NCBI RefSeq assembly: GCF_041261445.1
Contig: NZ_JBGCCU010000031.1
Span: forward strand, 62,001-126,000
Source of the DNA: Catenulispora sp. EB89
Lineage (GTDB): Bacteria > Actinomycetota > Actinomycetes > Streptomycetales > Catenulisporaceae
Reading direction: 5' to 3'
Length of the DNA: 64,000 bases
Shown: piece after piece, positions 1 through 64,000 of the stretch
Numbering within the stretch: position 1 is the first letter of the stretch
Layout: each line of letters starts with the position of its first letter
Notes under the pieces: model-generated
The model's database searches: none
What the model saw: only the letters and a program-made list of their open reading frames with translations
Told to the model about the DNA's origin: nothing
Position numbers and translations under genes: made by a program

Positions 1-92
1 GTGGGTTGCACGACGTGGAGCCGGCGTGCGGCGCGGCTGAAGCCGCCTTCCTCGGCGACGGCGACGAAGTACTTCAGGTGTCGCAGTTCCAC
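1..92 (-). CDS. LysR-family transcriptional regulator, N-terminal fragment (runs off the window)
   Basis: The minus strand from GTG at 92 reads VELRHLKYFVAVAEEGGFSR and continues AARRLHVVQP to the window edge. This is the opening of a LysR winged helix-turn-helix: the ELRHLKYFVAVAE start and the ARRLHVxQP recognition-helix stretch are typical. An AGGAGG ribosome binding site sits 6 bases before the GTG. Only about 30 residues are visible, so the ligand-binding domain cannot be judged. The gene is divergent from the amidohydrolase gene at 224, the usual arrangement for a LysR regulator and its target, so control of that gene is a fair inference. Confidence 0.85.
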   Translation of the reverse strand, partial: MELRHLKYFVAVAEEGGFSRAARRLHVVQP

Positions 93-104
93 GCGCGGCC
101 TCCT

Positions 105-119
105 ATCAGCAGAACTGAT
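105..119. promoter_or_regulatory. Candidate LysR operator (T-N11-A dyad)
   Basis: Perfect inverted repeat ATCAG-5-CTGAT between the divergent lysR and amidohydrolase genes. It contains the T-N11-A spacing typical of LysR boxes. It lies just upstream of the lysR ribosome binding site, which fits autoregulation. Function is inferred from position and symmetry. Confidence 0.4.
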
Positions 120-223
120 CGCTCCATCATAGACAAGTGTTTGAGCTTATGGCTGATCGGGACCATCGTGGGTGGTGGAGACATCGCTGAAGACGCGGAT
201 GTCGAGAAGGCAAGGTGGTAGCG

Positions 224-1216
224 ATGCGCATCGTCACGCTCGAAGAACACTGGACCGACCCGGCGATCGCCGCGGCCGGCGCGCCGACCGTGGCCGAACT
301 CGTTCCGGCGAACGCGGAGCTGTTCGCTCCCGGGAATCCGTACACCGAGCGGCTTCAGCTGTTGCGGGACCTCGGCGACGAGCGGATCGCCGACATGGAC
401 CGCAACGGGATCACCACGCAGGTGCTGTCGTGCCTGAACATGTTCCTGCCCGCGGATGTGGCCCCCGCTTTGACCCGGACGGCCAACGACACTGCCGCGC
501 GGGCTGTTCGGGAGCATCCGGGGCGGTTCGCGGCGTTCGCGACGCTGCCTACGGCGGTGCCGGAGGTGGCCGGCGACGAGCTGCGGCGATGCGTCGGGGA
601 GTTGGGCTTCGTCGGGACGATGATCCTGGGGCGTACCGACGGGGAGTTCTTGGACGAGGCGAGATTCGATCCGATCCTGCGTGCGGCCGATGCGCTGAAC
701 GTGCCGATCTACCTGCATCCGGCTCCGCCGCCGTCGGCTGTCGGCGAAGCGGACTATGGACGTGGGCTGTCGCCGGTCGTGTCGTCGTCGTTCCGGCTGG
801 CGGCATGGGGGTGGCACCAGGAGACGGCGGTGCATTTCCTGCATCTGGTGCTGGCCGGAGTGCTGGATCGGTATCCGGGGCTGCAGTTCATTCTTGGGCA
901 CTGGGGCGAGTTCATCCCGTTCTACCTCGATCGGCTGGACGAGGCGATGCCGCGGCACTTGACGAAGCTGGACCGGACGTTCCGCGAGTACTTCCGCGAC
1001 AACGTGTTCATCACGCCGAGTGGGATGTTCAACCAGGCGCAGCTGCGGTACTGCGTCGACACGGTCGGGGTGGACCGGATCATCGACGCGGTCGACTTCC
1101 CGATGCTGGGGAACGAGGGCGCGGTGGCGTTTCTGGCCGATTCGTACCTGTCGGAGGGGGATCGGGCGAAGATCGCGCATGGGAATGCCGACAAGCTGCT
1201 CGGGCTGTCCGCGTAG
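224..1216 (+). CDS. Amidohydrolase-family (ACMSD-like) decarboxylase, gamma-resorcylate decarboxylase type
   Basis: A 330-residue metal-dependent hydrolase/decarboxylase of the amidohydrolase-2 family, probably cytoplasmic. The N-terminal LEEHW motif gives Glu7 and His9. His165 (IYLHP), His226 (GHWGE) and Asp291 (AVDFPML) follow at the spacing of the zinc ligands and catalytic residues of 2,6-dihydroxybenzoate (gamma-resorcylate) decarboxylases. Length matches that family. ATG 224 is preferred because AAGG lies 8 bases upstream; an in-frame GTG at 215 is possible. The likely reaction is non-oxidative decarboxylation of a hydroxybenzoate or a related aromatic acid, but the exact substrate is not visible. 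The divergent LysR gene suggests induction by an aromatic compound. Confidence 0.8.
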   Translation: MRIVTLEEHWTDPAIAAAGAPTVAELVPANAELFAPGNPYTERLQLLRDLGDERIADMDRNGITTQVLSCLNMFLPADVAPALTRTANDTAARAVREHPGRFAAFATLPTAVPEVAGDELRRCVGELGFVGTMILGRTDGEFLDEARFDPILRAADALNVPIYLHPAPPPSAVGEADYGRGLSPVVSSSFRLAAWGWHQETAVHFLHLVLAGVLDRYPGLQFILGHWGEFIPFYLDRLDEAMPRHLTKLDRTFREYFRDNVFITPSGMFNQAQLRYCVDTVGVDRIIDAVDFPMLGNEGAVAFLADSYLSEGDRAKIAHGNADKLLGLSA

Positions 1217-1313
1217 GTGTTCGGTTCGTCCGCGGTTTGCAGGCGACGACTGTACGGATACGATCAGTCGCTCGTTTGTCGGCGTTGGATGATCTGAATA
1301 TTCGGGGGCTCGC

Positions 1314-2594
1314 GTGGGTGCGGACAAGCATGAGGGCAAGGGCGAGGACAAGCGCGAGGACAAGCGCGAGGTCGGCGGTGTTGAAGGTTCCCGCAGCGGT
1401 TCCGGCGGCGGTTCCGGCGGCGTTGGAGGCGGAGCGCTGCCGTTGCCGTCGGAGCCTTCGCCGGACGCTGAGACGGTCGCTGTCGCGTTCGGGCCCGCGG
1501 ATGTCGCTGCGGCGGCGGGGGCCGGGGACGGTGATCAGCGGCGTCGTCGCATGGTGATCGTCGGCGGTGCGACCGCGCTGGTCGTGGCGGTGGCGGTGGT
1601 CGGCGGGGTGCTCGCGGCGGGTGGCGGCGACTCGCATGCGGCGGCCGCGGGTTCGTCGCGGCAGGGGTCGCAGACCGGGAACGGCGGCGCGCCGTCCGGG
1701 GCTGACCTGGCCGGCGGTTCGGCGGGGCAGTCGACGTCTGAACAGGGCGGCGGGGGTGCGGCCAGCGGGAGTGCTACGGCTCCGAGCTCGCTCGGTTCGT
1801 CCGGGGCGGTGGGTTCCACCGGTGGCCAGAGCAGCGCTGGCGGTGGGGCTACGAGCGCGGGGCAGCCGGGTGGTTCGTCCAGCGCGAGCAAGGCGGGGCG
1901 GCCGTCGAGCTCGGTTCCTTCCAGCGGTGGCGGTCCCAGTGCTGTGGGGACCGGTGGCCCCAGCGCTCCGCCGTCGCAGCAGGCTGCGAAGGCTCCGGCT
2001 TATGTTGGGCGGTTGGCGTCGAGTGCGGCTTCATCGTCGTCTTCGACGTCGGTGACGCTGCAGACGTCGGGGTCGTCGGCCGGCGGGGACACGTTGGTGG
2101 TGTCGGTGATGCTCACCAATACGCACTCCGGGGGCGTGGGGGCGTCCGACAGCGCGGGCAACAGCTACTCGGTGGTCGCGGACCAGAGTGATGGGGCGGG
2201 GGATCGTACCCTGATTCTCGCGGCGGTCGGCGCGAAGGCGCTCGGCGGCGGCGGGTCGGTGACGGTCACGTTCCCGTCCACGCCGGAGCACCACGTCGCG
2301 ATCGACGACTTCTCCGGCGTAACCGGCATCGGCGGCCACTCTTCGGCGACCGCGGCGTCCGGCCCGTTCGCATCGGGTTCGGCTTCCGGCGGCGGGATCG
2401 TCTTCGGCGTCGCGGGCGTGCAGGGCGGGGAGAACGCGACGTGGGGTTCGGGATTCACAGCGTTGCCGACCCTTGTCGTGGCTCCGGCGGACCAGCTGGC
2501 GACCGCTTACGAGATCGTGGGGTCGGGGAGCTTCCAGGCATCAGGGTCCTGCAACCACCAGTGGATGGCGGCCGTCGCGACGCTGACCGGCTGA
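1314..2594 (+). CDS. Single-pass membrane protein with Ser/Gly-rich linker and extracellular beta-sandwich-like domain
   Basis: A 426-residue protein, not assigned to a named family. The N-terminus is charged and repetitive (KGEDKREDKRE), followed by an acidic/Gly-rich stretch and QRRRRM. One membrane segment follows at about residues 83-105. After it comes about 120 residues of Ser/Gly/Ala-rich low complexity, then a C-terminal domain (about 230-426) with alternating hydrophobic and Thr/Ser/Val strands, SDSAGNSYSVVADQS and SVTVTFPSTPEHH. That pattern resembles an all-beta domain exposed outside the cell. The GTG start has a GGGGG stretch upstream. No partner gene is evident; the IS element follows downstream. 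Confidence 0.6.
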   Translation: MGADKHEGKGEDKREDKREVGGVEGSRSGSGGGSGGVGGGALPLPSEPSPDAETVAVAFGPADVAAAAGAGDGDQRRRRMVIVGGATALVVAVAVVGGVLAAGGGDSHAAAAGSSRQGSQTGNGGAPSGADLAGGSAGQSTSEQGGGGAASGSATAPSSLGSSGAVGSTGGQSSAGGGATSAGQPGGSSSASKAGRPSSSVPSSGGGPSAVGTGGPSAPPSQQAAKAPAYVGRLASSAASSSSSTSVTLQTSGSSAGGDTLVVSVMLTNTHSGGVGASDSAGNSYSVVADQSDGAGDRTLILAAVGAKALGGGGSVTVTFPSTPEHHVAIDDFSGVTGIGGHSSATAASGPFASGSASGGGIVFGVAGVQGGENATWGSGFTALPTLVVAPADQLATAYEIVGSGSFQASGSCNHQWMAAVATLTG

Positions 2595-2773
2595 GACTGA
2601 GACCGATCGGCTCACGCGCAGTGGCTCGGCGCTAGATAACTGGCCCCTCGGGATCCAGCCAATCTTCAGGGGCACAAGCCAACCCTCAACAGCAGTGGGT
2701 CATGACAGGCAGGGCTGACAGGAGCGTTGTGGCGTGGGCGGGGCCGTGCGTGCTGCGCCTGGCGGGCCGGCTA

Positions 2774-3651
2774 AAGGTTGTTGCATAAGTTTTGGTCCGT
2801 GCAGGTGGGCTCGTTGTCGCGATCTTCCTGGATCAGGCAGCCATGGCGAGATTGTGGATGGTGGCAACGGCCTGGACAGCGGTGTGCAGGACGTTGCCCT
2901 TGCACCGGCAGTCCCGCAGGATCTTGTAGTTCTTCATCTTCATCCGGGCGAAGGTGTGCTCGACTCGGGAGCGGACTCGTCGGTGCTCGGTGTTGTCGGT
3001 CTCCTGTGCCGGCAGCAGCGGGCGCCCAGTACGTTTGCGGTGCGGCACGATCAAGCCGGTGCCCCAATAGGCTCCGTCGGCCAGCACGGCCTGGCCTTCA
3101 CAGACCTCGGCCATGCCGGAGCGGCGCAGCGCTTGCGCGTCGTCGACGTTACCGGGCACCGGCCGGCCGGTGGCGATCACCAGACGGGAGTCGGCATCGA
3201 TGATGACCTGCACGTTCGCCGAGAATCGATAGTTCCGCGAGGACGCGGCCACGTTCCGGTCCCGGACCGGGATCATGGTGCCGTCCACAATCCACAGCCG
3301 ATCCGGGGTTTCCGCCCGGCGCCGTACCGGCTCCAACGCCAGGTGCGGACCCACCTGCGTCACCGTGCGGCACACTGTCCCGGCCGAGACCCCGAACAGC
3401 GCACCCAGCTGCCGCATCGTCAGGTTCGTGCGGTAGTGCACCGCCACAAGCAGTACACGCTCCTCCAAGGTCAGCGCCCATGGCCGGCCCAGCGCCGGGT
3501 GCGCCCCGCCCCGCTCCCGCACCACCTTCACCAGCGCCCGGAACTGCCGCATCCGTAGCCCCGTGAACAGCTCGACCCACACCGGCTTGGCACGCAAAAT
3601 CCCGCCCACACCCTGACCGTCCCGCCGCCGGCAGGGTTACGCAACAACCTT
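2774..3651. mobile_element. IS5-family insertion sequence, complete, with TA target duplication
   Basis: An 878-bp element bounded by 15-bp terminal inverted repeats with one mismatch: AAGGTTGTTGCATAA at 2774-2788, and the complement of AAGGTTGTTGCGTAA at 3637-3651. The dinucleotide TA flanks it at 2772-2773 and 3652-3653, as expected for IS5 subgroups that insert at a central TA. It holds one intact transposase gene on the minus strand. Joining the flanks across one TA gives an uninterrupted CTAG site that contains the stop codon of the neighbouring gene, so the element looks recently inserted and complete. Confidence 0.85.
2833..3609 (-). CDS. IS5-family DDE transposase
   Basis: A 258-residue transposase of the DDE_Tnp_4 type. 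It has an N-terminal helix-turn-helix (LTMRQLGALFGVSAGTVCRT, about 62-81). The DDE triad is seen as IVDGT (first Asp), VLADGAYWG (second Asp) and a C-terminal Glu in RVEHTFARMK. Length and layout are normal for a single-ORF IS5 transposase, with no frameshift or stop, so it may be active. The gene fills the element and reads toward its left end. Confidence 0.9.
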   Translation of the reverse strand: MGGILRAKPVWVELFTGLRMRQFRALVKVVRERGGAHPALGRPWALTLEERVLLVAVHYRTNLTMRQLGALFGVSAGTVCRTVTQVGPHLALEPVRRRAETPDRLWIVDGTMIPVRDRNVAASSRNYRFSANVQVIIDADSRLVIATGRPVPGNVDDAQALRRSGMAEVCEGQAVLADGAYWGTGLIVPHRKRTGRPLLPAQETDNTEHRRVRSRVEHTFARMKMKNYKILRDCRCKGNVLHTAVQAVATIHNLAMAA

Positions 3652-4475
3652 TAGTCCGCGGACAGTTGCTCGGTCCCGGGCGGTGCGTAGGCGATGAGCC
3701 GCGCCTTCTGGCGCTCGCGGGCCGCGGCGAGTTGTGTGCTGAGGTCTTCGTGGTGGTGCTTTGTCCGGAAGGTGCCGGCGAAGGTTCTCGTGGAGTCCCC
3801 TGCCAGTTCGCGGAGTACGACGATGCGGCGGATTTCCTCCAGTTCCGGCTCGGCGGAACATTCCCATACCCGGTCCTGGGCCAGGAGCAAGTCGAGGTCG
3901 TCGCGCGCGTGGCACAACTCGCATATGCGAGGGGTCTGGATTTCCGCATCCAGTAGTGCCTGCAACGCTTCCCGCAGTGGCTCCGGGGTACTCGCGCTTG
4001 TGCGCCAGTAATCGAACGCGGAGGACGGCGACGCCCACTGGATCTGGATGAGTCGCTGGACCAAGATGTTCTCCGCGCCGTCCTCGCCGCGATCCAGCAG
4101 GTGGGCGCGGAACAGTAGTAGCTCCTGGCCGCTCACGCCGATCGCCGGGTGGTCGTCCGGGTTGAGTTCCCATTCGAGGCGGTACTCGCGAGTCGCCGCT
4201 GGTGGCACGTCGACCGTGCACTCGATGCGGCGGGGGTCGTCGCTCGGAAGGGTCACCGCGTTGCGCTCCGGGCCCAGTTCTGAGCCGTCCTGTGCGAGGT
4301 CGCGGTAGCGCAGCAGAGTCAGGCGCGGCAGGTAGCGGTGCAGCCGCAGGGTCGTACCGGCTTCGTGGTCCGCGGGTCGGACAAGGATGCGAGCGTGGCC
4401 GCGGGCGGTGCCGGCCGGCTGCACGATGACGGACTCCACGGTCAGCTCGGGAGTCTGCTGGTTCGATGCGGTCAC
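3651..4475 (-). CDS. Unknown soluble protein with a CxxC-containing segment; stop codon lies at an IS junction
   Basis: A 274-residue protein that I do not recognise. The first half (about 10-150) alternates hydrophobic and polar residues like a beta-rich domain. The second half is helical and contains ICELCHARDDLDLLL, about 180-195, with a CxxCH group and a further Cys downstream in VWECS; this could bind a metal. No signal peptide or membrane segment is seen. It starts at GTG with TAGGCT 6 bases upstream, so the transcript may be leaderless. The TAA stop is formed by the TA target duplication plus the first base of the inserted IS. Without the IS the codon would be TAG at the same place, so the protein is unchanged. 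Confidence 0.6.
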   Translation of the reverse strand: MTASNQQTPELTVESVIVQPAGTARGHARILVRPADHEAGTTLRLHRYLPRLTLLRYRDLAQDGSELGPERNAVTLPSDDPRRIECTVDVPPAATREYRLEWELNPDDHPAIGVSGQELLLFRAHLLDRGEDGAENILVQRLIQIQWASPSSAFDYWRTSASTPEPLREALQALLDAEIQTPRICELCHARDDLDLLLAQDRVWECSAEPELEEIRRIVVLRELAGDSTRTFAGTFRTKHHHEDLSTQLAAARERQKARLIAYAPPGTEQLSAD

Positions 4476-4487
4476 CTGGCTAGCCTA

Positions 4488-4507
4488 ACGGGCAGTCGTC
4501 TGCCCGT
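4488..4507. promoter_or_regulatory. Perfect dyad over the predicted promoter of the 4475 gene
   Basis: Arms ACGGGCAG and CTGCCCGT with a 4-base loop, 13 bases upstream of the GTG start of the minus-strand gene. It adjoins the TAGGCT hexamer that could be its -10 element. It could be an operator, or a 5' hairpin if transcription starts further out. No cognate regulator is apparent nearby. Confidence 0.35.
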
Positions 4508-4656
4508 CCCCAGCCGTTCCCGCCCGCGGTTGTTAGGGCCGTGTTAGGGCTCTTAGAGGCCCCGGTGCGAGCCTGGTTACCAGGCAGTACACAGTGCCTA
4601 CGGCGTCGGGCCGCCGTTACTCCCAATCCACCCTGAAGGGGAGATCCGCCATGCCA

Positions 4657-6471
4657 TCATCCACGGGGGCAGTCCGAGGCGTTCTCGGTGCCTGGTACGA
4701 CGGAGGCGCCGCGTTGCGGTGCTTCGGACGCTTGATCTTCGGTGGGCTGCGGGACGCCGACACCGGGTGGGGGAACTGACCGGTCGGCTGCGATGTGCCG
4801 TGCTGCGGGCGGCGCTTCGGACGGCGCTTGGGGCGGTGAATCAGGGGGCTGCCAAGTCAGGAGCGCTGACTTGGCCAGTCCTGTGAGTGCCGTGTTCAGT
4901 GCGATCAGGGCCGAGGCGGCGGTGGATCGGGGTTGCGACTCGATCGTCCGGAACGGGGTGCCGGGCCGGCCGCCGAGGGCCCGGCGGATCGCCCCGACGT
5001 TCGCCGCGACGGCGCGGCGCAGCGGGTCCCACTCCGGTACGACGGCGGCGCTCAGACCGGTGCCGGCACCGGGACCGGGACCAGCGCCGGTCCCGGCGAA
5101 AACCCCGGCAAGCGTCCCGACCGGCTCGACGCAGCCATGCAGCAGGTCGACCGCGTCGGCACGGTCGGAAGCGCCGGACAGCATCCGCTGCGCACGCAAC
5201 GGCCTGGCGATCTGCTCCAACTGCGTGACCGCGTGCCGGAAGTGCCCCTGCAACCGCCGCACCTCGCCCGCGTCGCCCATCGGCGCGCCGAGGAAGGCGC
5301 TCAACGCCGCGAGCGCGTCGGCCAGCCGGCGCTTCACCACGCTCCCGGTGCGCACCGGGAGCAGGAACCAGGACACTGCGATACCGATCGCCGCACCGAC
5401 GACGATCGCCTCCAACCGCGTCTCCAACAACGACGGCGCGCTCTGCCCGAAGTACCCGTACAGCAGCGACAGCGCCGCAGTGACGCTCCCGGCCCAGAAC
5501 GCATAACTGATCTCTCGCAGCCAGCTCGCCAGGCCCAGCACCGTGAAGATGATCACCACCGACCACCGGTCCCCGGCCGGAAACGCCCCGGCGATCGCGG
5601 TGGCGACGACCGTCCCGACAGCCGCGCCTGCCGCCCGCAGCACGCCCTTGTGCAGCACGTCACCACGTCCCCGCGAGCCGCTGCAGACGATGAACGCGGT
5701 GAGCACGGCCCACGGCCAGTGATCGTGGAAAACGCCGTGGCCGAGGGCGAAAGCGGCGCCGAGGGCGACGGCCATCTGGCAGGCCATGCGCGTGCTGGCC
5801 GGAATGCGAGCGGTCCTGGACGGAGCAGGCGGAGCAGATGGAGCAGGGGAAGCAGGCGGAGCAGACACGATAGATGGAGTGGACGGCGGGGCGACAGGCG
5901 CCGCTGGCGATGGCCTGACGCGCTGCTCGCGAAAGCCCAAAGCCGCACCGCCAAGCTGAAACACCGCGACCCAGAACGCCGCAACCAGCGCGATCAGCGC
6001 GCACCACAAGTCATAACTCGCAGCGTGCGCCGGAACCCCCTCGCCATGCGTCACCAGCAGCGTGATGAACGGAACCACCACCACCGTCCCGGCCTTCGTC
6101 GCCCGCGGCCCGAACCGCCGCACCCAGATCACGCCGGCCATCGTCGCGGTGAACGCCGCGTCCCCGAAGAACGGATACCGCGATAGCAGAGAACTGACTT
6201 CCGAAGCCCCCGCCGCCGCGACCGCGACCACCACCGTCCCGACCAACCGGTCCCGGTGAGCCGCCCCGAGCTGAACACGCCCCAAGGTCATCGTCATCGC
6301 CACGGCCGCGATCACGATGTCGACGTGCAGATGCGCACGATGCTCGATCCAGATCGCCGACCCGAACGCGCACAGCACCGCCGCCATCGCCACCACCGCG
6401 GCGCGCAAAGCCGCAGGCCGCCACACCGACCGGCTCCGGCGCGACCCGATGGCTATCAGATTAGTACTCAC
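4657..6471 (-). CDS. FUSC-family inner membrane transporter (aromatic acid exporter-like)
   Basis: A 604-residue membrane protein with two hydrophobic blocks (about residues 20-185 and 230-380), each of several membrane segments. They are separated by a Pro/Ala/Ser-rich linker (about 190-225) and followed by a soluble helical C-terminal domain. The second block contains DVLHKGVLRAAGAAVGTVVA, matching the FUSC (fusaric acid resistance/AaeB/YccS) conserved stretch. These proteins export aromatic acids and similar toxic compounds, but the substrate here is unknown. GTG start, with AAGG 9 bases upstream. It is divergent from a marR gene 88 bp away, its probable repressor. A second FUSC gene lies at 7606. 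Confidence 0.8.
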   Translation of the reverse strand: MSTNLIAIGSRRSRSVWRPAALRAAVVAMAAVLCAFGSAIWIEHRAHLHVDIVIAAVAMTMTLGRVQLGAAHRDRLVGTVVVAVAAAGASEVSSLLSRYPFFGDAAFTATMAGVIWVRRFGPRATKAGTVVVVPFITLLVTHGEGVPAHAASYDLWCALIALVAAFWVAVFQLGGAALGFREQRVRPSPAAPVAPPSTPSIVSAPPASPAPSAPPAPSRTARIPASTRMACQMAVALGAAFALGHGVFHDHWPWAVLTAFIVCSGSRGRGDVLHKGVLRAAGAAVGTVVATAIAGAFPAGDRWSVVIIFTVLGLASWLREISYAFWAGSVTAALSLLYGYFGQSAPSLLETRLEAIVVGAAIGIAVSWFLLPVRTGSVVKRRLADALAALSAFLGAPMGDAGEVRRLQGHFRHAVTQLEQIARPLRAQRMLSGASDRADAVDLLHGCVEPVGTLAGVFAGTGAGPGPGAGTGLSAAVVPEWDPLRRAVAANVGAIRRALGGRPGTPFRTIESQPRSTAASALIALNTALTGLAKSALLTWQPPDSPPQAPSEAPPAARHIAADRSVPPPGVGVPQPTEDQASEAPQRGASVVPGTENASDCPRG

Positions 6472-6518
6472 TGTTTACGACCTTGAGCGAGAAAGTTGCA
6501 CGTCAGAGCATGAGGAGC

Positions 6519-6546
6519 GTAAGTGGTGTCACTCGGATAGTAAGTG
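6519..6546. promoter_or_regulatory. Candidate MarR operator: two GTAAGTG repeats 21 bp apart
   Basis: The 88-bp divergent region between the FUSC gene and marR has GTAAGTG at 6519-6525 and again at 6540-6546, exactly 21 bp (two helical turns) apart. The second copy sits 13 bases before the marR start. Placement is suited to repressing both genes. Confidence 0.35.
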
Positions 6547-6559
6547 ATAGCGTACGGAT

Positions 6560-7000
6560 GTGACAAACGCCGAGACCTCACCGGATCACCTGGAAACCGC
6601 CACAGCCATCCGCCACGGCGCCATCCGCCTGGCCCGCCGCCTGCGCTCCAGCCGCTCGGCCGGAGCGCTGAGCACCAACAAGATCAGCGTCCTGAGCCAC
6701 CTGAAACACCACGGCCCCTCCACCCCCGGCGAGATCGCCGCCGTCGACCGCCAGCAGCCGCAGTCCCTCACCCGCGTCTTCGCCGACCTGGAGCGCGACG
6801 GCCTCATCGGCCGCTCCGCCGACGCCGGGGACCGCCGGCAGTCGATCATCACGCTCACCGACGCCGGCAGCCGCGAGCTGGAGCGCGACGTCGCCGAGCG
6901 CGACGCCTGGCTCGCCGGGGCCCTGGCCGGCCTGACCGAGACCGAGCGCCAGGTGTTGCGGCTGGCCGCGGCGTTGATGGAACACATCGCGGACGGCTGA
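6560..7000 (+). CDS. MarR-family transcriptional regulator
   Basis: A 146-residue regulator with winged helix-turn-helix at about residues 40-105. Signature stretches are STNKISVLSHLKHHGPSTPG, RVFADLERDGLI and the wing DAGDRRQSIITLTDAG. Short N- and C-terminal helices would form the dimer interface. It begins at GTG without a clear ribosome binding site; TAGCGT lies 6 bases upstream, so it may be leaderless. The divergent FUSC exporter is the likely target, released by an aromatic or phenolic ligand as is usual in this family. It is a different sequence from the second marR at 10029. Confidence 0.88.
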   Translation: MTNAETSPDHLETATAIRHGAIRLARRLRSSRSAGALSTNKISVLSHLKHHGPSTPGEIAAVDRQQPQSLTRVFADLERDGLIGRSADAGDRRQSIITLTDAGSRELERDVAERDAWLAGALAGLTETERQVLRLAAALMEHIADG

Positions 7001-7036
7001 GAGGCGAGTGCGCCCGGTTGGGGCAGGATGTGTCAG

Positions 7037-7594
7037 GTGAGCGACATTGAGCGACCGGCCACCGCCCCCGAGCCGGAGATCCGCGTGGCGACGGTCGACG
7101 ACGTGCCCCGGATCGTCACCCTGATCGAGTCCGCCTACCGCGGCGACTCCAGCCGCACGGGATGGACGACCGAGGCGGACCTGCTCGACGGCCAGCGCAC
7201 CGACGAGGCCGACGTCACCGAGGCGGTGACCGACCCGGCCAGCCGCATGATGGTCGCCGAGTCCGGCGCGGACCTGGTCGCGTGCTGCCTGGTGCAGCAC
7301 CGGGAGACGTACGCCTACTTCGGCATGTTCGCCGTCAGCCCGAAGGCGCAGGGCGGCGGGCTGGGCAAGCGCGTGCTGACGGTCGCCGAGCAGCTGGCGC
7401 GCGACGAGTTCGGCATGAGCACGATGCACATGACCGTCATCCGGCAGCGGGCCGACCTGATCGACTGGTACGTGCGCCGCGGATACCGGCGCACCGGGGA
7501 GATGAAGCCGTTCCCTTACGGCGACGAGCGATTCGGCAAGCCACGTCGAGACGATCTCGAATTCGAAGTGCTCATCAAGGATCTGGCGGCCTGA
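7037..7594 (+). CDS. GNAT-family N-acetyltransferase
   Basis: A 185-residue acyltransferase covering the full GNAT fold. An N-terminal strand and helix (IRVATVDDVPRIVTLIESAY) leads to the acetyl-CoA-binding motif A at GMFAVSPKAQGGGLGKRVL, with its QxxGxG-like loop. Motif B follows at IDWYVRRGYRRTGEMKPFPY. GTG 7037 is preferred because AGG lies 9 bases upstream; ATG 7028 has no room for a ribosome binding site. It follows marR by 36 bp on the same strand and converges with the FUSC gene 11 bp downstream. The substrate is not predictable; modification of a toxic amine is one option given the exporter neighbours. Confidence 0.85.
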   Translation: MSDIERPATAPEPEIRVATVDDVPRIVTLIESAYRGDSSRTGWTTEADLLDGQRTDEADVTEAVTDPASRMMVAESGADLVACCLVQHRETYAYFGMFAVSPKAQGGGLGKRVLTVAEQLARDEFGMSTMHMTVIRQRADLIDWYVRRGYRRTGEMKPFPYGDERFGKPRRDDLEFEVLIKDLAA

Positions 7595-7605
7595 GCCGCA
7601 GGATC

Positions 7606-9888
7606 TCAGCGCGCTTCGATCGCCTGGGCCAGGACCCGGTACGTCCGCGCCAACTCCGACGACGGCCCGGCCCCGAGCCCGTCCGAGATCCCGCCCCCGA
7701 CGCCGAGCCCGCTCCCGGCGGCGCCCCCGACTACGCCGGCGGCCCCACTCCCGGCGAGCCGGTTCGGCACGTCGGCCAGCGCCCGGGTCCGTCGCGCGAT
7801 CGAGGCGTGCCCGGCGAGCCGGTCGCGCGCCGCGACCGGATCGGTGCCCGATATCAGAGGCCTGGTCATCGGCTTCGCGACCAGCGCGAGCTGCCGCATC
7901 CGCTCCTCCATGAGCCGGACCCGCACCGGCAGGTCCGGCTCGGTCTCGTCGTCGAGGGCTGACGCGCTCGCGCGCAGCACGTCGGCGACGGATTCCAGGA
8001 ACGCGCGCTCGGCGGCGTCCAGCGTGTCGCGGGTGCTCGTCGGCAGCACGAACACGCCGACGGCGATGCCGACCGCGGCGCCCAGCGCGGTCTCCTTCAA
8101 CCGCAGTACCAGCAGCGACGGCACGGTCTCGTGCAGCACGCCGTAGAGCTGCGCCACCATGATCGTGACGAAGAAGATCATGCCCGCGTACGAGAGGTTG
8201 ACCACGTAGAACCCGCACGACATGCTCGCCACGATCACCACGACCGCGGTCACGGTGTGCCCGGAGGTCAGTGCGGCCAGGCCGACGCCGACCCCGAGGC
8301 CCAGCGCCGTGCCGAGCACCCGCGCCAGCGCCTTGTGCGAGGTCTCCGACCTGGTCGCGGTGCCGCCGAAGACCACGAACGCGGCGATCACGGCCCAGTA
8401 GTAGCGCTCCGGCGACAGGATCCGGCCGAGGACGATCGCGAGCGCCCCGGCCAGCGCCACCTGCACCGCCTGGCGCGTCGTGAGCGATGCGCGGCTGAGC
8501 GGGTTCCAGCGGCCGCGCGCCGGAAGGGCTCCGGCGACGGCGGCGGATCCGGGCAGCCGGCCCTGGACGAGGGCGACGGCCGGTGCGAAGTGGGGAGCGC
8601 GTGCGTGGGCGGGTTTCCTCGGTACTTCTGACTGTTCGGGAGTGCCGGCGATCGCCAGATCCGCGATGGCCGTGGCGGCCAGGGCGAAGCGTGCCAGCGG
8701 TGCCTGCGCGCCGAGCTCGGTCCCGGCGGCGACGGTGGATTCGAGGGCTGCGACGTCTTGGGCGTTCGCGCTCGCGGTACCCGTGATCCTTGCGCGGATG
8801 CTCACACGGCCACGGCCACGGCCACGGTCACCACCGCCGCCACTAGCCGGGAGCGCCGAGTTCACCGCGTCGAGCAGTTCGAAGGCCTGGTGAACGGCAG
8901 CGACCTCGACCGCCATCGGGTCGTCATGCCGCGGCAGCAGCCTCTGCGCGCTCTGGCGAGCGGCATGGTAGTCGCGGCGCGCGATCAGCCCGGCGGTCTG
9001 GACCGGCACCTGCATCCGCTGCCCGCCTTGCGCGATCAGCGCTTCCGTCGCGTGCGCCAACTCGTCGAGCGCGAGCTGCGCGTCGAGCAGGCGCCGCCGC
9101 AGCGCGAACGCCTCGCCGGCGTCCACAGCGGGATTCGGCTCGGAGAGCCAGGCATCGATCACCAGCGCCGTCTCCGCCAGGCGCAGACCACGCGAGTGCA
9201 GCCGCCGCACAGCCCGGGCGGTGCGGCGCGGATCGTCGCCGGCCTCCAGCAGATCGGCGCACGCCCTGGCCACGGCACGTGCCCGGGCGCCGAACGCGTT
9301 GCGCAGCCGGGTCAGGGTCCTGCCGGGATGCTGGCCCAGCACGGTCAGCGACAGCAGCAGCGAGACTCCCGTGCCGACCAGCAGATCGGCGAAGAACGTC
9401 GGCAGCGTGGAGAGCTTCGCGCCGAGGAACGCGGCGAAGAAGTAGCCCATGAACAGCATGAAGCCGTAGAAGAAGAACGCCGGTCCGAAGCGCCGCACCC
9501 AGACCGCGGCGAACATCACGACGACGAAGACGCACAGCATCAGGTCCTTGTGTCCGGCGACCAGCGCGCCGGGCAGCAGTCCCGCCCCGAACGCGACCGG
9601 GAAGAACACCGCTGTGCAGACCTTCGGCCGGCGCGCGGTGCCGGTCAGGGCCATCGAGCCCATGATCGCGACCATGCCGCCGAGCAGCATCGCGACCAGT
9701 ACGCCGCGGGCCGCGTCGTGGATCGCCTCGGCGTAGCCGAACTCGACGGCGAGCGCCGCCGCCATCGCCACCGCCCCGGACACCGCCATCCGGGCCCGCA
9801 CCAGGCCCGGGTCCGAGGCCACGATCCGGTCCCAGAGTTCGAGCGGGGCGCTCGCCCGCGTCGTGTCGCCAGCAGCCGATATACCCAC
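7606..9888 (-). CDS. FUSC-family transporter, second copy
   Basis: A 760-residue membrane protein of the aromatic-acid-exporter type. The first membrane block (about 25-175) contains IWVRRFGPAFFFYGFMLFMG-like sequence that closely resembles the matching part of the 4657 gene. A long helical cytoplasmic region follows (about 180-430). The second block (about 460-610) has the FUSC signature SETSHKALARVLGTALGLG, then a helical tail. The GTG start at 9888 is chosen because GGAGG lies 6 bases upstream. Reading further back to an ATG at 10008 would run over the palindrome that looks like the operator. It is divergent from marR at 10029 and probably repressed by it. Confidence 0.82.
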   Translation of the reverse strand: MGISAAGDTTRASAPLELWDRIVASDPGLVRARMAVSGAVAMAAALAVEFGYAEAIHDAARGVLVAMLLGGMVAIMGSMALTGTARRPKVCTAVFFPVAFGAGLLPGALVAGHKDLMLCVFVVVMFAAVWVRRFGPAFFFYGFMLFMGYFFAAFLGAKLSTLPTFFADLLVGTGVSLLLSLTVLGQHPGRTLTRLRNAFGARARAVARACADLLEAGDDPRRTARAVRRLHSRGLRLAETALVIDAWLSEPNPAVDAGEAFALRRRLLDAQLALDELAHATEALIAQGGQRMQVPVQTAGLIARRDYHAARQSAQRLLPRHDDPMAVEVAAVHQAFELLDAVNSALPASGGGGDRGRGRGRVSIRARITGTASANAQDVAALESTVAAGTELGAQAPLARFALAATAIADLAIAGTPEQSEVPRKPAHARAPHFAPAVALVQGRLPGSAAVAGALPARGRWNPLSRASLTTRQAVQVALAGALAIVLGRILSPERYYWAVIAAFVVFGGTATRSETSHKALARVLGTALGLGVGVGLAALTSGHTVTAVVVIVASMSCGFYVVNLSYAGMIFFVTIMVAQLYGVLHETVPSLLVLRLKETALGAAVGIAVGVFVLPTSTRDTLDAAERAFLESVADVLRASASALDDETEPDLPVRVRLMEERMRQLALVAKPMTRPLISGTDPVAARDRLAGHASIARRTRALADVPNRLAGSGAAGVVGGAAGSGLGVGGGISDGLGAGPSSELARTYRVLAQAIEAR

Positions 9889-10001
9889 CCGCAGCCTCCA
9901 GTTCCGGCGCCGCGGCGGCCCGTGTCCCGGGTCCGCCGCCGGCGCTCTCGCGGGCTCGGACGCCCTATCCTGCGGGAAAGGCCCTGGCCCGGAGATTACA
10001 T

Positions 10002-10010
10002 GTATCATAC
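10002..10010. promoter_or_regulatory. Candidate MarR operator GTATCATAC
   Basis: A perfect 9-bp palindrome in the only AT-rich stretch of the divergent region between the second FUSC gene and marR, 18 bases before the marR start. The surrounding ATTACAT and GATAAT extend the partial symmetry and could supply -10 sequences. Operator role is inferred. Confidence 0.4.
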
Positions 10011-10028
10011 CGATAATTGGAGGCGGTC

Positions 10029-10631
10029 GTGGAGGCAGCACGGACGAGCGGATCCGTGGCGAAGCCCGGAGTGGGCGTCGGCGCGGGCCCGAGCTCGGGT
10101 GCCGGAGCCGACGTGGACCCGGGCGCGAACCCGGGCGCGGGCGCGGGCCGACGCCGCACCGACGCCCTGTCCGGAGTCGAGCGGCAGACGGCCGTCCTGA
10201 TCCGCCACGTCGAACTGCTCTATCGGCGCACCGACATCCACGACAACCTCGACCGCGCCGAGTACCTGCTGCTGCGCGCGCTGGACGAGGCCGGGCCGCT
10301 GAACATCAACGCGCTGGCCGCGCAGCTGGGCCTGGATCCGTCCACGGCGGGACGTCAGGTCTCGGTGTTGCAGGGGGCCGGGCTGGTCGAGCGCCGTCCC
10401 GACCCGGCCGACCGGCGGCGCTCGGTCGTGACGCCGACCGCTGATGGCGCGTCGTTGATGCGTCACGTCCAGGCCAGGCGGACCGAGAACATCGCGGATC
10501 TGCTGGCGGCCTGGACGGACGAGGACGTGCGGGCGCTCGGGACGATCCTCGCGAAGTACAACTGCGCGGTCTCGGCCAAGTACCTGACCGGGCCCGCGCT
10601 GATCGAGGAGCCCTCGGGCGCGGGTCGGTGA
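10029..10631 (+). CDS. MarR-family transcriptional regulator with Gly/Ala-rich N-terminal extension
   Basis: A 200-residue protein. Residues 1-42 are a low-complexity Gly/Ala/Pro tail; the MarR domain follows. Its helix-turn-helix shows GPLNINALAAQLGLDPSTAG, then QVSVLQGAGLVERRPDPADR leading into the wing RRSVVTPTADG. GTG 10029 is used because GGAGG lies 5 bases upstream. It is divergent from the large FUSC gene, its probable target. The C-terminal helices are not similar enough to the 6560 regulator to suggest a simple duplication of the whole pair. Confidence 0.87.
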   Translation: MEAARTSGSVAKPGVGVGAGPSSGAGADVDPGANPGAGAGRRRTDALSGVERQTAVLIRHVELLYRRTDIHDNLDRAEYLLLRALDEAGPLNINALAAQLGLDPSTAGRQVSVLQGAGLVERRPDPADRRRSVVTPTADGASLMRHVQARRTENIADLLAAWTDEDVRALGTILAKYNCAVSAKYLTGPALIEEPSGAGR

Positions 10632-10646
10632 GATCCTGAGTGCTTG

Positions 10647-12275
10647 CTACTCGTCGTGCCACTGCGGCGGCAGCAGATGCTCGACCGTCGGCGCCGGTGA
10701 GGACAGGTCGTTGGCCCGCTGCTCGAACTCCGAGTCGGCACCGGTGAGCCGGATCGAGCGCTGGTCCTGGTGCTCCTGCCACGAGGCCACCTCGAAGACC
10801 TCGACGAACGTGTCCTCCTGGTCGCCGTCGCGGAAGACGCCCCAGCGGGTCGCGCCGGTGCGCCGCCGGGACAGCCCGACCCAGTCCATCGCCTCTCTGA
10901 ACGCGGCCTGGTCGCTCGGCGCGACCTGGTACCGCTTGACCACCAGGATCGGCCCGCTGTCGAGGTCGGGTTCGTAGGTGAGGTGCGGGTCCGGCCAGTT
11001 GGCGTTCGTGGTGCGGTCCAGCTTCCCGGTCAGCGCGTGCAGCGGCAGCCAGCGCACGCTCACCGCCGCCAGTACGAGCAGCGCCGCGGCGATCACCAGG
11101 ACCGTGGTGAGGCCGAGCGGCGCGGCCAGCGCGCCCCAGCCCAGCGACCCGATCGCCTGGCCGCCCATGAACACCAGCAGGTACACCGCCAGCGCCCGGG
11201 CCCGGACCCACGCCGGCAACGACAGCTGAAGGGCCGAGTTCAGCGTCGAGAGCGAGACCAGCCAGGCGACGCCGGTCGGCACCATGACGACGACCACGGC
11301 CGCCTTGTTCGTGGTCTCGCCCAGGACCAGCGTGCCGACCGCGAACACGAGGGCTGACGCGGCCAGCAGCCGGTTCGACGTCAGGAAGCTGTTCAGCCAC
11401 GACAGCGTGAACGCGCCGATCACGGCCCCGATGCCCAACGCCGCCAGCAGCACGCCGTAACCCCCGGCGCTCAGCGCGAGCCGGGAGCTGGCGACCACCG
11501 GCAGCAGCGCCCACAACGCGCTGCCGGGGATGACGAACAGCGCCGCGCGCAGCAGGATCCGCCGGGGCGAGGGCGCGTTGCGCATGTAGCGGTTGCCGGC
11601 GCGCAGCGCGGCCAGCGCCCGCTCGGGGTGTTCGCCGCCGGGCTGCGGGCCGCGGTGCCAGGCCGCCACGGCCAGCACGACGAACAGGAACGACACGGCG
11701 TTGATCGCGAAGACGAGCGCGGCTCCGGAGGCGGCGACCAGGAAACCGGCGACCGCCGGCCCGACCGCCCGGGCCAGGTTGACGGTGAGGCTGCCGAGCG
11801 TCGCCGCGGCCGGGATCTGCTCGCGCGGCACCAGCTCCGGCTGGATCGCCTGCCACGCCGGCCCGACGAAGGCCTGGCCGCAGCCGAGCAGGAAGGTCAG
11901 GGCCAGCAGCACCGCGGGCGTGGTCAGCCCGGCCGCCGTCAGCCAGGCCAGCGCCCCGGCCACCACGGCCATGACCAGCTGCAGGTAGATCAGCAGGCGG
12001 CGGCGGTCCAGCACGTCGGCCATCACGCCGGCCGGCAGCGAGAACAGCATCACCGGCAGCAGGCTGGCCGTCTGCACGGCCGCGACCAGCGCGGTCGAGG
12101 AGCTGTGCTCGACCAGCAGCCACTGCGCGCCGACCGTCTGCATCCACGAGCCGACGTTGCTGCCCAGCTGCGCGAGCCACAGGATGCGGAAGATGCGGTC
12201 GCGCATCGGGGCCCAGGGGCTGGTCGAGGGCATTGCGGCGGCCGGGCGCCGGGCGTTGTCGGCAGATTGCGTCAC
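10647..12275 (-). CDS. MFS_3-type (EntS-like) exporter with C-terminal ferredoxin-like extension
   Basis: A 542-residue, 12-helix major facilitator. It opens RIFRILWLAQLGSNVGSWMQ and has the loop 2-3 motif GVMADVLDRRRLLI, both typical of the transmembrane secretion effector (PF05977, EntS-like) family. After the last helix, about 100 residues (ILVVKRYQVAPSDQAAFREA onward) form the monooxygenase-like alpha/beta extension common in this family. The GTG at 12275 has TACAAC ending 7-8 bases upstream, suggesting a leaderless transcript; an in-frame GTG at 12386 has no ribosome binding site. It converges with marR. Siderophore or drug export is usual for the family; the substrate is unknown here. 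Confidence 0.82.
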   Translation of the reverse strand: MTQSADNARRPAAAMPSTSPWAPMRDRIFRILWLAQLGSNVGSWMQTVGAQWLLVEHSSSTALVAAVQTASLLPVMLFSLPAGVMADVLDRRRLLIYLQLVMAVVAGALAWLTAAGLTTPAVLLALTFLLGCGQAFVGPAWQAIQPELVPREQIPAAATLGSLTVNLARAVGPAVAGFLVAASGAALVFAINAVSFLFVVLAVAAWHRGPQPGGEHPERALAALRAGNRYMRNAPSPRRILLRAALFVIPGSALWALLPVVASSRLALSAGGYGVLLAALGIGAVIGAFTLSWLNSFLTSNRLLAASALVFAVGTLVLGETTNKAAVVVVMVPTGVAWLVSLSTLNSALQLSLPAWVRARALAVYLLVFMGGQAIGSLGWGALAAPLGLTTVLVIAAALLVLAAVSVRWLPLHALTGKLDRTTNANWPDPHLTYEPDLDSGPILVVKRYQVAPSDQAAFREAMDWVGLSRRRTGATRWGVFRDGDQEDTFVEVFEVASWQEHQDQRSIRLTGADSEFEQRANDLSSPAPTVEHLLPPQWHDE

Positions 12276-12521
12276 ACCGGAGTTGTACCTCGGAACGAGG
12301 CTGCGTCGCCTGCGGGGGTTGTCAGGGGTGTCCGTGTCGGGTCGGCCGCCCGGCGGACTGACGGTGGACGGGTAGCGGGTGGTCACCGGTGAAATCGTCA
12401 GTGGTCTTACTTACCAAGCGGCGCGGGCGAAGAACATCGCGCATGCGGCGACTGCACGTCGTCGGCCCAGGACGCGCTGAGCGCCGGAATGTAGGTCTCT
12501 CGACGCTCGGATTCTTTCGAG

Positions 12522-12565
12522 ATCCTGTCAGGATATTGCGCCAAGCTGTCGCGACTCTGTAGCCT
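12522..12565 (+). promoter_or_regulatory. Promoter of the FtsX/ABC operon with an upstream palindrome
   Basis: Palindrome ATCCTG-T-CAGGAT (12522-12534) directly abuts a plausible promoter: TTGCGC (12536-12541), an 18-bp spacer, then TAGCCT (12560-12565). The first permease starts 66 bases downstream. The palindrome core CCTGTCAGG recurs upstream of the response regulator gene at 25373. Confidence 0.5.
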
Positions 12566-12630
12566 CGCCGCTGTACGGGCACCGGACCGAGGCACCACAC
12601 CGAGCACGTCGGCTTGGAAGGACCCACGGG

Positions 12631-15600
12631 GTGAGACGGCACGTTCGGCGCGCGCTCAGGCAGACCGCCCACCGCCTGCGCACGGGGCTGCCGGCAACGC
12701 TGGTGGCGACGTCCGCCGCACTCGTATTCGGCACCTTGGGCGCCTTCGTCGCCGCCCTCGCGCACTCGGAGCCCGCGGCGGTGCTGCGCGGCGCCCCGGC
12801 GGCGGACCGGGTGGTGCGGTACTTGGGGACGTACCGCAGCGATGAGCTGGCGGCAGAGGACGCGGCGGTCGCGGCGGCGGCGCGGCGGGTGTTGGGGGAC
12901 GTGCCGGGGGCGGTGTATCGGCTGGACGCTTCGCCGGTGCTGACGGTCGGTGGGGGAGGGGCGGAGCCGTTCAGTGTGGCGGCGGTGACGGTTGCCGGTG
13001 GCGGGATCGGGGAGCATGCGGCGCTGACCGCAGGGCGATGGCCGGGGGTTTCCGCGCCGGGAGAGATCGCCATCCCGGCATCCTTGGCCGGCGCCGAGAA
13101 CCTCAACCCGGGCAGCGTGCTGACCGTCGGCGCTGACTCCGCCAGCAGCCGCTCGCTCGTCGTCGTCGGCGTTTACCGCCCCGACGGCAGCGCGTTCTGG
13201 CAGGCCTTGCCGCCTGCCGCGCTTCCGCAGGTTGCTGCCGATCCGGCGCAGGTTCTGGTCGTGGACTCGGCGGCGCTCGCTGTTCTGGGGCGGGCAGGGA
13301 GCGTTAGTTGGATTGTTGATCCGCGCCTCGATGGGTTGTCCCCGGCGCGCCTGTCAGGGCTCGTTGATCGTGCCGATGCTGCCATCGTGCAACAGGATGC
13401 GCGTGCGGTGCCCGGCGCCGCGTTCATCAGTCCGCCGATCATCGTCTCCTCGGCGTTGCCGGAGCGGCGCTTGGTGGCGCGGCGCACGGCGGTCGCGGGG
13501 GAGGCTGAGCTCGCGGTGCCGGCCGGTGTGCTGATCCTGCTTGCGGGGACGGCCATGGTGCGGGCGGCTCGGAGTGTGGCGGCGCGGCGGCGTGCGGATC
13601 TGGTGTTGGCGCGGGGGCGGGGTGCGGGGTCGGTGAAGCTGCTGGCCGCTGTGGGGCTGGAAGGGTTGGGCGTCGGGGTACCGCTCGTCGTCGCCGTTCC
13701 ACTCGTCGCGCCCGCAGCGGCCCGCCTGCTTGCCGCGACTGCGCACGTCAGAGGCCTCACGTTCCCCGCGACCGCAGCGCAGTCCGTCCTGATCGCGGCG
13801 ACCGTCGCCGCCGCCCAAGCCCTCCTCGCCCTTGCTGCTGCCTGGCCCGATGCCGTCGAGCGCGCGCCCGGAGCGGCCTTCGGGCGCCGCGGCGCGCGCG
13901 TCGCACGCTTCCAGCGCGCCGGTACCGACCTCATCCTCGCCGCCGTCGCGGCCTGGGGCCTGGCCGAGCTCCACCACTACCGCTCTCCGCTGGCCGCGCG
14001 GATCAGCGCGCAGACCGCCACCGGCGGCGGCACCGACTCCCTCGACCCGGTCTTGATCCTGGTCCCCGCGCTGGTCACCGGCGCCCTCGCCATCCTGGCG
14101 CTGCGCCTGCTCCCGCTCCTCGCGCGGCCCCTGGACAGGCACGCGGCGCGCCGCCGCGGCGTGACCGGCGCCTTCGGCGCGTGGCAGGTCAGCCGCCGCA
14201 CGACCCGCCTCACCGGGGCGCTGCTGCTGATGGTCATGGCGATCTCCGTCGGCGCCCTCGCCCTCACCGCGACCGCCATGCGCACCGCCAATACCGGCGA
14301 CCAGGCGGCGTTCGCGGTCGGCGCGGACGTCCGCATCGACAGCTCCGCCCTGCCACCCCTCGCACGCCGCGCCGCCTACACCGCGACGCCCGGAGTCACC
14401 GCCGCGACGCCGTACTGGTCGACTGCGGCGACCACGGCCGACGGCACGCACACCGCCACCACCCTGATCGGCGTCGACCCGCACACCGCCGGCGCCGTCA
14501 TGGCCTTCGGCCCCGGCACCGCCACCCCGTCGGCACGCAACGCCCTCGCGCACCTCGGCGGCACGGCCCTCGGCGGCCTCCCGTTGCCCGGACGTCCAGT
14601 GCGGCTCACGGTCGCGATGACGACCACGGTCTCGGACGGGGCACTCCCGGCTGACTCAGAGCTCGAACTGACCCTCACCGACGCCGACGGGCTGACCGTG
14701 ACGCGCGCCGAACCGCTGACCTCGAACGACGCCACGAACGACGTCAAGAGCGACGTCACGTTCGACCTTGCCGGAACCGGCACGCCCACCTACCCGCTTC
14801 GAGTCACCGCCATCAGTGTCCTGACACCGGAATCCCCGACCACGCATCTGGTCCGCATCGACCTCCGCGCCATCACCGGAACCGCCGCCGACGGTATCCC
14901 CACCCTCCCGGCCACGTCGCCCGATGCCAACCCCTGGCAAATCACCGCGGGGCAACACGGCGCATCCGGCCGCCCAGGCAACGACTCCATGATCAGCGCT
15001 TGCCCCGAGCCGGTTCCGCAGCCCGCACCAGGGCAGGAGATCGGCGGCAGGCTGTGCCGCAGCAAAGCCTCCGCCGGTGCGCTGGTCACGCTCGCCTTCC
15101 TGACCCCCGGCATCAACACCACCGGCACGACCGACACGGCCCGGCCACCCCAGCGCGGCCCCCTGAACGTCACCGCCACCCTGCCCGCACCGCTCGCCGA
15201 TGGCCTGGCCCCCGCACTTCCCGCCGTCGTCAGCCAGGACCTGCTCACCGCGACCGGGACGCACATCGGCGACACGATCACCGTCACCCCCGACGAAGCC
15301 CCGACCGACATCTCCCTGCCCGCCGGCCTCGGCAGCGCCGACGAGCTCCGCGCCCTCGACGCCCCGGCGCAGCTCACGCTTCGCATCACCGGCGTCGTCG
15401 CCGCCGTCCCGGGCCAAGGCGCTGACACAACCACCGGCCCGGCCGCGATCCTCGACCTCTCCACCCTCGCCGACCAGCTCTCGACGCTCGGCGTGCCGCC
15501 GCCAACCGACACGCCCTGGCTGCTCAAGACCGCACCCGGCGGCAACGCAGAGCTCGAACAAGCCCTCGCCGCGCACCCCGCCCTCGGCACCCCGATCCTG

Positions 15601-16074
15601 CGCACCACCGCGACCACCGCCGCACGTGCCGACGTCTTCCACGCCGGCTCGGCCGCCCTGTTCGCCGCCTGCGTCGTCCTCGCCCCGCTGTTCGCGCTCC
15701 TGGGCTTCGCGATGGACACCGTCGTCTCGATCCGCGAACGCTCCCGGGGCTTCGCCGCGCTCCGGGCCTTCGGCGCGCGCCCGCGCGAGCTGGCCTCGGC
15801 GCTGCTGATCGAGCAAGGGGTCGTCGCGGTGGTGGCGCTGCTGGCCGGCACCGTCATCGGCGCCGGCGTCGCGGCCATCACCGAACCGCTGCTCGCCACG
15901 TCATCCGACGGCTCGGCGGCCCAGCCGGCGATGGCCGTGCTGATCCCGTGGCTTCGCGCCGGAGGCCTCGGCCTGGCGACCGTCGCGGCGGTGGTCGCGG
16001 TGCTGTCCGGCATCGCACGTGCCGCCGCCGCGCTGGACCTGGCCAGAGTGCTGCGCGCGGGGGAGGACCTGTGA
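12631..16074 (+). CDS. FtsX-type ABC transporter permease, large subunit
   Basis: A 1147-residue permease. TM1 is at about residues 22-45, followed by a periplasm-side domain (about 50-285). A cluster of membrane segments spans about 285-515, interrupted by cytoplasmic loops. A second long extracytoplasmic region (about 545-1000) precedes the FtsX domain at about 1005-1140, which shows RSRGFAALRAFGARPRELAS, the usual cytoplasmic coupling motif. This two-FtsX-unit layout is typical of large MacB/BceB-like actinobacterial permeases. GTG start with GAAGGA 8 bases upstream. The downstream permease overlaps by 4 bp, so translation is coupled. A role in export or envelope-stress defence is inferred. 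Confidence 0.85.
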   Translation: MRRHVRRALRQTAHRLRTGLPATLVATSAALVFGTLGAFVAALAHSEPAAVLRGAPAADRVVRYLGTYRSDELAAEDAAVAAAARRVLGDVPGAVYRLDASPVLTVGGGGAEPFSVAAVTVAGGGIGEHAALTAGRWPGVSAPGEIAIPASLAGAENLNPGSVLTVGADSASSRSLVVVGVYRPDGSAFWQALPPAALPQVAADPAQVLVVDSAALAVLGRAGSVSWIVDPRLDGLSPARLSGLVDRADAAIVQQDARAVPGAAFISPPIIVSSALPERRLVARRTAVAGEAELAVPAGVLILLAGTAMVRAARSVAARRRADLVLARGRGAGSVKLLAAVGLEGLGVGVPLVVAVPLVAPAAARLLAATAHVRGLTFPATAAQSVLIAATVAAAQALLALAAAWPDAVERAPGAAFGRRGARVARFQRAGTDLILAAVAAWGLAELHHYRSPLAARISAQTATGGGTDSLDPVLILVPALVTGALAILALRLLPLLARPLDRHAARRRGVTGAFGAWQVSRRTTRLTGALLLMVMAISVGALALTATAMRTANTGDQAAFAVGADVRIDSSALPPLARRAAYTATPGVTAATPYWSTAATTADGTHTATTLIGVDPHTAGAVMAFGPGTATPSARNALAHLGGTALGGLPLPGRPVRLTVAMTTTVSDGALPADSELELTLTDADGLTVTRAEPLTSNDATNDVKSDVTFDLAGTGTPTYPLRVTAISVLTPESPTTHLVRIDLRAITGTAADGIPTLPATSPDANPWQITAGQHGASGRPGNDSMISACPEPVPQPAPGQEIGGRLCRSKASAGALVTLAFLTPGINTTGTTDTARPPQRGPLNVTATLPAPLADGLAPALPAVVSQDLLTATGTHIGDTITVTPDEAPTDISLPAGLGSADELRALDAPAQLTLRITGVVAAVPGQGADTTTGPAAILDLSTLADQLSTLGVPPPTDTPWLLKTAPGGNAELEQALAAHPALGTPILRTTATTAARADVFHAGSAALFAACVVLAPLFALLGFAMDTVVSIRERSRGFAALRAFGARPRELASALLIEQGVVAVVALLAGTVIGAGVAAITEPLLATSSDGSAAQPAMAVLIPWLRAGGLGLATVAAVVAVLSGIARAAAALDLARVLRAGEDL

Positions 16075-18887
16075 CGCGCGCCGGGGTGCGGGTGCGCATG
16101 GCACGCCGCGAACTGCGGACCGACGGCGCGCTGTTGGGATGCATGGCCGCGATCATCGCCGTCAGCACTCTGATCGTGAGCGCAGGTCCTGCGCTGGTCG
16201 CGAGGCTGGACGATCGCGCACTGCGTCAGAACGTTGCGACAGCCTCCGCGCAAGGACTCGGGGTCACAGCGACGCTCAGCACGATCGGCATCGACGCCAG
16301 CGACAGCACCAGCGGCAGCGGGACGACCAGCGGTAGTCCCAGCACCAACTCCACAGCACCGGCCAGCGTGTTCGCCGGCTTCATCAGCCAACTGCTCGCG
16401 CCGCTCCCGTCGTGGGCGCGCCCGATGCTCGGCGCGCCGTCGGTCGACATCGCCGCGCCCTTCGTCGACGCCGGCGCGCCGGGCATCGCCACCGTCGGCG
16501 GAGTCCCGCCCGAGCTGCGCGTCGAGTACGCCGATCCGGTTCCGGGCGGCCTGCGCTACGTCGCCGGCAGCGCGCCGCCGCCGGGCCCGCTGGCGTCCGG
16601 TGCGCCTGTGCCGATCGCGGCCTCGGTCGCGACCCGCGACGCACTGCACCTCACGCTCGGCGAAACCATCACCCTCGGTCAAACCACTCCCGCGCCCGAT
16701 GGGACACCGGCAACAACCATCGCCGCTCGCCTCGTCGGCTTCTTCGAGCCCATCGACACCACCTCGCCCGCGACCTCCACGTTCTGGTACAACCACCCCT
16801 GGCTGCGCGCGCCGGTCTCCGGCCAGGGCCCGCCACGCAACGGCTTCACCCCGCTCATCCAGCGCGCGACCGTTCTGACCAGCTTTCCCGGACTGGCCGC
16901 GGTCCTGCCGTCAACCACAGCCGCCGGACCGGTGACCACCAGCATCACCTTCCCGCTGGCCCCGGCGACGCTGACCGCCGACAGCGCCGCCGCGCTGTCC
17001 ACATACCTCGGCCGCATGACCGACCCGGCGTTCGACTACCCGTGCGGCACCACAGCACCCACGATGGCGCAGCAATGCGGACCGTTCGCCGTCACGCGGA
17101 ACGGCCTGGTCATCTCCGCCGACATCAAACCGACGCTCGACCGCTTCGTGGCGGCGCGCGCCGAAGTCTGGGTCGTGGACTCGTTCTCGCTGGCGAGTCT
17201 GGCGACCGTCGCACTTATCACGCTCTTCAGCGCGGCGCGGCTCACCGTCGCACGCCGCGAACGTGATCTCGCCCTGCATCGAGCGCGCGGCGCGAGCGTC
17301 AGAGGCCTGATGACGGCACGCGCTGCGCATGGTGCGGCGATCACAGTGCCCGCCGTGGGACTCGGCGGGCTCGGCGCGCGCCTGCTGCTGCTCATCGGGC
17401 GCCATCGCCCGCAGAGCACTGGTCCCGGCGCCGCCTGGCTGCTCGGCACGATCGCCATCGCAGGCCTCGTACTCCTGCCGGCGCTCACCTGGGCTCGCAG
17501 CCGTCCGCGCCGCGTAGCCACCATCGATCGCGCCAGAACCGCCGGCGCCATCGCCAGACGCCGCCGCCTCGCGATCGAAGCCGGCCTGGCGATCCTCGCC
17601 ATCGCAGCAGTCACCTCCCTCCACAGTCGCGGAACCGCCGCAGCGAGCGCCGCGCCCCGCGTCGACCCGCAGATCAGCCTGGTTCCCGCACTGCTCGGCG
17701 CGGTCGGCGCCGTCGTCCTGCTCCGCATCCATCCTGTCCTGCTCGGTGCCTGCGTGCGTTGGGCACGCCGCCGACGCTCCGCCGTGCCGGTCCTCGCGTT
17801 CGCCCAGGCCAGGCGGAGCTCCGGCCTCGGCGCCGCCGGCCTGCTCGTCCTGGTCCTCACACTCGCCGGGCTGGTCTTCGGCGGCTTGGTGACCAGGACG
17901 GTCACCGGTGCGCACGTCGACGCCGCGAACTCGGTCGGCGGCGACGCCGTCATCACGGGCCGGGGCCTCGCGCCGGCGGTGCGGAGCGACGTCGCCGCAG
18001 TGGCCGGGGTCCAGCACGTCATCGCCGAGCAGTCGCTGTGGCTGACCCCTGATGCCGCAACGGGATCCGCGCCGATCAAGACCATCGCGGTGGACGTCGA
18101 TGCCCTGATGAAAGCTGATCCGCAATCCCGGCTCGCACACCTGCTGACCGGCCCCGGCCAGCTCGCTTACGCCTCGGCAGCGGTCCCGCACAGCGACGCA
18201 ACCGCCACCGGGACCCTGAGCGCCGCCGATCTGCGCGTGATCGGAAGTGAACTCGGCGACCTCACACCTAACGACCCGTTCCTGGTGGTGCCGTTGACCG
18301 CAGTGTCCCGACTGGCTCCGGGCACGGACCCTGACACTCTCGTGATCGACGGCCCCGGCGTGGCCGAATCGGAGCTACGCGCGGCGCTCCCGGCCAACAT
18401 CGGCTACACGATTCTGCTTCGCAAGGACCTCGGCAGCAGCCTTGATGCCAGTGCTCTCACTCACTCCCTGACTCTGGTCGCGACAGCCTGCGCCGCACTG
18501 GCATCAGCCTTCGCACTCCTGGCCGTCATCCTCGAACTCCTGGCCGGAGCCCGCGCTCGCGGCGAGGCCGTGTCGTTCCTGCGCACCATGGGCCTGCGCA
18601 GCCGCGCCGCGACGTCCATGCTCATCGTCCAACTGCTGCCGCCGGCCTGCCTGGCCGCGCTGGCGGGCGTCGGTCTCGGTGTCCTGATACCCGCGCTGCT
18701 CGGCGCGGCGCTCCAGCTCCAAGCCGTCACCGGCGGCGCCGGCGAACCCGCCATCCGCGTCGACTTCGCCGCCACCGCCGCGCTCGGCGTCGGCCTGATC
18801 GTGCTGGTCCTGCTGGCCGCGCTGATCGACAGCCGGCTGGCCCGGCACCGCAAGCTCGGCCCCGTCCTGCGCCTGGATTCCCGCTGA
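16071..18887 (+). CDS. FtsX-type ABC transporter permease, second subunit
   Basis: A 938-residue partner permease, starting at GTG 16071 in a GTGA overlap with the previous gene. It has an N-terminal membrane helix (MAAIIAVSTLIVSAGPALVA), an extracytoplasmic domain to about residue 370, and a block of helices with a charged coupling segment (ARRERDLALHRARGASVRGL). A second soluble loop follows, then a C-terminal FtsX unit with SFLRTMGLRSRAATSMLIVQ. It pairs with the 12631 product and the ATPase at 18898. The low-complexity segment near residues 75-95 (Ser/Thr/Gly) is unusual but does not break the frame. Confidence 0.83.
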   Translation: MTRAGVRVRMARRELRTDGALLGCMAAIIAVSTLIVSAGPALVARLDDRALRQNVATASAQGLGVTATLSTIGIDASDSTSGSGTTSGSPSTNSTAPASVFAGFISQLLAPLPSWARPMLGAPSVDIAAPFVDAGAPGIATVGGVPPELRVEYADPVPGGLRYVAGSAPPPGPLASGAPVPIAASVATRDALHLTLGETITLGQTTPAPDGTPATTIAARLVGFFEPIDTTSPATSTFWYNHPWLRAPVSGQGPPRNGFTPLIQRATVLTSFPGLAAVLPSTTAAGPVTTSITFPLAPATLTADSAAALSTYLGRMTDPAFDYPCGTTAPTMAQQCGPFAVTRNGLVISADIKPTLDRFVAARAEVWVVDSFSLASLATVALITLFSAARLTVARRERDLALHRARGASVRGLMTARAAHGAAITVPAVGLGGLGARLLLLIGRHRPQSTGPGAAWLLGTIAIAGLVLLPALTWARSRPRRVATIDRARTAGAIARRRRLAIEAGLAILAIAAVTSLHSRGTAAASAAPRVDPQISLVPALLGAVGAVVLLRIHPVLLGACVRWARRRRSAVPVLAFAQARRSSGLGAAGLLVLVLTLAGLVFGGLVTRTVTGAHVDAANSVGGDAVITGRGLAPAVRSDVAAVAGVQHVIAEQSLWLTPDAATGSAPIKTIAVDVDALMKADPQSRLAHLLTGPGQLAYASAAVPHSDATATGTLSAADLRVIGSELGDLTPNDPFLVVPLTAVSRLAPGTDPDTLVIDGPGVAESELRAALPANIGYTILLRKDLGSSLDASALTHSLTLVATACAALASAFALLAVILELLAGARARGEAVSFLRTMGLRSRAATSMLIVQLLPPACLAALAGVGLGVLIPALLGAALQLQAVTGGAGEPAIRVDFAATAALGVGLIVLVLLAALIDSRLARHRKLGPVLRLDSR

Positions 18888-18897
18888 CGAGAAGGCG

Positions 18898-19911
18898 ATG
18901 ACCACCGTGACCACCCTGCCCGACCTCGAAGCCGACGCGACCCGGTCCCGGCCGCGCTTCGGCCACGACGCGCACATCGTCTGCGACAACCTGGTCCGCA
19001 TCTACCAGACCGAGGGTGTCGAGGTGCAGGCGCTTCAGGGCCTTGACTTGCTCGTCGACCGGGGCGACCTGGTCGCGGTCGTCGGGGCCTCGGGCAGCGG
19101 CAAATCGACGTTGCTCAACATCCTGTCCGGGCTGGACACCCCGACCGCCGGCGGCGCGCGGGTCGCCGGCTGCGATCTGTTGACGATGAAGGCGAAAGAC
19201 CGCCTGCGCTATCGTCGCGACGTCGTCGGCTTCATCTGGCAGCAGACCGGCCGCAACCTGTTCTCCCACCTGGACGCGCTCGACAACGTCATGCTCCCGA
19301 TGAGCTACGCCGGGACGCGCGGCCCCAAGGCCGAACAACGGGCCGCCGACCTCCTGGAACTCCTCGGCATCGGCTACGCCCGCGATCGCCGCCCGCACCA
19401 GCTGTCCGGAGGCGAGCAGCAGCGCGTGGCGATCGCCGTCGCGCTGGCCAACGCCCCCGACGTGCTGTTCGCCGACGAGCCGACCGGCGAGCTCGACACC
19501 GCGACCGCGCACCAGGTGTTCGAGGCGCTGCGGACTGCGAACCGCGAACTCGGCGTGACCGTCGTCGTCGTGACCCACGACGCGAACGTCGCCGGTCAGG
19601 TGCGGCGCACCATCGCGATCCGTGACGGCCGCACCAGCTCCGAGACGGTCCGCGCGGTCGCAGTGGACGAAGACGGCGCCGAACGCCACGTCGCCGAGGA
19701 ATACGTGATGCTCGACCGCGCCGGGCGGATGCAGCTGCCGCGCGAGTACGTCGAGCGCCTGGAGATGCGCGATCGGGTGCGGGTCGCGTTGGACGACGAT
19801 CACGTCAGCGTGTGGCCGACCGCGACCGCGACCGTGGCCCCGAACCCGAACCCGACCAACGAACAACCCGCCTCCGCCGAGAAACCCAACCCAGGCAACG
19901 GAAACATATAG
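18898..19911 (+). CDS. ABC transporter ATP-binding protein (MacB/LolD type)
   Basis: A 337-residue ATPase with all motifs: Walker A GASGSGKST, signature LSGGEQQR, Walker B VLFADEPTGELD and the switch His in VVVTHD. It is the LolD/FtsE-MacB subgroup that works with FtsX permeases, matching the two genes upstream. A C-terminal extension of about 90 residues beyond the usual 230-240 ends in a Pro/Asn/Ala-rich tail with no known role. It begins 10 bp after the second permease, with GAGAAGG just upstream. The last gene of the operon; the conservon starts 146 bp later. Confidence 0.9.
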   Translation: MTTVTTLPDLEADATRSRPRFGHDAHIVCDNLVRIYQTEGVEVQALQGLDLLVDRGDLVAVVGASGSGKSTLLNILSGLDTPTAGGARVAGCDLLTMKAKDRLRYRRDVVGFIWQQTGRNLFSHLDALDNVMLPMSYAGTRGPKAEQRAADLLELLGIGYARDRRPHQLSGGEQQRVAIAVALANAPDVLFADEPTGELDTATAHQVFEALRTANRELGVTVVVVTHDANVAGQVRRTIAIRDGRTSSETVRAVAVDEDGAERHVAEEYVMLDRAGRMQLPREYVERLEMRDRVRVALDDDHVSVWPTATATVAPNPNPTNEQPASAEKPNPGNGNI

Positions 19912-20057
19912 TCGAACCCGCATCCGCCTCCGATTCCCTCACCCACTGCGGTAGTGTCAGGCACCGTAGATGCTCCGTGTATCCTTCCGGCCACAGCCGG
20001 CTGAGTATCACGCCTGACATGGGCTCGTTCCCGGCGCAGACCTGATTGAGAAGACGG

Positions 20058-21425
20058 ATGAATGCTGATATAGCCCTGTGGTGCACGGTCGGCGCGCTCG
20101 TCGTCGCGATAGCGTTGGCGGTGTACTGGGTCACCGCCGCCCGGCGCCTGCGGGCCCGCGTCGCAGGACTCGAACAGGCGTGTGCCGCCCGGGACGCCGC
20201 GATGGGCCAGCTCGTCGCGCTCGGCCTGCCGGCGGTGGCCGATGTGCTCAGCGACGCACCCGTGGCCCGGACCTCTCTCGCCCTCGCGCCGTCCCTCAAC
20301 GGCACCGCCTTCGCCGGCAACGCCGGTGTGCTGGCGCAGCGCTACACCATCGGCCTTCGCGAGCTCCAGGGCAAGGTGGCCGGGGCCGTGCGGCAGCGCG
20401 TGGAAGAAGAGGCGCAGCAGACCACTGAGTCCGCGGTGCGCTCCTTCGCCGAGACGGTCGTCAGCCTCGGGGCCAGCCTGAGCAAGGTGGTCGCCGAGGC
20501 CATGCGGCAGCACCGTGGCGACGAGACGTTCGAGACCCTCACCCTGATCGACCACACCGTCCAGCAGATGATCCGGCAGGCACAGTCCTACGTCGTGGTC
20601 TGCGGCGGGCTCCCGGGGCGGCGCTGGCCGGCGCAGTCGATGACCGACGTGGTGCGCGGGGCGATGGGCCGCATCCAGGACTACCAGCGGATCCGGCCGC
20701 GGGAGCTGAGCCGGCAGGTGGTCGGGCAGGCCGTCGAGCCCGCCGTGCACGCCGTCGCCACCTTGCTGGACAACGCCGCGCGCTACTCGCCGCCCGGGTC
20801 GTTCGTCGACGTCACGTTCCAGGAAGGCCACCACGGCGTGACCGTCATCGTCGACGACGCCGGCGTGGGCATGAACAGCGAGCAGCTGGACTCCGCGCGG
20901 CGCATCCTGTCCGGGCAGGAACCCGTGGACCTGCACCGGTTCGGGCCGCATCCGAAGATCGGGTTCCCGACGGTCGCGGCGCTGAGCAAGCGCTACGGGT
21001 TCCAGGCGTCCATCGACGGATCGAGCAGTCCCTTCGGAGGTACGCGTGCCGCGCTGTTCATCCCCGAGGCGCTGCTGGCCGCCGACGCCCCGTCCACGGC
21101 TACGGGCACAGACGGCGTGACGCCCGAACCCGCGCAGGCGCAAGGGCAGGCGCAGGGACAGGGGCACGCGATCGCGCAGGCGTCCGCGGCGTCGGCATCC
21201 GGGACCGGGCCCGTGTCTGCGTCCGCCTCCGCCCCGCAGGTCGAGCTGACCGAGACCGGCCTGCCGCGCCGCAAGCGGCACAGCGCCACCACCGACACCC
21301 AGCCCCTCCCTCCGGTCCTGAGCACCACGCAGCCGCGGCCCAGCGTCGCCGCGGCCTGGCAGAGCGGTGCCCACGGTGCCGACCGCGCGGCCACGCCCTC
21401 CGACCCCGCAGAAGGGACTCGATAG
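20058..21425 (+). CDS. cvnA: Conservon sensor protein CvnA (histidine kinase-like)
   Basis: A 455-residue membrane protein. It has an N-terminal helix (about 5-27), a coiled linker with many Gln/Glu, and a GHKL ATPase domain with N-box AVATLLDNAARYSPP and G1 box VDDAGVGM. No H-box with a phosphorylatable His is visible, as is usual in CvnA. The C-terminal 120 residues are Ala/Gln/Pro-rich and probably disordered. CvnA is shorter here than the roughly 900-residue forms with nitrate-sensor domains. In conservons it tethers a membrane complex of CvnB, CvnC and the GTPase CvnD. Start ATG 20058; GAGAAG lies upstream. Confidence 0.87.
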   Translation: MNADIALWCTVGALVVAIALAVYWVTAARRLRARVAGLEQACAARDAAMGQLVALGLPAVADVLSDAPVARTSLALAPSLNGTAFAGNAGVLAQRYTIGLRELQGKVAGAVRQRVEEEAQQTTESAVRSFAETVVSLGASLSKVVAEAMRQHRGDETFETLTLIDHTVQQMIRQAQSYVVVCGGLPGRRWPAQSMTDVVRGAMGRIQDYQRIRPRELSRQVVGQAVEPAVHAVATLLDNAARYSPPGSFVDVTFQEGHHGVTVIVDDAGVGMNSEQLDSARRILSGQEPVDLHRFGPHPKIGFPTVAALSKRYGFQASIDGSSSPFGGTRAALFIPEALLAADAPSTATGTDGVTPEPAQAQGQAQGQGHAIAQASAASASGTGPVSASASAPQVELTETGLPRRKRHSATTDTQPLPPVLSTTQPRPSVAAAWQSGAHGADRAATPSDPAEGTR

Positions 21426-21428
21426 CCC

Positions 21429-21839
21429 GTGAGCACCTCAGCCCCGCCGGCCGACGGGAACAACAAGCTCACCTGGATGCTCTCCAGCCTGGACATCGAA
21501 GGGGTGCGCTATTCCGTCCTGATCTCCGGGGACGGGCTGCGCATGGCGCATTCGGACTCGATCACCCGGGACGAGGCCGACGCGTTCGCCGCCGCCGTCA
21601 GCGGGGTCCAGTCCCTGGGCAAGGCGCTGGCCGCGATGTGCGGGGACGAGAACAACCGGCTGCGGCAGAACCTCATCGAGTACGACCAGGCGCTGGTCCT
21701 GGTCACCGCCGCCGGGCAGAACGCGATGCTCGGGGTGTGCGCGACGCCCACGGCCGATGCCGGGCTGATCGTGCACCGGATGAACGACCTGGCCTCGCGG
21801 CTGGGCAACGAGCTCACCAGCGAGACGCGCCGGCCATGA
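21429..21839 (+). CDS. cvnB: Conservon protein CvnB, roadblock/LC7 domain
   Basis: A 136-residue single-domain roadblock/LC7 protein (LTWMLSSLDIEGVRYSVLIS, then a helix-strand pattern to MLGVCATPTADAGLIVHRMN). It is the normal length for CvnB. In bacteria these small proteins act as regulators or exchange factors of MglA-like GTPases, here CvnD. It starts at GTG 3 bases after the cvnA stop, and overlaps cvnC by 4 bp. Confidence 0.92.
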   Translation: MSTSAPPADGNNKLTWMLSSLDIEGVRYSVLISGDGLRMAHSDSITRDEADAFAAAVSGVQSLGKALAAMCGDENNRLRQNLIEYDQALVLVTAAGQNAMLGVCATPTADAGLIVHRMNDLASRLGNELTSETRRP

Positions 21840-22183
21840 GCCGGCCGCGGCGCGACCCGGATCTGGTGCGCGCGTACGTCATGACCGGCGGGGCCGTGCG
21901 CCCCAGCCGGGAGATGGGGCTGGTGACCCTGCTGGTCGCGCAGGACGTCCCGGCCCAGGGCCTGGCTCCGGAGCAGCGCAGGGTGCTGGGGGTGTGCAGC
22001 CGGCACGGCGCGCTGTCGGTCGCCGAGATCGCCGCGCACCTGGACCTGCCGCCGTCGGTGGTGACGATCCTGGCCGCCGGGCTCATGGACTCCGGGCATC
22101 TGGCCGTCCCCACCCCCGCCGCTGACCTCCCCGACGTCGACGTGCTGAAAGAGGTGCTTCGTGGGCTCCGCCAACTTGTCTGA
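21836..22183 (+). CDS. cvnC: Conservon protein CvnC, DUF742
   Basis: A 115-residue DUF742 protein: RDPDLVRAYVMTGGAVRPSR at the start and a winged-helix-like segment (LSVAEIAAHLDLPPSVVTIL) in the middle. The C-terminus LPDVDVLKEVLRGLRQLV is typical. It starts at ATG within an ATGA overlap with cvnB and overlaps cvnD by 23 bp. Its exact biochemical role is not settled; it belongs to the CvnA-D membrane complex. Confidence 0.92.
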   Translation: MSRPRRDPDLVRAYVMTGGAVRPSREMGLVTLLVAQDVPAQGLAPEQRRVLGVCSRHGALSVAEIAAHLDLPPSVVTILAAGLMDSGHLAVPTPAADLPDVDVLKEVLRGLRQLV

Positions 22184-22775
22184 GGTCGCCTACCTGCCCG
22201 GCACCGTCACCCGGTCGGTGAAGCTCCTGGTCGCCGGGCCCTTCGGGGTCGGCAAGACCACGTTCGTCGGCAGCGTCTCGGAGATCAGGCCGCTGCGGAC
22301 CGAGGAGATGATCACCGAGGCCAGCGTCGGGGTCGACGATCTGGCCGGGCTGCCGGCCAAGACCTCCACGACCGTGGCGATGGACTTCGGCCGCCGGACG
22401 TTCGGGGGAGTGGCGCTGTACCTGTTCGGCACGCCGGGCCAGCACCGGTTCCTGCCGATGTGGGACGAGCTGGCCCGGGGCGCGCTCGGCGCGCTGGTGC
22501 TCGTCGACACCCGGCGCCTGGACCACGCCGACGAGATCCTGAGCGCCGTGGAGAAGCGGGACATCCCCTACACGGTGGCCGTGAACCAGTTCGACGGTGC
22601 CCGCCGTTACCCCGACGAGGAGATCCGCGAGGCGCTGGATCTGGCCCCGGGCACGCCCCTGACGTCCTGCGACGCCCGCGACCAGGCCTCCTCGGCCAGG
22701 GCGTTGATCGTGCTCGTCGAACACCTCACCAGCAGCCGAACCAGCCGACCCAGCCGACCGGAGATGTTTGCGTGA
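22161..22775 (+). CDS. cvnD: Conservon GTPase CvnD
   Basis: A 204-residue small GTPase of the MglA/CvnD type. P-loop GPFGVGKTT is near residue 27, and switch/G3 region LFGTPGQHRF follows. The NKxD motif is represented by NQFD, with an SCDARD G5-like segment. GTG start with AAAGAGG upstream. The stop overlaps the start of the P450 gene by 4 bp, so all five genes are likely one transcript. Confidence 0.93.
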   Translation: MGSANLSEVAYLPGTVTRSVKLLVAGPFGVGKTTFVGSVSEIRPLRTEEMITEASVGVDDLAGLPAKTSTTVAMDFGRRTFGGVALYLFGTPGQHRFLPMWDELARGALGALVLVDTRRLDHADEILSAVEKRDIPYTVAVNQFDGARRYPDEEIREALDLAPGTPLTSCDARDQASSARALIVLVEHLTSSRTSRPSRPEMFA

Positions 22776-23986
22776 CCACCCAGACCGCGGCGGACGCCAC
22801 CACGGCGCGCGTCCCGATGTACACGCCGGAATTCGCCGCCGATCCGCACGGCGCCTACGCCGAGATGCGCCGGCTGCACGGCTCGCTGGTGCCGGTGCTG
22901 CTGCACCCGGACGTGCCGGCCACGCTGGTGATCGGCTACCACGCCGCTCTGAAGATCCTGCACGACCAGGACCGCTTCCCCGCCGACCCGCGCCAGTGGG
23001 AGGAGGGGATCGACAACGCCTGCCCGGTCAAGCCGATGATGGAGTGGCGGCCCAACGCGCTGCGCAGCTCGGGCATCGAGCACGCCAGGTACCGCAGCGC
23101 GAACGTCCACAGCCTCAGCGGCGTGGACCTGCACGGCCTGCGCAAGGTCGTGCAGGACGTGGCGATCGGCTTGATCAACGACATGTGCCAGGCCGGCGAG
23201 GCGGACCTGATCACCCAGTTCGCCTTCCCGCTGGCCTTCCAGGTTCTCAACACCCTGCTGGGCTGCCCGCCGGAGATCGGGCAGCGGGTCGCCACCGGGA
23301 TGGCGCAGATCTTCGAGGGCAACGACGCCGAGGCCGGCAACGCGATGCTGGCCGGGGCGCTGGCCGAGCTGGTCGTGATGAAGAAGGAGCACCCGGCCAA
23401 CGACGTGACCACCCGGCTTCTGCAGCACGGGTCGGCGCTGGACATCCCGGAGATGGTGCATCAGCTCGCCACGCTCTACGGCGCGGGGATCGAGCCGCAG
23501 CAGAACCTGATCGCCAACGCCCTGCTGCTGATCCTCACCGACGACCGCTTCTCCGGCGACGTCCTGGACGGCAACCTGACGGTGCGCGACGCGCTGGACG
23601 AGGTGCTGTATCAGGACCCTCCGATGGCCAACTACGCCATCTCCTATCCGCCTTATCCGGTGCAGATCGACGGCGTCTGGCTGCCGGCGCACCAGCCGGT
23701 GCTGATCAGCATGTCGGCGTGCAACAACGATCCCGCGATCGCCTCCGACCAGCGGGCCGGGAACCGTGCGCACCTCGCGTGGAGCGTCGGCCCGCACGCG
23801 TGCCCGGCGCAGTCCGCCGCGTACCTGATCGCGCAGGCGGCGATCGACCAGATCCTCGACGCGCTGCCGGAGATGGAACTGGCGGTCCCGGTGGAGGAGC
23901 TGGTCTGGCGGCCCGGACCGTTCGCCCGGGCGCTGGCGGCGCTGCCGGTCACGATCCCCGGCTCGCCGCCGATTCCGCTGCGCTGA
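22772..23986 (+). CDS. Cytochrome P450, CYP157-like, lacking the ExxR motif
   Basis: A 404-residue P450-fold protein. The heme-ligand region reads AWSVGPHACPAQ (Cys near residue 344), with Trp where Phe is usual. The K-helix motif ExxR is EVLY (near 276), so its Arg is missing. The I-helix has AGIEPQQN instead of AGxET/DT, so the oxygen-activating Thr is also absent. CYP157 members in Streptomyces conservons are known to lack ExxR, and this fits that subfamily. It may be a structural or regulatory P450, or a catalyst of unusual type. It overlaps cvnD by 4 bp and is followed by a normal P450. Confidence 0.85.
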   Translation: MTTQTAADATTARVPMYTPEFAADPHGAYAEMRRLHGSLVPVLLHPDVPATLVIGYHAALKILHDQDRFPADPRQWEEGIDNACPVKPMMEWRPNALRSSGIEHARYRSANVHSLSGVDLHGLRKVVQDVAIGLINDMCQAGEADLITQFAFPLAFQVLNTLLGCPPEIGQRVATGMAQIFEGNDAEAGNAMLAGALAELVVMKKEHPANDVTTRLLQHGSALDIPEMVHQLATLYGAGIEPQQNLIANALLLILTDDRFSGDVLDGNLTVRDALDEVLYQDPPMANYAISYPPYPVQIDGVWLPAHQPVLISMSACNNDPAIASDQRAGNRAHLAWSVGPHACPAQSAAYLIAQAAIDQILDALPEMELAVPVEELVWRPGPFARALAALPVTIPGSPPIPLR

Positions 23987-24124
23987 ACCGACCGCCCACT
24001 GAAGCGTCGATCCCGTCGCGCTGACTCAACCGCCGACCCCCCGCGCTGACCCGAACCCCACCCCCATCCCGTCGCGCCGACCGAACAGCCCTCGTTCGTC
24101 CCCGTCCGCCATGGAGGCCCCAGC

Positions 24125-25369
24125 ATGGACCAGCCAGTGCTCACACTCGACCCGACCGGCGCGAACCGCCACACCGAGGACGCCTATCTGCGCGACCACG
24201 GTCCGGCCACGCGCGTGGACCTGCTGGGCCAGGAGGTGTGGGCGGTCGCCGATCCGGCGGTGCTCAAGGCGCTCCTGATCGACCCGCGGGTGTCCAAGGA
24301 CGCCGCTCAGCACTGGCCGAAGTTCCCCGACGAGATCATCGGGAAGTGGCCACTGGCGCTGTGGGTCGGGGTGAGCAACATGTTCACCGCCTACGGCGCC
24401 GACCACCGCAGGCTGCGCCGCCTGGTCAGCCCGGCCTTCGCCGGCCGCCGGGTGGCCGCGCTGGCCCCGCGCATCGAGGAGATGACCGACGCGCTGCTCG
24501 ACGCGCTGGCCGAAGTCCCGGCCGGGCAGAGCGTGGACCTGCGCGAGAACCTGGCCGTGCCGCTGCCGATCCAGGTCATCAGCTCCCTGATGGGGCTGCC
24601 GCCGACCGCGCAGCAGGCGTTCCGCGGCCTGGTGGACGCCGTGTTCGACACCACGCTGTCGCCGGAGGAGGCCCAGGACAACGCGGTGAAGCTCTACGGC
24701 GTCCTGGCCGGCCTGGTCGCCGAGAAGCGTGAGAACCCCGGCGACGACATGACCTCGGTGCTCATCGCCACCCGCGACGACCAGGACGAGGAAGGCGACG
24801 GCTCGGCGCTGACCGAGCAGGAGCTGCTCGACACGCTGCTGCTGGTGGTCTCGGCCGGTTATGAGACCACGGTCAACCTGATCGACCAGGCCATCACCCT
24901 GCTGCTGACGCACCCCGAGGAGCGCGCGAAGGTCGACGAGGGCAAGGCCCCGTGGCGCGACGTCGTGGAGGAGACGCTGCGGTTCGAGGCGCCGGTGGCG
25001 CACCTGCCGCTGCGGTACGCGGTGGAGGACATCGAGCTGGCCGGCGGGCTGGTGATCCGGCAGGGTGAGGCGATCCTGGCCTCCTACGCCGCGATCGGCC
25101 GCCACCCGGACCTGCACGGCGAGACCGCGGGCGCGTTCGACGTCACGCGTGCGGGGCAGGACCACTTCGCGTTCGGTCACGGCGTGCACTTCTGCCTCGG
25201 CGCGCCGCTGGCGCGGATGGAGGCGGAGACAGTGCTGGACAAGCTGTTCGCGCGGTTCCCGGACATCGCTTTCGCGCCGGGGGCGGAGCTCGCGCCGCTG
25301 GGGTCGCTGATCTCGAACGGGCATCAGGCGCTGCCGGTGGTGCTTCAGCCGGCGGCAGCGAATCTTTAG
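24125..25369 (+). CDS. Cytochrome P450, CYP154-like
   Basis: A 414-residue soluble P450 with all hallmarks: I-helix SAGYETTVNL, ExxR as EETLR (near 282), and heme loop FGHGVHFCLGAPLAR with Cys near 356. The sequence (LTLDPTGANRHTEDAYLRDH at the N-terminus) is of the CYP154 kind that accompanies CYP157 in conservons. The gap of 138 bp after the first P450 is C-rich, with two partial copies of a CCCGTCGCGC-GAC stretch, but shows no clear promoter, so it is likely in the same transcript. Redox partners are not encoded here. The substrate is unknown; macrolide- and steroid-like compounds are handled by relatives. Confidence 0.88.
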   Translation: MDQPVLTLDPTGANRHTEDAYLRDHGPATRVDLLGQEVWAVADPAVLKALLIDPRVSKDAAQHWPKFPDEIIGKWPLALWVGVSNMFTAYGADHRRLRRLVSPAFAGRRVAALAPRIEEMTDALLDALAEVPAGQSVDLRENLAVPLPIQVISSLMGLPPTAQQAFRGLVDAVFDTTLSPEEAQDNAVKLYGVLAGLVAEKRENPGDDMTSVLIATRDDQDEEGDGSALTEQELLDTLLLVVSAGYETTVNLIDQAITLLLTHPEERAKVDEGKAPWRDVVEETLRFEAPVAHLPLRYAVEDIELAGGLVIRQGEAILASYAAIGRHPDLHGETAGAFDVTRAGQDHFAFGHGVHFCLGAPLARMEAETVLDKLFARFPDIAFAPGAELAPLGSLISNGHQALPVVLQPAAANL

Positions 25370-25372
25370 GAA

Positions 25373-25381
25373 CCTGTCAGG
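25373..25381. promoter_or_regulatory. CCTGTCAGG palindrome upstream of the two-component genes
   Basis: CCTGTCAGG lies about 50 bases before the response regulator start and matches the core of the palindrome at 12522-12534 upstream of the ABC operon. It is followed by TACAGT, which could be a -10 element 7 bases from the ATG (leaderless). A site for autoregulation by the response regulator is inferred. Confidence 0.4.
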
Positions 25382-25431
25382 AACGTCGATCTTTGCTGCT
25401 TCCGGCCGCTGACATCTCTACAGTCGGTCGG

Positions 25432-26136
25432 ATGAGCGGCACCATCTTGATCGTCGAGGACGACCCCAAGCAGGCGGAGCTCATCCGCGTGTCGCTGGTG
25501 AGCGAGGGGTATCGCGCGACGGTCGTGCACGACGCGCCGGCTGCCTTCCGCAGCCTTGAGGATCGGCCCCCGGACCTGGTGGTCCTGGACCTGATGTTGC
25601 CGGGGGCCGACGGGCTGAGCATCTGCCGCTGGTTGCGGGGACGCGGGGACACGCCGGTGCTGATGCTGACCGCGCGCTCGACGGAAGCCGACGTGTTGGC
25701 CGGGCTCGACGTCGGGGCCGACGACTACATGACCAAGCCGTACAGCCCTCGGGAGCTGGTGGCACGGATACGGACGGTCCTGCGCCGGGCTCGCGGGAGT
25801 GTCGGCGCAGAAGCTCCCGCCCCGAACTCGACCGCTCTCCACGTCGGCGCCCTCGTCGTCGACCCGGTTCACCACACGGTCCTCTGCGACGGCCACCCCG
25901 TCGCCTGCACCCCCGACGAGTTCGCCGTCCTGGCCGCGATGGCCGCAGCCCCCGGCCGCGTCTTCACCCGGGCCCAACTCCTGCGCCACACCCGCGGCTT
26001 CAACCGCGCTTCCACCGAGCGCGCCGTGGACGTCCACGTCATGAACCTGCGCCGCAAGATCGAGCCGGACCCGGCCAAGCCGACCCGCCTGCTCACCGTC
26101 TACGGCGTCGGCTACAAACTGGTCGGAGCCCCCTGA
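25432..26136 (+). CDS. OmpR-family response regulator
   Basis: A 234-residue regulator. The receiver domain has the acidic pocket EDD at 9-11, the phosphoacceptor Asp53 (VVLDLMLP), Thr in LMLTARS and Lys in DDYMTKPYSP. The C-terminal winged helix (about 140-234) shows LVVDPVHHTVLCDGHPVACT, RAVDVHVMNLRRKIEPDP and YGVGYKL. It starts at ATG 25432 and overlaps the kinase gene by one base (TGATG). It should be phosphorylated by the adjacent kinase. Candidate targets are its own promoter and the FtsX operon, judged by the shared palindrome. Confidence 0.93.
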   Translation: MSGTILIVEDDPKQAELIRVSLVSEGYRATVVHDAPAAFRSLEDRPPDLVVLDLMLPGADGLSICRWLRGRGDTPVLMLTARSTEADVLAGLDVGADDYMTKPYSPRELVARIRTVLRRARGSVGAEAPAPNSTALHVGALVVDPVHHTVLCDGHPVACTPDEFAVLAAMAAAPGRVFTRAQLLRHTRGFNRASTERAVDVHVMNLRRKIEPDPAKPTRLLTVYGVGYKLVGAP

Positions 26137-27965
26137 TGCCGCGGCCGGTTCCGCTCTACCGCAGCCTGCTCGTCCGGCTGCTGGCCGCCTCCTGCCTGAT
26201 CGCCGGCAGTGCCATCGCGGCCACCGCGTGGCTGGCCGCCTCCACCGTGACCTCGGCCCTGGCCCGTCAGCAGGGGCAGACGCTGCAGGCCGACAGCGAC
26301 ATCGTCTCTCAGCTCAGCACCTACGCCGTCGGGCACACCGACTGGACCGGCGTCGCGCCGTTCCTGCGTCAGCTGTCCGCGCAGTACCAACTGCGGGTCG
26401 CGCTGGTCGGCACCGACGGCAAGGTGATCAGCGACTCCGCGGCGCCCCAACCGGCGCCGTTGCCGCCGTCCGCCACCGCCACGGTCGACCCCCTGAGCTT
26501 CGACACCTCCACCAACCCGGGGGCGCAGCACCCCGGCATCGACCCGCGCGTGGTCGGCCCGTACCGGCTCACCTCGGCGGAATCCACCGGGCTCAAGCTG
26601 ATCGCCGACAAAGAGGTCTTCTGCCTGGTGAAGGACGGCACCCAAGCTCAGACGGTCGAGTCGCCTTCCGGCCGATACACGGTCCAGGACGTCTCCGCGA
26701 TGACCAAGGACGCGGAGACCTGCGCTCCCGATTACGACGAGTACGTCGCCGAGCCCCAGCCGACCGAGTCCAAACCCTTGGCGGCTCTGGCGTCGGCCAC
26801 CGCGGCGTGCGTGGCACGCGAAGGGCTCGTCGTCCCGTACGAAATGGCCGTCACCCCGACCTTCCAGCTTCGGGAACTCCTGCCGCGCGGCGAGACGGCC
26901 GCCCCGAGCGAACAGTGCCTGCACACCGCACGGCTCGACCAACTCCGCCCCTACGTGGCCGCCCCGGCCCAGCTCTACCTCGGCATCGGCACCAGCGCGC
27001 GCGGGCGCTTCGACCTGTCCGGACAGAACCGCAGCAAGATCATCTGGACGGCGGCGAGCGTCCTGGCGCTCACCCTGGCCGTGACCGCGCTCGTCGGGCT
27101 GCGCCTGGTCAGGCCCCTGCGAGCGCTGATCCACACGGCGCGGCGCGATCCGGGCGAGTTCGCGCGGGCGCCGGTCACCACCCGCGACGAGACCGGGTAC
27201 CTGGCCATGGCGTTCAACCAGCAGACCGAGCGCCGCCAGCAGATGGATTCCCAGCGCAAGGCGATGGTCGCCGACATCGCGCACGAACTGCGCTCGCCGC
27301 TGACCAACATCCGCGGCTGGCTGGAGATCACGCGCGACGGCGTGGTCGAGGCGACGCCGGAGCTGATCACGTCGCTGCACGACGAGGCCGTACTGCTGCA
27401 GCGGATCATCGACGATCTCCAGGACCTGGCCAGCGCGGACGCCGGGACGCTGCGGGTGCATCCGCAGCCGATCCCGGCGGTCGAGCTGCTGCAGCAGATC
27501 GCCGTCGCGCACCGGGCCCAGGCCGCGGATCTCGGGATCACGGTGACGGTCGAGGCGGCGCCGGGGTTGGAGGTGTACGCCGATCCGGAGCGGATCCGGC
27601 AGGTGTTGGGGAATCTGGTGTCCAACGCGGTGCGGCACACGTCGCGCGATGGCCGGATCACGCTGACCGCGGCCGCGACCGCGACTGGCGCCGGCGCCGA
27701 TGCCGACGCCGATGGCGACGCTGTCGATGCCGTCGAGCTGCGGGTGCAGGACACCGGGACGGGGATCGCGGCCGCCGATTTGCCGTACATCTTCGACCGC
27801 TTCTGGCGCTCGGAGAAGTCCCGGAACCGCAGTACCGGAGGCAGCGGACTCGGCCTGGCCATCGCGCGGCATCTGGTGCAGGCGCACGGTGGCAGTATTC
27901 GGGCTGACAGCGAGGTCGGCGTCGGGACGACGATGACAGTGCGGCTGCCGGCGCGACAAGAATAG
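26136..27965 (+). CDS. Sensor histidine kinase with large extracytoplasmic domain
   Basis: A 609-residue kinase. TM1 is at about 9-32, and an extracytoplasmic sensor of about 255 residues with four Cys follows (in FCLVKD, TCAPDY, ACVARE and QCLHTA), possibly paired as disulfides. TM2 is at about 298-322, then a HAMP-like linker. HisKA has phosphoacceptor His near 383 (DIAHELRSPLTNIRG). The N-box is NLVSNAVRHTS and the G boxes are DTGTGIAAADLP and GGSGLGLAI. The length is greater than a typical EnvZ/BaeS-type kinase because of the sensor. It is coupled to the response regulator and precedes the transpeptidase-like lipoprotein gene, which suggests cell-envelope sensing. Confidence 0.92.
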   Translation: MPRPVPLYRSLLVRLLAASCLIAGSAIAATAWLAASTVTSALARQQGQTLQADSDIVSQLSTYAVGHTDWTGVAPFLRQLSAQYQLRVALVGTDGKVISDSAAPQPAPLPPSATATVDPLSFDTSTNPGAQHPGIDPRVVGPYRLTSAESTGLKLIADKEVFCLVKDGTQAQTVESPSGRYTVQDVSAMTKDAETCAPDYDEYVAEPQPTESKPLAALASATAACVAREGLVVPYEMAVTPTFQLRELLPRGETAAPSEQCLHTARLDQLRPYVAAPAQLYLGIGTSARGRFDLSGQNRSKIIWTAASVLALTLAVTALVGLRLVRPLRALIHTARRDPGEFARAPVTTRDETGYLAMAFNQQTERRQQMDSQRKAMVADIAHELRSPLTNIRGWLEITRDGVVEATPELITSLHDEAVLLQRIIDDLQDLASADAGTLRVHPQPIPAVELLQQIAVAHRAQAADLGITVTVEAAPGLEVYADPERIRQVLGNLVSNAVRHTSRDGRITLTAAATATGAGADADADGDAVDAVELRVQDTGTGIAAADLPYIFDRFWRSEKSRNRSTGGSGLGLAIARHLVQAHGGSIRADSEVGVGTTMTVRLPARQE

Positions 27966-27978
27966 TTGTGCCGACGAT

Positions 27979-28009
27979 CCTGACGAGTTCCGAACAAGTG
28001 CTCGTCAGG
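27979..28009. promoter_or_regulatory. Perfect 9-bp stem hairpin or operator between kinase and lipoprotein genes
   Basis: Arms CCTGACGAG (27979-27987) and CTCGTCAGG (28001-28009) with a 13-base spacer, starting 13 bases after the kinase stop and ending 8 bases before the next ATG. No T-tract follows, so a terminator is doubtful. The half-site GTCAGG is also found in the CCTGTCAGG palindromes at 12524 and 25373. Confidence 0.45.
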
Positions 28010-28017
28010 CTTGGAAC

Positions 28018-28824
28018 ATGTCTCGCAGAAGTCTCATACAGTCGGTATGGATAGCGGTTCCTTTCGCGGCGGTCAGCGTATTGCCTACGGCGTGTTCCTC
28101 AGCGCATTCGTCGAGCATCGCGGATGCTCAGAGCGACCCCATAGCGGCCACCTCGACACAGGCTGCCGTCCCGGCCGTCTCCTCGGTGCCGCGGGCGAAT
28201 CCCGATGTCGTGCAGCCGGCGGCGGTGACCGTCCTGACCAGCCTGCCCGGCCTCGGCCCGAGGACGTCGGCCGCGATCCCGGCCTCGGCGGGTCAGGTGG
28301 TGCTCGCTACCGGAGCGGGCTCGACATCATCGGACACGACAGTGCAGCTGTTCACCAGGGTTCCCGGCGGATGGCAGCCCGCCGCCCCGGCGTGGCAGGG
28401 CCACAACGCGGTCGACGGCTGGACCGCCGAGCACCACGCCGGCGATTCGAGGTCTCCGGTCGGGGTGTTCGGCCTCACCGACGCCGGCGGCCTTCTGCCC
28501 GATCCTGGAACAAAGCTGCGCTATACGCAGTCTTCGGGATTCACCATCAACGGGACCGGATTTCGGCACGAGCCATTGGCGGGGTCGTTCGACTATGTCA
28601 TCGCCATCAATTACAACCGCACTCCGGGCACATCTCCGATGGACCCGACGATGCCGATGGGCGCTTCGCGCGGTGGCGGCATCTGGCTGCATGTCGACCA
28701 CGGCGGACCGACGCACGCGTGCGTGAGCGTGCCGCGCGACGACATGAGGCAGCTGCTGCTGACGCTGGATCCGGCGCTGAAGCCGGTCATCGTGATGGGG
28801 GACCGGGGGTCGCTGGCGCGCTGA
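28018..28824 (+). CDS. L,D-transpeptidase-like (YkuD) secreted lipoprotein
   Basis: A 268-residue protein with an N-terminal signal (about 1-25) and a probable lipid-modified Cys26 (VLPTAC), though the lipobox is imperfect. A Thr/Ser/Ala-rich linker precedes a YkuD-like catalytic domain. Visible marks are SPVGVFGLTDAGG (core strand), IWLHVDHGGPTHACVSVPRD with the catalytic His and Cys near residues 226-234, and PVIVMGD at the end. The usual SHGC is THAC here. Such enzymes make 3-3 cross-links in peptidoglycan. It lies directly behind the two-component pair and probably belongs to its regulon. It converges with tetR one base apart. Confidence 0.75.
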   Translation: MSRRSLIQSVWIAVPFAAVSVLPTACSSAHSSSIADAQSDPIAATSTQAAVPAVSSVPRANPDVVQPAAVTVLTSLPGLGPRTSAAIPASAGQVVLATGAGSTSSDTTVQLFTRVPGGWQPAAPAWQGHNAVDGWTAEHHAGDSRSPVGVFGLTDAGGLLPDPGTKLRYTQSSGFTINGTGFRHEPLAGSFDYVIAINYNRTPGTSPMDPTMPMGASRGGGIWLHVDHGGPTHACVSVPRDDMRQLLLTLDPALKPVIVMGDRGSLAR

Positions 28825-28825
28825 A

Positions 28826-29413
28826 TCAGGGTGCTGTCGGCGCGTCCCAAGCCGCCTGGATCATGCCGAAGAGCTCGTCCACGGTGGCTTCCGGATCGTC
28901 CGATTCGCGGGCTACGGAGAACGCGTCGACGGCGAACCGGGCGATCGCTTGGCAGGCCGTCGCGGTGTGGTATGTGGAGGTATCGGCGGTGATGGCCGTG
29001 GCCAAGGCCTGCGCATGCCGCAGCCGCATCGCCGCCTCGTACTGCCGCAGCGCCGGCGTCTCGTCGATCATGCGCCACATCGGGGCGGCGTCGTCCGTGG
29101 TGCAGTGCCGGATCAGGGCCTGGACCTGGTCGCGCAGCGCGGGGATCAGCGGGTCGTCGGGCTTGCGGTCGGTGACCGCCCGCACCAGGCCGCGCTCGAA
29201 GTCCTCGTCCTGGTCGAAGACCAGCGCCTCCTTCGCGGCGAAGTGCGAGAACAGCGTGGTCACGGCCACGTCGGCCTCGGCGGCCACCTCCCGGATGCCC
29301 ACCGCGTCGTAGCCGCGCTCCAGGAACAACTGGAGGGCGGTGTCGGCGATCTTCTGCCGGGTCGCGGCCTTCTTGCGCTCGCGGCGCCCCTGCTGCTCAG
29401 GCGGCTCGGTCAT
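28826..29413 (-). CDS. TetR-family transcriptional regulator
   Basis: A 195-residue regulator. The N-terminal DNA-binding domain (about 15-62) reads TRQKIADTALQLFLERGYDA then VAAEADVAVTTLFSHFAAKE, close to the family consensus. The C-terminal ligand domain is helical and not similar to a named subgroup. It is divergent from the oxidoreductase at 29484. The 70-bp gap holds two palindromes, so it likely represses both genes, with release by a quinone or other electrophile (inferred). Confidence 0.9.
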   Translation of the reverse strand: MTEPPEQQGRRERKKAATRQKIADTALQLFLERGYDAVGIREVAAEADVAVTTLFSHFAAKEALVFDQDEDFERGLVRAVTDRKPDDPLIPALRDQVQALIRHCTTDDAAPMWRMIDETPALRQYEAAMRLRHAQALATAITADTSTYHTATACQAIARFAVDAFSVARESDDPEATVDELFGMIQAAWDAPTAP

Positions 29414-29434
29414 GGCTGAACACTAGCAGGTGCA

Positions 29435-29469
29435 AAACAGTAGCTGTTTCAAAACACTAACCGTTAGTG
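29435..29469. promoter_or_regulatory. Two adjacent palindromes, candidate TetR operators
   Basis: AAACAG-3-CTGTTT at 29435-29449 and CACTAA-3-TTAGTG at 29455-29469, both perfect with 6-bp arms, fill the gap between tetR and the oxidoreductase gene. The second ends 14 bases before the oxidoreductase ATG and overlaps a TACGGT hexamer. The centres are 20 bp apart, about two helical turns. Confidence 0.55.
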
Positions 29470-29483
29470 CTACGGTCTGCGGC

Positions 29484-30377
29484 ATGAAGAAAGTGAGCTT
29501 CGCCGAGTTCGGCGGTCCCGAAGTCCTGCACCTCATCGACGCCGAAGAACCCCACGCCGGCCCAGGTCAGGTGCGCATCGCGGTGCGCGCGGCAGGCGTG
29601 AACCCCGTCGACTGGCGGGTCCGGGAGGGCCAGAAGCTGTCGGCCCATCCGCTGAAGCTGCCCTCCGGCGTCGGGCTGGACGCCGCCGGGATCGTGGACG
29701 AGATCGGGGAGGGCGTCGACGGCGTGCAGGTCGGAGACCCGGTGTTCGGCGAAGGTTCGGAGACCTACGCCGAGTTCGCGGTGCTCGGTGCGTGGGCCCG
29801 CATACCCGAGGGGCTGTCGTTCGAGGAGGCGGCCGGGTACCCGTCGGTGGTCGAGACGGCGCTGCGCATCATCGGCCAGGTCGGCGTGCGGCCCGGGGAG
29901 ACGCTGCTGGTCAGCGGCGCGGCCGGGGGCGTCGGGTCGGCGGTGCTGCAAGTCGCCCGCGATCGCGGCATCGCGGTGATCGGCACGGCGGGGGAAGGGA
30001 ACCAGGACTACCTGCGCAGCCTCGGCGCCGTCGCCACGACCTACGGCCCCGGCTGGGTCGAGCGCGTGCGCGGGCTCGGGCACGTCGACGCGGCCCTGGA
30101 CCTGGCCGGCTCCGGCGTCATCGGCGAACTCGTCGAGCTGACCGGCGATCCGCAGAAGGTCGTCTCGATCGCTGACCTCGACGCGCCACAGTTCGGCGTG
30201 CGCTTCTCCGGCACGGCCGGCAGCGTGCCGGACGCGCTGGTCGAGGCCGTCGCGATGATCGAGCGCGGGACGCTGCACATCCCGGTCGAGAGGTCGTACA
30301 CCCTGGCCGACGCCGCGCAGGCGCACATCGACAGCCAGGCCGGCCACACGCGTGGCCGACGGGTGATCGTCGTCTGA
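29484..30377 (+). CDS. NADP-dependent quinone oxidoreductase-like (zinc-free MDR) enzyme
   Basis: A 297-residue medium-chain dehydrogenase/reductase. It has the GroES-like N-terminal domain (VSFAEFGGPEVLHL, then AAGVNPVDWRVREG) and a Rossmann domain with SGAAGGVGSAVLQVA. No zinc-binding Cys/His set is present, so it belongs to the quinone reductase branch. The C-terminal YTLADAAQAHIDSQAGHTRG is typical. It likely reduces quinones or enones in the cytoplasm. ATG 29484 is used because the family N-terminus starts there. It is controlled by the divergent TetR gene, probably through the two palindromes. Confidence 0.88.
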   Translation: MKKVSFAEFGGPEVLHLIDAEEPHAGPGQVRIAVRAAGVNPVDWRVREGQKLSAHPLKLPSGVGLDAAGIVDEIGEGVDGVQVGDPVFGEGSETYAEFAVLGAWARIPEGLSFEEAAGYPSVVETALRIIGQVGVRPGETLLVSGAAGGVGSAVLQVARDRGIAVIGTAGEGNQDYLRSLGAVATTYGPGWVERVRGLGHVDAALDLAGSGVIGELVELTGDPQKVVSIADLDAPQFGVRFSGTAGSVPDALVEAVAMIERGTLHIPVERSYTLADAAQAHIDSQAGHTRGRRVIVV

Positions 30378-30438
30378 GCGGTGACCGCCGCCGGGCCGGA
30401 GCGTGTTTGATCCACTGACCTCCGGGCACACGCAGCCA

Positions 30439-30459
30439 GATGTCCTGCCGCAGGACATC
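30439..30459. promoter_or_regulatory. Perfect 21-bp palindrome upstream of the small basic protein gene
   Basis: Arms GATGTCCTG and CAGGACATC around CCG, ending 13 bases before the ribosome binding site GGGAGG and 24 bases before the ATG. It could be an operator or a 5'-UTR hairpin. It is 62 bp downstream of the oxidoreductase stop, so a terminator role for that gene is also possible, but no T-tract follows. Confidence 0.5.
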
Positions 30460-30483
30460 GGTCTCGTACCAAGGGAGGCGAAC

Positions 30484-30813
30484 ATGCCCCGCGGACAGTG
30501 GAGCGCAAAGCGCGAACGCCAATACGAGCACATCAAGAAGAGCGCCGAGGAACGCGGCGAATCCGAGTCGCGGTCCGAGGAGATCGCCGCCCGGACCGTG
30601 AACAAGGAACGAGCGCGCCAGGGCGAGTCCAAGACCGCCAGCCCGCTGTCCAAGCAGGACATCTCCTCCGGACGGCGCGGCGGGCTGCGGTCGCACCAGG
30701 GCTCCGGCGGCCGGACCTACGACCAGCTGTATCAGGAGGCCCGGCACCGCGGGATCAAGGGCCGCTCCAGGATGACCAAGGCCCAGTTGCTGAAGGCGCT
30801 CGGCGATCGCTGA
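30484..30813 (+). CDS. Small basic protein with Rho_N/SAP-like C-terminus
   Basis: A 109-residue, highly charged protein with many Arg, Lys, Glu and Ser. The first half (QWSAKRERQYEHIKKSAEER) looks like a helical, KR-rich nucleic-acid-contacting stretch. The last 35 residues (TYDQLYQEARHRGIKGRSRM then TKAQLLKAL) match the short helix-extended-helix pattern of Rho N-terminal and SAP motifs. Homologous small proteins in actinomycetes are often labelled plasmid stabilization or Rho-N proteins; the function is not established. ATG 30484 has GGGAGG 5 bases upstream. A 21-bp palindrome precedes it. Confidence 0.75.
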   Translation: MPRGQWSAKRERQYEHIKKSAEERGESESRSEEIAARTVNKERARQGESKTASPLSKQDISSGRRGGLRSHQGSGGRTYDQLYQEARHRGIKGRSRMTKAQLLKALGDR

Positions 30814-30863
30814 CGGTTCCTTCGAATGCGTTTAGTTCTGTACTTACCGGGCAATCGTCGGCA

Positions 30864-32828
30864 ATGGCCGGAATGAACCTTGCGCGCAAGCTCATCGGAG
30901 CTCATCTGGTCGACGGCGAGATGTCGCCCGGCTCCGAGATCGCGGTGCGCGTGGACCAGACGCTGACGCAGGACGCCACCGGGACCCTGGTGATGCTGGA
31001 GCTGGAGGCGCTGGGGCTGAAACGGGTCCGGACCGAGGTCTCGGTGCAGTACGTCGACCACAACCTGCTTCAGGCCGACGAGCGGAACATGGCCGACCAC
31101 CTGTTCCTGCGCTCGGCCGCGCAGCGCTTCGGGCTGTGGTTCTCCCCGCCCGGCGGCGGGGTGTCGCATCCGGTGCACATGCAGCGCTTCGGGATCCCGG
31201 GCAAGTCGCTGATCGGCTCGGACTCCCACACCTGCGCCGCCGGCTCGCTGGGCATGCTGGCGATCGGTGTCGGCGGGCTGGAGGTCGCGCTGGCGATGGC
31301 GGGGGAGCCGTTGTATCTGACGATGCCGCGGGTGTGGGGTGTGCGGCTGACCGGCGCGCTGCCGGACTGGGTCAGCGCCAAGGACGTGGTGCTGGAGATG
31401 CTGCGGCGCCACGGCGTCAAGGGCGGCGTGCACCGGATCATCGAGTACCACGGGCCCGGCGTGGCGACGCTGTCGGCGATGGACCGGCACGTCATCGCCA
31501 ACATGGGCGCCGAGCTCGGGGCGACCGCGACCGTCTTCCCCTCCGACGAGCGGGTCCGGGAGTTCCTGCGCGCCGAGGGGCGCGAGGACGACTTCGTCGA
31601 GCTCGCCGCCGACCCCGACGCCGAGTACGACCTCGCCGACGAGATCGACCTGGCCGCGCTGGAGCCGCTGATCGCCAAGCCGAGTTCGCCCGGCTCCGTG
31701 GTGCCGGTGCGCGAGGTCGCCGGCACCCCGGTGCACCAGGTGGTCGTCGGCTCCTCGGCCAACCCCGGGCTGCGGGACTTCGCCGTCGTCGCCGCGATCC
31801 TGCGCGACCGCCGTGCGCATCCGCAGGTCTCGCTCGACGTCAACCCGACCTCGCGCGAGATCCTCGCCGACCTGACCAGGACCGGCGCCACCTTGAACCT
31901 GATCCGCTCCGGCGCGCGCCTGCACCAGACCGGCTGCCTGGGCTGCATCGGCATGGGTCAGGCCCCTGCGAAGGGCCGCAACAGCCTGCGGACCTTCCCG
32001 CGCAACTTCCCCGGCCGCTCCGGGACGCCGGAGGACCAGGTGTGGCTGTGCTCGCCGGAGACGGCCGCGGCGGCGGCGCTGACCGGCAGCATCACCGATC
32101 CCCGGGACCTCGGGTTCGACTACCCGGCCGTGGAGCTGCCGGAGACCGCGTCGGTGGACGTCGTCGTGCTGGAGCATCCGTTGCCGCCGGGGCTGGCGCA
32201 GGACGTCGAGCTGGTCAAGGCCGAGAGCATCGGCAGCCTGCCCGAGCTCGATCCGCTGCCGGACCGGCTGCGCGTCCCGGTGGTGCTGAAGGCCGGGGAC
32301 GACGTGTCGACCGACGAGATCCTGCCGGCCGGCGCCAAGGCCCTGCCGTACCGCAGCGACATCGCCAAGCTCGCCGACTTCTCCTTCACGCGGCTGGACG
32401 AGAGCTACCCGCGGCGCGCCCGCGAAGCCGGCGACCACGCGGTGATCGGCGGCGAGAACTACGGCCAGGGCTCCTCGCGCGAGCACGCCGCGCTGGCCCC
32501 GCGCTCGCTGGGACTGCGTGTGGTGATCGCCAAGTCCTTCGCCCGGATCCACGCCTCGAACCTGGTGAACTTCGGGGTGCTGCCGCTGGAGTTCACCGAC
32601 CCGGCTGACTACGACGCCGTGCAGCCCGGCGACGAGCTCGAGCTCGACGGGCTGACCCGGAGCCTGGCCGCGGCCGACGGGGATACCGACGGGGAAACCG
32701 ACGGCGAGCTGGCGATCACGAACGTTTCGCAGAACACGACGTTCCGGGTCCGGCACCATCTCTCGCCGCGGCAGATCGCGACGATCCTGGCCGGCGGGCG
32801 GATCGCCGAGCACCTGCGCGATCGGTGA
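30864..32828 (+). CDS. Aconitate hydratase-family [4Fe-4S] enzyme (single-chain, about 650 residues)
   Basis: A 654-residue aconitase-superfamily enzyme. The first domain contains GSDSHTC and, further on, TGCLGCIGMG, which give the three cluster-binding cysteines. The swivel domain follows from about 460, with DDVSTDEILPAG and GENYGQGSSREHAALAPRSL. The length is shorter than the roughly 900-residue AcnA and close to mitochondrial-type or putative (AcnC-like) aconitases and to fused LeuC/LeuD-like enzymes. The reaction is probably citrate/isocitrate or a homologous hydroxyacid isomerisation. ATG 30864 is chosen by the family N-terminus (NLARKLIGAHLVDG), although no strong ribosome binding site is seen. 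Confidence 0.87.
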   Translation: MAGMNLARKLIGAHLVDGEMSPGSEIAVRVDQTLTQDATGTLVMLELEALGLKRVRTEVSVQYVDHNLLQADERNMADHLFLRSAAQRFGLWFSPPGGGVSHPVHMQRFGIPGKSLIGSDSHTCAAGSLGMLAIGVGGLEVALAMAGEPLYLTMPRVWGVRLTGALPDWVSAKDVVLEMLRRHGVKGGVHRIIEYHGPGVATLSAMDRHVIANMGAELGATATVFPSDERVREFLRAEGREDDFVELAADPDAEYDLADEIDLAALEPLIAKPSSPGSVVPVREVAGTPVHQVVVGSSANPGLRDFAVVAAILRDRRAHPQVSLDVNPTSREILADLTRTGATLNLIRSGARLHQTGCLGCIGMGQAPAKGRNSLRTFPRNFPGRSGTPEDQVWLCSPETAAAAALTGSITDPRDLGFDYPAVELPETASVDVVVLEHPLPPGLAQDVELVKAESIGSLPELDPLPDRLRVPVVLKAGDDVSTDEILPAGAKALPYRSDIAKLADFSFTRLDESYPRRAREAGDHAVIGGENYGQGSSREHAALAPRSLGLRVVIAKSFARIHASNLVNFGVLPLEFTDPADYDAVQPGDELELDGLTRSLAAADGDTDGETDGELAITNVSQNTTFRVRHHLSPRQIATILAGGRIAEHLRDR

Positions 32829-32903
32829 TCACCGGAATCGGTCACCGATCGCCGAACACCGTAAGTCGAACGTCGTATATCGATCGCCGACGTGCCCGCC
32901 GGT

Positions 32904-33275
32904 CTACCAGCCGACGACGCGCCGGTCGTCCTCGGCTTCCCGGAACCGGATCCGGGTGTTGAGGACCCACTCCTCCAATTGAGCTTCGAGCAGTTGCCGC
33001 GTCTCGGCATAGGAGTCCAGAGCCGCCGCGCACGCCCGGTTCGCATTCTCAAGTCTGCGCCGCGTCTCCACCACCGCCTGCTGGTCCCCGACGAGCTGCA
33101 CGACGGTCAGCCGCTCGACGAGCCGCTCACGCACGTGCGTGCAGAGGCTCACCGTCGACTGCGCCTCGTACTCGGCCAGCAGCAACTGCCCTATCCAGGC
33201 GTCGCTCACCGCCTGCTCGGCGCTCCGCACGACCGCGCGCTGATCGAGGCCGCGGTCGTCCCGGTTGATGTCCAT
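32904..33275 (-). CDS. Unknown small helical protein
   Basis: A 123-residue protein that I do not recognise. It is almost wholly helical with heptad-like runs (LVGDQQAVVETRRRLENANR) and two Cys. No membrane segment is seen. ATG start with GGAGG 9 bases upstream. It may form a coiled-coil dimer. It is flanked by the convergent aconitase gene and, 290 bp upstream, the amino acid permease on the same strand; that gap contains the permease terminator and otherwise shows nothing recognisable. Confidence 0.65.
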   Translation of the reverse strand: MDINRDDRGLDQRAVVRSAEQAVSDAWIGQLLLAEYEAQSTVSLCTHVRERLVERLTVVQLVGDQQAVVETRRRLENANRACAAALDSYAETRQLLEAQLEEWVLNTRIRFREAEDDRRVVGW

Positions 33276-33520
33276 GTACTGTCACCTCCCTGTGGCATCT
33301 TCGAGCACTGACGGTAAGTGTGCACCGCCGTGAAGACGCCAAGACTTCCGACTTGACCGTTCTGCTGAGATCGAAACGGGGGCAGTTGAGGTTTTTCGAT
33401 GGTGTGGCTGCGAAGGGTTGGGATCCGACCTTACGACCATGGCGCCACCCTCCGCACCTTGATCGGGTTTGTCGTGGGATTGTCGGTCGGCGCCGAGGTC
33501 CACGCCGGGGGACGGACTTC

Positions 33521-33547
33521 GGGCGGGCCGCGTTCGGCGGCCCGCCC
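33521..33547 (-). terminator. Hairpin terminator after the amino acid permease
   Basis: Perfect 11-bp stem (GGGCGGGCCGC and its complement) with a GTTCG loop, 18 bases past the stop of the permease gene at 33566. No T-tract on the minus strand, as is common in high-GC actinomycetes. Confidence 0.75.
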
Positions 33548-33565
33548 GGATCTCCGTGCTCTGAG

Positions 33566-35077
33566 TTACTCGGCTGGTTCCGTGCTGCTTTGTTCCAGGG
33601 CGCGAGTCACGTGCCGTCGGCTGTAGCCGAAGTAGACGACCAGCCCGACCAGCATCCACAGCCCGAACCGGATCCAGGTCTCGACCGGCAGGTTGAGCAT
33701 GAGCCACAGGCAGGACAGGATCGCCGCGATCGGCACGTACGGCACGCCCGGCGTGCGGAAGGCGCGCGGCAGGTCCGGGCGGGTGCGGCGCAGGATGATG
33801 ACACCGAGCGAGACCAGGATGAAGGCCGCCAGCGTGCCGATGTTCACCAGCTCGGCCAGCGCCTTGAGCGGGATGACGGCGGCGAAGCAGGCCACGACCA
33901 GGCCCAGCAGGATCGTGGAGCGGTAGGGCGTCTTGAACCTGGGGTGCACGCGGGAGAAGGAGCGCGGCAACAGGCCGTCGCGGCTCATCGCGAAGAACAC
34001 CCGGGACTGGCCCATGAGCAGCAGCAGCGTGACCGAGGTGAGCCCGGCGACCGCGCCGGCGCTGATGAACCCGCTGAGCCAGTGCGCGCCGGTGGCGTTG
34101 AAGGCGTCGGCCAGCGGGGCCTTCTCCGACAGCAGGGTGTACTTCTGCATGCCGGTGACGACCAGCGTCACGGCCACGTACAGCACCGTGCACACCGCCA
34201 GCGAGGCCAGGATGCCGCGCGGCAGGTCGCGCTGCGGCTTCTTCACCTCCTCGGCGGCGGTGGCCACGACGTCGAAGCCGATGAACGCGAAGAACACGAC
34301 CGCGGCCGCGGTGAAGATCCCCATCACGCCGTAGGCGCCGGGCGCGAAACCCAGATGCTGGATCAGGGGCTGCGCCGCCCCGGTGGCGGCGTTCGCGGAC
34401 TTGTTCGACGTCGGCGGGATGAAGGGGTGGTAGTTCGAGCCCTTGACGAAGAACAGGCCGGCGACGATGACCAGTAGCACGACGGCCACCTTCACCGCCA
34501 CGATGGCGGTGGTGAACCGAGCCGACTGCTTGACCCCGATGACCAGCAGCGCGGTCATCGCCAGCACCAGCGCCGCGGCCGGCAGGTTGAGCCCCCAGTG
34601 GCTGTCGGTCCCGCCGCCGATCGAGGTCGGCACATGTATGCCGATGTCGGCGAGCAGCGTCTGGATGTACCCGGACCAGCCGACCGCGACCACCGCCGCA
34701 CCGAGCGCCAGCTCCAGGATCAGGTCCCAGCCGATGAGCCACGCCGGGAACTCCCCGAGCGCGGCGTAGGAGAACGTGTAGGCCGACCCCGCGACCGGCA
34801 CCGTCGAGGCGAACTCGGCGTAACACAGGGCGGCCAGCGCGCAGACCACCCCGGCCGCGACGAAGGACAACGCGACCGCCGGACCGGCGTACTGCTTGGC
34901 GGCCGTCCCGGTCAGGACGAAGATCCCGGTGCCGATGATGACGCCGATGCCGTAGACGGTCAGGTCCAGGGCGGACAACTCACGTTTCAGGCTGTGCTCG
35001 GAGTCGGCCGCGTCTCTGATGGTGTTCTCGATGTTTTTAGTACGGAACAGACCTTTCGTCACGTTCTGAGTGCTCAT
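33566..35077 (-). CDS. Amino acid permease, APC/CAT family
   Basis: A 503-residue, 12-helix transporter. It starts SLKRELSALDLTVYGIGVII and continues GTGIFVLTGTAAKQYAGPAV, the classic helix 1 substrate-binding loop (GTGIF). The middle part shows FFAFIGFDVVATAAEEVKKP and the end RAFRTPGVPYVPIAAILSC, matching the cationic amino acid transporter branch. Substrates are probably basic or neutral amino acids imported by proton symport. ATG start. The terminator at 33521 shows it is transcribed alone; the phosphotransferase gene is divergent. Confidence 0.9.
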   Translation of the reverse strand: MSTQNVTKGLFRTKNIENTIRDAADSEHSLKRELSALDLTVYGIGVIIGTGIFVLTGTAAKQYAGPAVALSFVAAGVVCALAALCYAEFASTVPVAGSAYTFSYAALGEFPAWLIGWDLILELALGAAVVAVGWSGYIQTLLADIGIHVPTSIGGGTDSHWGLNLPAAALVLAMTALLVIGVKQSARFTTAIVAVKVAVVLLVIVAGLFFVKGSNYHPFIPPTSNKSANAATGAAQPLIQHLGFAPGAYGVMGIFTAAAVVFFAFIGFDVVATAAEEVKKPQRDLPRGILASLAVCTVLYVAVTLVVTGMQKYTLLSEKAPLADAFNATGAHWLSGFISAGAVAGLTSVTLLLLMGQSRVFFAMSRDGLLPRSFSRVHPRFKTPYRSTILLGLVVACFAAVIPLKALAELVNIGTLAAFILVSLGVIILRRTRPDLPRAFRTPGVPYVPIAAILSCLWLMLNLPVETWIRFGLWMLVGLVVYFGYSRRHVTRALEQSSTEPAE

Positions 35078-35168
35078 TGGACCCGGCTACCCCGAAATCG
35101 CGGCGGCTATCAGCGCACCGTCCCGAAATCCCGTTGCGGTGATCCGTTCCGCCGGTCAGGATCGCGCC

Positions 35169-36077
35169 ATGACGACCTCTGCCCCGGACGGCCGCGCCGG
35201 CATCGACGCAGCCCTGGTCAAGCGCCTGATCGCGGCGCAGTTCCGGCAGTGGGCCGGGTTGCCGGTGACGCCGGTCGAGCTCGACGGCTGGGACAACCGC
35301 ACCTACCGCCTCGGCGAGGACATGACCGTGCGGCTGCCGACCGCGGCCGGGTACGTCGCCGGGATCGCGAAGGAGAACGAGTGGCTGCCGCGGCTCGCCC
35401 CGCAGCTGCCGCTGCCGATCCCGCAGGTGCTGGCCACGGGGGAGCCGGGGGAGGGGTATCCGCACCCTTGGTCGGTGCGCGGCTGGCTGCCGGGCAGCAC
35501 CCTGCGCATGCCGGAGGTCGCCGATCCGGTCCGGTTCGCCACCGACCTGGCCGGGTTCCTGCACGCGCTCCAGTCCTGCGACACCACCGACGGCCCGACG
35601 GCCGGCGAGCACAGCTTCTACCGCGGCACCCCTCCGTCCTTCTACGACGCCGAAACCCGCGCCTGCCTCGAAGACCTCGACGGACGCATCGACACCCACC
35701 GCGCCGCCGACGTCTGGGACGCCGCACTGAAGGCCGAATGGAACGGCGAACCGGTCTGGTTCCACGGCGACATCGCCACCGGCAACCTGCTCACGGAAGA
35801 CGGCCGCCTCAGCGCCGTGATCGACTTCGGAACCAGCGGCATCGGCGACCCGGCCTGCGACCTGGTCATCACCTGGGTGACCCTGACCGGCGAAGCACGC
35901 GAGGCCTTCCGCACCGCGATGGCGCAGGACGCTGGCATGTGGGCCCGGGCGCGTGGCTGGGCACTGTGGAAGGCACTGCTTCAAGTCAGCGGAAGGGCGC
36001 AGCTCGACGCCGCGATGGTTCCGGTGACCGAGAGGGTGATCGCGGACATCCTCGACGATCACGATCGGCACGCTTAG
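35169..36077 (+). CDS. Aminoglycoside phosphotransferase (APH)-family kinase
   Basis: A 302-residue protein kinase-fold enzyme. It carries the Brenner motif HGDIATGNLL and the metal-binding VIDFGTSGIGDPACDL. The N-lobe shows LDGWDNRTYRLGEDMTVRLP. Many such proteins are not antibiotic kinases but small-molecule or unknown kinases; the sequence resembles the branch labelled aminoglycoside phosphotransferase family without clear resistance. ATG 35169 is chosen since the sequence upstream is poor coding and runs over the permease promoter. No resistance partner is nearby. Confidence 0.85.
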   Translation: MTTSAPDGRAGIDAALVKRLIAAQFRQWAGLPVTPVELDGWDNRTYRLGEDMTVRLPTAAGYVAGIAKENEWLPRLAPQLPLPIPQVLATGEPGEGYPHPWSVRGWLPGSTLRMPEVADPVRFATDLAGFLHALQSCDTTDGPTAGEHSFYRGTPPSFYDAETRACLEDLDGRIDTHRAADVWDAALKAEWNGEPVWFHGDIATGNLLTEDGRLSAVIDFGTSGIGDPACDLVITWVTLTGEAREAFRTAMAQDAGMWARARGWALWKALLQVSGRAQLDAAMVPVTERVIADILDDHDRHA

Positions 36078-36630
36078 TGCGACCGGTTGGGCACGACCAG
36101 GAGGAGCGGCAAGGCGCGGCCTGCGTGGCGAGCGCGACCCGCATGGCGCGCGGCCTGTGCGGCCGGCACGATCGGTGCGGCGCGGCTGGCAGGACCCGGC
36201 ACGGTGCGCGGTCTACGCGGTCGGCACGATCGGTGCGGCTCGGCTGGCGCTACCGGTACGGCTGGCGGGTTTGGCTCGGCGCGGCCGGCAGGAACGGCAC
36301 GGTGCGCGGCCTGTGCGGTCGGCACGATCGGGTCGGCGCGGCTGGCGGGTCTGGCTCGGCGCGGCCAGCACGATCGGCGCGCCACGGCTGGTGCCACTGG
36401 CGCGGCTGGCGGATTTGGCTCGGCACGGCCGGCAGGATCCGGCACGGTGCGCAGTCTGCGCGGTCGGCACGTTCGGTGCGGTGCGGTTGGCGCTACCGGT
36501 ACGGCTGGCGGGTTTGGCTCGGCGCGGCCGGCAGGACCGGCATGGCGCGCGGTCTGCGCGGCCAGCATGATCGGCGTGGCGTGGCGTGGCGCGGCGCGGC
36601 CGGCTCGGTGCGGCGATCGCGCCGAGCGCC
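36078..36630. repeat. GC-rich degenerate tandem repeat tract, unit near 100 bp
   Basis: About 550 bp made of near-copies of CGGCACGGTGCGCGG, GGTCGGCACGATCGG, CTACCGGTACGGCTGGCGGG and TTTGGCTCGGCGCGGCCGGC. A near-identical 98-99 bp stretch occurs at about 36189-36286 and 36430-36528, with shorter, altered copies at 36287 and 36529. The tract is open in several frames but the peptides are Gly/Ala/Arg low complexity. It lies between the phosphotransferase and the serine hydrolase genes, and no real gene is visible in it. Confidence 0.75.
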
Positions 36631-36632
36631 AC

Positions 36633-36646
36633 CTGAAGCGCTTCAG
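36633..36646. promoter_or_regulatory. LacI-type operator-like palindrome CTGAAGCGCTTCAG
   Basis: A perfect 14-bp palindrome with a central CG, the shape of LacI-family operators, 51 bases before the serine hydrolase start and just upstream of TAGCCT, a possible -10. No LacI gene is present in this window, so the regulator would act from elsewhere. Confidence 0.5.
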
Positions 36647-36697
36647 CGAAATCCGGTAGCCTCAAAGCCTCACAGCAACCGCACGCCGGAGGCCCGC

Positions 36698-38098
36698 ATG
36701 ACCGCCCTGCCCCGCTCGGCCCCCTCCGCGCAGGCCACCGATGCCGGCGGCGTCGTCGCCTTCCTCGACGCTGTCGAGGGCGTCTCCGGCATCGAGCCGC
36801 ACAGCATCATGCTGCTGCGCCGCGGCCGCGTCATCGCAGAGGGCTGGTGGTCGCCGTACCACCCGGGCGGGGTTCAGCAGATCTACTCGCTGAGCAAGAG
36901 CTTTACCGCCACCGCCGCCGGATTCGCTTGGGCAGAAGGGCTTTTGGACCTCGATGCCCCGGTAGTCTCCTATTTCCCGGAGCTCGACGCTGACATCACC
37001 GACCCTCGCAGCCGGTCGATCCTGGTCCGCCATGTCGCCTCCATGTCCGCCGGCCACACCTCCGAGCAGTGGGATCGGGCTTTGGCCGCGGATCGGGAGG
37101 AGCCGGTGCGCGGGTTCCTGCTCGAACCGCCGGACGGCACCCCCGGCGTCACCTTCGCCTACAGCCAGTCCACCACCTACGCTCTCGGCGCGATCATCCA
37201 GCGCCAGTCCGGGCAGTCGCTCATCGAATACCTGCGGCCCCGGCTGTTCGAGCCGCTGGGTATCGGCGAGGCGTTCTGGTTCCGGCACCCCGCGGCAGGA
37301 CGCGACCTCGGCTTCGCCGGCCTGCACGTCACCACCGACGCCATCGCGCGCCTCGGCCAGCTCTACCTCCAGAACGGCGTCTGGGAGGGACAGCGGCTCC
37401 TGGCGCCGGAGTGGGTGGCCGAGGCCACGCGCGCGCAGGTGGACAACAGCAACGGCAGCGGTTCGGACGCCGACTCGGACTGGGCCCAGGGCTACGGCTT
37501 CCAGTTCTGGATGTCCCGGCACGGCTACCGCGGCGACGGCGCGTTCGGCCAGCTGTGCGTCGTCCTCCCCGAGCAGGACGTCGTCCTGGCGATGACCACC
37601 GAGGCCGTCGCCATGCACCTCATCCTCGAAGCGGCCTGGACCCACCTGCTGCCCGCCTTCGACCGCGCGGGCTCGGCGGAGGCCGACGCGGCGCTGAAGC
37701 AGCGCCTGACCGGCCTCCAGCTCCCGTTCCCCGACGGGGAAGAGGTCCCGGACAGCGAGTTCACCGTGGCCCGTACAGCTGTCGAGCGGCTGCGGCGGGT
37801 CAGCCTCACGGCGCAGAAGCTGACCCTTCAGGAGGACGACGGCACGGTCACGACGCTGCCGCTGCTCACCGGCGCCTGGCCGCCGCCGACCGGACATCTG
37901 TCGGCGCGCGCCGCGCGGACCGACCCGGACACCGTGCGCGTCGACGTGCAGTTCGTCCAGTCGCCGCACAAGCTCGTCATCACCGGCGATCTGCGCAGCG
38001 GCACGTTCGACGCGGCCTGGCGGGCGGCCCCCCTCGGGCACGTGTCGAAGTTCTCGTTGTTCGACCTCGCCAACCCCGAACCGCGCAAGGCGCCGTGA
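36698..38098 (+). CDS. Serine hydrolase, beta-lactamase class C/penicillin-binding-like fold
   Basis: A 466-residue enzyme of the beta-lactamase family (PF00144). The nucleophile motif is SLSK in YSLSKSFTATAAGFAWAEG, and YSQ (FAYSQSTTYALG) stands for YxN. A third, less clear, motif may be GDGAFGQ. No signal peptide is visible, so it is probably cytoplasmic. The C-terminal third (about 330-466) is an extra beta-rich domain. Family members act as esterases, D-aminopeptidases or amidases; this one is not assigned. ATG 36698 has GGAGG 5 bases upstream. Confidence 0.85.
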   Translation: MTALPRSAPSAQATDAGGVVAFLDAVEGVSGIEPHSIMLLRRGRVIAEGWWSPYHPGGVQQIYSLSKSFTATAAGFAWAEGLLDLDAPVVSYFPELDADITDPRSRSILVRHVASMSAGHTSEQWDRALAADREEPVRGFLLEPPDGTPGVTFAYSQSTTYALGAIIQRQSGQSLIEYLRPRLFEPLGIGEAFWFRHPAAGRDLGFAGLHVTTDAIARLGQLYLQNGVWEGQRLLAPEWVAEATRAQVDNSNGSGSDADSDWAQGYGFQFWMSRHGYRGDGAFGQLCVVLPEQDVVLAMTTEAVAMHLILEAAWTHLLPAFDRAGSAEADAALKQRLTGLQLPFPDGEEVPDSEFTVARTAVERLRRVSLTAQKLTLQEDDGTVTTLPLLTGAWPPPTGHLSARAARTDPDTVRVDVQFVQSPHKLVITGDLRSGTFDAAWRAAPLGHVSKFSLFDLANPEPRKAP

Positions 38099-38111
38099 CC
38101 ATAGCCGTCGC

Positions 38112-40097
<1,986 letters not shown>

Positions 40098-40113
40098 TCA
40101 CCGCCGACGAGTG

Positions 40114-40166
40114 TTGACGCGCCCGGCCGCCCGCCCTAAGCTCCCCAAGCATCTCATATATGAGAT
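40114..40166 (+). promoter_or_regulatory. Promoter of the sugar-acid operon with a 16-bp palindrome at the predicted start point
   Basis: TTGACG (40114-40119), a 17-bp spacer and TAAGCT (40137-40142) form a strong-looking promoter. A perfect 16-bp palindrome, ATCTCATA and its mirror, covers 40151-40166 at the expected transcription start, 46 bases before the first gene. This arrangement fits steric repression by an inducer-responsive regulator such as a GntR or IclR protein, not encoded in this window. Confidence 0.65.
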
Positions 40167-40212
40167 CTGACGGAGCCCTTCGGGGGAGCGCACGAAACGG
40201 AGTCGACCACCT

Positions 40213-41168
40213 ATGACCGCCGCACCGGACCACGCGCTACCGGACCACGCGACACCGCGGCCCCTGGCCCAGCTGCGGGACCGCCTGGCCACGGTGGTGG
40301 CGATCCCGGCCACCCCCTTCACCCCCGCCGGCGACGTCGACTGGGACGGCCACGCCGCGCTGCTCCGCCGCCTGGTCGAGCACGGCGTGCAGGCCGTGAC
40401 GCCCAACGGCAACACCGGCGAGTTCTACACGCTCAGCGATTCCGAGAAGAAACAGGCCGTGGAGTCCACGGTCCGGGCCGTGGAAGGCCGTGCCGAGGTC
40501 GTCGCGGGGGTCGGCCTCGACATCGCCTGCGCGGTGAACGCCGCCGAGCACGCGGCGCGCGCCGGTGCCAGTGCCCTGATGATCCACCAGCCGGTGCATC
40601 CCTACCGCTCGGCCGAGGGCTGGATCGAGTACCACCGCGTCATCGCCGACACCGTGCCCGACCTGGGCGTCATCCTCTACATCCGCGACGAGCGCGTGGC
40701 CGGGGAGCACATCGCCACGCTGGCCGAGCACAGCCCGAACGTGATCGCCGTGAAGTACGCGGTCCCCGATCCGGTCCGCTTCGCCTCCGTGGCGCGCGAC
40801 GCCGGGCTCGAAACCTTCGCCTGGATCGCCGGCCTGGCCGAACTGTCCGCTCCCGGCTACTGGGCCGTCGGCGCGACCGGCTTCACCTCGGGCCTGGTGA
40901 ACGTCGCGCCCCGGCTGTCGGCGGCGATGCTGGACGCGCTGCGCGGCGGCGACTTCGCCAAGTCGATGCTGTTGTGGGAGACGGTCCGCGAGTTCGAGGA
41001 GCTGCGCGCGGCCGACGCCAGCGCCGACAATGTCAGCGTGGTGAAGGAGGCGTTGGCGCAGCTCGGGTTCGTCGGCCGTGACGTGCGCCCGCCGTCCCGG
41101 GTGCTGCCGCAGCCGCTCCGGGACCGGATCGCCGCGGTTCTGGAGCAGTGGCGGAGCGGGGGTTGGCT

Positions 41169-41172
<4 letters not shown>
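40213..41172 (+). CDS. Dihydrodipicolinate synthase-family lyase (2-keto-3-deoxy sugar acid dehydratase/aldolase-like)
   Basis: A 319-residue TIM-barrel enzyme of the DHDPS/NAL family. It opens LATVVAIPATPFTPAGDVDW and has PNGNTGEFYTLSDSE, a Tyr in VILYIRDE and the Schiff-base Lys in VIAVKYAVPD. It differs from DapA, and the operon (IlvD/Edd dehydratase, uronate dehydrogenase) suggests action on a 2-keto-3-deoxy sugar acid, such as dehydration of ketodeoxyglucarate or aldol cleavage. The two possibilities cannot be told apart by sequence reading. It is the first gene behind the 40114 promoter and overlaps the next by 4 bp. Confidence 0.83.
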
Positions 41173-42965
<1,793 letters not shown>

Positions 42966-43090
42966 GTACGTCCGCACAGCACCTGCACTGAGTAGTTCTG
43001 TACCGCACCTGTACTGAGCACACCGCACCTGCACTGCCGCACCACCTGTACTGCCGCACCACCTGTACTGCTGCACCACCCGCACAGCGC
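42966..43090. repeat. Short tandem repeats in the dehydratase-SBP gap (17-bp unit)
   Basis: The last part holds three copies of a 17-bp unit CTGCCGCACCACCTGTA at 43034-43050, 43051-43067 and (altered) 43068-43084. Before it are looser copies of GCACCTGCACTGAG. The whole 253-bp gap to the next gene otherwise shows no promoter-like sequence; it lies inside an apparent operon. Confidence 0.75.
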
Positions 43091-43218
43091 ACCCGCAAGA
43101 CGCATGCCGGTTCACGGCCGCCGCCGGGCCGAATCCGCCCGCCGGTCCCGCATCATCAGGCCCCTGCCGCACCACTGCGGCGTCGGCTTCTCACACCCAC
43201 TCAGCGAAGGACACCCCT

Positions 43219-44454
43219 ATGTCCGTGCGCACGAAATCGTCCATGTCCCGCCGCACCCTGCTCGGCTCGCTGGCGGCCGGTGCCGCCGCCGCGCCGCTGG
43301 TGTCCGCGTGCGGCGCGCCGGGATCGTCGAGCTCTGCCAAGGCCGCGCCGCCGAGCACGCTGGCGACCGTGCCGTCCAAGCCGGTGGCGTTGAACGTTCT
43401 GGACGTGGCCGGGAACCTGCAGCTGACGCAGCCGATCCTGGACGCGTTCAAGGCGCAGCACCCTGAGATCGTCTCCGGGATCACCACCAGCACCGGGACC
43501 GCGCCGGAGCTGGCGCCGAAGGTGCAGGCGCAGCAGCAGGGCGGGAACGTGCAGATCGACCTGGTGCTGACCGGTACCGACGGGCTCGCCGCCGGGATCG
43601 AGAAGCAGCTGTGGTACCAGCTCAAGCCGTACTACGACACGTTCTTCCCGGGGCTGATGGCCAACTACCAGCCCGCCGCCGTGTCCATGGCGGCGCTCGC
43701 GCAGGACCAGGGGATCGAGCTGGTGGTCACCCCGTCCGGGCCGCTGCTGGAGTACGATCCGGCGAAGGTTCCGACGCCGCCGACGACGCCGGACGCGTTG
43801 CTGGCCTGGGCGCAGGCGAACCCCGGCAAGTTCCAGTACGCGCAGCCCCGCAACTCCGGTCCGGGGCGGACGTTCCTGATGGGGCTGCCCTACCTGCTGG
43901 GGGATTCGGACCCGGGCGATCCGACCAACGGCTGGGCCAAGACCTGGGACTATCTGGCGCAGCTGGGCAAGTACGTGCAGAGCTACCCGACGAAGACCTC
44001 TGCGACGATGACCGGGATCGCGCAGGGGACCGTCTGGATGATCGCCTCGACCGCCGGCTGGTACATCAACCCGCGGGCCACCGGGACCGTTCCGGCCGGG
44101 GTCAAGGTGGCGAAGTTCGACAATCTGACGTGGGTCAGCGATGCGCAGTACGGCGTGATCCCGAAGGGGATTCCGGCCGATCATCTGACGGCGGTGCTGC
44201 GGCTGCTGGCGTTCGCGCTGACGCCGGTTCAGCAGGCTGCGACGTACGACCAGGGGTACTTCTATCCCGGGCCCGCGGTGAAGGGTGTGACGCTCTCGCA
44301 GGCGCCGGCGGCTTCGCAGCAGGTGGTGCAGAAGTACGGGGATCCGGACTTCGACGCGTGGACGTCCTCCGGGCCGATCCGGAACTCGCTGCCGGCTCAG
44401 GCGCAGGTCACGGCGTTCGACTTGTGGGATAAGAAGATCGGCGCGGCGAAGTGA
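43219..44454 (+). CDS. ABC transporter solute-binding lipoprotein
   Basis: A 411-residue extracellular solute-binding protein of family 1. The N-terminus has a Tat motif SRRTLLGS and a lipobox ending in VSAC, with Cys31 as the lipid site. The mature part has the two-lobe layout of spermidine/iron/sugar binding proteins (LDVAGNLQLTQPILDAFKAQ at the N-terminus). GAAGGA lies 8 bases before the ATG. It heads the import genes of the operon. The substrate is inferred to be a uronate or related sugar acid from its neighbours only. Confidence 0.88.
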   Translation: MSVRTKSSMSRRTLLGSLAAGAAAAPLVSACGAPGSSSSAKAAPPSTLATVPSKPVALNVLDVAGNLQLTQPILDAFKAQHPEIVSGITTSTGTAPELAPKVQAQQQGGNVQIDLVLTGTDGLAAGIEKQLWYQLKPYYDTFFPGLMANYQPAAVSMAALAQDQGIELVVTPSGPLLEYDPAKVPTPPTTPDALLAWAQANPGKFQYAQPRNSGPGRTFLMGLPYLLGDSDPGDPTNGWAKTWDYLAQLGKYVQSYPTKTSATMTGIAQGTVWMIASTAGWYINPRATGTVPAGVKVAKFDNLTWVSDAQYGVIPKGIPADHLTAVLRLLAFALTPVQQAATYDQGYFYPGPAVKGVTLSQAPAASQQVVQKYGDPDFDAWTSSGPIRNSLPAQAQVTAFDLWDKKIGAAK

Positions 44455-45686
44455 CGATGACTGGTGCGACTGGTGTGACGTCTTCCGGGCCTTCTGCCTC
44501 ATCCCCGTCCTCGTCCACGCCTGCCGGCCGGCGGCCCGACTCCCAACTCGGCCGGCTGAGCCTGCGGGGCGTCAGCCGGGCCTACGGCGCGCACACCGCG
44601 CTGCACCCGCTGGACCTGGAGATCGCCGGCGGGGAGTTCATCGCGCTGCTCGGGCCGTCCGGCTGCGGCAAGACCACGGCGCTGAACTGTCTGGCCGGGC
44701 TGCTGCCGCTGACCTCCGGCGCGATCGAACTGGACGGCCGGCGCGTGGACACCCTTCCTCCGGAGAAACGCGGCTTCGGGATGGTGTTCCAGAACTACGC
44801 GCTGTTCCCGCACCTGACGGTCCGCGCGAACGTTGCCTTCGGCCTGAAGATGCGCGGCGTCGGCAAGGCGGAGATCGAACGCCGCGTCACGGAGGTGCTG
44901 CGGCTGGTCCGCCTCACCGAGCACGCCGCGAAACACCCGGCACAGCTGTCCGGCGGCCAGCAGCAGCGGGTCGCGATCGCGCGGGCGATCGTCACCGAGC
45001 CGGCGCTGGTGCTGATGGACGAGCCGCTGTCGAACCTGGACGCCGCCCTGCGGCTGGCGATGCGCGGCGAGATCCGGCGCATCCACCAGGACTTCGGGCT
45101 GACGACGGTCTACGTCACGCACGACCAGGAGGAGGCGCTGTCGCTGGCCGACCGCCTGGTGGTGCTGCACGACGGCCGCGTGAGCCAGATCGGGACGCCG
45201 GCCGAGCTGTACGAACACCCGGCGGACCCGCACGTCGCGGCGTTCATGGGGTATCGCAACCTGCTGCCGCTGACAGTGTCCTCGGCCGAGGCCGCGACGG
45301 CGCTCGCCGAGGGGGACGGGCTGCGGATAGTCGGTACTCCGGCCGGGGAACCGCCGCGCGCCGGGGAGCAGGTGCTGGTCGCGATCCGGCCCGAGGACCT
45401 GCACGTCGCCGCCGAGGGAGAGGCCGGTATCGGCGAGGCCACGGCGGAGATTGTGGAGTACCACGGCCGGGTGCTGCATGTGGAGGCGGCGACGAGCGAG
45501 GGCCGGCGGTTGCACCTGAAGGCCAACGAGCCGGTGCGCCCCGGCGACCGGCTGCGTGTCGCGGTGGCGGCCGAGCGGGCGCTCGTGTTTCGGGACGCGG
45601 CGGCAGAGGCGGTGTTCGCACCTGAGGTAGAGACAGGCGCTACAACCGTTGCGGTGCAAGGGGACTCGGGGGCCGAGGCCTCATGA
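44451..45686 (+). CDS. ABC transporter ATP-binding protein (PotA/UgpC type)
   Basis: A 411-residue ATPase. Walker A is GPSGCGKTT, signature LSGGQQQR, Walker B LVLMDEPLSNLD, switch His in VTHDQEEAL. The C-terminal 100 residues form a TOBE domain (VLVAIRPEDLHVAA, then VEYHGRVLHVEA). The type is that of polyamine, iron and sugar importers. The first 30 residues are a Ser/Pro-rich extension. It overlaps the previous and next genes by 4 bp each. Confidence 0.92.
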   Translation: MTMTGATGVTSSGPSASSPSSSTPAGRRPDSQLGRLSLRGVSRAYGAHTALHPLDLEIAGGEFIALLGPSGCGKTTALNCLAGLLPLTSGAIELDGRRVDTLPPEKRGFGMVFQNYALFPHLTVRANVAFGLKMRGVGKAEIERRVTEVLRLVRLTEHAAKHPAQLSGGQQQRVAIARAIVTEPALVLMDEPLSNLDAALRLAMRGEIRRIHQDFGLTTVYVTHDQEEALSLADRLVVLHDGRVSQIGTPAELYEHPADPHVAAFMGYRNLLPLTVSSAEAATALAEGDGLRIVGTPAGEPPRAGEQVLVAIRPEDLHVAAEGEAGIGEATAEIVEYHGRVLHVEAATSEGRRLHLKANEPVRPGDRLRVAVAAERALVFRDAAAEAVFAPEVETGATTVAVQGDSGAEAS

Positions 45687-46603
45687 CCGCCACCACCGCA
45701 CCCGCCACCGCACCTCCCGGCCCGGACCGCCGTCCAGCATTGCGCCACCGCCTGGCCGAGCGCGGCGTCGATCGCACGCTGCTGCTTGTGGTGCCGGGGG
45801 CGCTCGCCCTGATCGCGCTGTTCTGCTATCCGTTCTTCTACGGCCTTCAGCTCTCGTTCCAGCCCACTCAGGGCGGCGTGCTGGGCGCGTACCACAAGTT
45901 CTTCAGCGATCCGTTCTCGCGCAAGTCGATCTGGGCGACCTTCTCGCTGGCCGTCCCGGCCTCCGTCATCAACGTCGGCGCCTCCGTGCCGATCTCCTAT
46001 CGGATGCGGCGTGACTTCCGGGGCAAGCGCATCATGCTCGCCGTGCTGGTCGTGCCGATCACGCTCGGGACGGTGCTGACCGCCGAGGGCATCCTGGAGT
46101 TCTTCGGGCCGGCCGGGTGGTTCAACCGCACGTTGCACCTGCTCGGGCTCGCGGCGTCGCCGATGCGGCTGACCATGAACTACACCGGGGTGCTGCTGTC
46201 GCTGATCATCAGCGGGTTCCCGTTCGCCTACCTGCTGACCCACTCCTACCTCTCCGGCATCCATCCGAGCCTGGAGAAGGCCGCCGCCACGCTCGGCGCC
46301 GGGTGGTGGCAGCGCTTCCGCTACGTCACGCTGCCCCTGCTGCTGCCCGGTCTGCTGACCACCTTCAGCCTGACGTTCGTCATGGCCTTCGCGGTGTTCC
46401 CCTCCGCGCTCATGGTCGGCGACCCCGACGGCCACACGCACGTCATCTCCATCGAGGCCTACGAGGCCGCGCTGGAACGCTTCGACTACGCGCAGGGCTG
46501 CGCCGACGCCATGATCATGACGCTCCTGATGCTGGCGGTGATCGGCGCGCTGGCCGCGGCCCGGTCCCGGATGTACCGGGGCGCGACGGGAGGCAAGGGA
46601 TGA
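45683..46603 (+). CDS. ABC transporter permease (PotB-like)
   Basis: A 306-residue permease with about six membrane segments, starting with LLLVVPGALALIALFCYPFF. The cytoplasmic EAA-type loop is KAAATLGAGWWQRFRYVTLP. It pairs with the 46600 product and the PotA-type ATPase. ATG start overlaps the ATPase stop by 4 bp. Confidence 0.9.
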   Translation: MTATTAPATAPPGPDRRPALRHRLAERGVDRTLLLVVPGALALIALFCYPFFYGLQLSFQPTQGGVLGAYHKFFSDPFSRKSIWATFSLAVPASVINVGASVPISYRMRRDFRGKRIMLAVLVVPITLGTVLTAEGILEFFGPAGWFNRTLHLLGLAASPMRLTMNYTGVLLSLIISGFPFAYLLTHSYLSGIHPSLEKAAATLGAGWWQRFRYVTLPLLLPGLLTTFSLTFVMAFAVFPSALMVGDPDGHTHVISIEAYEAALERFDYAQGCADAMIMTLLMLAVIGALAAARSRMYRGATGGKG

Positions 46604-47481
46604 GCACTTCGAGCGCGACGATGCCCGACGCTCTGGACGCGTCCGCGCCGGACGCGGAGCGCCGCCGGCTGGCCCTGCGTCCGGGGACCTGGATCACCTG
46701 GGGCGTCCTGGCCTTCTTCCTCCTGAACCTGGCCGGCGTGATCACCACCGTCCTCCTGGACTCCTTCGGCACCCGCTGGTTCGACTCCTGGCTCCCCGGC
46801 GGCTGGACCGGCCACTGGTACTCCGACGCCTGGCGCGAGTTCAGCCTCGGCCGGGTCCTGGGCGTCACGCTGGAGGTGACGCTGCTGGTCGTCGCGATCT
46901 CGCTGGCGCTCGGCGTCCCCGCCGCCTACGCGCTGGCGCGCCGCGACTTCCCGGGCAAGCGCGCGCTCACGCTGCTGTTCGTGCTGCCGATCCTGGTGCC
47001 GCCGATCGCCTACGGCATCCCGCTGGCCACCATGCTCTACAAGGTCCACCTGGCCGGGACGCTGACCGGCGTGGTCCTGGCCAACCTGGTGCCCTCGATC
47101 CCGTTCGTGGTGTTCACGATGACCCCGTTCATCGAGCAGATCGACCCGCGGATCGAGGCGGCGGCGCGGGTGTGCGGGGCCGGGACGCCGACCGTGCTCG
47201 GCCGGATCCTGGGGCCGCTGCTGGTGCCCGGGATGCTGGCCGCCGGGATCCTGGTGCTGGTGCGGACGTTCGGCATGTTCGAGCTGACGTTCCTCACCTC
47301 CGGGCCGAGCAGCCAGACGCTGGTCGTGACCCTGTTCTCGGCCGTGAACTCCGCCGGCATCCGCTCCACCCAGTCCATCGACGCCATGGCCGTCGTCTAC
47401 ACCGGCTCCATGGCGGTCCTGCTGCTCATCGCGCTGCGCTTCGTGAACCCGACGCAGTTGGTCGCGAGGTCCGCGGACTAG
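46600..47481 (+). CDS. ABC transporter permease (PotC-like)
   Basis: A 293-residue permease of the second PotC-like type. It has a hydrophilic N-terminal tail of about 30 residues, then six membrane segments beginning LAFFLLNLAGVITTVLL. The EAA loop is EAAARVCGAGTPTVLGRILG. ATG 46600 lies in an ATGA overlap with the first permease. Together they form the import channel. Confidence 0.9.
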   Translation: MSTSSATMPDALDASAPDAERRRLALRPGTWITWGVLAFFLLNLAGVITTVLLDSFGTRWFDSWLPGGWTGHWYSDAWREFSLGRVLGVTLEVTLLVVAISLALGVPAAYALARRDFPGKRALTLLFVLPILVPPIAYGIPLATMLYKVHLAGTLTGVVLANLVPSIPFVVFTMTPFIEQIDPRIEAAARVCGAGTPTVLGRILGPLLVPGMLAAGILVLVRTFGMFELTFLTSGPSSQTLVVTLFSAVNSAGIRSTQSIDAMAVVYTGSMAVLLLIALRFVNPTQLVARSAD

Positions 47482-47499
47482 AGATGAAAGAGGCCTGAC

Positions 47500-47757
47500 A
47501 TGAACGAGCACACCAGTCGCCGTGACGTGCTGCGCCTGGCCGCGGTCGACGGCCAGGCCTGGGCAGCGAACTGGTGGGCCTGGAAGAGGCAGGGCGATGC
47601 CGTGCGCGAGGTCTGTGCCGGGGATCTGACGATGACCACCACCGACCTGCGAGTCGGCCATCGGCTCAAGGCCCGACCGCTGCTGCTGACCGACGTGGTG
47701 CGCCACGTGCTGACCGACGTGCTGACCGGCGTGGTGATCGACGGAGTGCCGCAGTGA
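47500..47757 (+). CDS. Orphan 85-residue protein between importer and dehydrogenase
   Basis: An 85-residue protein that I do not recognise. The sequence has two parts: MNEHTSRRDVLRLAAVDGQA with SRR as in Tat signals but no hydrophobic stretch after it, and WKRQGDAVREVCAGDLTMTT leading to VRHVLTDVLTGVVIDG. One Cys, several Trp. It is 18 bp after the permease and overlaps the next start by 4 bp, so it is translated within the operon. It may be a small enzyme subunit, a regulator, or a remnant of a longer protein. Confidence 0.6.
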   Translation: MNEHTSRRDVLRLAAVDGQAWAANWWAWKRQGDAVREVCAGDLTMTTTDLRVGHRLKARPLLLTDVVRHVLTDVLTGVVIDGVPQ

Positions 47758-48623
47758 GCCCCCGGGGCCCGGGCCCGGTCCTGGTGACCGGCGCGGCCGG
47801 TCGGATCGGCGGCTACCTGCGGTCCGGCCTGCCGCCGCTGGGCTGGCGCCTGCGATGCCTGGACCTGGTCGGTCCGCCCCGGTCCGAGCTCGCGCCCAAG
47901 CGCAAGCACCAGCACGCGCACGCGCCCGACACCCTGTCCTGGGTGGTCGGCGACATCCTCGACCCGAAGGCGCTGGCGAGAGCCATGGCCGGCATCGAGG
48001 CCGTCGTGCACCTGGCGGGCATCCCGACCGAGGCTCCGTTCGAGGATCTGCTGCCCGCGAACCTGGACGGGACGTATCAGGTCTTCGAAGCGGCACGGCG
48101 AGCCGGCGTGCGACGCGTCATCTACGCCAGCAGCAACCACGCCGTCGGCTTCCACGGGAGCGGATCGCTGCTCACCGCCTCGGCGAGAGCGCGCCCTGAT
48201 TCGCTGTACGGCGTCACGAAGGCCTTCGGCGAGGCACTGGGCTCGTTCTACTCGGATCGCTACGGCATGGACGTCGCGGCGGTGCGGATCGGGAGCTGCT
48301 TCGACCGGCCGCCGGGGGAGCGGGGCCTGGGCACGTGGCTGAGCCCGAACGATTCGGTGCGGCTCATGGACGCGCTGCTGCGCGCCCCGTCGTTCGGCTT
48401 CGCACTGCTGTACGGCATCTCCGCGAACACGCGTGCGTGGTGGGACCTGGAGCCGGCGCGTGCCCTCGGCTACCGGCCGCAGGACGACGCCGAGGTCTTC
48501 GCCGAACAGATCCTCGCCGAGCACGCGGCACTGGCCCCCGACGACCCGGACCGCCGGTACGTCGGCGGTCGCATGGCTGCGACCAGCGCTCATCACCCGG
48601 GAGTGGGAGAAGGAAGGACCTGA
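47754..48623 (+). CDS. Uronate dehydrogenase-like NAD-dependent epimerase/dehydratase
   Basis: A 289-residue extended short-chain dehydrogenase. NAD motif is VTGAAGRIGGYL. ASSNHAVGFHG, SLYGVTKAFGEALGSFYSDR with YxxxK (YGVTK), and GTWLSPNDSVRLMDALLRAP match known uronate dehydrogenases. Expected reaction: glucuronate or galacturonate to the aldaro-lactone with NAD. It is the last intact gene of the operon, and its product would feed the dehydratase and lyase. GTG 47754 overlaps the orphan gene stop. It is about 20 residues longer than the usual 265-270. Confidence 0.85.
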   Translation: MSPRGPGPVLVTGAAGRIGGYLRSGLPPLGWRLRCLDLVGPPRSELAPKRKHQHAHAPDTLSWVVGDILDPKALARAMAGIEAVVHLAGIPTEAPFEDLLPANLDGTYQVFEAARRAGVRRVIYASSNHAVGFHGSGSLLTASARARPDSLYGVTKAFGEALGSFYSDRYGMDVAAVRIGSCFDRPPGERGLGTWLSPNDSVRLMDALLRAPSFGFALLYGISANTRAWWDLEPARALGYRPQDDAEVFAEQILAEHAALAPDDPDRRYVGGRMAATSAHHPGVGEGRT

Positions 48624-48627
48624 CGGC

Positions 48628-48888
48628 GTGTCCCCACGAACCGCACGCCGAATCCGCGCCATCGGGATCTGGTCCCTGGGCCCGGCCGTCGTGCTGGCGA
48701 CCGCGACCACCTACCTGCTCGGCACACCGGTTTCGGCGGCCCCGAGCCTCGCCGGTGGCGGTGGCGGTGGCGGTGGCGGTGGCGGTGGCGGCGGCGTCCA
48801 GGCCGGTGCCATCTGCGTCGGTGCTGGTAAGGCGGCTCCCGTCCTGGCCACCGGCGACAGGGAGCGTGCCGTCGTGCACGTTCCCGGG
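48628..48888 (+). pseudogene. Truncated secreted-protein ORF with glycine hexanucleotide repeat
   Basis: Just after the dehydrogenase stop, AGGAAGGA lies 9 bases before GTG 48628. The ORF starts VSPRTARRIRAIGIWSLGPA and continues with a signal-peptide-like stretch to SAAPSLAGG, then a poly-Gly run encoded by tandem GGTGGC (about 48757-48796). Beyond that the reading frame stays open to 49227, but only by running antisense through the gene at 48889-50880 as Arg/Ala-rich sequence. I read it as the start of a secreted protein whose body was lost, perhaps through the repeat. Confidence 0.5.
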
Positions 48889-50880
48889 CTATCCGGGGCT
48901 GTGAGCCGACTGGTCTCCGCCGGTGTCGGCCGTCGGAGCGAACTCCCCGATCAGCTCCGCGTCCGACGCCTCCGGCCGCGCCGCGAGCCGGCCGGCCAGC
49001 TCCAGCCAGCGCTCGACGTGGCCGTCGAGGCGGCTGCGGACCAGGTTCTCCAGCGGCCGGTTCAGGGGGTGGTCCAGGGCTTCGTCGGTGCGTGGCCATC
49101 GAGTGTCGTCGGGCTCCGGCGCCTCGTCGGGGATCGGGGTGGCGCGCGCCGCCGCGAAGATCGGCTCGGCGTCGCCGGTGGCCATGGACTCGCGGACGTA
49201 CGGCTCCATGTATTCGAGGGTGCCTGAGCGGTGCAGGTCGAGCGCCCACACCGCCTCCACGCCGACGATGTCGGCGAGCAGGGCGTAGGTGGCGGTCTCC
49301 TCCGGTTCGTCGACCTCTTCGATGATGTCGCGCAGCAGGCTGAGCCACCACGCGGGATCGTCCGCCATGCCGCGGAGCGCGGCGAGGATTTCGCGGGTGT
49401 TGTAGCCCGCGTTCTCGACCATCCACTCGCGCAGTTTCTGGCCGCGCGGTGCCGTGGTGAGCGCACGTGACCGGACTTCCGGGCCGACCTCGTCACGATC
49501 CATGATCGCGAACGGGATGTTCGTGAACTGCGCCTTGTCCAGCAGCCGGTGCAGCACCGAGTCGGGCGCCGTCTCGTTGGCGGCCAGCGCCTCGCGCTGC
49601 GGGACCGTGCCGCGGGTGACGATGTGCTCCACCAGCGCGCGGCACAGCGGGACTTGGGCCGCCAGAGCGTTGATGGTGCGTTTCATGTTCTTCGTGACCA
49701 GCGCGCGGGTTGCGATGTCGTGCGGTGCCGACGCGAGCAGCATGTTGCGCGCGTCGAGTTCGGTGATCCGGGAGCCGTGGTCGTCGGCGAATCGGCGGTC
49801 GCGGTCGGCGATCGGGCCGGCCAGCAGTTCCGGCAGCGTGCCGCCGTAGGCGTTCACCCACGTGACCGCGTGCGCCCAGCGCTTCACGTCGTCGCCGAGG
49901 TGTGCGTTGGCGGTCTGTGCTATCAGAGCCCGCATATCGTCCGCGGCACGTCTCTCCCCGGGCCGTACGTCCTCGTCGTCCTCGCAGACGGCCAGCGAGA
50001 CGACGGCGGCGGCCGGGCGGGTGTGCTCCAGCACCTCGGCGGGAGACAGGGTTCCGGCACGCAGCGACGCCCGGGCCATGGCACGCATCTGAGCGTAGGT
50101 CGGGTCGCGCGGGCTCTGGGACTCCTCGACGAGCGCGCGGTACTGGTCCAGGGACAGCGGATTCACCAAATGGGCGTTCGGGGTGCGGCCGAACGCGGTC
50201 TCGCGCGAGTGGTTCGCCGTGACGGACCCGAAACGGCGGTGCCCGAGCACGGTGAAAGCGCGGCCCCGGCCGGCCCACAGCCGGCGATGCCGCTTCGCTT
50301 CGGCCCGCAGGCCGTACGCGTCCAAGGTGATGATGGCGCGCGCGGCTTCCCGCGCGGCGAGTTGGTCGGCGTACGGCAGCACCGCCAGCACCAGATCCGG
50401 ATCGTCGGCCCCGGCCAAGTCGTCCAGCAGAACCCTGTCGGGCGCCGAGGCGGCGACGGAGTCGAGCAGGGACTGCTTCACCGACGGCGGGATGACCGCT
50501 CGACCGTCAGGCCCCTTACGGTCGCGGAGGATTGTCGTGCGAGCCTTACGCACCAGGTATCCGATGGGAGCCGGCTCGAAGAACGCCGCGTCGGCGGCCG
50601 GATCGAACCGCAGCAGAACGCGGTCCGCGACATCGTACGGCTCCTCGACCCGGCCGAGGAGCGCTTGCCGGGACAGCGCGATCAGCGCGGCCGGCGGGCC
50701 CTCGTCGAGGATGTACTCGCGGATCGCCAGGCTGATCCGGCCCTGTGCGGCCTCGACGGCCGCGGCGAGGTCGGCCGCGGGCAGCGCGGACACGACCGCT
50801 CGGGCGTCGGCGGGGCGCGCGGATTCCAGGAGTCTGAGCAGCCGGGCCAAGGCCGCCGCGTGGTCGACCACTCGCGTCAC
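48889..50880 (-). CDS. Unknown 663-residue helical-repeat-like protein
   Basis: A 663-residue protein that I do not recognise. It is almost all helical with frequent Ala/Leu/Arg, and recurring units such as LCRALVEHIVTRGTVPQREA and NETAPDSVLHRLLDKAQ resemble leucine-rich-variant or HEAT-like repeats (about 330-560). No signal, membrane segment or catalytic motif is visible. The last 40 residues are Asp/Glu/Pro-rich. ATG start. It is transcribed away from the next gene, and its 3' end overlaps the truncated ORF. Confidence 0.7.
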   Translation of the reverse strand: MTRVVDHAAALARLLRLLESARPADARAVVSALPAADLAAAVEAAQGRISLAIREYILDEGPPAALIALSRQALLGRVEEPYDVADRVLLRFDPAADAAFFEPAPIGYLVRKARTTILRDRKGPDGRAVIPPSVKQSLLDSVAASAPDRVLLDDLAGADDPDLVLAVLPYADQLAAREAARAIITLDAYGLRAEAKRHRRLWAGRGRAFTVLGHRRFGSVTANHSRETAFGRTPNAHLVNPLSLDQYRALVEESQSPRDPTYAQMRAMARASLRAGTLSPAEVLEHTRPAAAVVSLAVCEDDEDVRPGERRAADDMRALIAQTANAHLGDDVKRWAHAVTWVNAYGGTLPELLAGPIADRDRRFADDHGSRITELDARNMLLASAPHDIATRALVTKNMKRTINALAAQVPLCRALVEHIVTRGTVPQREALAANETAPDSVLHRLLDKAQFTNIPFAIMDRDEVGPEVRSRALTTAPRGQKLREWMVENAGYNTREILAALRGMADDPAWWLSLLRDIIEEVDEPEETATYALLADIVGVEAVWALDLHRSGTLEYMEPYVRESMATGDAEPIFAAARATPIPDEAPEPDDTRWPRTDEALDHPLNRPLENLVRSRLDGHVERWLELAGRLAARPEASDAELIGEFAPTADTGGDQSAHSPG

Positions 50881-50930
50881 CGCCCCTCATCCTGAACCGA
50901 AGCATCCAGGGTAGGCGATGGCGATCACGG

Positions 50931-50964
50931 AAAAGGGCCGGGCCCGGTCTCCCGAGCCCGACCC
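50931..50964 (-). terminator. Rho-independent terminator of the secreted-enzyme operon
   Basis: Read on the minus strand: a 13-bp stem with two G-U pairs and a GAGA loop (stem 50935-50947 and 50952-50964), followed by TTTT (50931-50934). It lies 26 bases past the stop of the GH76 gene. The T-run makes this the clearest terminator in the window. Confidence 0.9.
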
Positions 50965-50990
50965 GATATCTCAGGGCATTGCTTCGACCA

Positions 50991-53051
50991 CTATGACACG
51001 GCTGTCCCCGGCGAAGCCCAGGAACTCCACGCCGACCACTCGCCGCCGGCGGTCTTCTCGAACCGGTTCATGATCGATCCGTCGCTCATCAGCGCGAACA
51101 CCTCCACGCGGCCGTCCTGGTGCCGGGCGACGGTCGAACCCACGACGGTGACCTTTCCGGTCCCGGCCGGCCCGAACCCGCTCCAGGTGGACGTCCAGGG
51201 CCCGCTCGGACTGGTCTCGAAGCGGTTCTGCAGCCCGCCGCCGGACGGCACCGTGAACACCTCCATGCGGCCGTCGAGGTGGACGCCCGCCGAATCAGTG
51301 TCCGGCAACCCGGTGTTGTCGGCGGTGCCCTTCGACGCGTAGTCGTTCCACGGCGACCACTTCCCGCCCGGCGAGCTCTCGTAGATGTTCTTCATTGAGC
51401 CGTCGCTCATCACGGCGAACACTTCCAGCCGGCCGTCCGAGTGCTGTCCGGTGGTGACGGCGTCGACGGTCGGGTTGGTGCCCGACGTGTCCGGCCCGAA
51501 GCTGTTCCAGGTCGACCAGCTCTGGTCCGGGGCGGTCTCGTAGCAGTTCTTGATCCCGCCGCCGGTGACGGCGAACAGCTCCAGCCGGCCGTCCTGGTGC
51601 ACGCCGACGGTCAGCGCCGAAGCCGTGCCGCCGGGCGCGAAGCCGTTCCAGGGGGACCAGGCGCCGTCGGGGCTCTGCTCGTACTTGTTCAGGATCGAGC
51701 CGTCGCTCATCACGGCGAACACTTCCAGCCGTCCGCTCAGATGCCGTCCGGTCGCCACCGCGACCACCTTCGGCTTCGTCCCGGACGTGTCCGGCCCGAA
51801 CTCGCTCCACCCGGACCACCCCTGGTCCGGAGCGGTCTCGTACCGGTTCTCGATCCCGGCGCCGCCGGGCGTGACCGCGAACACCTCGACCCGGTAGTCG
51901 GCGTGCACGCCCGCGGCGATCCGGCCGCCGCTGCCCTGCTGGTACGGCGGCCCGACCGACGGCACGCCGCCGAGCGCGACGACCAGCGCGGCCTCGGCGC
52001 TGGCCTGGGTCCCGGAGGTGGCGTCCTGGAACGGCCCGGCCCAGCTCAGACCGAGCTGCCCGGCGCCGTTCGTGTCGTGCGCGACGATCGAGTTCGCCTG
52101 CGCCTGCAGGAAGCCGTCGTACGCCGTGGTCCCGGCCGCGGTCGCCAGTGTCCGCAGGCCCCTGACGTAGATGCCCTTGAACGACGGGCCGTCCGCCCCG
52201 CAGCTCGGCTCGCAGGGCTCGACGAGGACCCCGTTCGGCGCGAGGTGCGCCGTCGAGGCGTTGGCCAGCGTCTCGCCGGTGGTCAGCAGCCCGCTGTTGT
52301 CGTCGGCGCGGGACAGCTCGGCCAGCCCGGCCAGGATCACGCCCTGGTTGTAGGACCAGACGGTCCCGGCGTTGTTCTGGCAGGAGCCGTTCAGCCCGTC
52401 GTTGATCAGGTGCGAGCTGTTGATCATGCCGCTGCCGTTGAACCAGTTCCACTCGGAGTTCGCCCACCCCAGGTACGTGGTGTCGCCGGGCAGCCGGTTG
52501 TGCAGCGTGGCGGTCAGGTCCAGGAACAGCTCGTTCGGGATGGCGTTCTTGTAGGTCTTCGCGGTGCTCCACCAGATCCCGCCGCCGCAGGTGGAGTCCC
52601 AGTAGTTGTGGATGTACCCGGCGTCGGTCTCGGCCATCTGCAGGTACTGGATGTTGCCGGTGACGTCGTACGCCTGGAGCCACGCCAGGCCCCACCAACC
52701 GGTGTCGTCCAGGTAGGAGTTCTCGAAGTTCGAGCCCTTGTTCGCATTGAAGGCCCCGGAGATGGCGTAGCTGTAGGACGTGTCGTTGGTGGTCTGCTGG
52801 TACGTCAGCACGGTGCTCAGCGCCACGGCCGACGTCCACCAGCCGTCGGTGCCGATCAGGCCGGTGCCGGAGTTGTAGCCCGCCATCAGCACTTTGACAC
52901 CGGAGGCCGCCGCCGGGCTGGAGGCCTGCGGAACGGCGGCGCGCGTGACGCCCGCGGCCTGAGAGGTGCCCGCGCTAAGACCGGCGGCCAGCGCGACGCC
53001 GACGGCGACGGATACCACGGCCGCCGTCAGACTTCTGATTCTGAATCTCAT
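50991..53051 (-). CDS. Secreted GH76 alpha-1,6-mannanase-like enzyme with six-repeat propeller
   Basis: A 686-residue secreted enzyme. The signal peptide is about 1-33. The GH76 domain (about 50-375) has the catalytic pair Asp115-Asp116 in YLDDTGWWGLAWLQAYD, plus NEWNW-like WANSEWNWFNGSG. The rest is six repeats of about 48 residues (from about 383), each with a [19 protein letters not shown] or TPGG-type strand and a SPWNGFAP-like loop; this is a PLL-like (DUF346) beta-propeller. GH76 enzymes cut alpha-1,6-mannan of fungi or of mycobacterial lipomannan. It is the last gene of the operon, with a terminator downstream. Confidence 0.88.
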   Translation of the reverse strand: MRFRIRSLTAAVVSVAVGVALAAGLSAGTSQAAGVTRAAVPQASSPAAASGVKVLMAGYNSGTGLIGTDGWWTSAVALSTVLTYQQTTNDTSYSYAISGAFNANKGSNFENSYLDDTGWWGLAWLQAYDVTGNIQYLQMAETDAGYIHNYWDSTCGGGIWWSTAKTYKNAIPNELFLDLTATLHNRLPGDTTYLGWANSEWNWFNGSGMINSSHLINDGLNGSCQNNAGTVWSYNQGVILAGLAELSRADDNSGLLTTGETLANASTAHLAPNGVLVEPCEPSCGADGPSFKGIYVRGLRTLATAAGTTAYDGFLQAQANSIVAHDTNGAGQLGLSWAGPFQDATSGTQASAEAALVVALGGVPSVGPPYQQGSGGRIAAGVHADYRVEVFAVTPGGAGIENRYETAPDQGWSGWSEFGPDTSGTKPKVVAVATGRHLSGRLEVFAVMSDGSILNKYEQSPDGAWSPWNGFAPGGTASALTVGVHQDGRLELFAVTGGGIKNCYETAPDQSWSTWNSFGPDTSGTNPTVDAVTTGQHSDGRLEVFAVMSDGSMKNIYESSPGGKWSPWNDYASKGTADNTGLPDTDSAGVHLDGRMEVFTVPSGGGLQNRFETSPSGPWTSTWSGFGPAGTGKVTVVGSTVARHQDGRVEVFALMSDGSIMNRFEKTAGGEWSAWSSWASPGTAVS

Positions 53052-53063
53052 AATGGTCGAGTC

Positions 53064-54584
53064 CTACGGCTGGACGGTCTTCGCCGACGCATAGCTGTTC
53101 CAGGGCGACCAGCTGCCGCCCGGGCTGCTCTCGTACTTGTTCTGGATCGAGCCGTCGCTCATCACCGCGAACACCTCCAGCCGGCCGTCCTGGTGCCGGG
53201 TCACCGTCGTGGCCGTGGCCACGCCGCTCGGGCCGAAGTCGTTCCAGCCGGTCCAGGCCTGGTCCGGGGCGGTCTCGTACTTGTTCTGGATCCCACCTCC
53301 GGGGGTCACCGCGAACACCTCCATGCGGCCGTCCAGGTGGACGCCGGCCGAATCAGTGCCCGGAGACCCGGTGCCCTTCGCGGTCTTCGCCGGGGCGTAG
53401 CCGTTCCAGGCCGACCACGAGCCGTCGGGAGCACCCTCGTACTTGTTCTGCATCGAGCCGTCGCTCATCACGGCGAACACTTCCAGCCGTCCGTCGTGGT
53501 GCTGGCCGGTGGTCACCGAGTCCACGGTCGGGCCGGTGCCCGAGATGGTCGGCCCGAAGCCGCTCCAGCCGGCCCAGGCCTTGTCCGGGGCGGTCTCGTA
53601 GTTGTTCTGGATGCCCCCGCTGGGCGTCACCGCGAACACTTCCAGCCGGCCGTCCTGGTGCACGCCGACGGTGATCGACTTGGCCGTCTTGGCGTTGGCG
53701 AAGCTGTTCCAGCCGGACCAGCTGCCGTCGGCGGTCTGCTCGTACTTGTTCAAGATGGAGCCGTCGCTCATCACGGCGAACACCTCCAGCCGGCCGTCCA
53801 GGTGCCGTGCGGTCGCCACCGAGACCACGGACAGGCTGGTCCCCGACGGGCCGAAGCCGCTCCAGTTCGACCAGCTGCCGTCCGCCGTGGTCTCGTACCG
53901 GTTCTCGATCCCGCCGGCGGGCGTCACCGCGAACACCTCGACCCGGCCGTCCTGGTGCACGCCCGAGGCGATCCGGCCGCCGGTGCCCTGCGAATACGGG
54001 GTGAGCCCGGTGTAGTGCTGCGGGTAGTACGTGCCGGAACCGGAGAAGTACGGGTATGGGATCACGTGGTACGACGTGCCGTAGCTGCCGGACGGCCCGT
54101 GCTGCTCGAAGCCCCAGTACGAGGTGTGCGTGCTGTCGGTCCAGTGGTCGAACATCACCACGTGCCCGGCGTCCCCGGCGCTGGGATTGTCCAGGATGTC
54201 GCCCTGCTGCAGGCTGTCCTTCGCGACGTCCTGGAAGCCGTTGGCCTCGTACATGTCGCCGGTGACGAAGGCGCTCAGGCCGGTCGGCGTCAGGTGCAGC
54301 GCCATCGACACGAAGCCGGAGCAGTCGGTGCGGTACGGCACGCCGTCGGGGCTGTTGAAGGTCGCGCCCTGGTCGTAGATGACACCGTTGCCGTTGTTGG
54401 CGTTCACCCATGACATGGCGCGTGTCGCGGCCATGCAGCCGGAGATCTCGCCGTCCGGGGTGGACTGGTCGGCGCAGGTGATCGCGGTGTCGGCGTGCGC
54501 CGGGGCGGCCGCCACGACTCCGCCGGCCAGGGTGGCCAGGACGGCTGCGGCGCTGAGTGCGAAACCGCGTTGGGAAGTGCGCAT
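53064..54584 (-). CDS. Secreted NlpC/P60-like cell-wall hydrolase with six-repeat propeller
   Basis: A 506-residue secreted protein. The signal peptide is about 1-31 (cut near AHA-DT). The catalytic domain (about 45-195) has a Cys88 in [15 protein letters not shown] and His141 in GHVVMFDHW, consistent with an NlpC/P60 or CHAP-like peptidoglycan hydrolase or amidase. Six PLL-like repeats follow from about 205. The third catalytic residue is not certain (His162 in FEQHG is possible). It is 12 bp upstream of the GH76 gene and 45 bp downstream of the SGNH gene. GGAG lies 7 bases before the ATG. Confidence 0.82.
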
Positions 54585-54629
54585 TCTTGTTCTCCTACTG
54601 GAAAAGCTCGTGAATTCAGGGGAGGCGGC

Positions 54630-55874
54630 TCAGAGTTTCCCGACTGGCACCAGGTCGGCCATGACGGCGTTGCCCTGGATGTTCGGGTGGATGTGGTCGC
54701 CGGAGTCGTAGGTGGAGTTGAGGATCCCGACGCCGTTGTTGGAGTAGCCGCCGAGGGCCGCGTCGAAATCGCTGTAGCCGTCGGCGATGCCGCCGGCGCC
54801 GCCGCGGACCCAGGAGTTATAGGCCAGCCGCTGCGTCTCGAACGCACTGTTGCAGGACTCTGTCCCGGTTCCGCCGACGCCGCCGCACGGAGTGAGCGTG
54901 GTCAGCAGGAACTTGAGCCCGGCGTTGTGCGCGGAGGCCGCCAGCTTGATCTGGGCGGCTTCCAGCTGGGCTGCCGTGACCCCGGCTCGCAGATCATTGA
55001 TACCGCCTTCTTCGATGACGGTCCTGGCACCCGGGATGTCCAGCACGTCGCGCGTCCAGCGCGTCGTCACCGACGGGTTGCCCGGCTGGTCGGCGATGAC
55101 CTGGTCCCCGGTCTCGCCGACGTTCACCATGCCGAGCCCGACCTGCCCGGTCCGGGCGGCGAGGTAGTCGGTCCAGGCGGTGTCGCTGTTGCCCGGGGTG
55201 CCCATCGCCGCGGTGATGCTGTCGCCGATCGCCACGACGGTCGACTTCGCGGCGGAGTCCACGTCGACGCCGGCCAGGAACGTCGTGAAGCCGAAGGTGT
55301 TGGTCGTCGGGAAGAACTGGTCGCCGCTGGCGTCGACGCCGTTGGCGTTGTACTCGGTCTGGAGCGCGTAGGTGTTGGACGGTGCCGTGCTGATCGGCGC
55401 GCTGGACGGCACGTAGATCGAGACGAGCAGCCGCGTCCCGGGCGTCACCGGCATCGCGACCGGGTCGGAGGCGACCTTGCCGCCGGCCGGCACGGTCACG
55501 CTGCGCGAGCCGCCGTTGAAGGTGACGGTGACCGGCGTCGCCGTGGTGGTGCCGCCGTTCTGTTGGACGCCGACGGTGACGTGGCCGAACGTCGCGGCGC
55601 CGGCCATTCCGGCGTCCGAGAGGTCCACGCGGATCTGGTCGCCGCCGAGGGAGGTGCGGGCGACCATCCGCAGGGTCTGGTTCTGCCAGGCCGGGTTGTT
55701 GGCCACGGTGCTGGGCTGCGAGGTGGCCCAGGTTCCGGTGAAGGTGGTGGCCGCGGCCGCCGATGCCGTCGGCGAGGTGCTGCTCGCCGCCGACGCGGCG
55801 GGCAGAAAGGACGCGCCGGCCAGGGCGCACACCGCGAGTGCGGTGGCACGGTGGCGTGCGGGGATGGCTTTCAT
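54630..55874 (-). CDS. Secreted SGNH/GDSL hydrolase (esterase) with N-terminal beta-sandwich
   Basis: A 414-residue secreted enzyme. The signal peptide is about 1-29. Residues 45-200 form a beta-rich domain of about 155 residues (TFTGTWATSQPSTVANNPAW). The GDSL domain follows: AIGDSITAAM with nucleophile Ser219, NVGETGDQV (Gly), EGGINDL (Asn) and DSGDHIHPN with the Asp-His pair. This is the only operon member without the propeller. Such enzymes deacylate polysaccharides or lipids; acetyl or succinyl removal is possible here. GGAG lies 6 bases before the ATG. Confidence 0.87.
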   Translation of the reverse strand: MKAIPARHRATALAVCALAGASFLPAASAASSTSPTASAAAATTFTGTWATSQPSTVANNPAWQNQTLRMVARTSLGGDQIRVDLSDAGMAGAATFGHVTVGVQQNGGTTTATPVTVTFNGGSRSVTVPAGGKVASDPVAMPVTPGTRLLVSIYVPSSAPISTAPSNTYALQTEYNANGVDASGDQFFPTTNTFGFTTFLAGVDVDSAAKSTVVAIGDSITAAMGTPGNSDTAWTDYLAARTGQVGLGMVNVGETGDQVIADQPGNPSVTTRWTRDVLDIPGARTVIEEGGINDLRAGVTAAQLEAAQIKLAASAHNAGLKFLLTTLTPCGGVGGTGTESCNSAFETQRLAYNSWVRGGAGGIADGYSDFDAALGGYSNNGVGILNSTYDSGDHIHPNIQGNAVMADLVPVGKL

Positions 55875-55909
55875 GCGGTTCTCCGGGATTCGGGGTGTCA
55901 GGCGGGGTG

Positions 55910-57685
55910 TCAGGCCTTGACGGTTCCGGCGTTCGCGAAGCCGTTCCAGCTGGACCAGCTGCCGTTCGGGCTCTGCTCGTACCTGTTCTTGATGGAGCCG
56001 TCGCTGATCACCGCGAAGACCTCCAGCCGGCCGGACTTGTGCTGGCTGACGGCCGAGGCGACGACGGTCTGGGGCGCGATGTCGGTCGGTCCGAAGCCGT
56101 TCCAACCCGACCACGTACCGTCCGGGGAGCCCTCGAACTTGTTCGCCAGACCGCCGTTCGACGTGACCGCGAAGACTTCCATGCGGCCGTCCAGGTGGAC
56201 GCCGGAGGAGTCAGTACCCGGATATCCGCTGCCGATCACCGACGTGGCCTTGTCGGCGTAGCCGTTCCAGGGCGACCAGGTGCCGTCGGGGCTCTGCTCG
56301 TACTTGTTCTGCATCGAGCCGTCGCTCATCACGACGAAGACCTCCAGCCGGCCGTGGGCGTGGCGCGCGGCGGTCACGGATTCCACTTTCAGGGTGGTGC
56401 CGGTCGGACCGAAGCCGCTCCAGGTGCTGGCCCAGGGGCCGTCGGGAACGGTCTCGTACATGTTCAGCAGGCTGCCGCCCGGCGTGACGGCGAAGATCTC
56501 CAGCCGGCCGTCCTGGTGGGCGCCGACGCTCGCCGAGGCGGCGGTTCCGCCGTTCGCGAAGCCGTTCCAGCCGGACCAGTTGCCGCCGGGGGACTGCTCG
56601 TACTTGTTCAGGATGGAGCCGTCGCTCATCACGGCGAACACCTCGACGCGGCCGCCGAGATGGCGTCCGGCCGCCACCGAGACGACCTTCGGCTTCGTCC
56701 CGGAGGTGTCCGGCCCGAAGGCGTTCCAGCCGGACCACGCCTGATCCGGGGCGGTCTCGTAGCGGTTCTGGATCCCGGCGCCGCCGGGCGTCACCGCGAA
56801 CACCTCGATCCGGCCGTCCTTGTGCACGCCGGTCGCCAGCAGGCCGCCGCTGCCCTGGTCGTAGCGCACGGGCCACTGGCCGAAGTCGGCGGTGAAAGCC
56901 TCGTTCTTGTCGCAGTCCGCGCCGTCGAAGGTGAACTCGCCGGTCTGCCACAGCTGGATGCCGGGGTAGGGGCTGGCGTTGCGGCCGCCGGAGTAGGAGG
57001 TCGACTCCGACTGCCAGGCCCACTGGATCCGGCCGGAGCCCAGCAGCCAGCCCAGGGCGTCGTAGCTGGAGTAGGCGCCGGCGCGGGCGGCGCCGATGAC
57101 CGAGGCGACGCCGTCGAAGTAGGCGTTGACCGCGGTCATGTCGCCGGACTGCACGTCCCAGTCGAGGCTGAAGTAGATCGGCCGGTCCGGCGGCATCCCG
57201 CACGCGGCGGCCTGCTGCTGCGCCGAGGTGGCGTCGGAGACGCCCTGGTTGTAGCCGTTCAGCGCGGCGGTCGTCGCCGCCTCCCAGTTGCAGACCACTG
57301 GGATGCCGGCCGCGTTCAGCGCCTGGGCCTCGGCGAGGGTCAGGTTCTTGGTGGGGTCGTTGCTGAGGTAGCGGATGGCGAAGGTGTAGCCGGCGCTGAG
57401 CATCGCGCTGGTGCTCGGGTGCGGGGCCCAGGCGTAGTCCAGGCCGTAGGCCACGACCGGGGGAACGGCCGCCGCGCTGGCTGTGCCGGCACCGGTGGCC
57501 GCGGTGGTCGTGCCGGCCGTGCCGACCGTGCCGGCCGCGGTCGCTCCAGCGGCTCCGGTGGCCCCGGTCGCCGCCGAGGCGCTGTCGGCCAGGCGGACGC
57601 CGGACACGGCGAGGGTCGCGAGGGTGCCGGTCCTGGCCAGCAGCCTGCGTCGGGTCAGTCCGGTGTGGTCGGGGTTCTGATCCAT
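55910..57685 (-). CDS. Secreted DUF1906 (Rv2525c-like) glycosidase-like protein with six-repeat propeller
   Basis: A 591-residue Tat-type secreted protein (TRRRLLARTG at 11-20). After an Ala/Thr/Gly linker comes a DUF1906 domain (about 85-290): YGLDYAWAPHPSTSAMLSAG, FAIRYLSNDP, PIYFSLDWDVQSG and WAWQSESTSYSG. DUF1906 is a GH25-like TIM-barrel fold found in mycobacterial Rv2525c and lysozyme-like proteins. A six-repeat propeller follows from about 295. Candidate activity is on peptidoglycan or another glycan. AAGGA lies 8 bases before the ATG. Confidence 0.85.
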   Translation of the reverse strand: MDQNPDHTGLTRRRLLARTGTLATLAVSGVRLADSASAATGATGAAGATAAGTVGTAGTTTAATGAGTASAAAVPPVVAYGLDYAWAPHPSTSAMLSAGYTFAIRYLSNDPTKNLTLAEAQALNAAGIPVVCNWEAATTAALNGYNQGVSDATSAQQQAAACGMPPDRPIYFSLDWDVQSGDMTAVNAYFDGVASVIGAARAGAYSSYDALGWLLGSGRIQWAWQSESTSYSGGRNASPYPGIQLWQTGEFTFDGADCDKNEAFTADFGQWPVRYDQGSGGLLATGVHKDGRIEVFAVTPGGAGIQNRYETAPDQAWSGWNAFGPDTSGTKPKVVSVAAGRHLGGRVEVFAVMSDGSILNKYEQSPGGNWSGWNGFANGGTAASASVGAHQDGRLEIFAVTPGGSLLNMYETVPDGPWASTWSGFGPTGTTLKVESVTAARHAHGRLEVFVVMSDGSMQNKYEQSPDGTWSPWNGYADKATSVIGSGYPGTDSSGVHLDGRMEVFAVTSNGGLANKFEGSPDGTWSGWNGFGPTDIAPQTVVASAVSQHKSGRLEVFAVISDGSIKNRYEQSPNGSWSSWNGFANAGTVKA

Positions 57686-57743
57686 GGGGTGGTTCCTTCC
57701 AGCGTCGATTACCAGAGGTCTGTGTTGATCATGGGAGTGCCTC

Positions 57744-60700
57744 TCAGCCGGTGGCCGCGGGCGCGAAGCCGTTCCAGGTCGTGGACCAGGCGCCGTTCGC
57801 GCTTTGTTCGTAGCGGTTCTGGATCGAGCCGTCGGACATGACGGCGAGGACTTCGAGACGTCCGTCGTGGTGGGTCGCGGCGCCGACTTCGGTGACCGTC
57901 CCGCTGCTCGGGCCGAAGGCGGCGAAGCCGTTCCAGGTGCCGTTCGGCCCGCTTTCGGCGTCGTCCTGCAGGGCGCCGGAGGCGTTCACCGCGAGGACGA
58001 CCAGGCTGCCGTCGGCGTTCTGCGCGACAGTGAGGGCCGTGCCGGCCGTCCCGGCGGACGCGTAGTCGTTCCAGTCCGACCAGGTGCCGTTCGTGACCTT
58101 CTCGAAGATGTTCTTGATCGAGCCGTCGGACATGACCGCGAACACCTCCAGCCGGCCGTCGGCGTGGTTGCCGGCGCGGACTTCGGCGACCGTCCCGGCC
58201 GGTCCGAAGCCGTTCCAGCCGGACCAGGCCTGGTCCGCCGCGGTCTCGTACTTGTTCTGTACGCCGCCGGTGCTGCTGACCGCGAACACTTCGAGGCGGC
58301 CGTTCTGGTGCATGGCGACCGTCGCGTTCACCGCGGTCTTGGGCGGAGCGAAGCTGCTCCAGGCGGACCAGGTGCTGTCCGGGGAGGTCTCGAACTTGTT
58401 CATGATGGAGCCGTCCGACATGACCGCGAAGACTTCGAGCCGGCCGTCGTCGTGCCGGGCCACCTGGATCGACGTCACGGTGATCGGATCGGTGGCGCTG
58501 ACCGGTGGCCCGAAGCCGTTCCAGCCGCTCCACAGGCCGTTCGGAGTGGCCTCGAAGTTGTTCAGGATGCCGCCGGAGGTGGTGACGGCGAAGTCCTCCA
58601 TCCGGCCGGACAGGTGCGTCGCCGACACGACCTGGGTCGTGGTCTTGGGCAGCGCGTAGCCGCACCAGGGGCTCCACGGCGCTTCGGGCTTCGTCTCGAC
58701 GGTGCTGTTCACCGCGCCAGCGGCGTTGACCGCGAAGACCTCGACGCGGCCGTCCTGGTGCTTGGCGATCGCCGGGGATCCGTTGCCGCCGGGGAAAACG
58801 GCGATCTGGCCGGTTACGGTGGTCGCGGTTGCGGCCGAGGACGCGGCGGTCTTGGCCGGAGGTTTCGCAGGAGCCTGTGTCGGTGTCAGGGGCCTGGCGG
58901 GTCTGGCACCTGCTGGTTTCGCGGACGTCGTGCCGGATGCCCCGTCGGGAAGGATCGATACGGCCCGGTATCCGGCGGCCGACCACGGCGATCCGGCGTG
59001 CGGCGTGATCGAGACCGTGATGGCGGTCTTGCCCGCGGTCGCCGAGGCCGGGAGCGTGAATCCGTCGTCGAGCCACTGGTGGTACTGGTTGCCCAGCGGT
59101 TCGAGCCAGGTGCCCACGGCCGTGCCGTCGACGCTGACGTCCGCGGTCTGCCCGGAGGCGTCCTGGTCGCTGGTCCGCTGCAGGACGACGCCCTGGTTGG
59201 CGCCGTTCACCGCGAGGGTGAAGGCCGTCGCCGCGGCGCTGTTGTCAACACACTGCGAGACCGGGGCCGGTGTGCCGTCGTTGCCTTCGTAGTCGGAGGT
59301 GACGGCGTCGGCCGAGGCGCCGGTGCTGCCGCCGGTGACGTAGCCGTGCGCGCTCTCGCTGGCGGCGTTGCCCAGCGCGATGCTGTCGGTCTGCGCCTCG
59401 GCGGCCGTCGTGGTGCCGTACCACAGGGCCGTGGTCGTGTAGTCGGACTGGACGTCGTCGTGGCCGCCGTGCTCGATGCCGTAGTCGATCTTCGAACCGA
59501 ACGGGATGGCCTCGTTGAGCAGCAGCCGGTAGGCGGCGGTGCAGTCCACCCCGCTCGGGCAGTCGCCGGCGCCGTTGGCCTCGTCGCCGCTCTCGCCGGT
59601 GACGGGGTCGGTGAAGGGGCCGTACTTGAAGTACCAGCCGCCCTGGAAGTAGTCCTCGGTGCCGGTGCCGTTGATCTCAGGGGACTGTGACCCGTCGGTG
59701 TAGGCGCGCTCGTTGCCCTCCAGCGTCACGCGGCTGGTCGGGCCGTTCATGGCCGCGACGACGCCGACGACCTTGCCGTGGCCGGTGGTGTTCAGGAACG
59801 TCCAGTCCCGGCCCGGCGTGGTCGCGCCGCTGTTCGCGGTGGCGTGGAAGTACCCTACGGTGCCGTCGGCCAGGTCGGTGGCCCAGTGCGGGTCGGCCGC
59901 GGTCGTCAGCGAGTAGTCGCCGTACGTCAGCGGCTGCGACGAGGCGTTGTCGATGCTGATCGAGTAGCTGCTGCCGTAGGGCATCGGCCACCACGAGGTC
60001 AGCGCGCCGCCGGGGCGCGGGTCGATCGCGCTCATCAGGGTCCTGGTCGCGGTGTCCGTGTTCGAGCCGAAGAACTCGCCGAGCGGGGCGTCGACGGTCT
60101 GGACGCCGTCGAAGCTGATCCGGATGCGGGCCGAGGCGAGCGCCTGGTCCTGGTTCGGGTAGCTGTTCGTCCGGCTGCCGCTGAAGGTGGGGGTGCCGCT
60201 GACGCTGTAGGCGTGGGCCTTCGCCGCGGCGGTGTTCCCGACGCTGAACTCGTCGGTGCGCTCCATGCCGGTGGGCATGTGGCTGTCGACCCAGTAGGAG
60301 AACTCGTTGAAGTCCTTGGCGGAGGACACGAAGGTGTTGGTCACGGTGATGCTGCTCTTGCCGGCCGTCACCGAGGCCGGGATCTCCAGGGACTCGTCGA
60401 GCCAGGAGCCGTTCGGCTCCTGCGGGTTGGCGGTCCAGTCGCCGACCGGGGTCTTGTCCACGGTCACCGCCGCGACCTGGGAGGCGATGTTCGGGTCGAG
60501 CCGGCGGGTGAGCCGGACGCCGTTGTTGGCCGGGTCGATCGCCACGGTGAACGTCGAGGACTGGCCGGTGCCGAAGGCGTCGCCGGTGTCCGTGACCGAG
60601 CCCGGGAGCGGATAGCTGTACATCTGCGTGCCGGACCAGGTCTGGTTCGTGATCTGGTACGCGTGCGCCGCCTCGGTGGCCTGGTGCTCGGGGCCGACGT

Positions 60701-61901
60701 CGACGGTGTCAGCGCTCTGCCACACGCCGCCGACCTGCTGCTGGACCGAGTATTCGAACTCGTTGAAGTCCTGGTCGGAGCTGACGAAGGTGTTCTGGAC
60801 CGTCGCGCTGGACTTGCCGGCGGTCGCGGCGGCCGGGACGCCCAGGGTCTGGTCGGCCCACTGGCCGGGGCTCGCGGTGGCGGCGCCGTTGGACCACTGG
60901 CCGGCGGCGGTGCCGTTCACCGTCAGGTTCGCCTTCTGATTCCCCACGTGCGGGTCGAAGCGGCGAGTGATGCGGATGCCGGTGTTCGCAGGGTTCAGCG
61001 ACACCGTGAACTTGCTGGAGCCGCCGGAGCCGAAGGCCCGTCCGTCGTCGGTGATCGGGGTGGTGGTGGGGTGCGAGAGGTGCGGGATCTGCAGGCTCAG
61101 GGCCGTGATCTGGCCGCTGCCGGTTCCGCTGGCGATGGTTGTGGACTGGCTCGGCATCACCTGGAAGGAGCCGCCGGTCGTGGTCGCGCCGGTGATCGGG
61201 GCTTTCGGGTCGGAGGCGCCGGCCTGCTGCAAGGTGGTGATCACGTCCGAGGCCGACGCGTTCGGGTTGAACGTGCTGACGCCGGACGCGTCGGGGAAGG
61301 TGCGGTAGCCGACGTGGTAGAAACCGGGGTCGCCGTCGGTGCTGATCTGCATCGACGTCGTGAACGGCATGGGTACTTCGATAGAGAAGCCGCCGGAGCT
61401 CTGGGTGTCGTTGCTGACGAGCGGGAAGGTGAAGGCGGCGGGCACGTTGGTGCCGTTGAAGATGTCCGCGGCCGACTGGTCCAGCACGGTCTGGCCGTCC
61501 AGCACGATGCGGAGCTTGCCGGCCGCCGCGACGCCGCCGGTCATCCAGATCGCGTCGACCTCGCCGGGGCCGTCGTGCGCGGCGAGGAGTTTGCTGCCGT
61601 CGGGGAGCGTGCCGAGGACGTTGTTGTGGTCGTTGTTGCCCTGCTGGCGGTCGAAGCTGGAGAACTGGCGGGTGCTGACGGCGTCGGTCAGGTCAGGGAG
61701 CTGATCCAGTTGGCGGTAGGTGTTCCAGCCGACTGTGCCTTTGGTGGCGGTGGCGGTGGCGGTGCTCGACGCTGCGGACGCGGTTTTGGCCGTGGCCGTG
61801 GCCGAGGCCGCGCGCTGGGGTGCGAGGGCGGTGGTCGTCATCAACACGGCCGCCACCAGCGCGGAAGCGCTCATGGCGCGAGTCAGAAGTCTGGGCTGCA
61901 T
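57744..61901 (-). CDS. Secreted GH172-type (DUF2961) enzyme with three beta modules and seven-repeat propeller
   Basis: A 1385-residue secreted protein. The signal peptide is about 1-33. The DUF2961/GH172 core is split: [15 protein letters not shown] (about 80) and, after an insertion, [10 protein letters not shown] followed by [20 protein letters not shown] (about 749). The insertion carries two related beta modules (about 290-385 and 445-545, both with NTFVSS-KDFNEF-like sequence), and a third copy follows the core (about 885-985). A Pro/Ala linker leads to a seven-repeat propeller (about 1034-1385). GH172 members include exo-alpha-D-arabinofuranosidases and difructose-anhydride enzymes. 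It is the first gene of the operon. Confidence 0.87.
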
Positions 61902-61978
61902 GGTCGATCGCTCTCTGGGCCTTGATCGGGTTCGACTTCGTTGCCAGGGTGCGCTCGGCGTTGCGGTGATCGGCAGAG

Positions 61979-61993
61979 GCTGAATGGTTCAGC
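61979..61993. promoter_or_regulatory. Dyad GCTGAA-3-TTCAGC upstream of the secreted-enzyme operon
   Basis: A perfect 6-3-6 inverted repeat, 78 bases before the GH172 start. Its CTGAA/TTCAG arms match those of the LacI-type palindrome at 36633, but the spacer is one base shorter. A promoter or operator role is inferred; the rest of the 235-bp gap shows only the terminator below. Confidence 0.4.
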
Positions 61994-62076
61994 AAGTGAC
62001 ACGGGGAGAACTGGAAGCCAGGCATCGGCTGCCGAACTGGTCCAAGTCGGGCGGGGCGAGGCAGCTGCGCACACGC

Positions 62077-62112
62077 AGCAGGGCCCCGCGACGTGGGTCG
62101 CGGGGCCCTGCT
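62077..62112 (-). terminator. Hairpin terminator of the ricin-type lectin gene
   Basis: A perfect 16-bp stem (AGCAGGGCCCCGCGAC and its complement) with a GTGG loop, 24 bases past the stop of the lectin gene on the minus strand. No T-run, as usual in this genome type. It separates the lectin gene from the downstream operon. Confidence 0.85.
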
Positions 62113-62136
62113 CCGGACTCGGCCGAAGGTGCCTGG

Positions 62137-62721
62137 TTAAACCGGCTTCTGGATCGGCATCCAGCTGTCGTTGTCACCGCCGGCACCGGCCGTGAACAGG
62201 CTCCCGTCCGTGTCGACGTAGAGCAGGCGGCCGGTCGCCACGTCGTCGAACGTCGTCCAGCCGCTGGTGAATCCGGGCGACGACCAGTCCTGGTAGGCGT
62301 TGCCCGGGGCCTGGCACGGGTTGGTGGTGTAGACCTGGCCGGCGGCGTTGCTGTCGAGGCAGCGGCCGGTCGCCTGGTTCTGGAGCGAGTAGAAGTAGTA
62401 GTAGCCGGAGTAGGGCGAGTAGGCCTGCCACTCGGTCCAGTTCCAGTCCTGGTACTTGTTGCCCGGGACCTGGCACGGAAGCGTGTAGGCGCCGCCCGAG
62501 GCGTTGCTGTCGAGGCAGTGGTTCGGCCCGGCGTAGCCGCCGGCCCACAGCCCGAACCACCCGGAGTGGATGGCGACGGGCGCGGACGCGGGCGTCGCCG
62601 CCGGCCGGGCCACGGCGGCGGCGCTACCGGGCGCCACGACGCCGAACCCGACGGCGGCCACGGCCGCGACGAGGGTCAACAGCCGGGCGCGCAGCCCAGG
62701 ACTTTGATTTGGTGTGATCAT
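62137..62721 (-). CDS. Secreted ricin-type (beta-trefoil) lectin-like protein
   Basis: A 194-residue secreted protein. The signal region is about 1-35. The mature part has recurring QxW-like units: NHCLDSNASGGAYTLPCQ, GNKYQDWNW, GRCLDSNAAGQVYTTNPCQ and GNAYQDWSS, the ricin-B repeats with Cys pairs. Two full repeats and a degenerate third (TGRLLYVDTDGSLFTAGAGG) are seen, so one trefoil. It likely binds galactose- or xylose-type sugars. AAGGGG lies 7 bases before the ATG. It is upstream of the secreted-enzyme operon in the same direction but ended by a strong hairpin. Confidence 0.85.
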   Translation of the reverse strand: MITPNQSPGLRARLLTLVAAVAAVGFGVVAPGSAAAVARPAATPASAPVAIHSGWFGLWAGGYAGPNHCLDSNASGGAYTLPCQVPGNKYQDWNWTEWQAYSPYSGYYYFYSLQNQATGRCLDSNAAGQVYTTNPCQAPGNAYQDWSSPGFTSGWTTFDDVATGRLLYVDTDGSLFTAGAGGDNDSWMPIQKPV

Positions 62722-63234
62722 GCAGATACCCCTTGCGTAGGAGGCTGAAATCCGCGAAGGTCTGTCCCGCCGCTGCGGGCGGCACCGCGGGTGCCGCGGT
62801 TTCCACCGCAGCGGACCAACAGTGTGGGCGAGTCGCAGAGTTCTGGCAATAGCCGGGGTATAGTCCGGACATTCTTGACTCGGTGGGGAAGTTCGGGCGG
62901 CTGGGGCACGCGACGCGGCTGCGGGGGCGGTGCTCGCGCGGTGGTGCGGGCAGAGCGTCCGGCCTGCGGGAAAACCGCGCGGCGAGGCTGGTCGGGGCCT
63001 GGTCGGGGCCTGGTGGCGCGGCGCGGCGATGAGTGCTGCCCGCAAATCGCCGACTGCCAGGTGCCGGCTGAGGCCCAGGCGAATCCGCTAAATCCGCGCG
63101 CCCGCAAGCGTGATCAAAGTGTGTGACTAGTCTGAAGTGCCGCCCCGCCGGTAGTGACCCGGTCGCGCCGTGCTCGTTCTCCACGTCGGAACAATCCTCC
63201 TTTGTCGTGGTGAACCGAGTAGAAAGCCGTCCAT
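62722..63234. other. 513-bp intergenic region between divergent lectin and membrane-protein genes
   Basis: No coding sequence with convincing start and codon pattern is seen. The minus-strand side has TATACC near 62859 and the palindrome GTCCGGAC beside it, which might belong to the lectin promoter. The plus side has TAGAAA near 63220 before the next gene. Nothing stronger was found. Confidence 0.5.
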
Positions 63235-64000
63235 ATGCGGACCGATGTCATCTCCGGCCACGTGGACCCCTCCGGGGCGCGGGGTGGGCCCGAATCGGAC
63301 GCTGCGTTGGAGTCGGCGATGGTGTTGCACTATCCGCGGCTCGTGCGGATGGCGTACCTGGCGTTGCCGGGGGATGGGGAGCGGCATCATCGGGCGCTGA
63401 CCGCGCATGGCATTGTGCAGAACACGCTTCCGCGCGCCGGGATGGTGCCCGGGCTGCGGGCCTTCGGTGCCGCGCGGCTGTCGATCCCGTATCCGCGCAG
63501 GCGCGCGCCACGCATCGACGGGACCGCGGTCGGGGCGAGTGATGCTGCGTACTCGGCGCTGCGGCTGGCCGTCCTGCGCGAAGTGTTGTGGGCGCCGCGA
63601 CGCCGTTGGCCCGGGTTCCTCGCGCTGGTGCTGCGGCCGCGGGTCTGGGGGTTGCGGCTGTTCCCGGTCGGCGGCGGGGCCGAGGAGTTGCGGTTGGCGT
63701 CGGCGCTGCGTGACGCCGACCCCGTCGCCCGTGCCGCCTACGTCCTCATCACGCTCGAAGGGCTCGACTCACGGCAGGCCGAGGCGGTGCTGAACGCGGC
63801 CGGCGCCGACAACTGCCGGGTCGGTGTCGCGGCCGGGCAGCGCATGGCCCTGATCTACCCGGCCGAGGTGGCGCTCTCCGGGGAGTTCGATCCCTGCACG
63901 CTGCGTACCGGACCGGTCGATCTGCCGCAGCGTCGGCGCCGGATCCGGCTGGCGGCACTGCTGACCTGCGGCGTCGTGGTGGTCGGGGTCGGGCTGGCGG
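63235..64000 (+). CDS. Protein with sigma-like segments and a membrane helix, 5' part (runs off the window)
   Basis: An open frame from ATG 63235 to the window end with no stop (255 codons). It begins MRTDVISGHVDPSGARGGPE. VLHYPRLVRMAYLALPG and the later DADPVARAAYVLITLEGLDS then RQAEAVLNAAG resemble weak sigma-70 regions 2 and 4. A run of Arg (LPQRRRRIRLAA) leads into a hydrophobic stretch (LLTCGVVVVGVGLA), the start of a membrane segment. No strong ribosome binding site was seen; GAAAGCC lies just upstream. It may be a membrane-bound regulator. The rest lies outside the window. Confidence 0.6.
   Translation, partial: MRTDVISGHVDPSGARGGPESDAALESAMVLHYPRLVRMAYLALPGDGERHHRALTAHGIVQNTLPRAGMVPGLRAFGAARLSIPYPRRRAPRIDGTAVGASDAAYSALRLAVLREVLWAPRRRWPGFLALVLRPRVWGLRLFPVGGGAEELRLASALRDADPVARAAYVLITLEGLDSRQAEAVLNAAGADNCRVGVAAGQRMALIYPAEVALSGEFDPCTLRTGPVDLPQRRRRIRLAALLTCGVVVVGVGLA

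Follow-up and report, generated by a model that had tools for sequence, protein, structure and literature searches.

Why are five genes for secreted-looking enzymes set side by side in a Catenulispora genome, and on whose cell wall would their products act? The window, namely the whole 64,000-nucleotide stretch of Catenulispora sp. EB89 analyzed here (contig NZ_JBGCCU010000031.1, positions 62,001 to 126,000), had been read in an initial annotation as carrying an operon that may dismantle a mycobacterial-type envelope. The domains, the conserved operon, a common targeting-type module and a peptidoglycan target stood up in our analysis, whereas a specifically mycobacterial target did not.

The five-gene operon and its distribution

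Each of the five genes is an open reading frame without internal stops, and together they form an operon with a terminator-like site past the last gene.

57744-61901, minus strand: GH172 gene, 1385 aa
55910-57685, minus strand: DUF1906 gene, 591 aa
54630-55874, minus strand: SGNH gene, 414 aa from the ATG at 55874
53064-54584, minus strand: NlpC/P60-like gene, 506 aa
50991-53051, minus strand: GH76 gene, 686 aa
50935-50964, minus strand: terminator-like hairpin and T-run (13-pair stem with 11 G-C pairs, then TTTT)

The intergenic gaps from the GH172 gene through the DUF1906, SGNH and NlpC/P60-like genes to the GH76 gene are 58, 35, 45 and 12 bp, in line with the 12-58 bp first given for five adjacent minus-strand genes. 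For SGNH, a longer alternative ORF opens with a GTG that falls within the DUF1906 gene. The terminator claimed after the last gene corresponds to the G+C-rich hairpin at 50964-50935, which has the longest stem among the seven terminator-like sites found in 50700-63300 (5.4 were expected by chance). The five enzymes are probably secreted; all of the N-termini resemble, by eye, Sec or Tat signals, that of the DUF1906 protein bearing a Tat-type RR. A propeller domain occurs on four of the proteins, the SGNH esterase being the one without it, as annotated. This propeller was found in five genes of the 11.9-Mb genome, four of them within the 11 kb of the operon, to which the common targeting-type module is thus nearly confined. 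Since four of the five propeller genes are gathered here and another species shares the gene order, the grouping exceeds chance.

The same gene order was sought in other actinomycetes and found in full in C. pinistramenti (83-93% identity over aligned catalytic stretches), while C. pinisilvae has four of the five genes; the GH172 relatives in these two species show 84% identity. Among the 10 genomes of the genus searched, the operon was found, whole or in part, in three; the genome taken as C. acidiphila is not one of them. The operon sites differ in those flanking genes that were tested, as for an accessory unit. The five-gene set was also considered as the usual neighborhood of the GH172 clade and rejected: across 69 loci, some of which stop close to the gene, GH76 adjoins GH172 in Nakamurella aerolata (L102) and C. 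pinistramenti alone.

This distribution bears on the alternative that the enzymes remodel the producer's own wall, acting on Catenulispora peptidoglycan and arabinose-containing polymers in development or recycling. C. acidiphila has large amounts of arabinose among its whole-cell sugars and phosphatidylinositol mannosides among its lipids (PMC3035231), and AftA-like proteins were found in two of the 10 genus genomes. On the other hand, the operon was found in only three of 10 genomes, the one taken as C. acidiphila not among them, its tested flanks are unconserved as in an accessory unit, EmbABC was absent from all 10 genomes (two of which are less than 85% complete), and AftA was absent from the three operon holders. 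The lack of both EmbABC and AftA in the operon genomes makes remodeling of own arabinan less likely, and we regard own-wall remodeling as a whole, which the initial annotation had also named, as unlikely.

The PLL-type propeller and peptidoglycan hydrolases

The propeller is homologous to the PLL lectins of Photorhabdus, the best PLL match per protein ranging from E 4e-31 to 3e-47 across the four proteins (the latter for the NlpC/P60-like protein against PLL2, 6rfz). Counted from sequence, there are seven propeller motifs in the GH172 protein and six each in the DUF1906, NlpC/P60-like and GH76 proteins, PLL lectins being seven-bladed. In a propeller tree inspected for homogenization within the operon, grouping was mostly by gene, with weak support for the rows from the window, and the propeller common to the four genes partly reflects duplication. 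In 24 of 25 blades, the polar site retains its R and E. PLL lectins favor fucosylated and O-methylated sugars (PMC12203525); one O-methylated ligand, the disaccharide of M. leprae PGL-1, is bound by both PHL and the P. laumondii PLLs (PMC5584973, PMC12203525). With pocket positions assigned by spacing (PHL residue numbering of PMC5584973), the hydrophobic, two-Trp fucose/O-methyl site lacks its first Trp in 25 of 25 blades; this Trp is present in six of seven PLL blades. Because one of the two Trp residues of such a site is absent in every blade, the link of the propeller to a mycobacterial glycolipid was set aside and PGL-1-type binding is not used as support.

What the propeller is fused to in related genomes bears on the peptidoglycan target. 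From 55 PLL entries in the fetched loci of the order, nine below 100 bits were left unclassified and two truncated duplicates were removed (by a rule that also discarded the L150 NlpC-PLL gene), leaving 44 distinct PLL ORFs, which are not a random sample but come from the best-scoring genomes and from clusters picked for fetching; three of them are the operon genes of sister species. Sixteen fell into the M23, SLT_3 or GH25 classes, and the rest comprised six NlpC-like, four DUF1906, seven GH43-like, one GH76 and one M10 ORFs, together with nine labeled by eye as lysozyme-, SLT- or M15-like. The M15-like, SRYF lysozyme-like and second SLT-like labels had no peptidoglycan-hydrolase Pfam match above cut-off, and two NlpC-like representatives, lacking a Pfam NlpC/P60 match, were recognized by alignment to the operon NlpC/P60-like protein. 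No GH172 was present among the 44. Elsewhere in the order, the propeller is thus fused mainly to peptidoglycan-hydrolase-type domains, which supports a peptidoglycan target. Among the open-access papers listed in a literature search, no title or abstract dealt with PLL propellers fused to peptidoglycan hydrolases.

At three loci of related genomes (e.g., L143), PLL-bearing M23, SLT_3 and GH43 genes are adjacent. The GH43 of such clusters is nearest to endo-arabinanases (E 9e-7), and the propellers of the genus holding them, taken as Streptomyces, share 33-47% identity with the GH76 propeller among the matches listed. A broader reading would be that PLL propellers serve as a general address tag of secreted muralytic cassettes in the order. 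Unrelated wall-cutting enzymes (M23, SLT_3, NlpC/P60, GH25, DUF1906 and the furanoside-type GH43 and GH172) would have gained this one lectin time and again and come together in operons lysing other actinomycetes, with the Catenulispora version specialized for arabinogalactan/lipomannan walls. We put this forward tentatively and consider it more doubtful than probable.

Two of the operon proteins are of the peptidoglycan-hydrolase type. The NlpC/P60-like protein matched PF00877 with an E-value of 2e-4 and 21.8 bits, below the cut-off of 23, yet the Cys of a DCSG motif and a His are invariant in nine aligned sequences, including the operon protein itself and two near-identical orthologues; it is a putative cysteine peptidase or amidase. 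The DUF1906 protein matched PF08924 (E 5e-24; 86 bits against a cut-off of 27.2) and Rv2525c (4pmq; E 1e-11) across nearly the whole domain. We take the DUF1906/Rv2525c-like fold to be GH25-like; Rv2525c is not known to have a proven catalytic function, and a literature search on DUF1906 enzymology, with two of the papers listed, gave mentions of the domain only. The secreted-looking SGNH/GDSL esterase matched PF13472 with E-values of about 2e-14 to 3e-14. With the two glycoside hydrolases examined below, the five annotated domain calls stand, the NlpC/P60 match to Pfam being the one below cut-off.

Candidate substrates and target walls

We propose, with middling confidence, that the products of the operon form a single lytic cassette, secreted and envelope-bound, against the walls of other actinomycetes, be they live competitors, prey or dead mycelium. 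Four of the enzymes would be anchored by the PLL-type propeller to one common glycan of the wall. In peptidoglycan, NlpC/P60 would cut the peptides and DUF1906 the glycan strand; alpha-D-arabinofuranose would be trimmed by GH172 from arabinogalactan or lipoarabinomannan, and GH76 would cut the alpha-1,6-mannan of lipomannan-type lipoglycans, while the untagged SGNH esterase would strip acyl groups blocking the other enzymes. Gene order, domains, checked catalytic residues, propeller kinship and conservation are the observed basis of this proposal; secretion, binding and every substrate, as well as the target organism, are predicted.

The GH172 protein matched PF11175 (DUF2961; E 4e-55) and the solved chains 4kq7, 8ah3, 7v1v and 8ic8 (E 2e-17 to 6e-9). 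It appears to consist of an N-terminal, possibly jelly-roll-like part, two inserted repeat domains, the DUF2961 core (590-828), a third repeat copy and the C-terminal seven-motif propeller, the three repeat copies being detected by self-match. In the putative active site of this apparently 1.5-domain enzyme, the alignment is identical at E270 and E291 (the catalytic Glu pair), D292 and W298 of alphaFFase1 (numbering from PMC8605356). The equivalent of Trp267, a residue of subsites -1 and +1, is Val in the operon protein but Trp in four GH172 chains of known structure. Among 68 rows checked, 50 carried the exact motif, in which the Trp was absent in 46 of 46 close relatives and present in four of four distant ones, and 14 carried a relaxed motif, with the Trp absent in 14 of 14 (for L047, L104 and L110 the position of the match is doubtful, and L108 was unmatched; L111 was outside the 68).

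Elsewhere in actinomycetes, members of the GH172 clade often adjoin a weakly FucI-like isomerase (below the Pfam and NCBIfam cut-offs), an FGGY kinase (closest to xylulokinase, likewise below cut-off) and a sugar importer. These neighbors would fit breakdown of D-arabinose (or L-fucose), and the D-arabinan loci in PMC10115798 and PMC10509167 encode the same isomerase, kinase and importer steps. Thus, release of D-arabinose fits the neighborhood and, by this analogy, D-arabinose is the likelier product. GH183 was found in 15 of 17 checked genomes with the GH172 clade, a raw fraction uncorrected for the background rate in actinomycetes. The GH172 may belong to an arabinan clade: the gene neighborhood fits D-arabinose, but no characterized clade member was found and the clade lacks the subsite Trp.

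The same data bear on the alternative that the cassette lyses or scavenges Gram-positive walls in general and is not specialized for arabinan, GH172 acting on some other wall-polymer furanoside. That no characterized clade member was found, that the Trp267 equivalent is missing throughout the exact- and relaxed-motif close relatives, and that GH172 is missing from the 44 classified PLL ORFs would all suit such a role. The clade neighbors fitting D-arabinose (or L-fucose) and the frequent GH183, with the reservation given above, count against it. We consider general lysis improbable.

The GH76 protein matched PF03663 (E 7e-46) with the DD motif kept, its LDDTGWW aligning to the DD motif of CtGH76. 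The latter (9r4k; E 1e-50) is the closest solved relative, other solved GH76 chains matching with E 4e-18 or weaker. CtGH76 belongs to a fungi/bacteria-mixed subfamily, for which fungal mannan or GPI glycans are possible substrates, apart from the Actinomycetes-only subfamily of LamH; activity as an alpha-1,6-mannosidase could not be demonstrated for CtGH76 itself (PMC12295086). Whether the operon enzyme is of the LamH type (Bacteria III) was judged by the closest solved chain, with no LamH chain among the structures matched. An 81% twin of the catalytic domain in the EB89 genome bears a different C-terminal repeat domain, so that one of the two copies has gained the PLL propeller or had it exchanged.

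The affinity to CtGH76, together with the preference of PLL lectins for fucosylated and O-methylated sugars (PMC12203525), would be compatible with fungi of the forest soil as the target. GH76 would then cleave their alpha-1,6-mannan or GPI-linked glycans and the propeller would attach to fungal glycans, with side chains or fungus-associated bacteria left to the other enzymes. Nevertheless, the five enzymes include two of the peptidoglycan-hydrolase type, on which the propeller is also mostly found elsewhere, no chitinase or glucanase domain was detected by Pfam among the five genes, and the fucose/O-methyl pocket is altered, so that a fungal target has a low probability.

Other actinomycetes are the proposed target, in a wider sense than in the initial annotation. 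Nothing singles out mycobacteria among arabinan-bearing actinomycetes, and the identity of the closest solved GH76 relative (CtGH76, not a LamH type), the lack of GH183 in the operon and the loss of the pocket Trp in 25 of 25 blades count against a specifically mycobacterial target. If our proposal is correct, the operon provides secreted enzymes already assembled for the opening of walls that bear arabinan, possibly yielding tools for wall analysis, and a system in which one actinomycete lyses another by means of commonly tagged enzymes, with a lectin module testable for where the set binds. It would also suggest candidate substrates for the GH172 clade and DUF1906 and a use for the PLL lectin family, whose members described in PMC12203525 and PMC5584973 come from Photorhabdus.

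Comparison with known systems

The D-arabinan loci of Microbacterium arabinogalactanolyticum (PMC10509167) and Dysgonomonas gadei (PMC10115798) resemble the operon in their clustered GH172 and the wider clade in the accompanying isomerase, kinase and importer. In contrast, the operon GH172 is secreted-looking, lectin-tagged and joined by peptidoglycan-hydrolase-type genes, and no GH183 or GH116(-like) domain was found by Pfam, nor any importer, isomerase or kinase, among the five genes. The EB89 genome has one GH183 copy, outside the operon, and no match to the one FucI-like query used, which gave distant 26% matches in C. pinisilvae and C. pinistramenti. With neither a GH183/GH116-like gene in the operon nor a FucI-like match in the genome, the locus is unlike one for feeding on D-arabinose.

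LamH (Rv0365c), a mycobacterial GH76 acting on LM/LAM (PMC11233589), shares the glycoside hydrolase family and the DD motif with the operon enzyme but falls into the separate Actinomycetes-only subfamily (PMC12295086) and has no detectable signal sequence. Rv2525c of M. tuberculosis aligns over nearly the full DUF1906 domain, whereas the aligned chain (4pmq) lacks the propeller carried by the operon protein. The Photorhabdus PLL lectins (PMC12203525, PMC5584973) share the homologous propeller repeats and the polar-site R and E (24 of 25 blades); the operon propellers differ from them in being fused to enzymes, in having six motifs in three of four cases and in the lost first pocket Trp. The PLL-tagged M23, SLT_3 and GH43 clusters of related genomes differ from the operon in their enzyme families but match it in design, with adjacent wall-hydrolase genes bearing one common propeller and combining enzyme types that cut peptides and glycans with a furanosidase type.

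Layout and conservation of the operon

All five genes of the operon were located where the initial annotation had placed them, each on the minus strand, with intergenic gaps of 58, 35, 45, and 12 bp.

Features of the operon in the window
57744-61901, minus strand, GH172 gene
55910-57685, minus strand, DUF1906 gene
54630-55874, minus strand, SGNH gene
53064-54584, minus strand, NlpC/P60-like gene
50991-53051, minus strand, GH76 gene
50964-50935, minus strand, long terminator-like hairpin

The earlier domain assignments agreed with Pfam for GH172, DUF1906, SGNH, and GH76, while the NlpC/P60-like protein scored slightly below the Pfam cut-off, though its DCSG cysteine and one histidine were invariant in all nine aligned sequences (the window protein among them). 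By eye, four of the five proteins carry Sec-like N-terminal signals and one (DUF1906) a twin-arginine signal. A small, secreted-looking ricin-type lectin is encoded on the same strand approximately 235 bp upstream of GH172 (62137-62718, minus strand; PF14200, 27.0 bits against a cut-off of 25.6).

We compared the operon, which resides in a genome of 11.9 Mb, across a genus set of 10 genomes including C. pinisilvae NH11 and C. pinistramenti NL8; a genus genome of 10,467,782 bases in a single contig is presumably that of C. acidiphila. All five genes were found in unchanged order in C. pinistramenti (loci L037 and L044), sharing 83-93% identity with the window over the aligned catalytic stretches and 77-93% over longer N-terminal parts. 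In C. pinisilvae, NlpC, SGNH, DUF1906, and the GH172 propeller lie at one contig end (L142) and the GH172 catalytic part at a different one (L038); no GH76 gene was found beside NlpC in this species. A close GH172 was absent from the remaining seven genomes (34% matches in two, none in five). Three proteins flanking the operon, namely a 663-aa protein downstream, the ricin-type lectin, and a 255-aa upstream frame, were unmatched in the fetched neighbourhoods, which reached a short ~2 kb upstream in C. pinistramenti, 10-16 kb upstream in C. pinisilvae, and about 7-8 kb downstream. Thus, the operon set is retained as a block, and the neighbours tested differ around it.

The propeller and its pockets

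The C-terminal propeller is related to the seven-bladed Photorhabdus PLL lectins (top PLL match per protein, E 4e-31 to 3e-47), with seven repeat motifs in GH172 and six in each of DUF1906, NlpC/P60-like, and GH76. The host genome yielded a fifth propeller gene besides these four, a DUF1906 paralogue on another contig (C24; L014 9495-11222, minus strand), the catalytic part of which is 71% identical to that of the operon DUF1906. The presumed C. acidiphila genome and further members of the genus encode relatives of this paralogue. On a further contig (C26; L016 8220-10232, minus strand), we detected a GH76 that is 81% identical to the operon GH76 but has another kind of domain at its C-terminus, a regular repeat that by itself matches no Pfam family; the propeller was therefore either added to one copy or exchanged.

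Known PLLs possess a hydrophobic site with two Trp, and their ligands are fucose and O-methylated sugars, including the PGL-1 disaccharide of M. leprae (PMC5584973, PMC12203525). With pocket positions set by our own blade register, the first Trp of the hydrophobic site was missing in all 25 window blades, in contrast to its retention in six of seven PLL blades; the second site, which is polar, kept its Arg and Glu in 24 of the 25 and an aromatic residue at its Trp position in 23 (a one-residue shift being allowed). Thus, the known binding specificity of PLLs is not transferable to the operon propellers.

Catalytic modules and their candidate substrates

Compared with four solved GH172-type chains, the operon GH172 retains the acid/base Glu, the nucleophile Glu, the adjoining Asp, and W298 but carries Val at the W267 position (numbering as in PMC8605356). 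The W267-equivalent Trp was missing in all 46 relatives that show the exact motif and in all 14 that show a relaxed version, and present in all four distant homologues. With its additional N-terminal jelly-roll-like part, the protein perhaps resembles DgGH172b, a 1.5-domain enzyme reported to be weakly active (PMC10115798).

Genes of this GH172 clade in other actinomycetes frequently have sugar-metabolism and transport genes as neighbours. A FucI-like isomerase formed one blastp cluster of 18 loci (60 gene-called loci) and was recovered at 8 of 69 loci by a stricter tblastn; an FGGY kinase occurred at 20 of 69 (17 of them actinobacterial), and an RbsC-type permease and a sugar-binding protein at 24 each. 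Both enzyme names are loose family calls, the isomerase reaching neither its Pfam nor its NCBIfam cut-off and the kinase, closest to xylulokinase, falling short of that of NCBIfam. Actinoallomurus iriomotensis encodes LacI, the isomerase, GH172, transporter genes, and the kinase in a row. Since FucI-type isomerases accept both L-fucose and D-arabinose, and an isomerase also features in published D-arabinan loci (once mentioned together with a kinase), D-arabinose would be the likelier product of the GH172 clade, with L-fucose or another sugar possible. GH183 was detected in 15 of the 17 clade-bearing genomes checked (14 above cut-off), which hold 18 of the 69 loci. Nakamurella aerolata provides a second pairing of the two families, with a GH76 match that stops immediately before a same-clade GH172 (L102 8999-11926).

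An alternative is that the enzymes remodel a mycobacterial-type arabinan in the producer's own wall. Arabinose is abundant in C. acidiphila (PMC3035231), and arabinose of another kind is possible in the producer. However, EmbABC was detected in none of the 10 genus genomes (the control in C. glutamicum being positive) and AftA in none of the three operon-bearing genomes, which makes such self-remodelling unlikely. An AftA-type arabinosyltransferase domain was found in two other genus genomes (G009 and G010), both without detected EmbABC.

The operon DUF1906 aligned with Rv2525c over nearly its full length; the chemistry of Rv2525c and DUF1906 is not known to have been proven. The solved chain closest to the operon GH76 is CtGH76 (E 1e-50), the remaining solved members of the family being distant (E 4e-18 at best). 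According to PMC12295086, CtGH76 belongs to a subfamily mixing fungi and bacteria, LamH to a different one, and the authors could not show alpha-1,6-mannosidase activity for CtGH76. Because of this affinity of the operon GH76, fungal walls are a possible target.

Propeller-tagged enzymes elsewhere and the probable target

We regard the operon as most likely a secreted lytic cassette that would be anchored to a common wall ligand and directed against the walls of other actinomycetes, all of its substrates being inferred. The mycobacterial-type envelope initially proposed as the target is one possibility among arabinan-bearing actinomycetes.

An order-wide search with the GH76 propeller found 62 positives among 391 genomes (E up to 1e-10), and a class-wide draw with the NlpC propeller 10 among 394 (E up to 1e-12), the latter including the host genome and some relatives shared with the order-wide search. 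The 44 distinct PLL ORFs classified in the fetched loci comprised M23 (10), GH43-like (7), NlpC-like (6), SLT_3 (5), DUF1906 (4), by eye lysozyme-like (5) and M15-like (3), and single examples of GH25, GH76, M10, and another SLT-like type. The operon itself, in the sister species, accounts for three of the 44 (GH76, NlpC, and DUF1906). In a Pfam check of ten representatives, GH43, SLT_3, M23, GH25, and M10 exceeded the cut-off, and the NlpC-like, M15-like, and lysozyme-like proteins all fell below it. Another Catenulispora genome carries an NlpC-like PLL gene followed by a GH25-PLL gene (L150 5735-10272). A further PLL protein is present in C. pinistramenti and C. pinisilvae (L161 4897-6972 and L160 120-2102), its L161 copy matching no Pfam family above cut-off.

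Six PLL cluster loci were drawn from genomes of one large genus, which we take to be Streptomyces. In two of them (L146 and L154), M23 adjoins a GH43-like gene and a PLL gene of the lysozyme-like type lies several kilobases upstream; L145 has M23 and lysozyme-like PLL genes. In the other three (L143, L144, and L147), M23, SLT_3, and GH43-like genes are neighbours, each tagged with the propeller. Arabinanases, including endo-alpha-1,5-L-arabinanases (1wl7, E 9e-7), are the closest matches of the GH43-like part. Thus, a trio of a peptidoglycan-peptide cutter, a peptidoglycan-glycan cutter, and a furanosidase-type enzyme, all tagged with one kind of propeller, recurs with other enzyme families.
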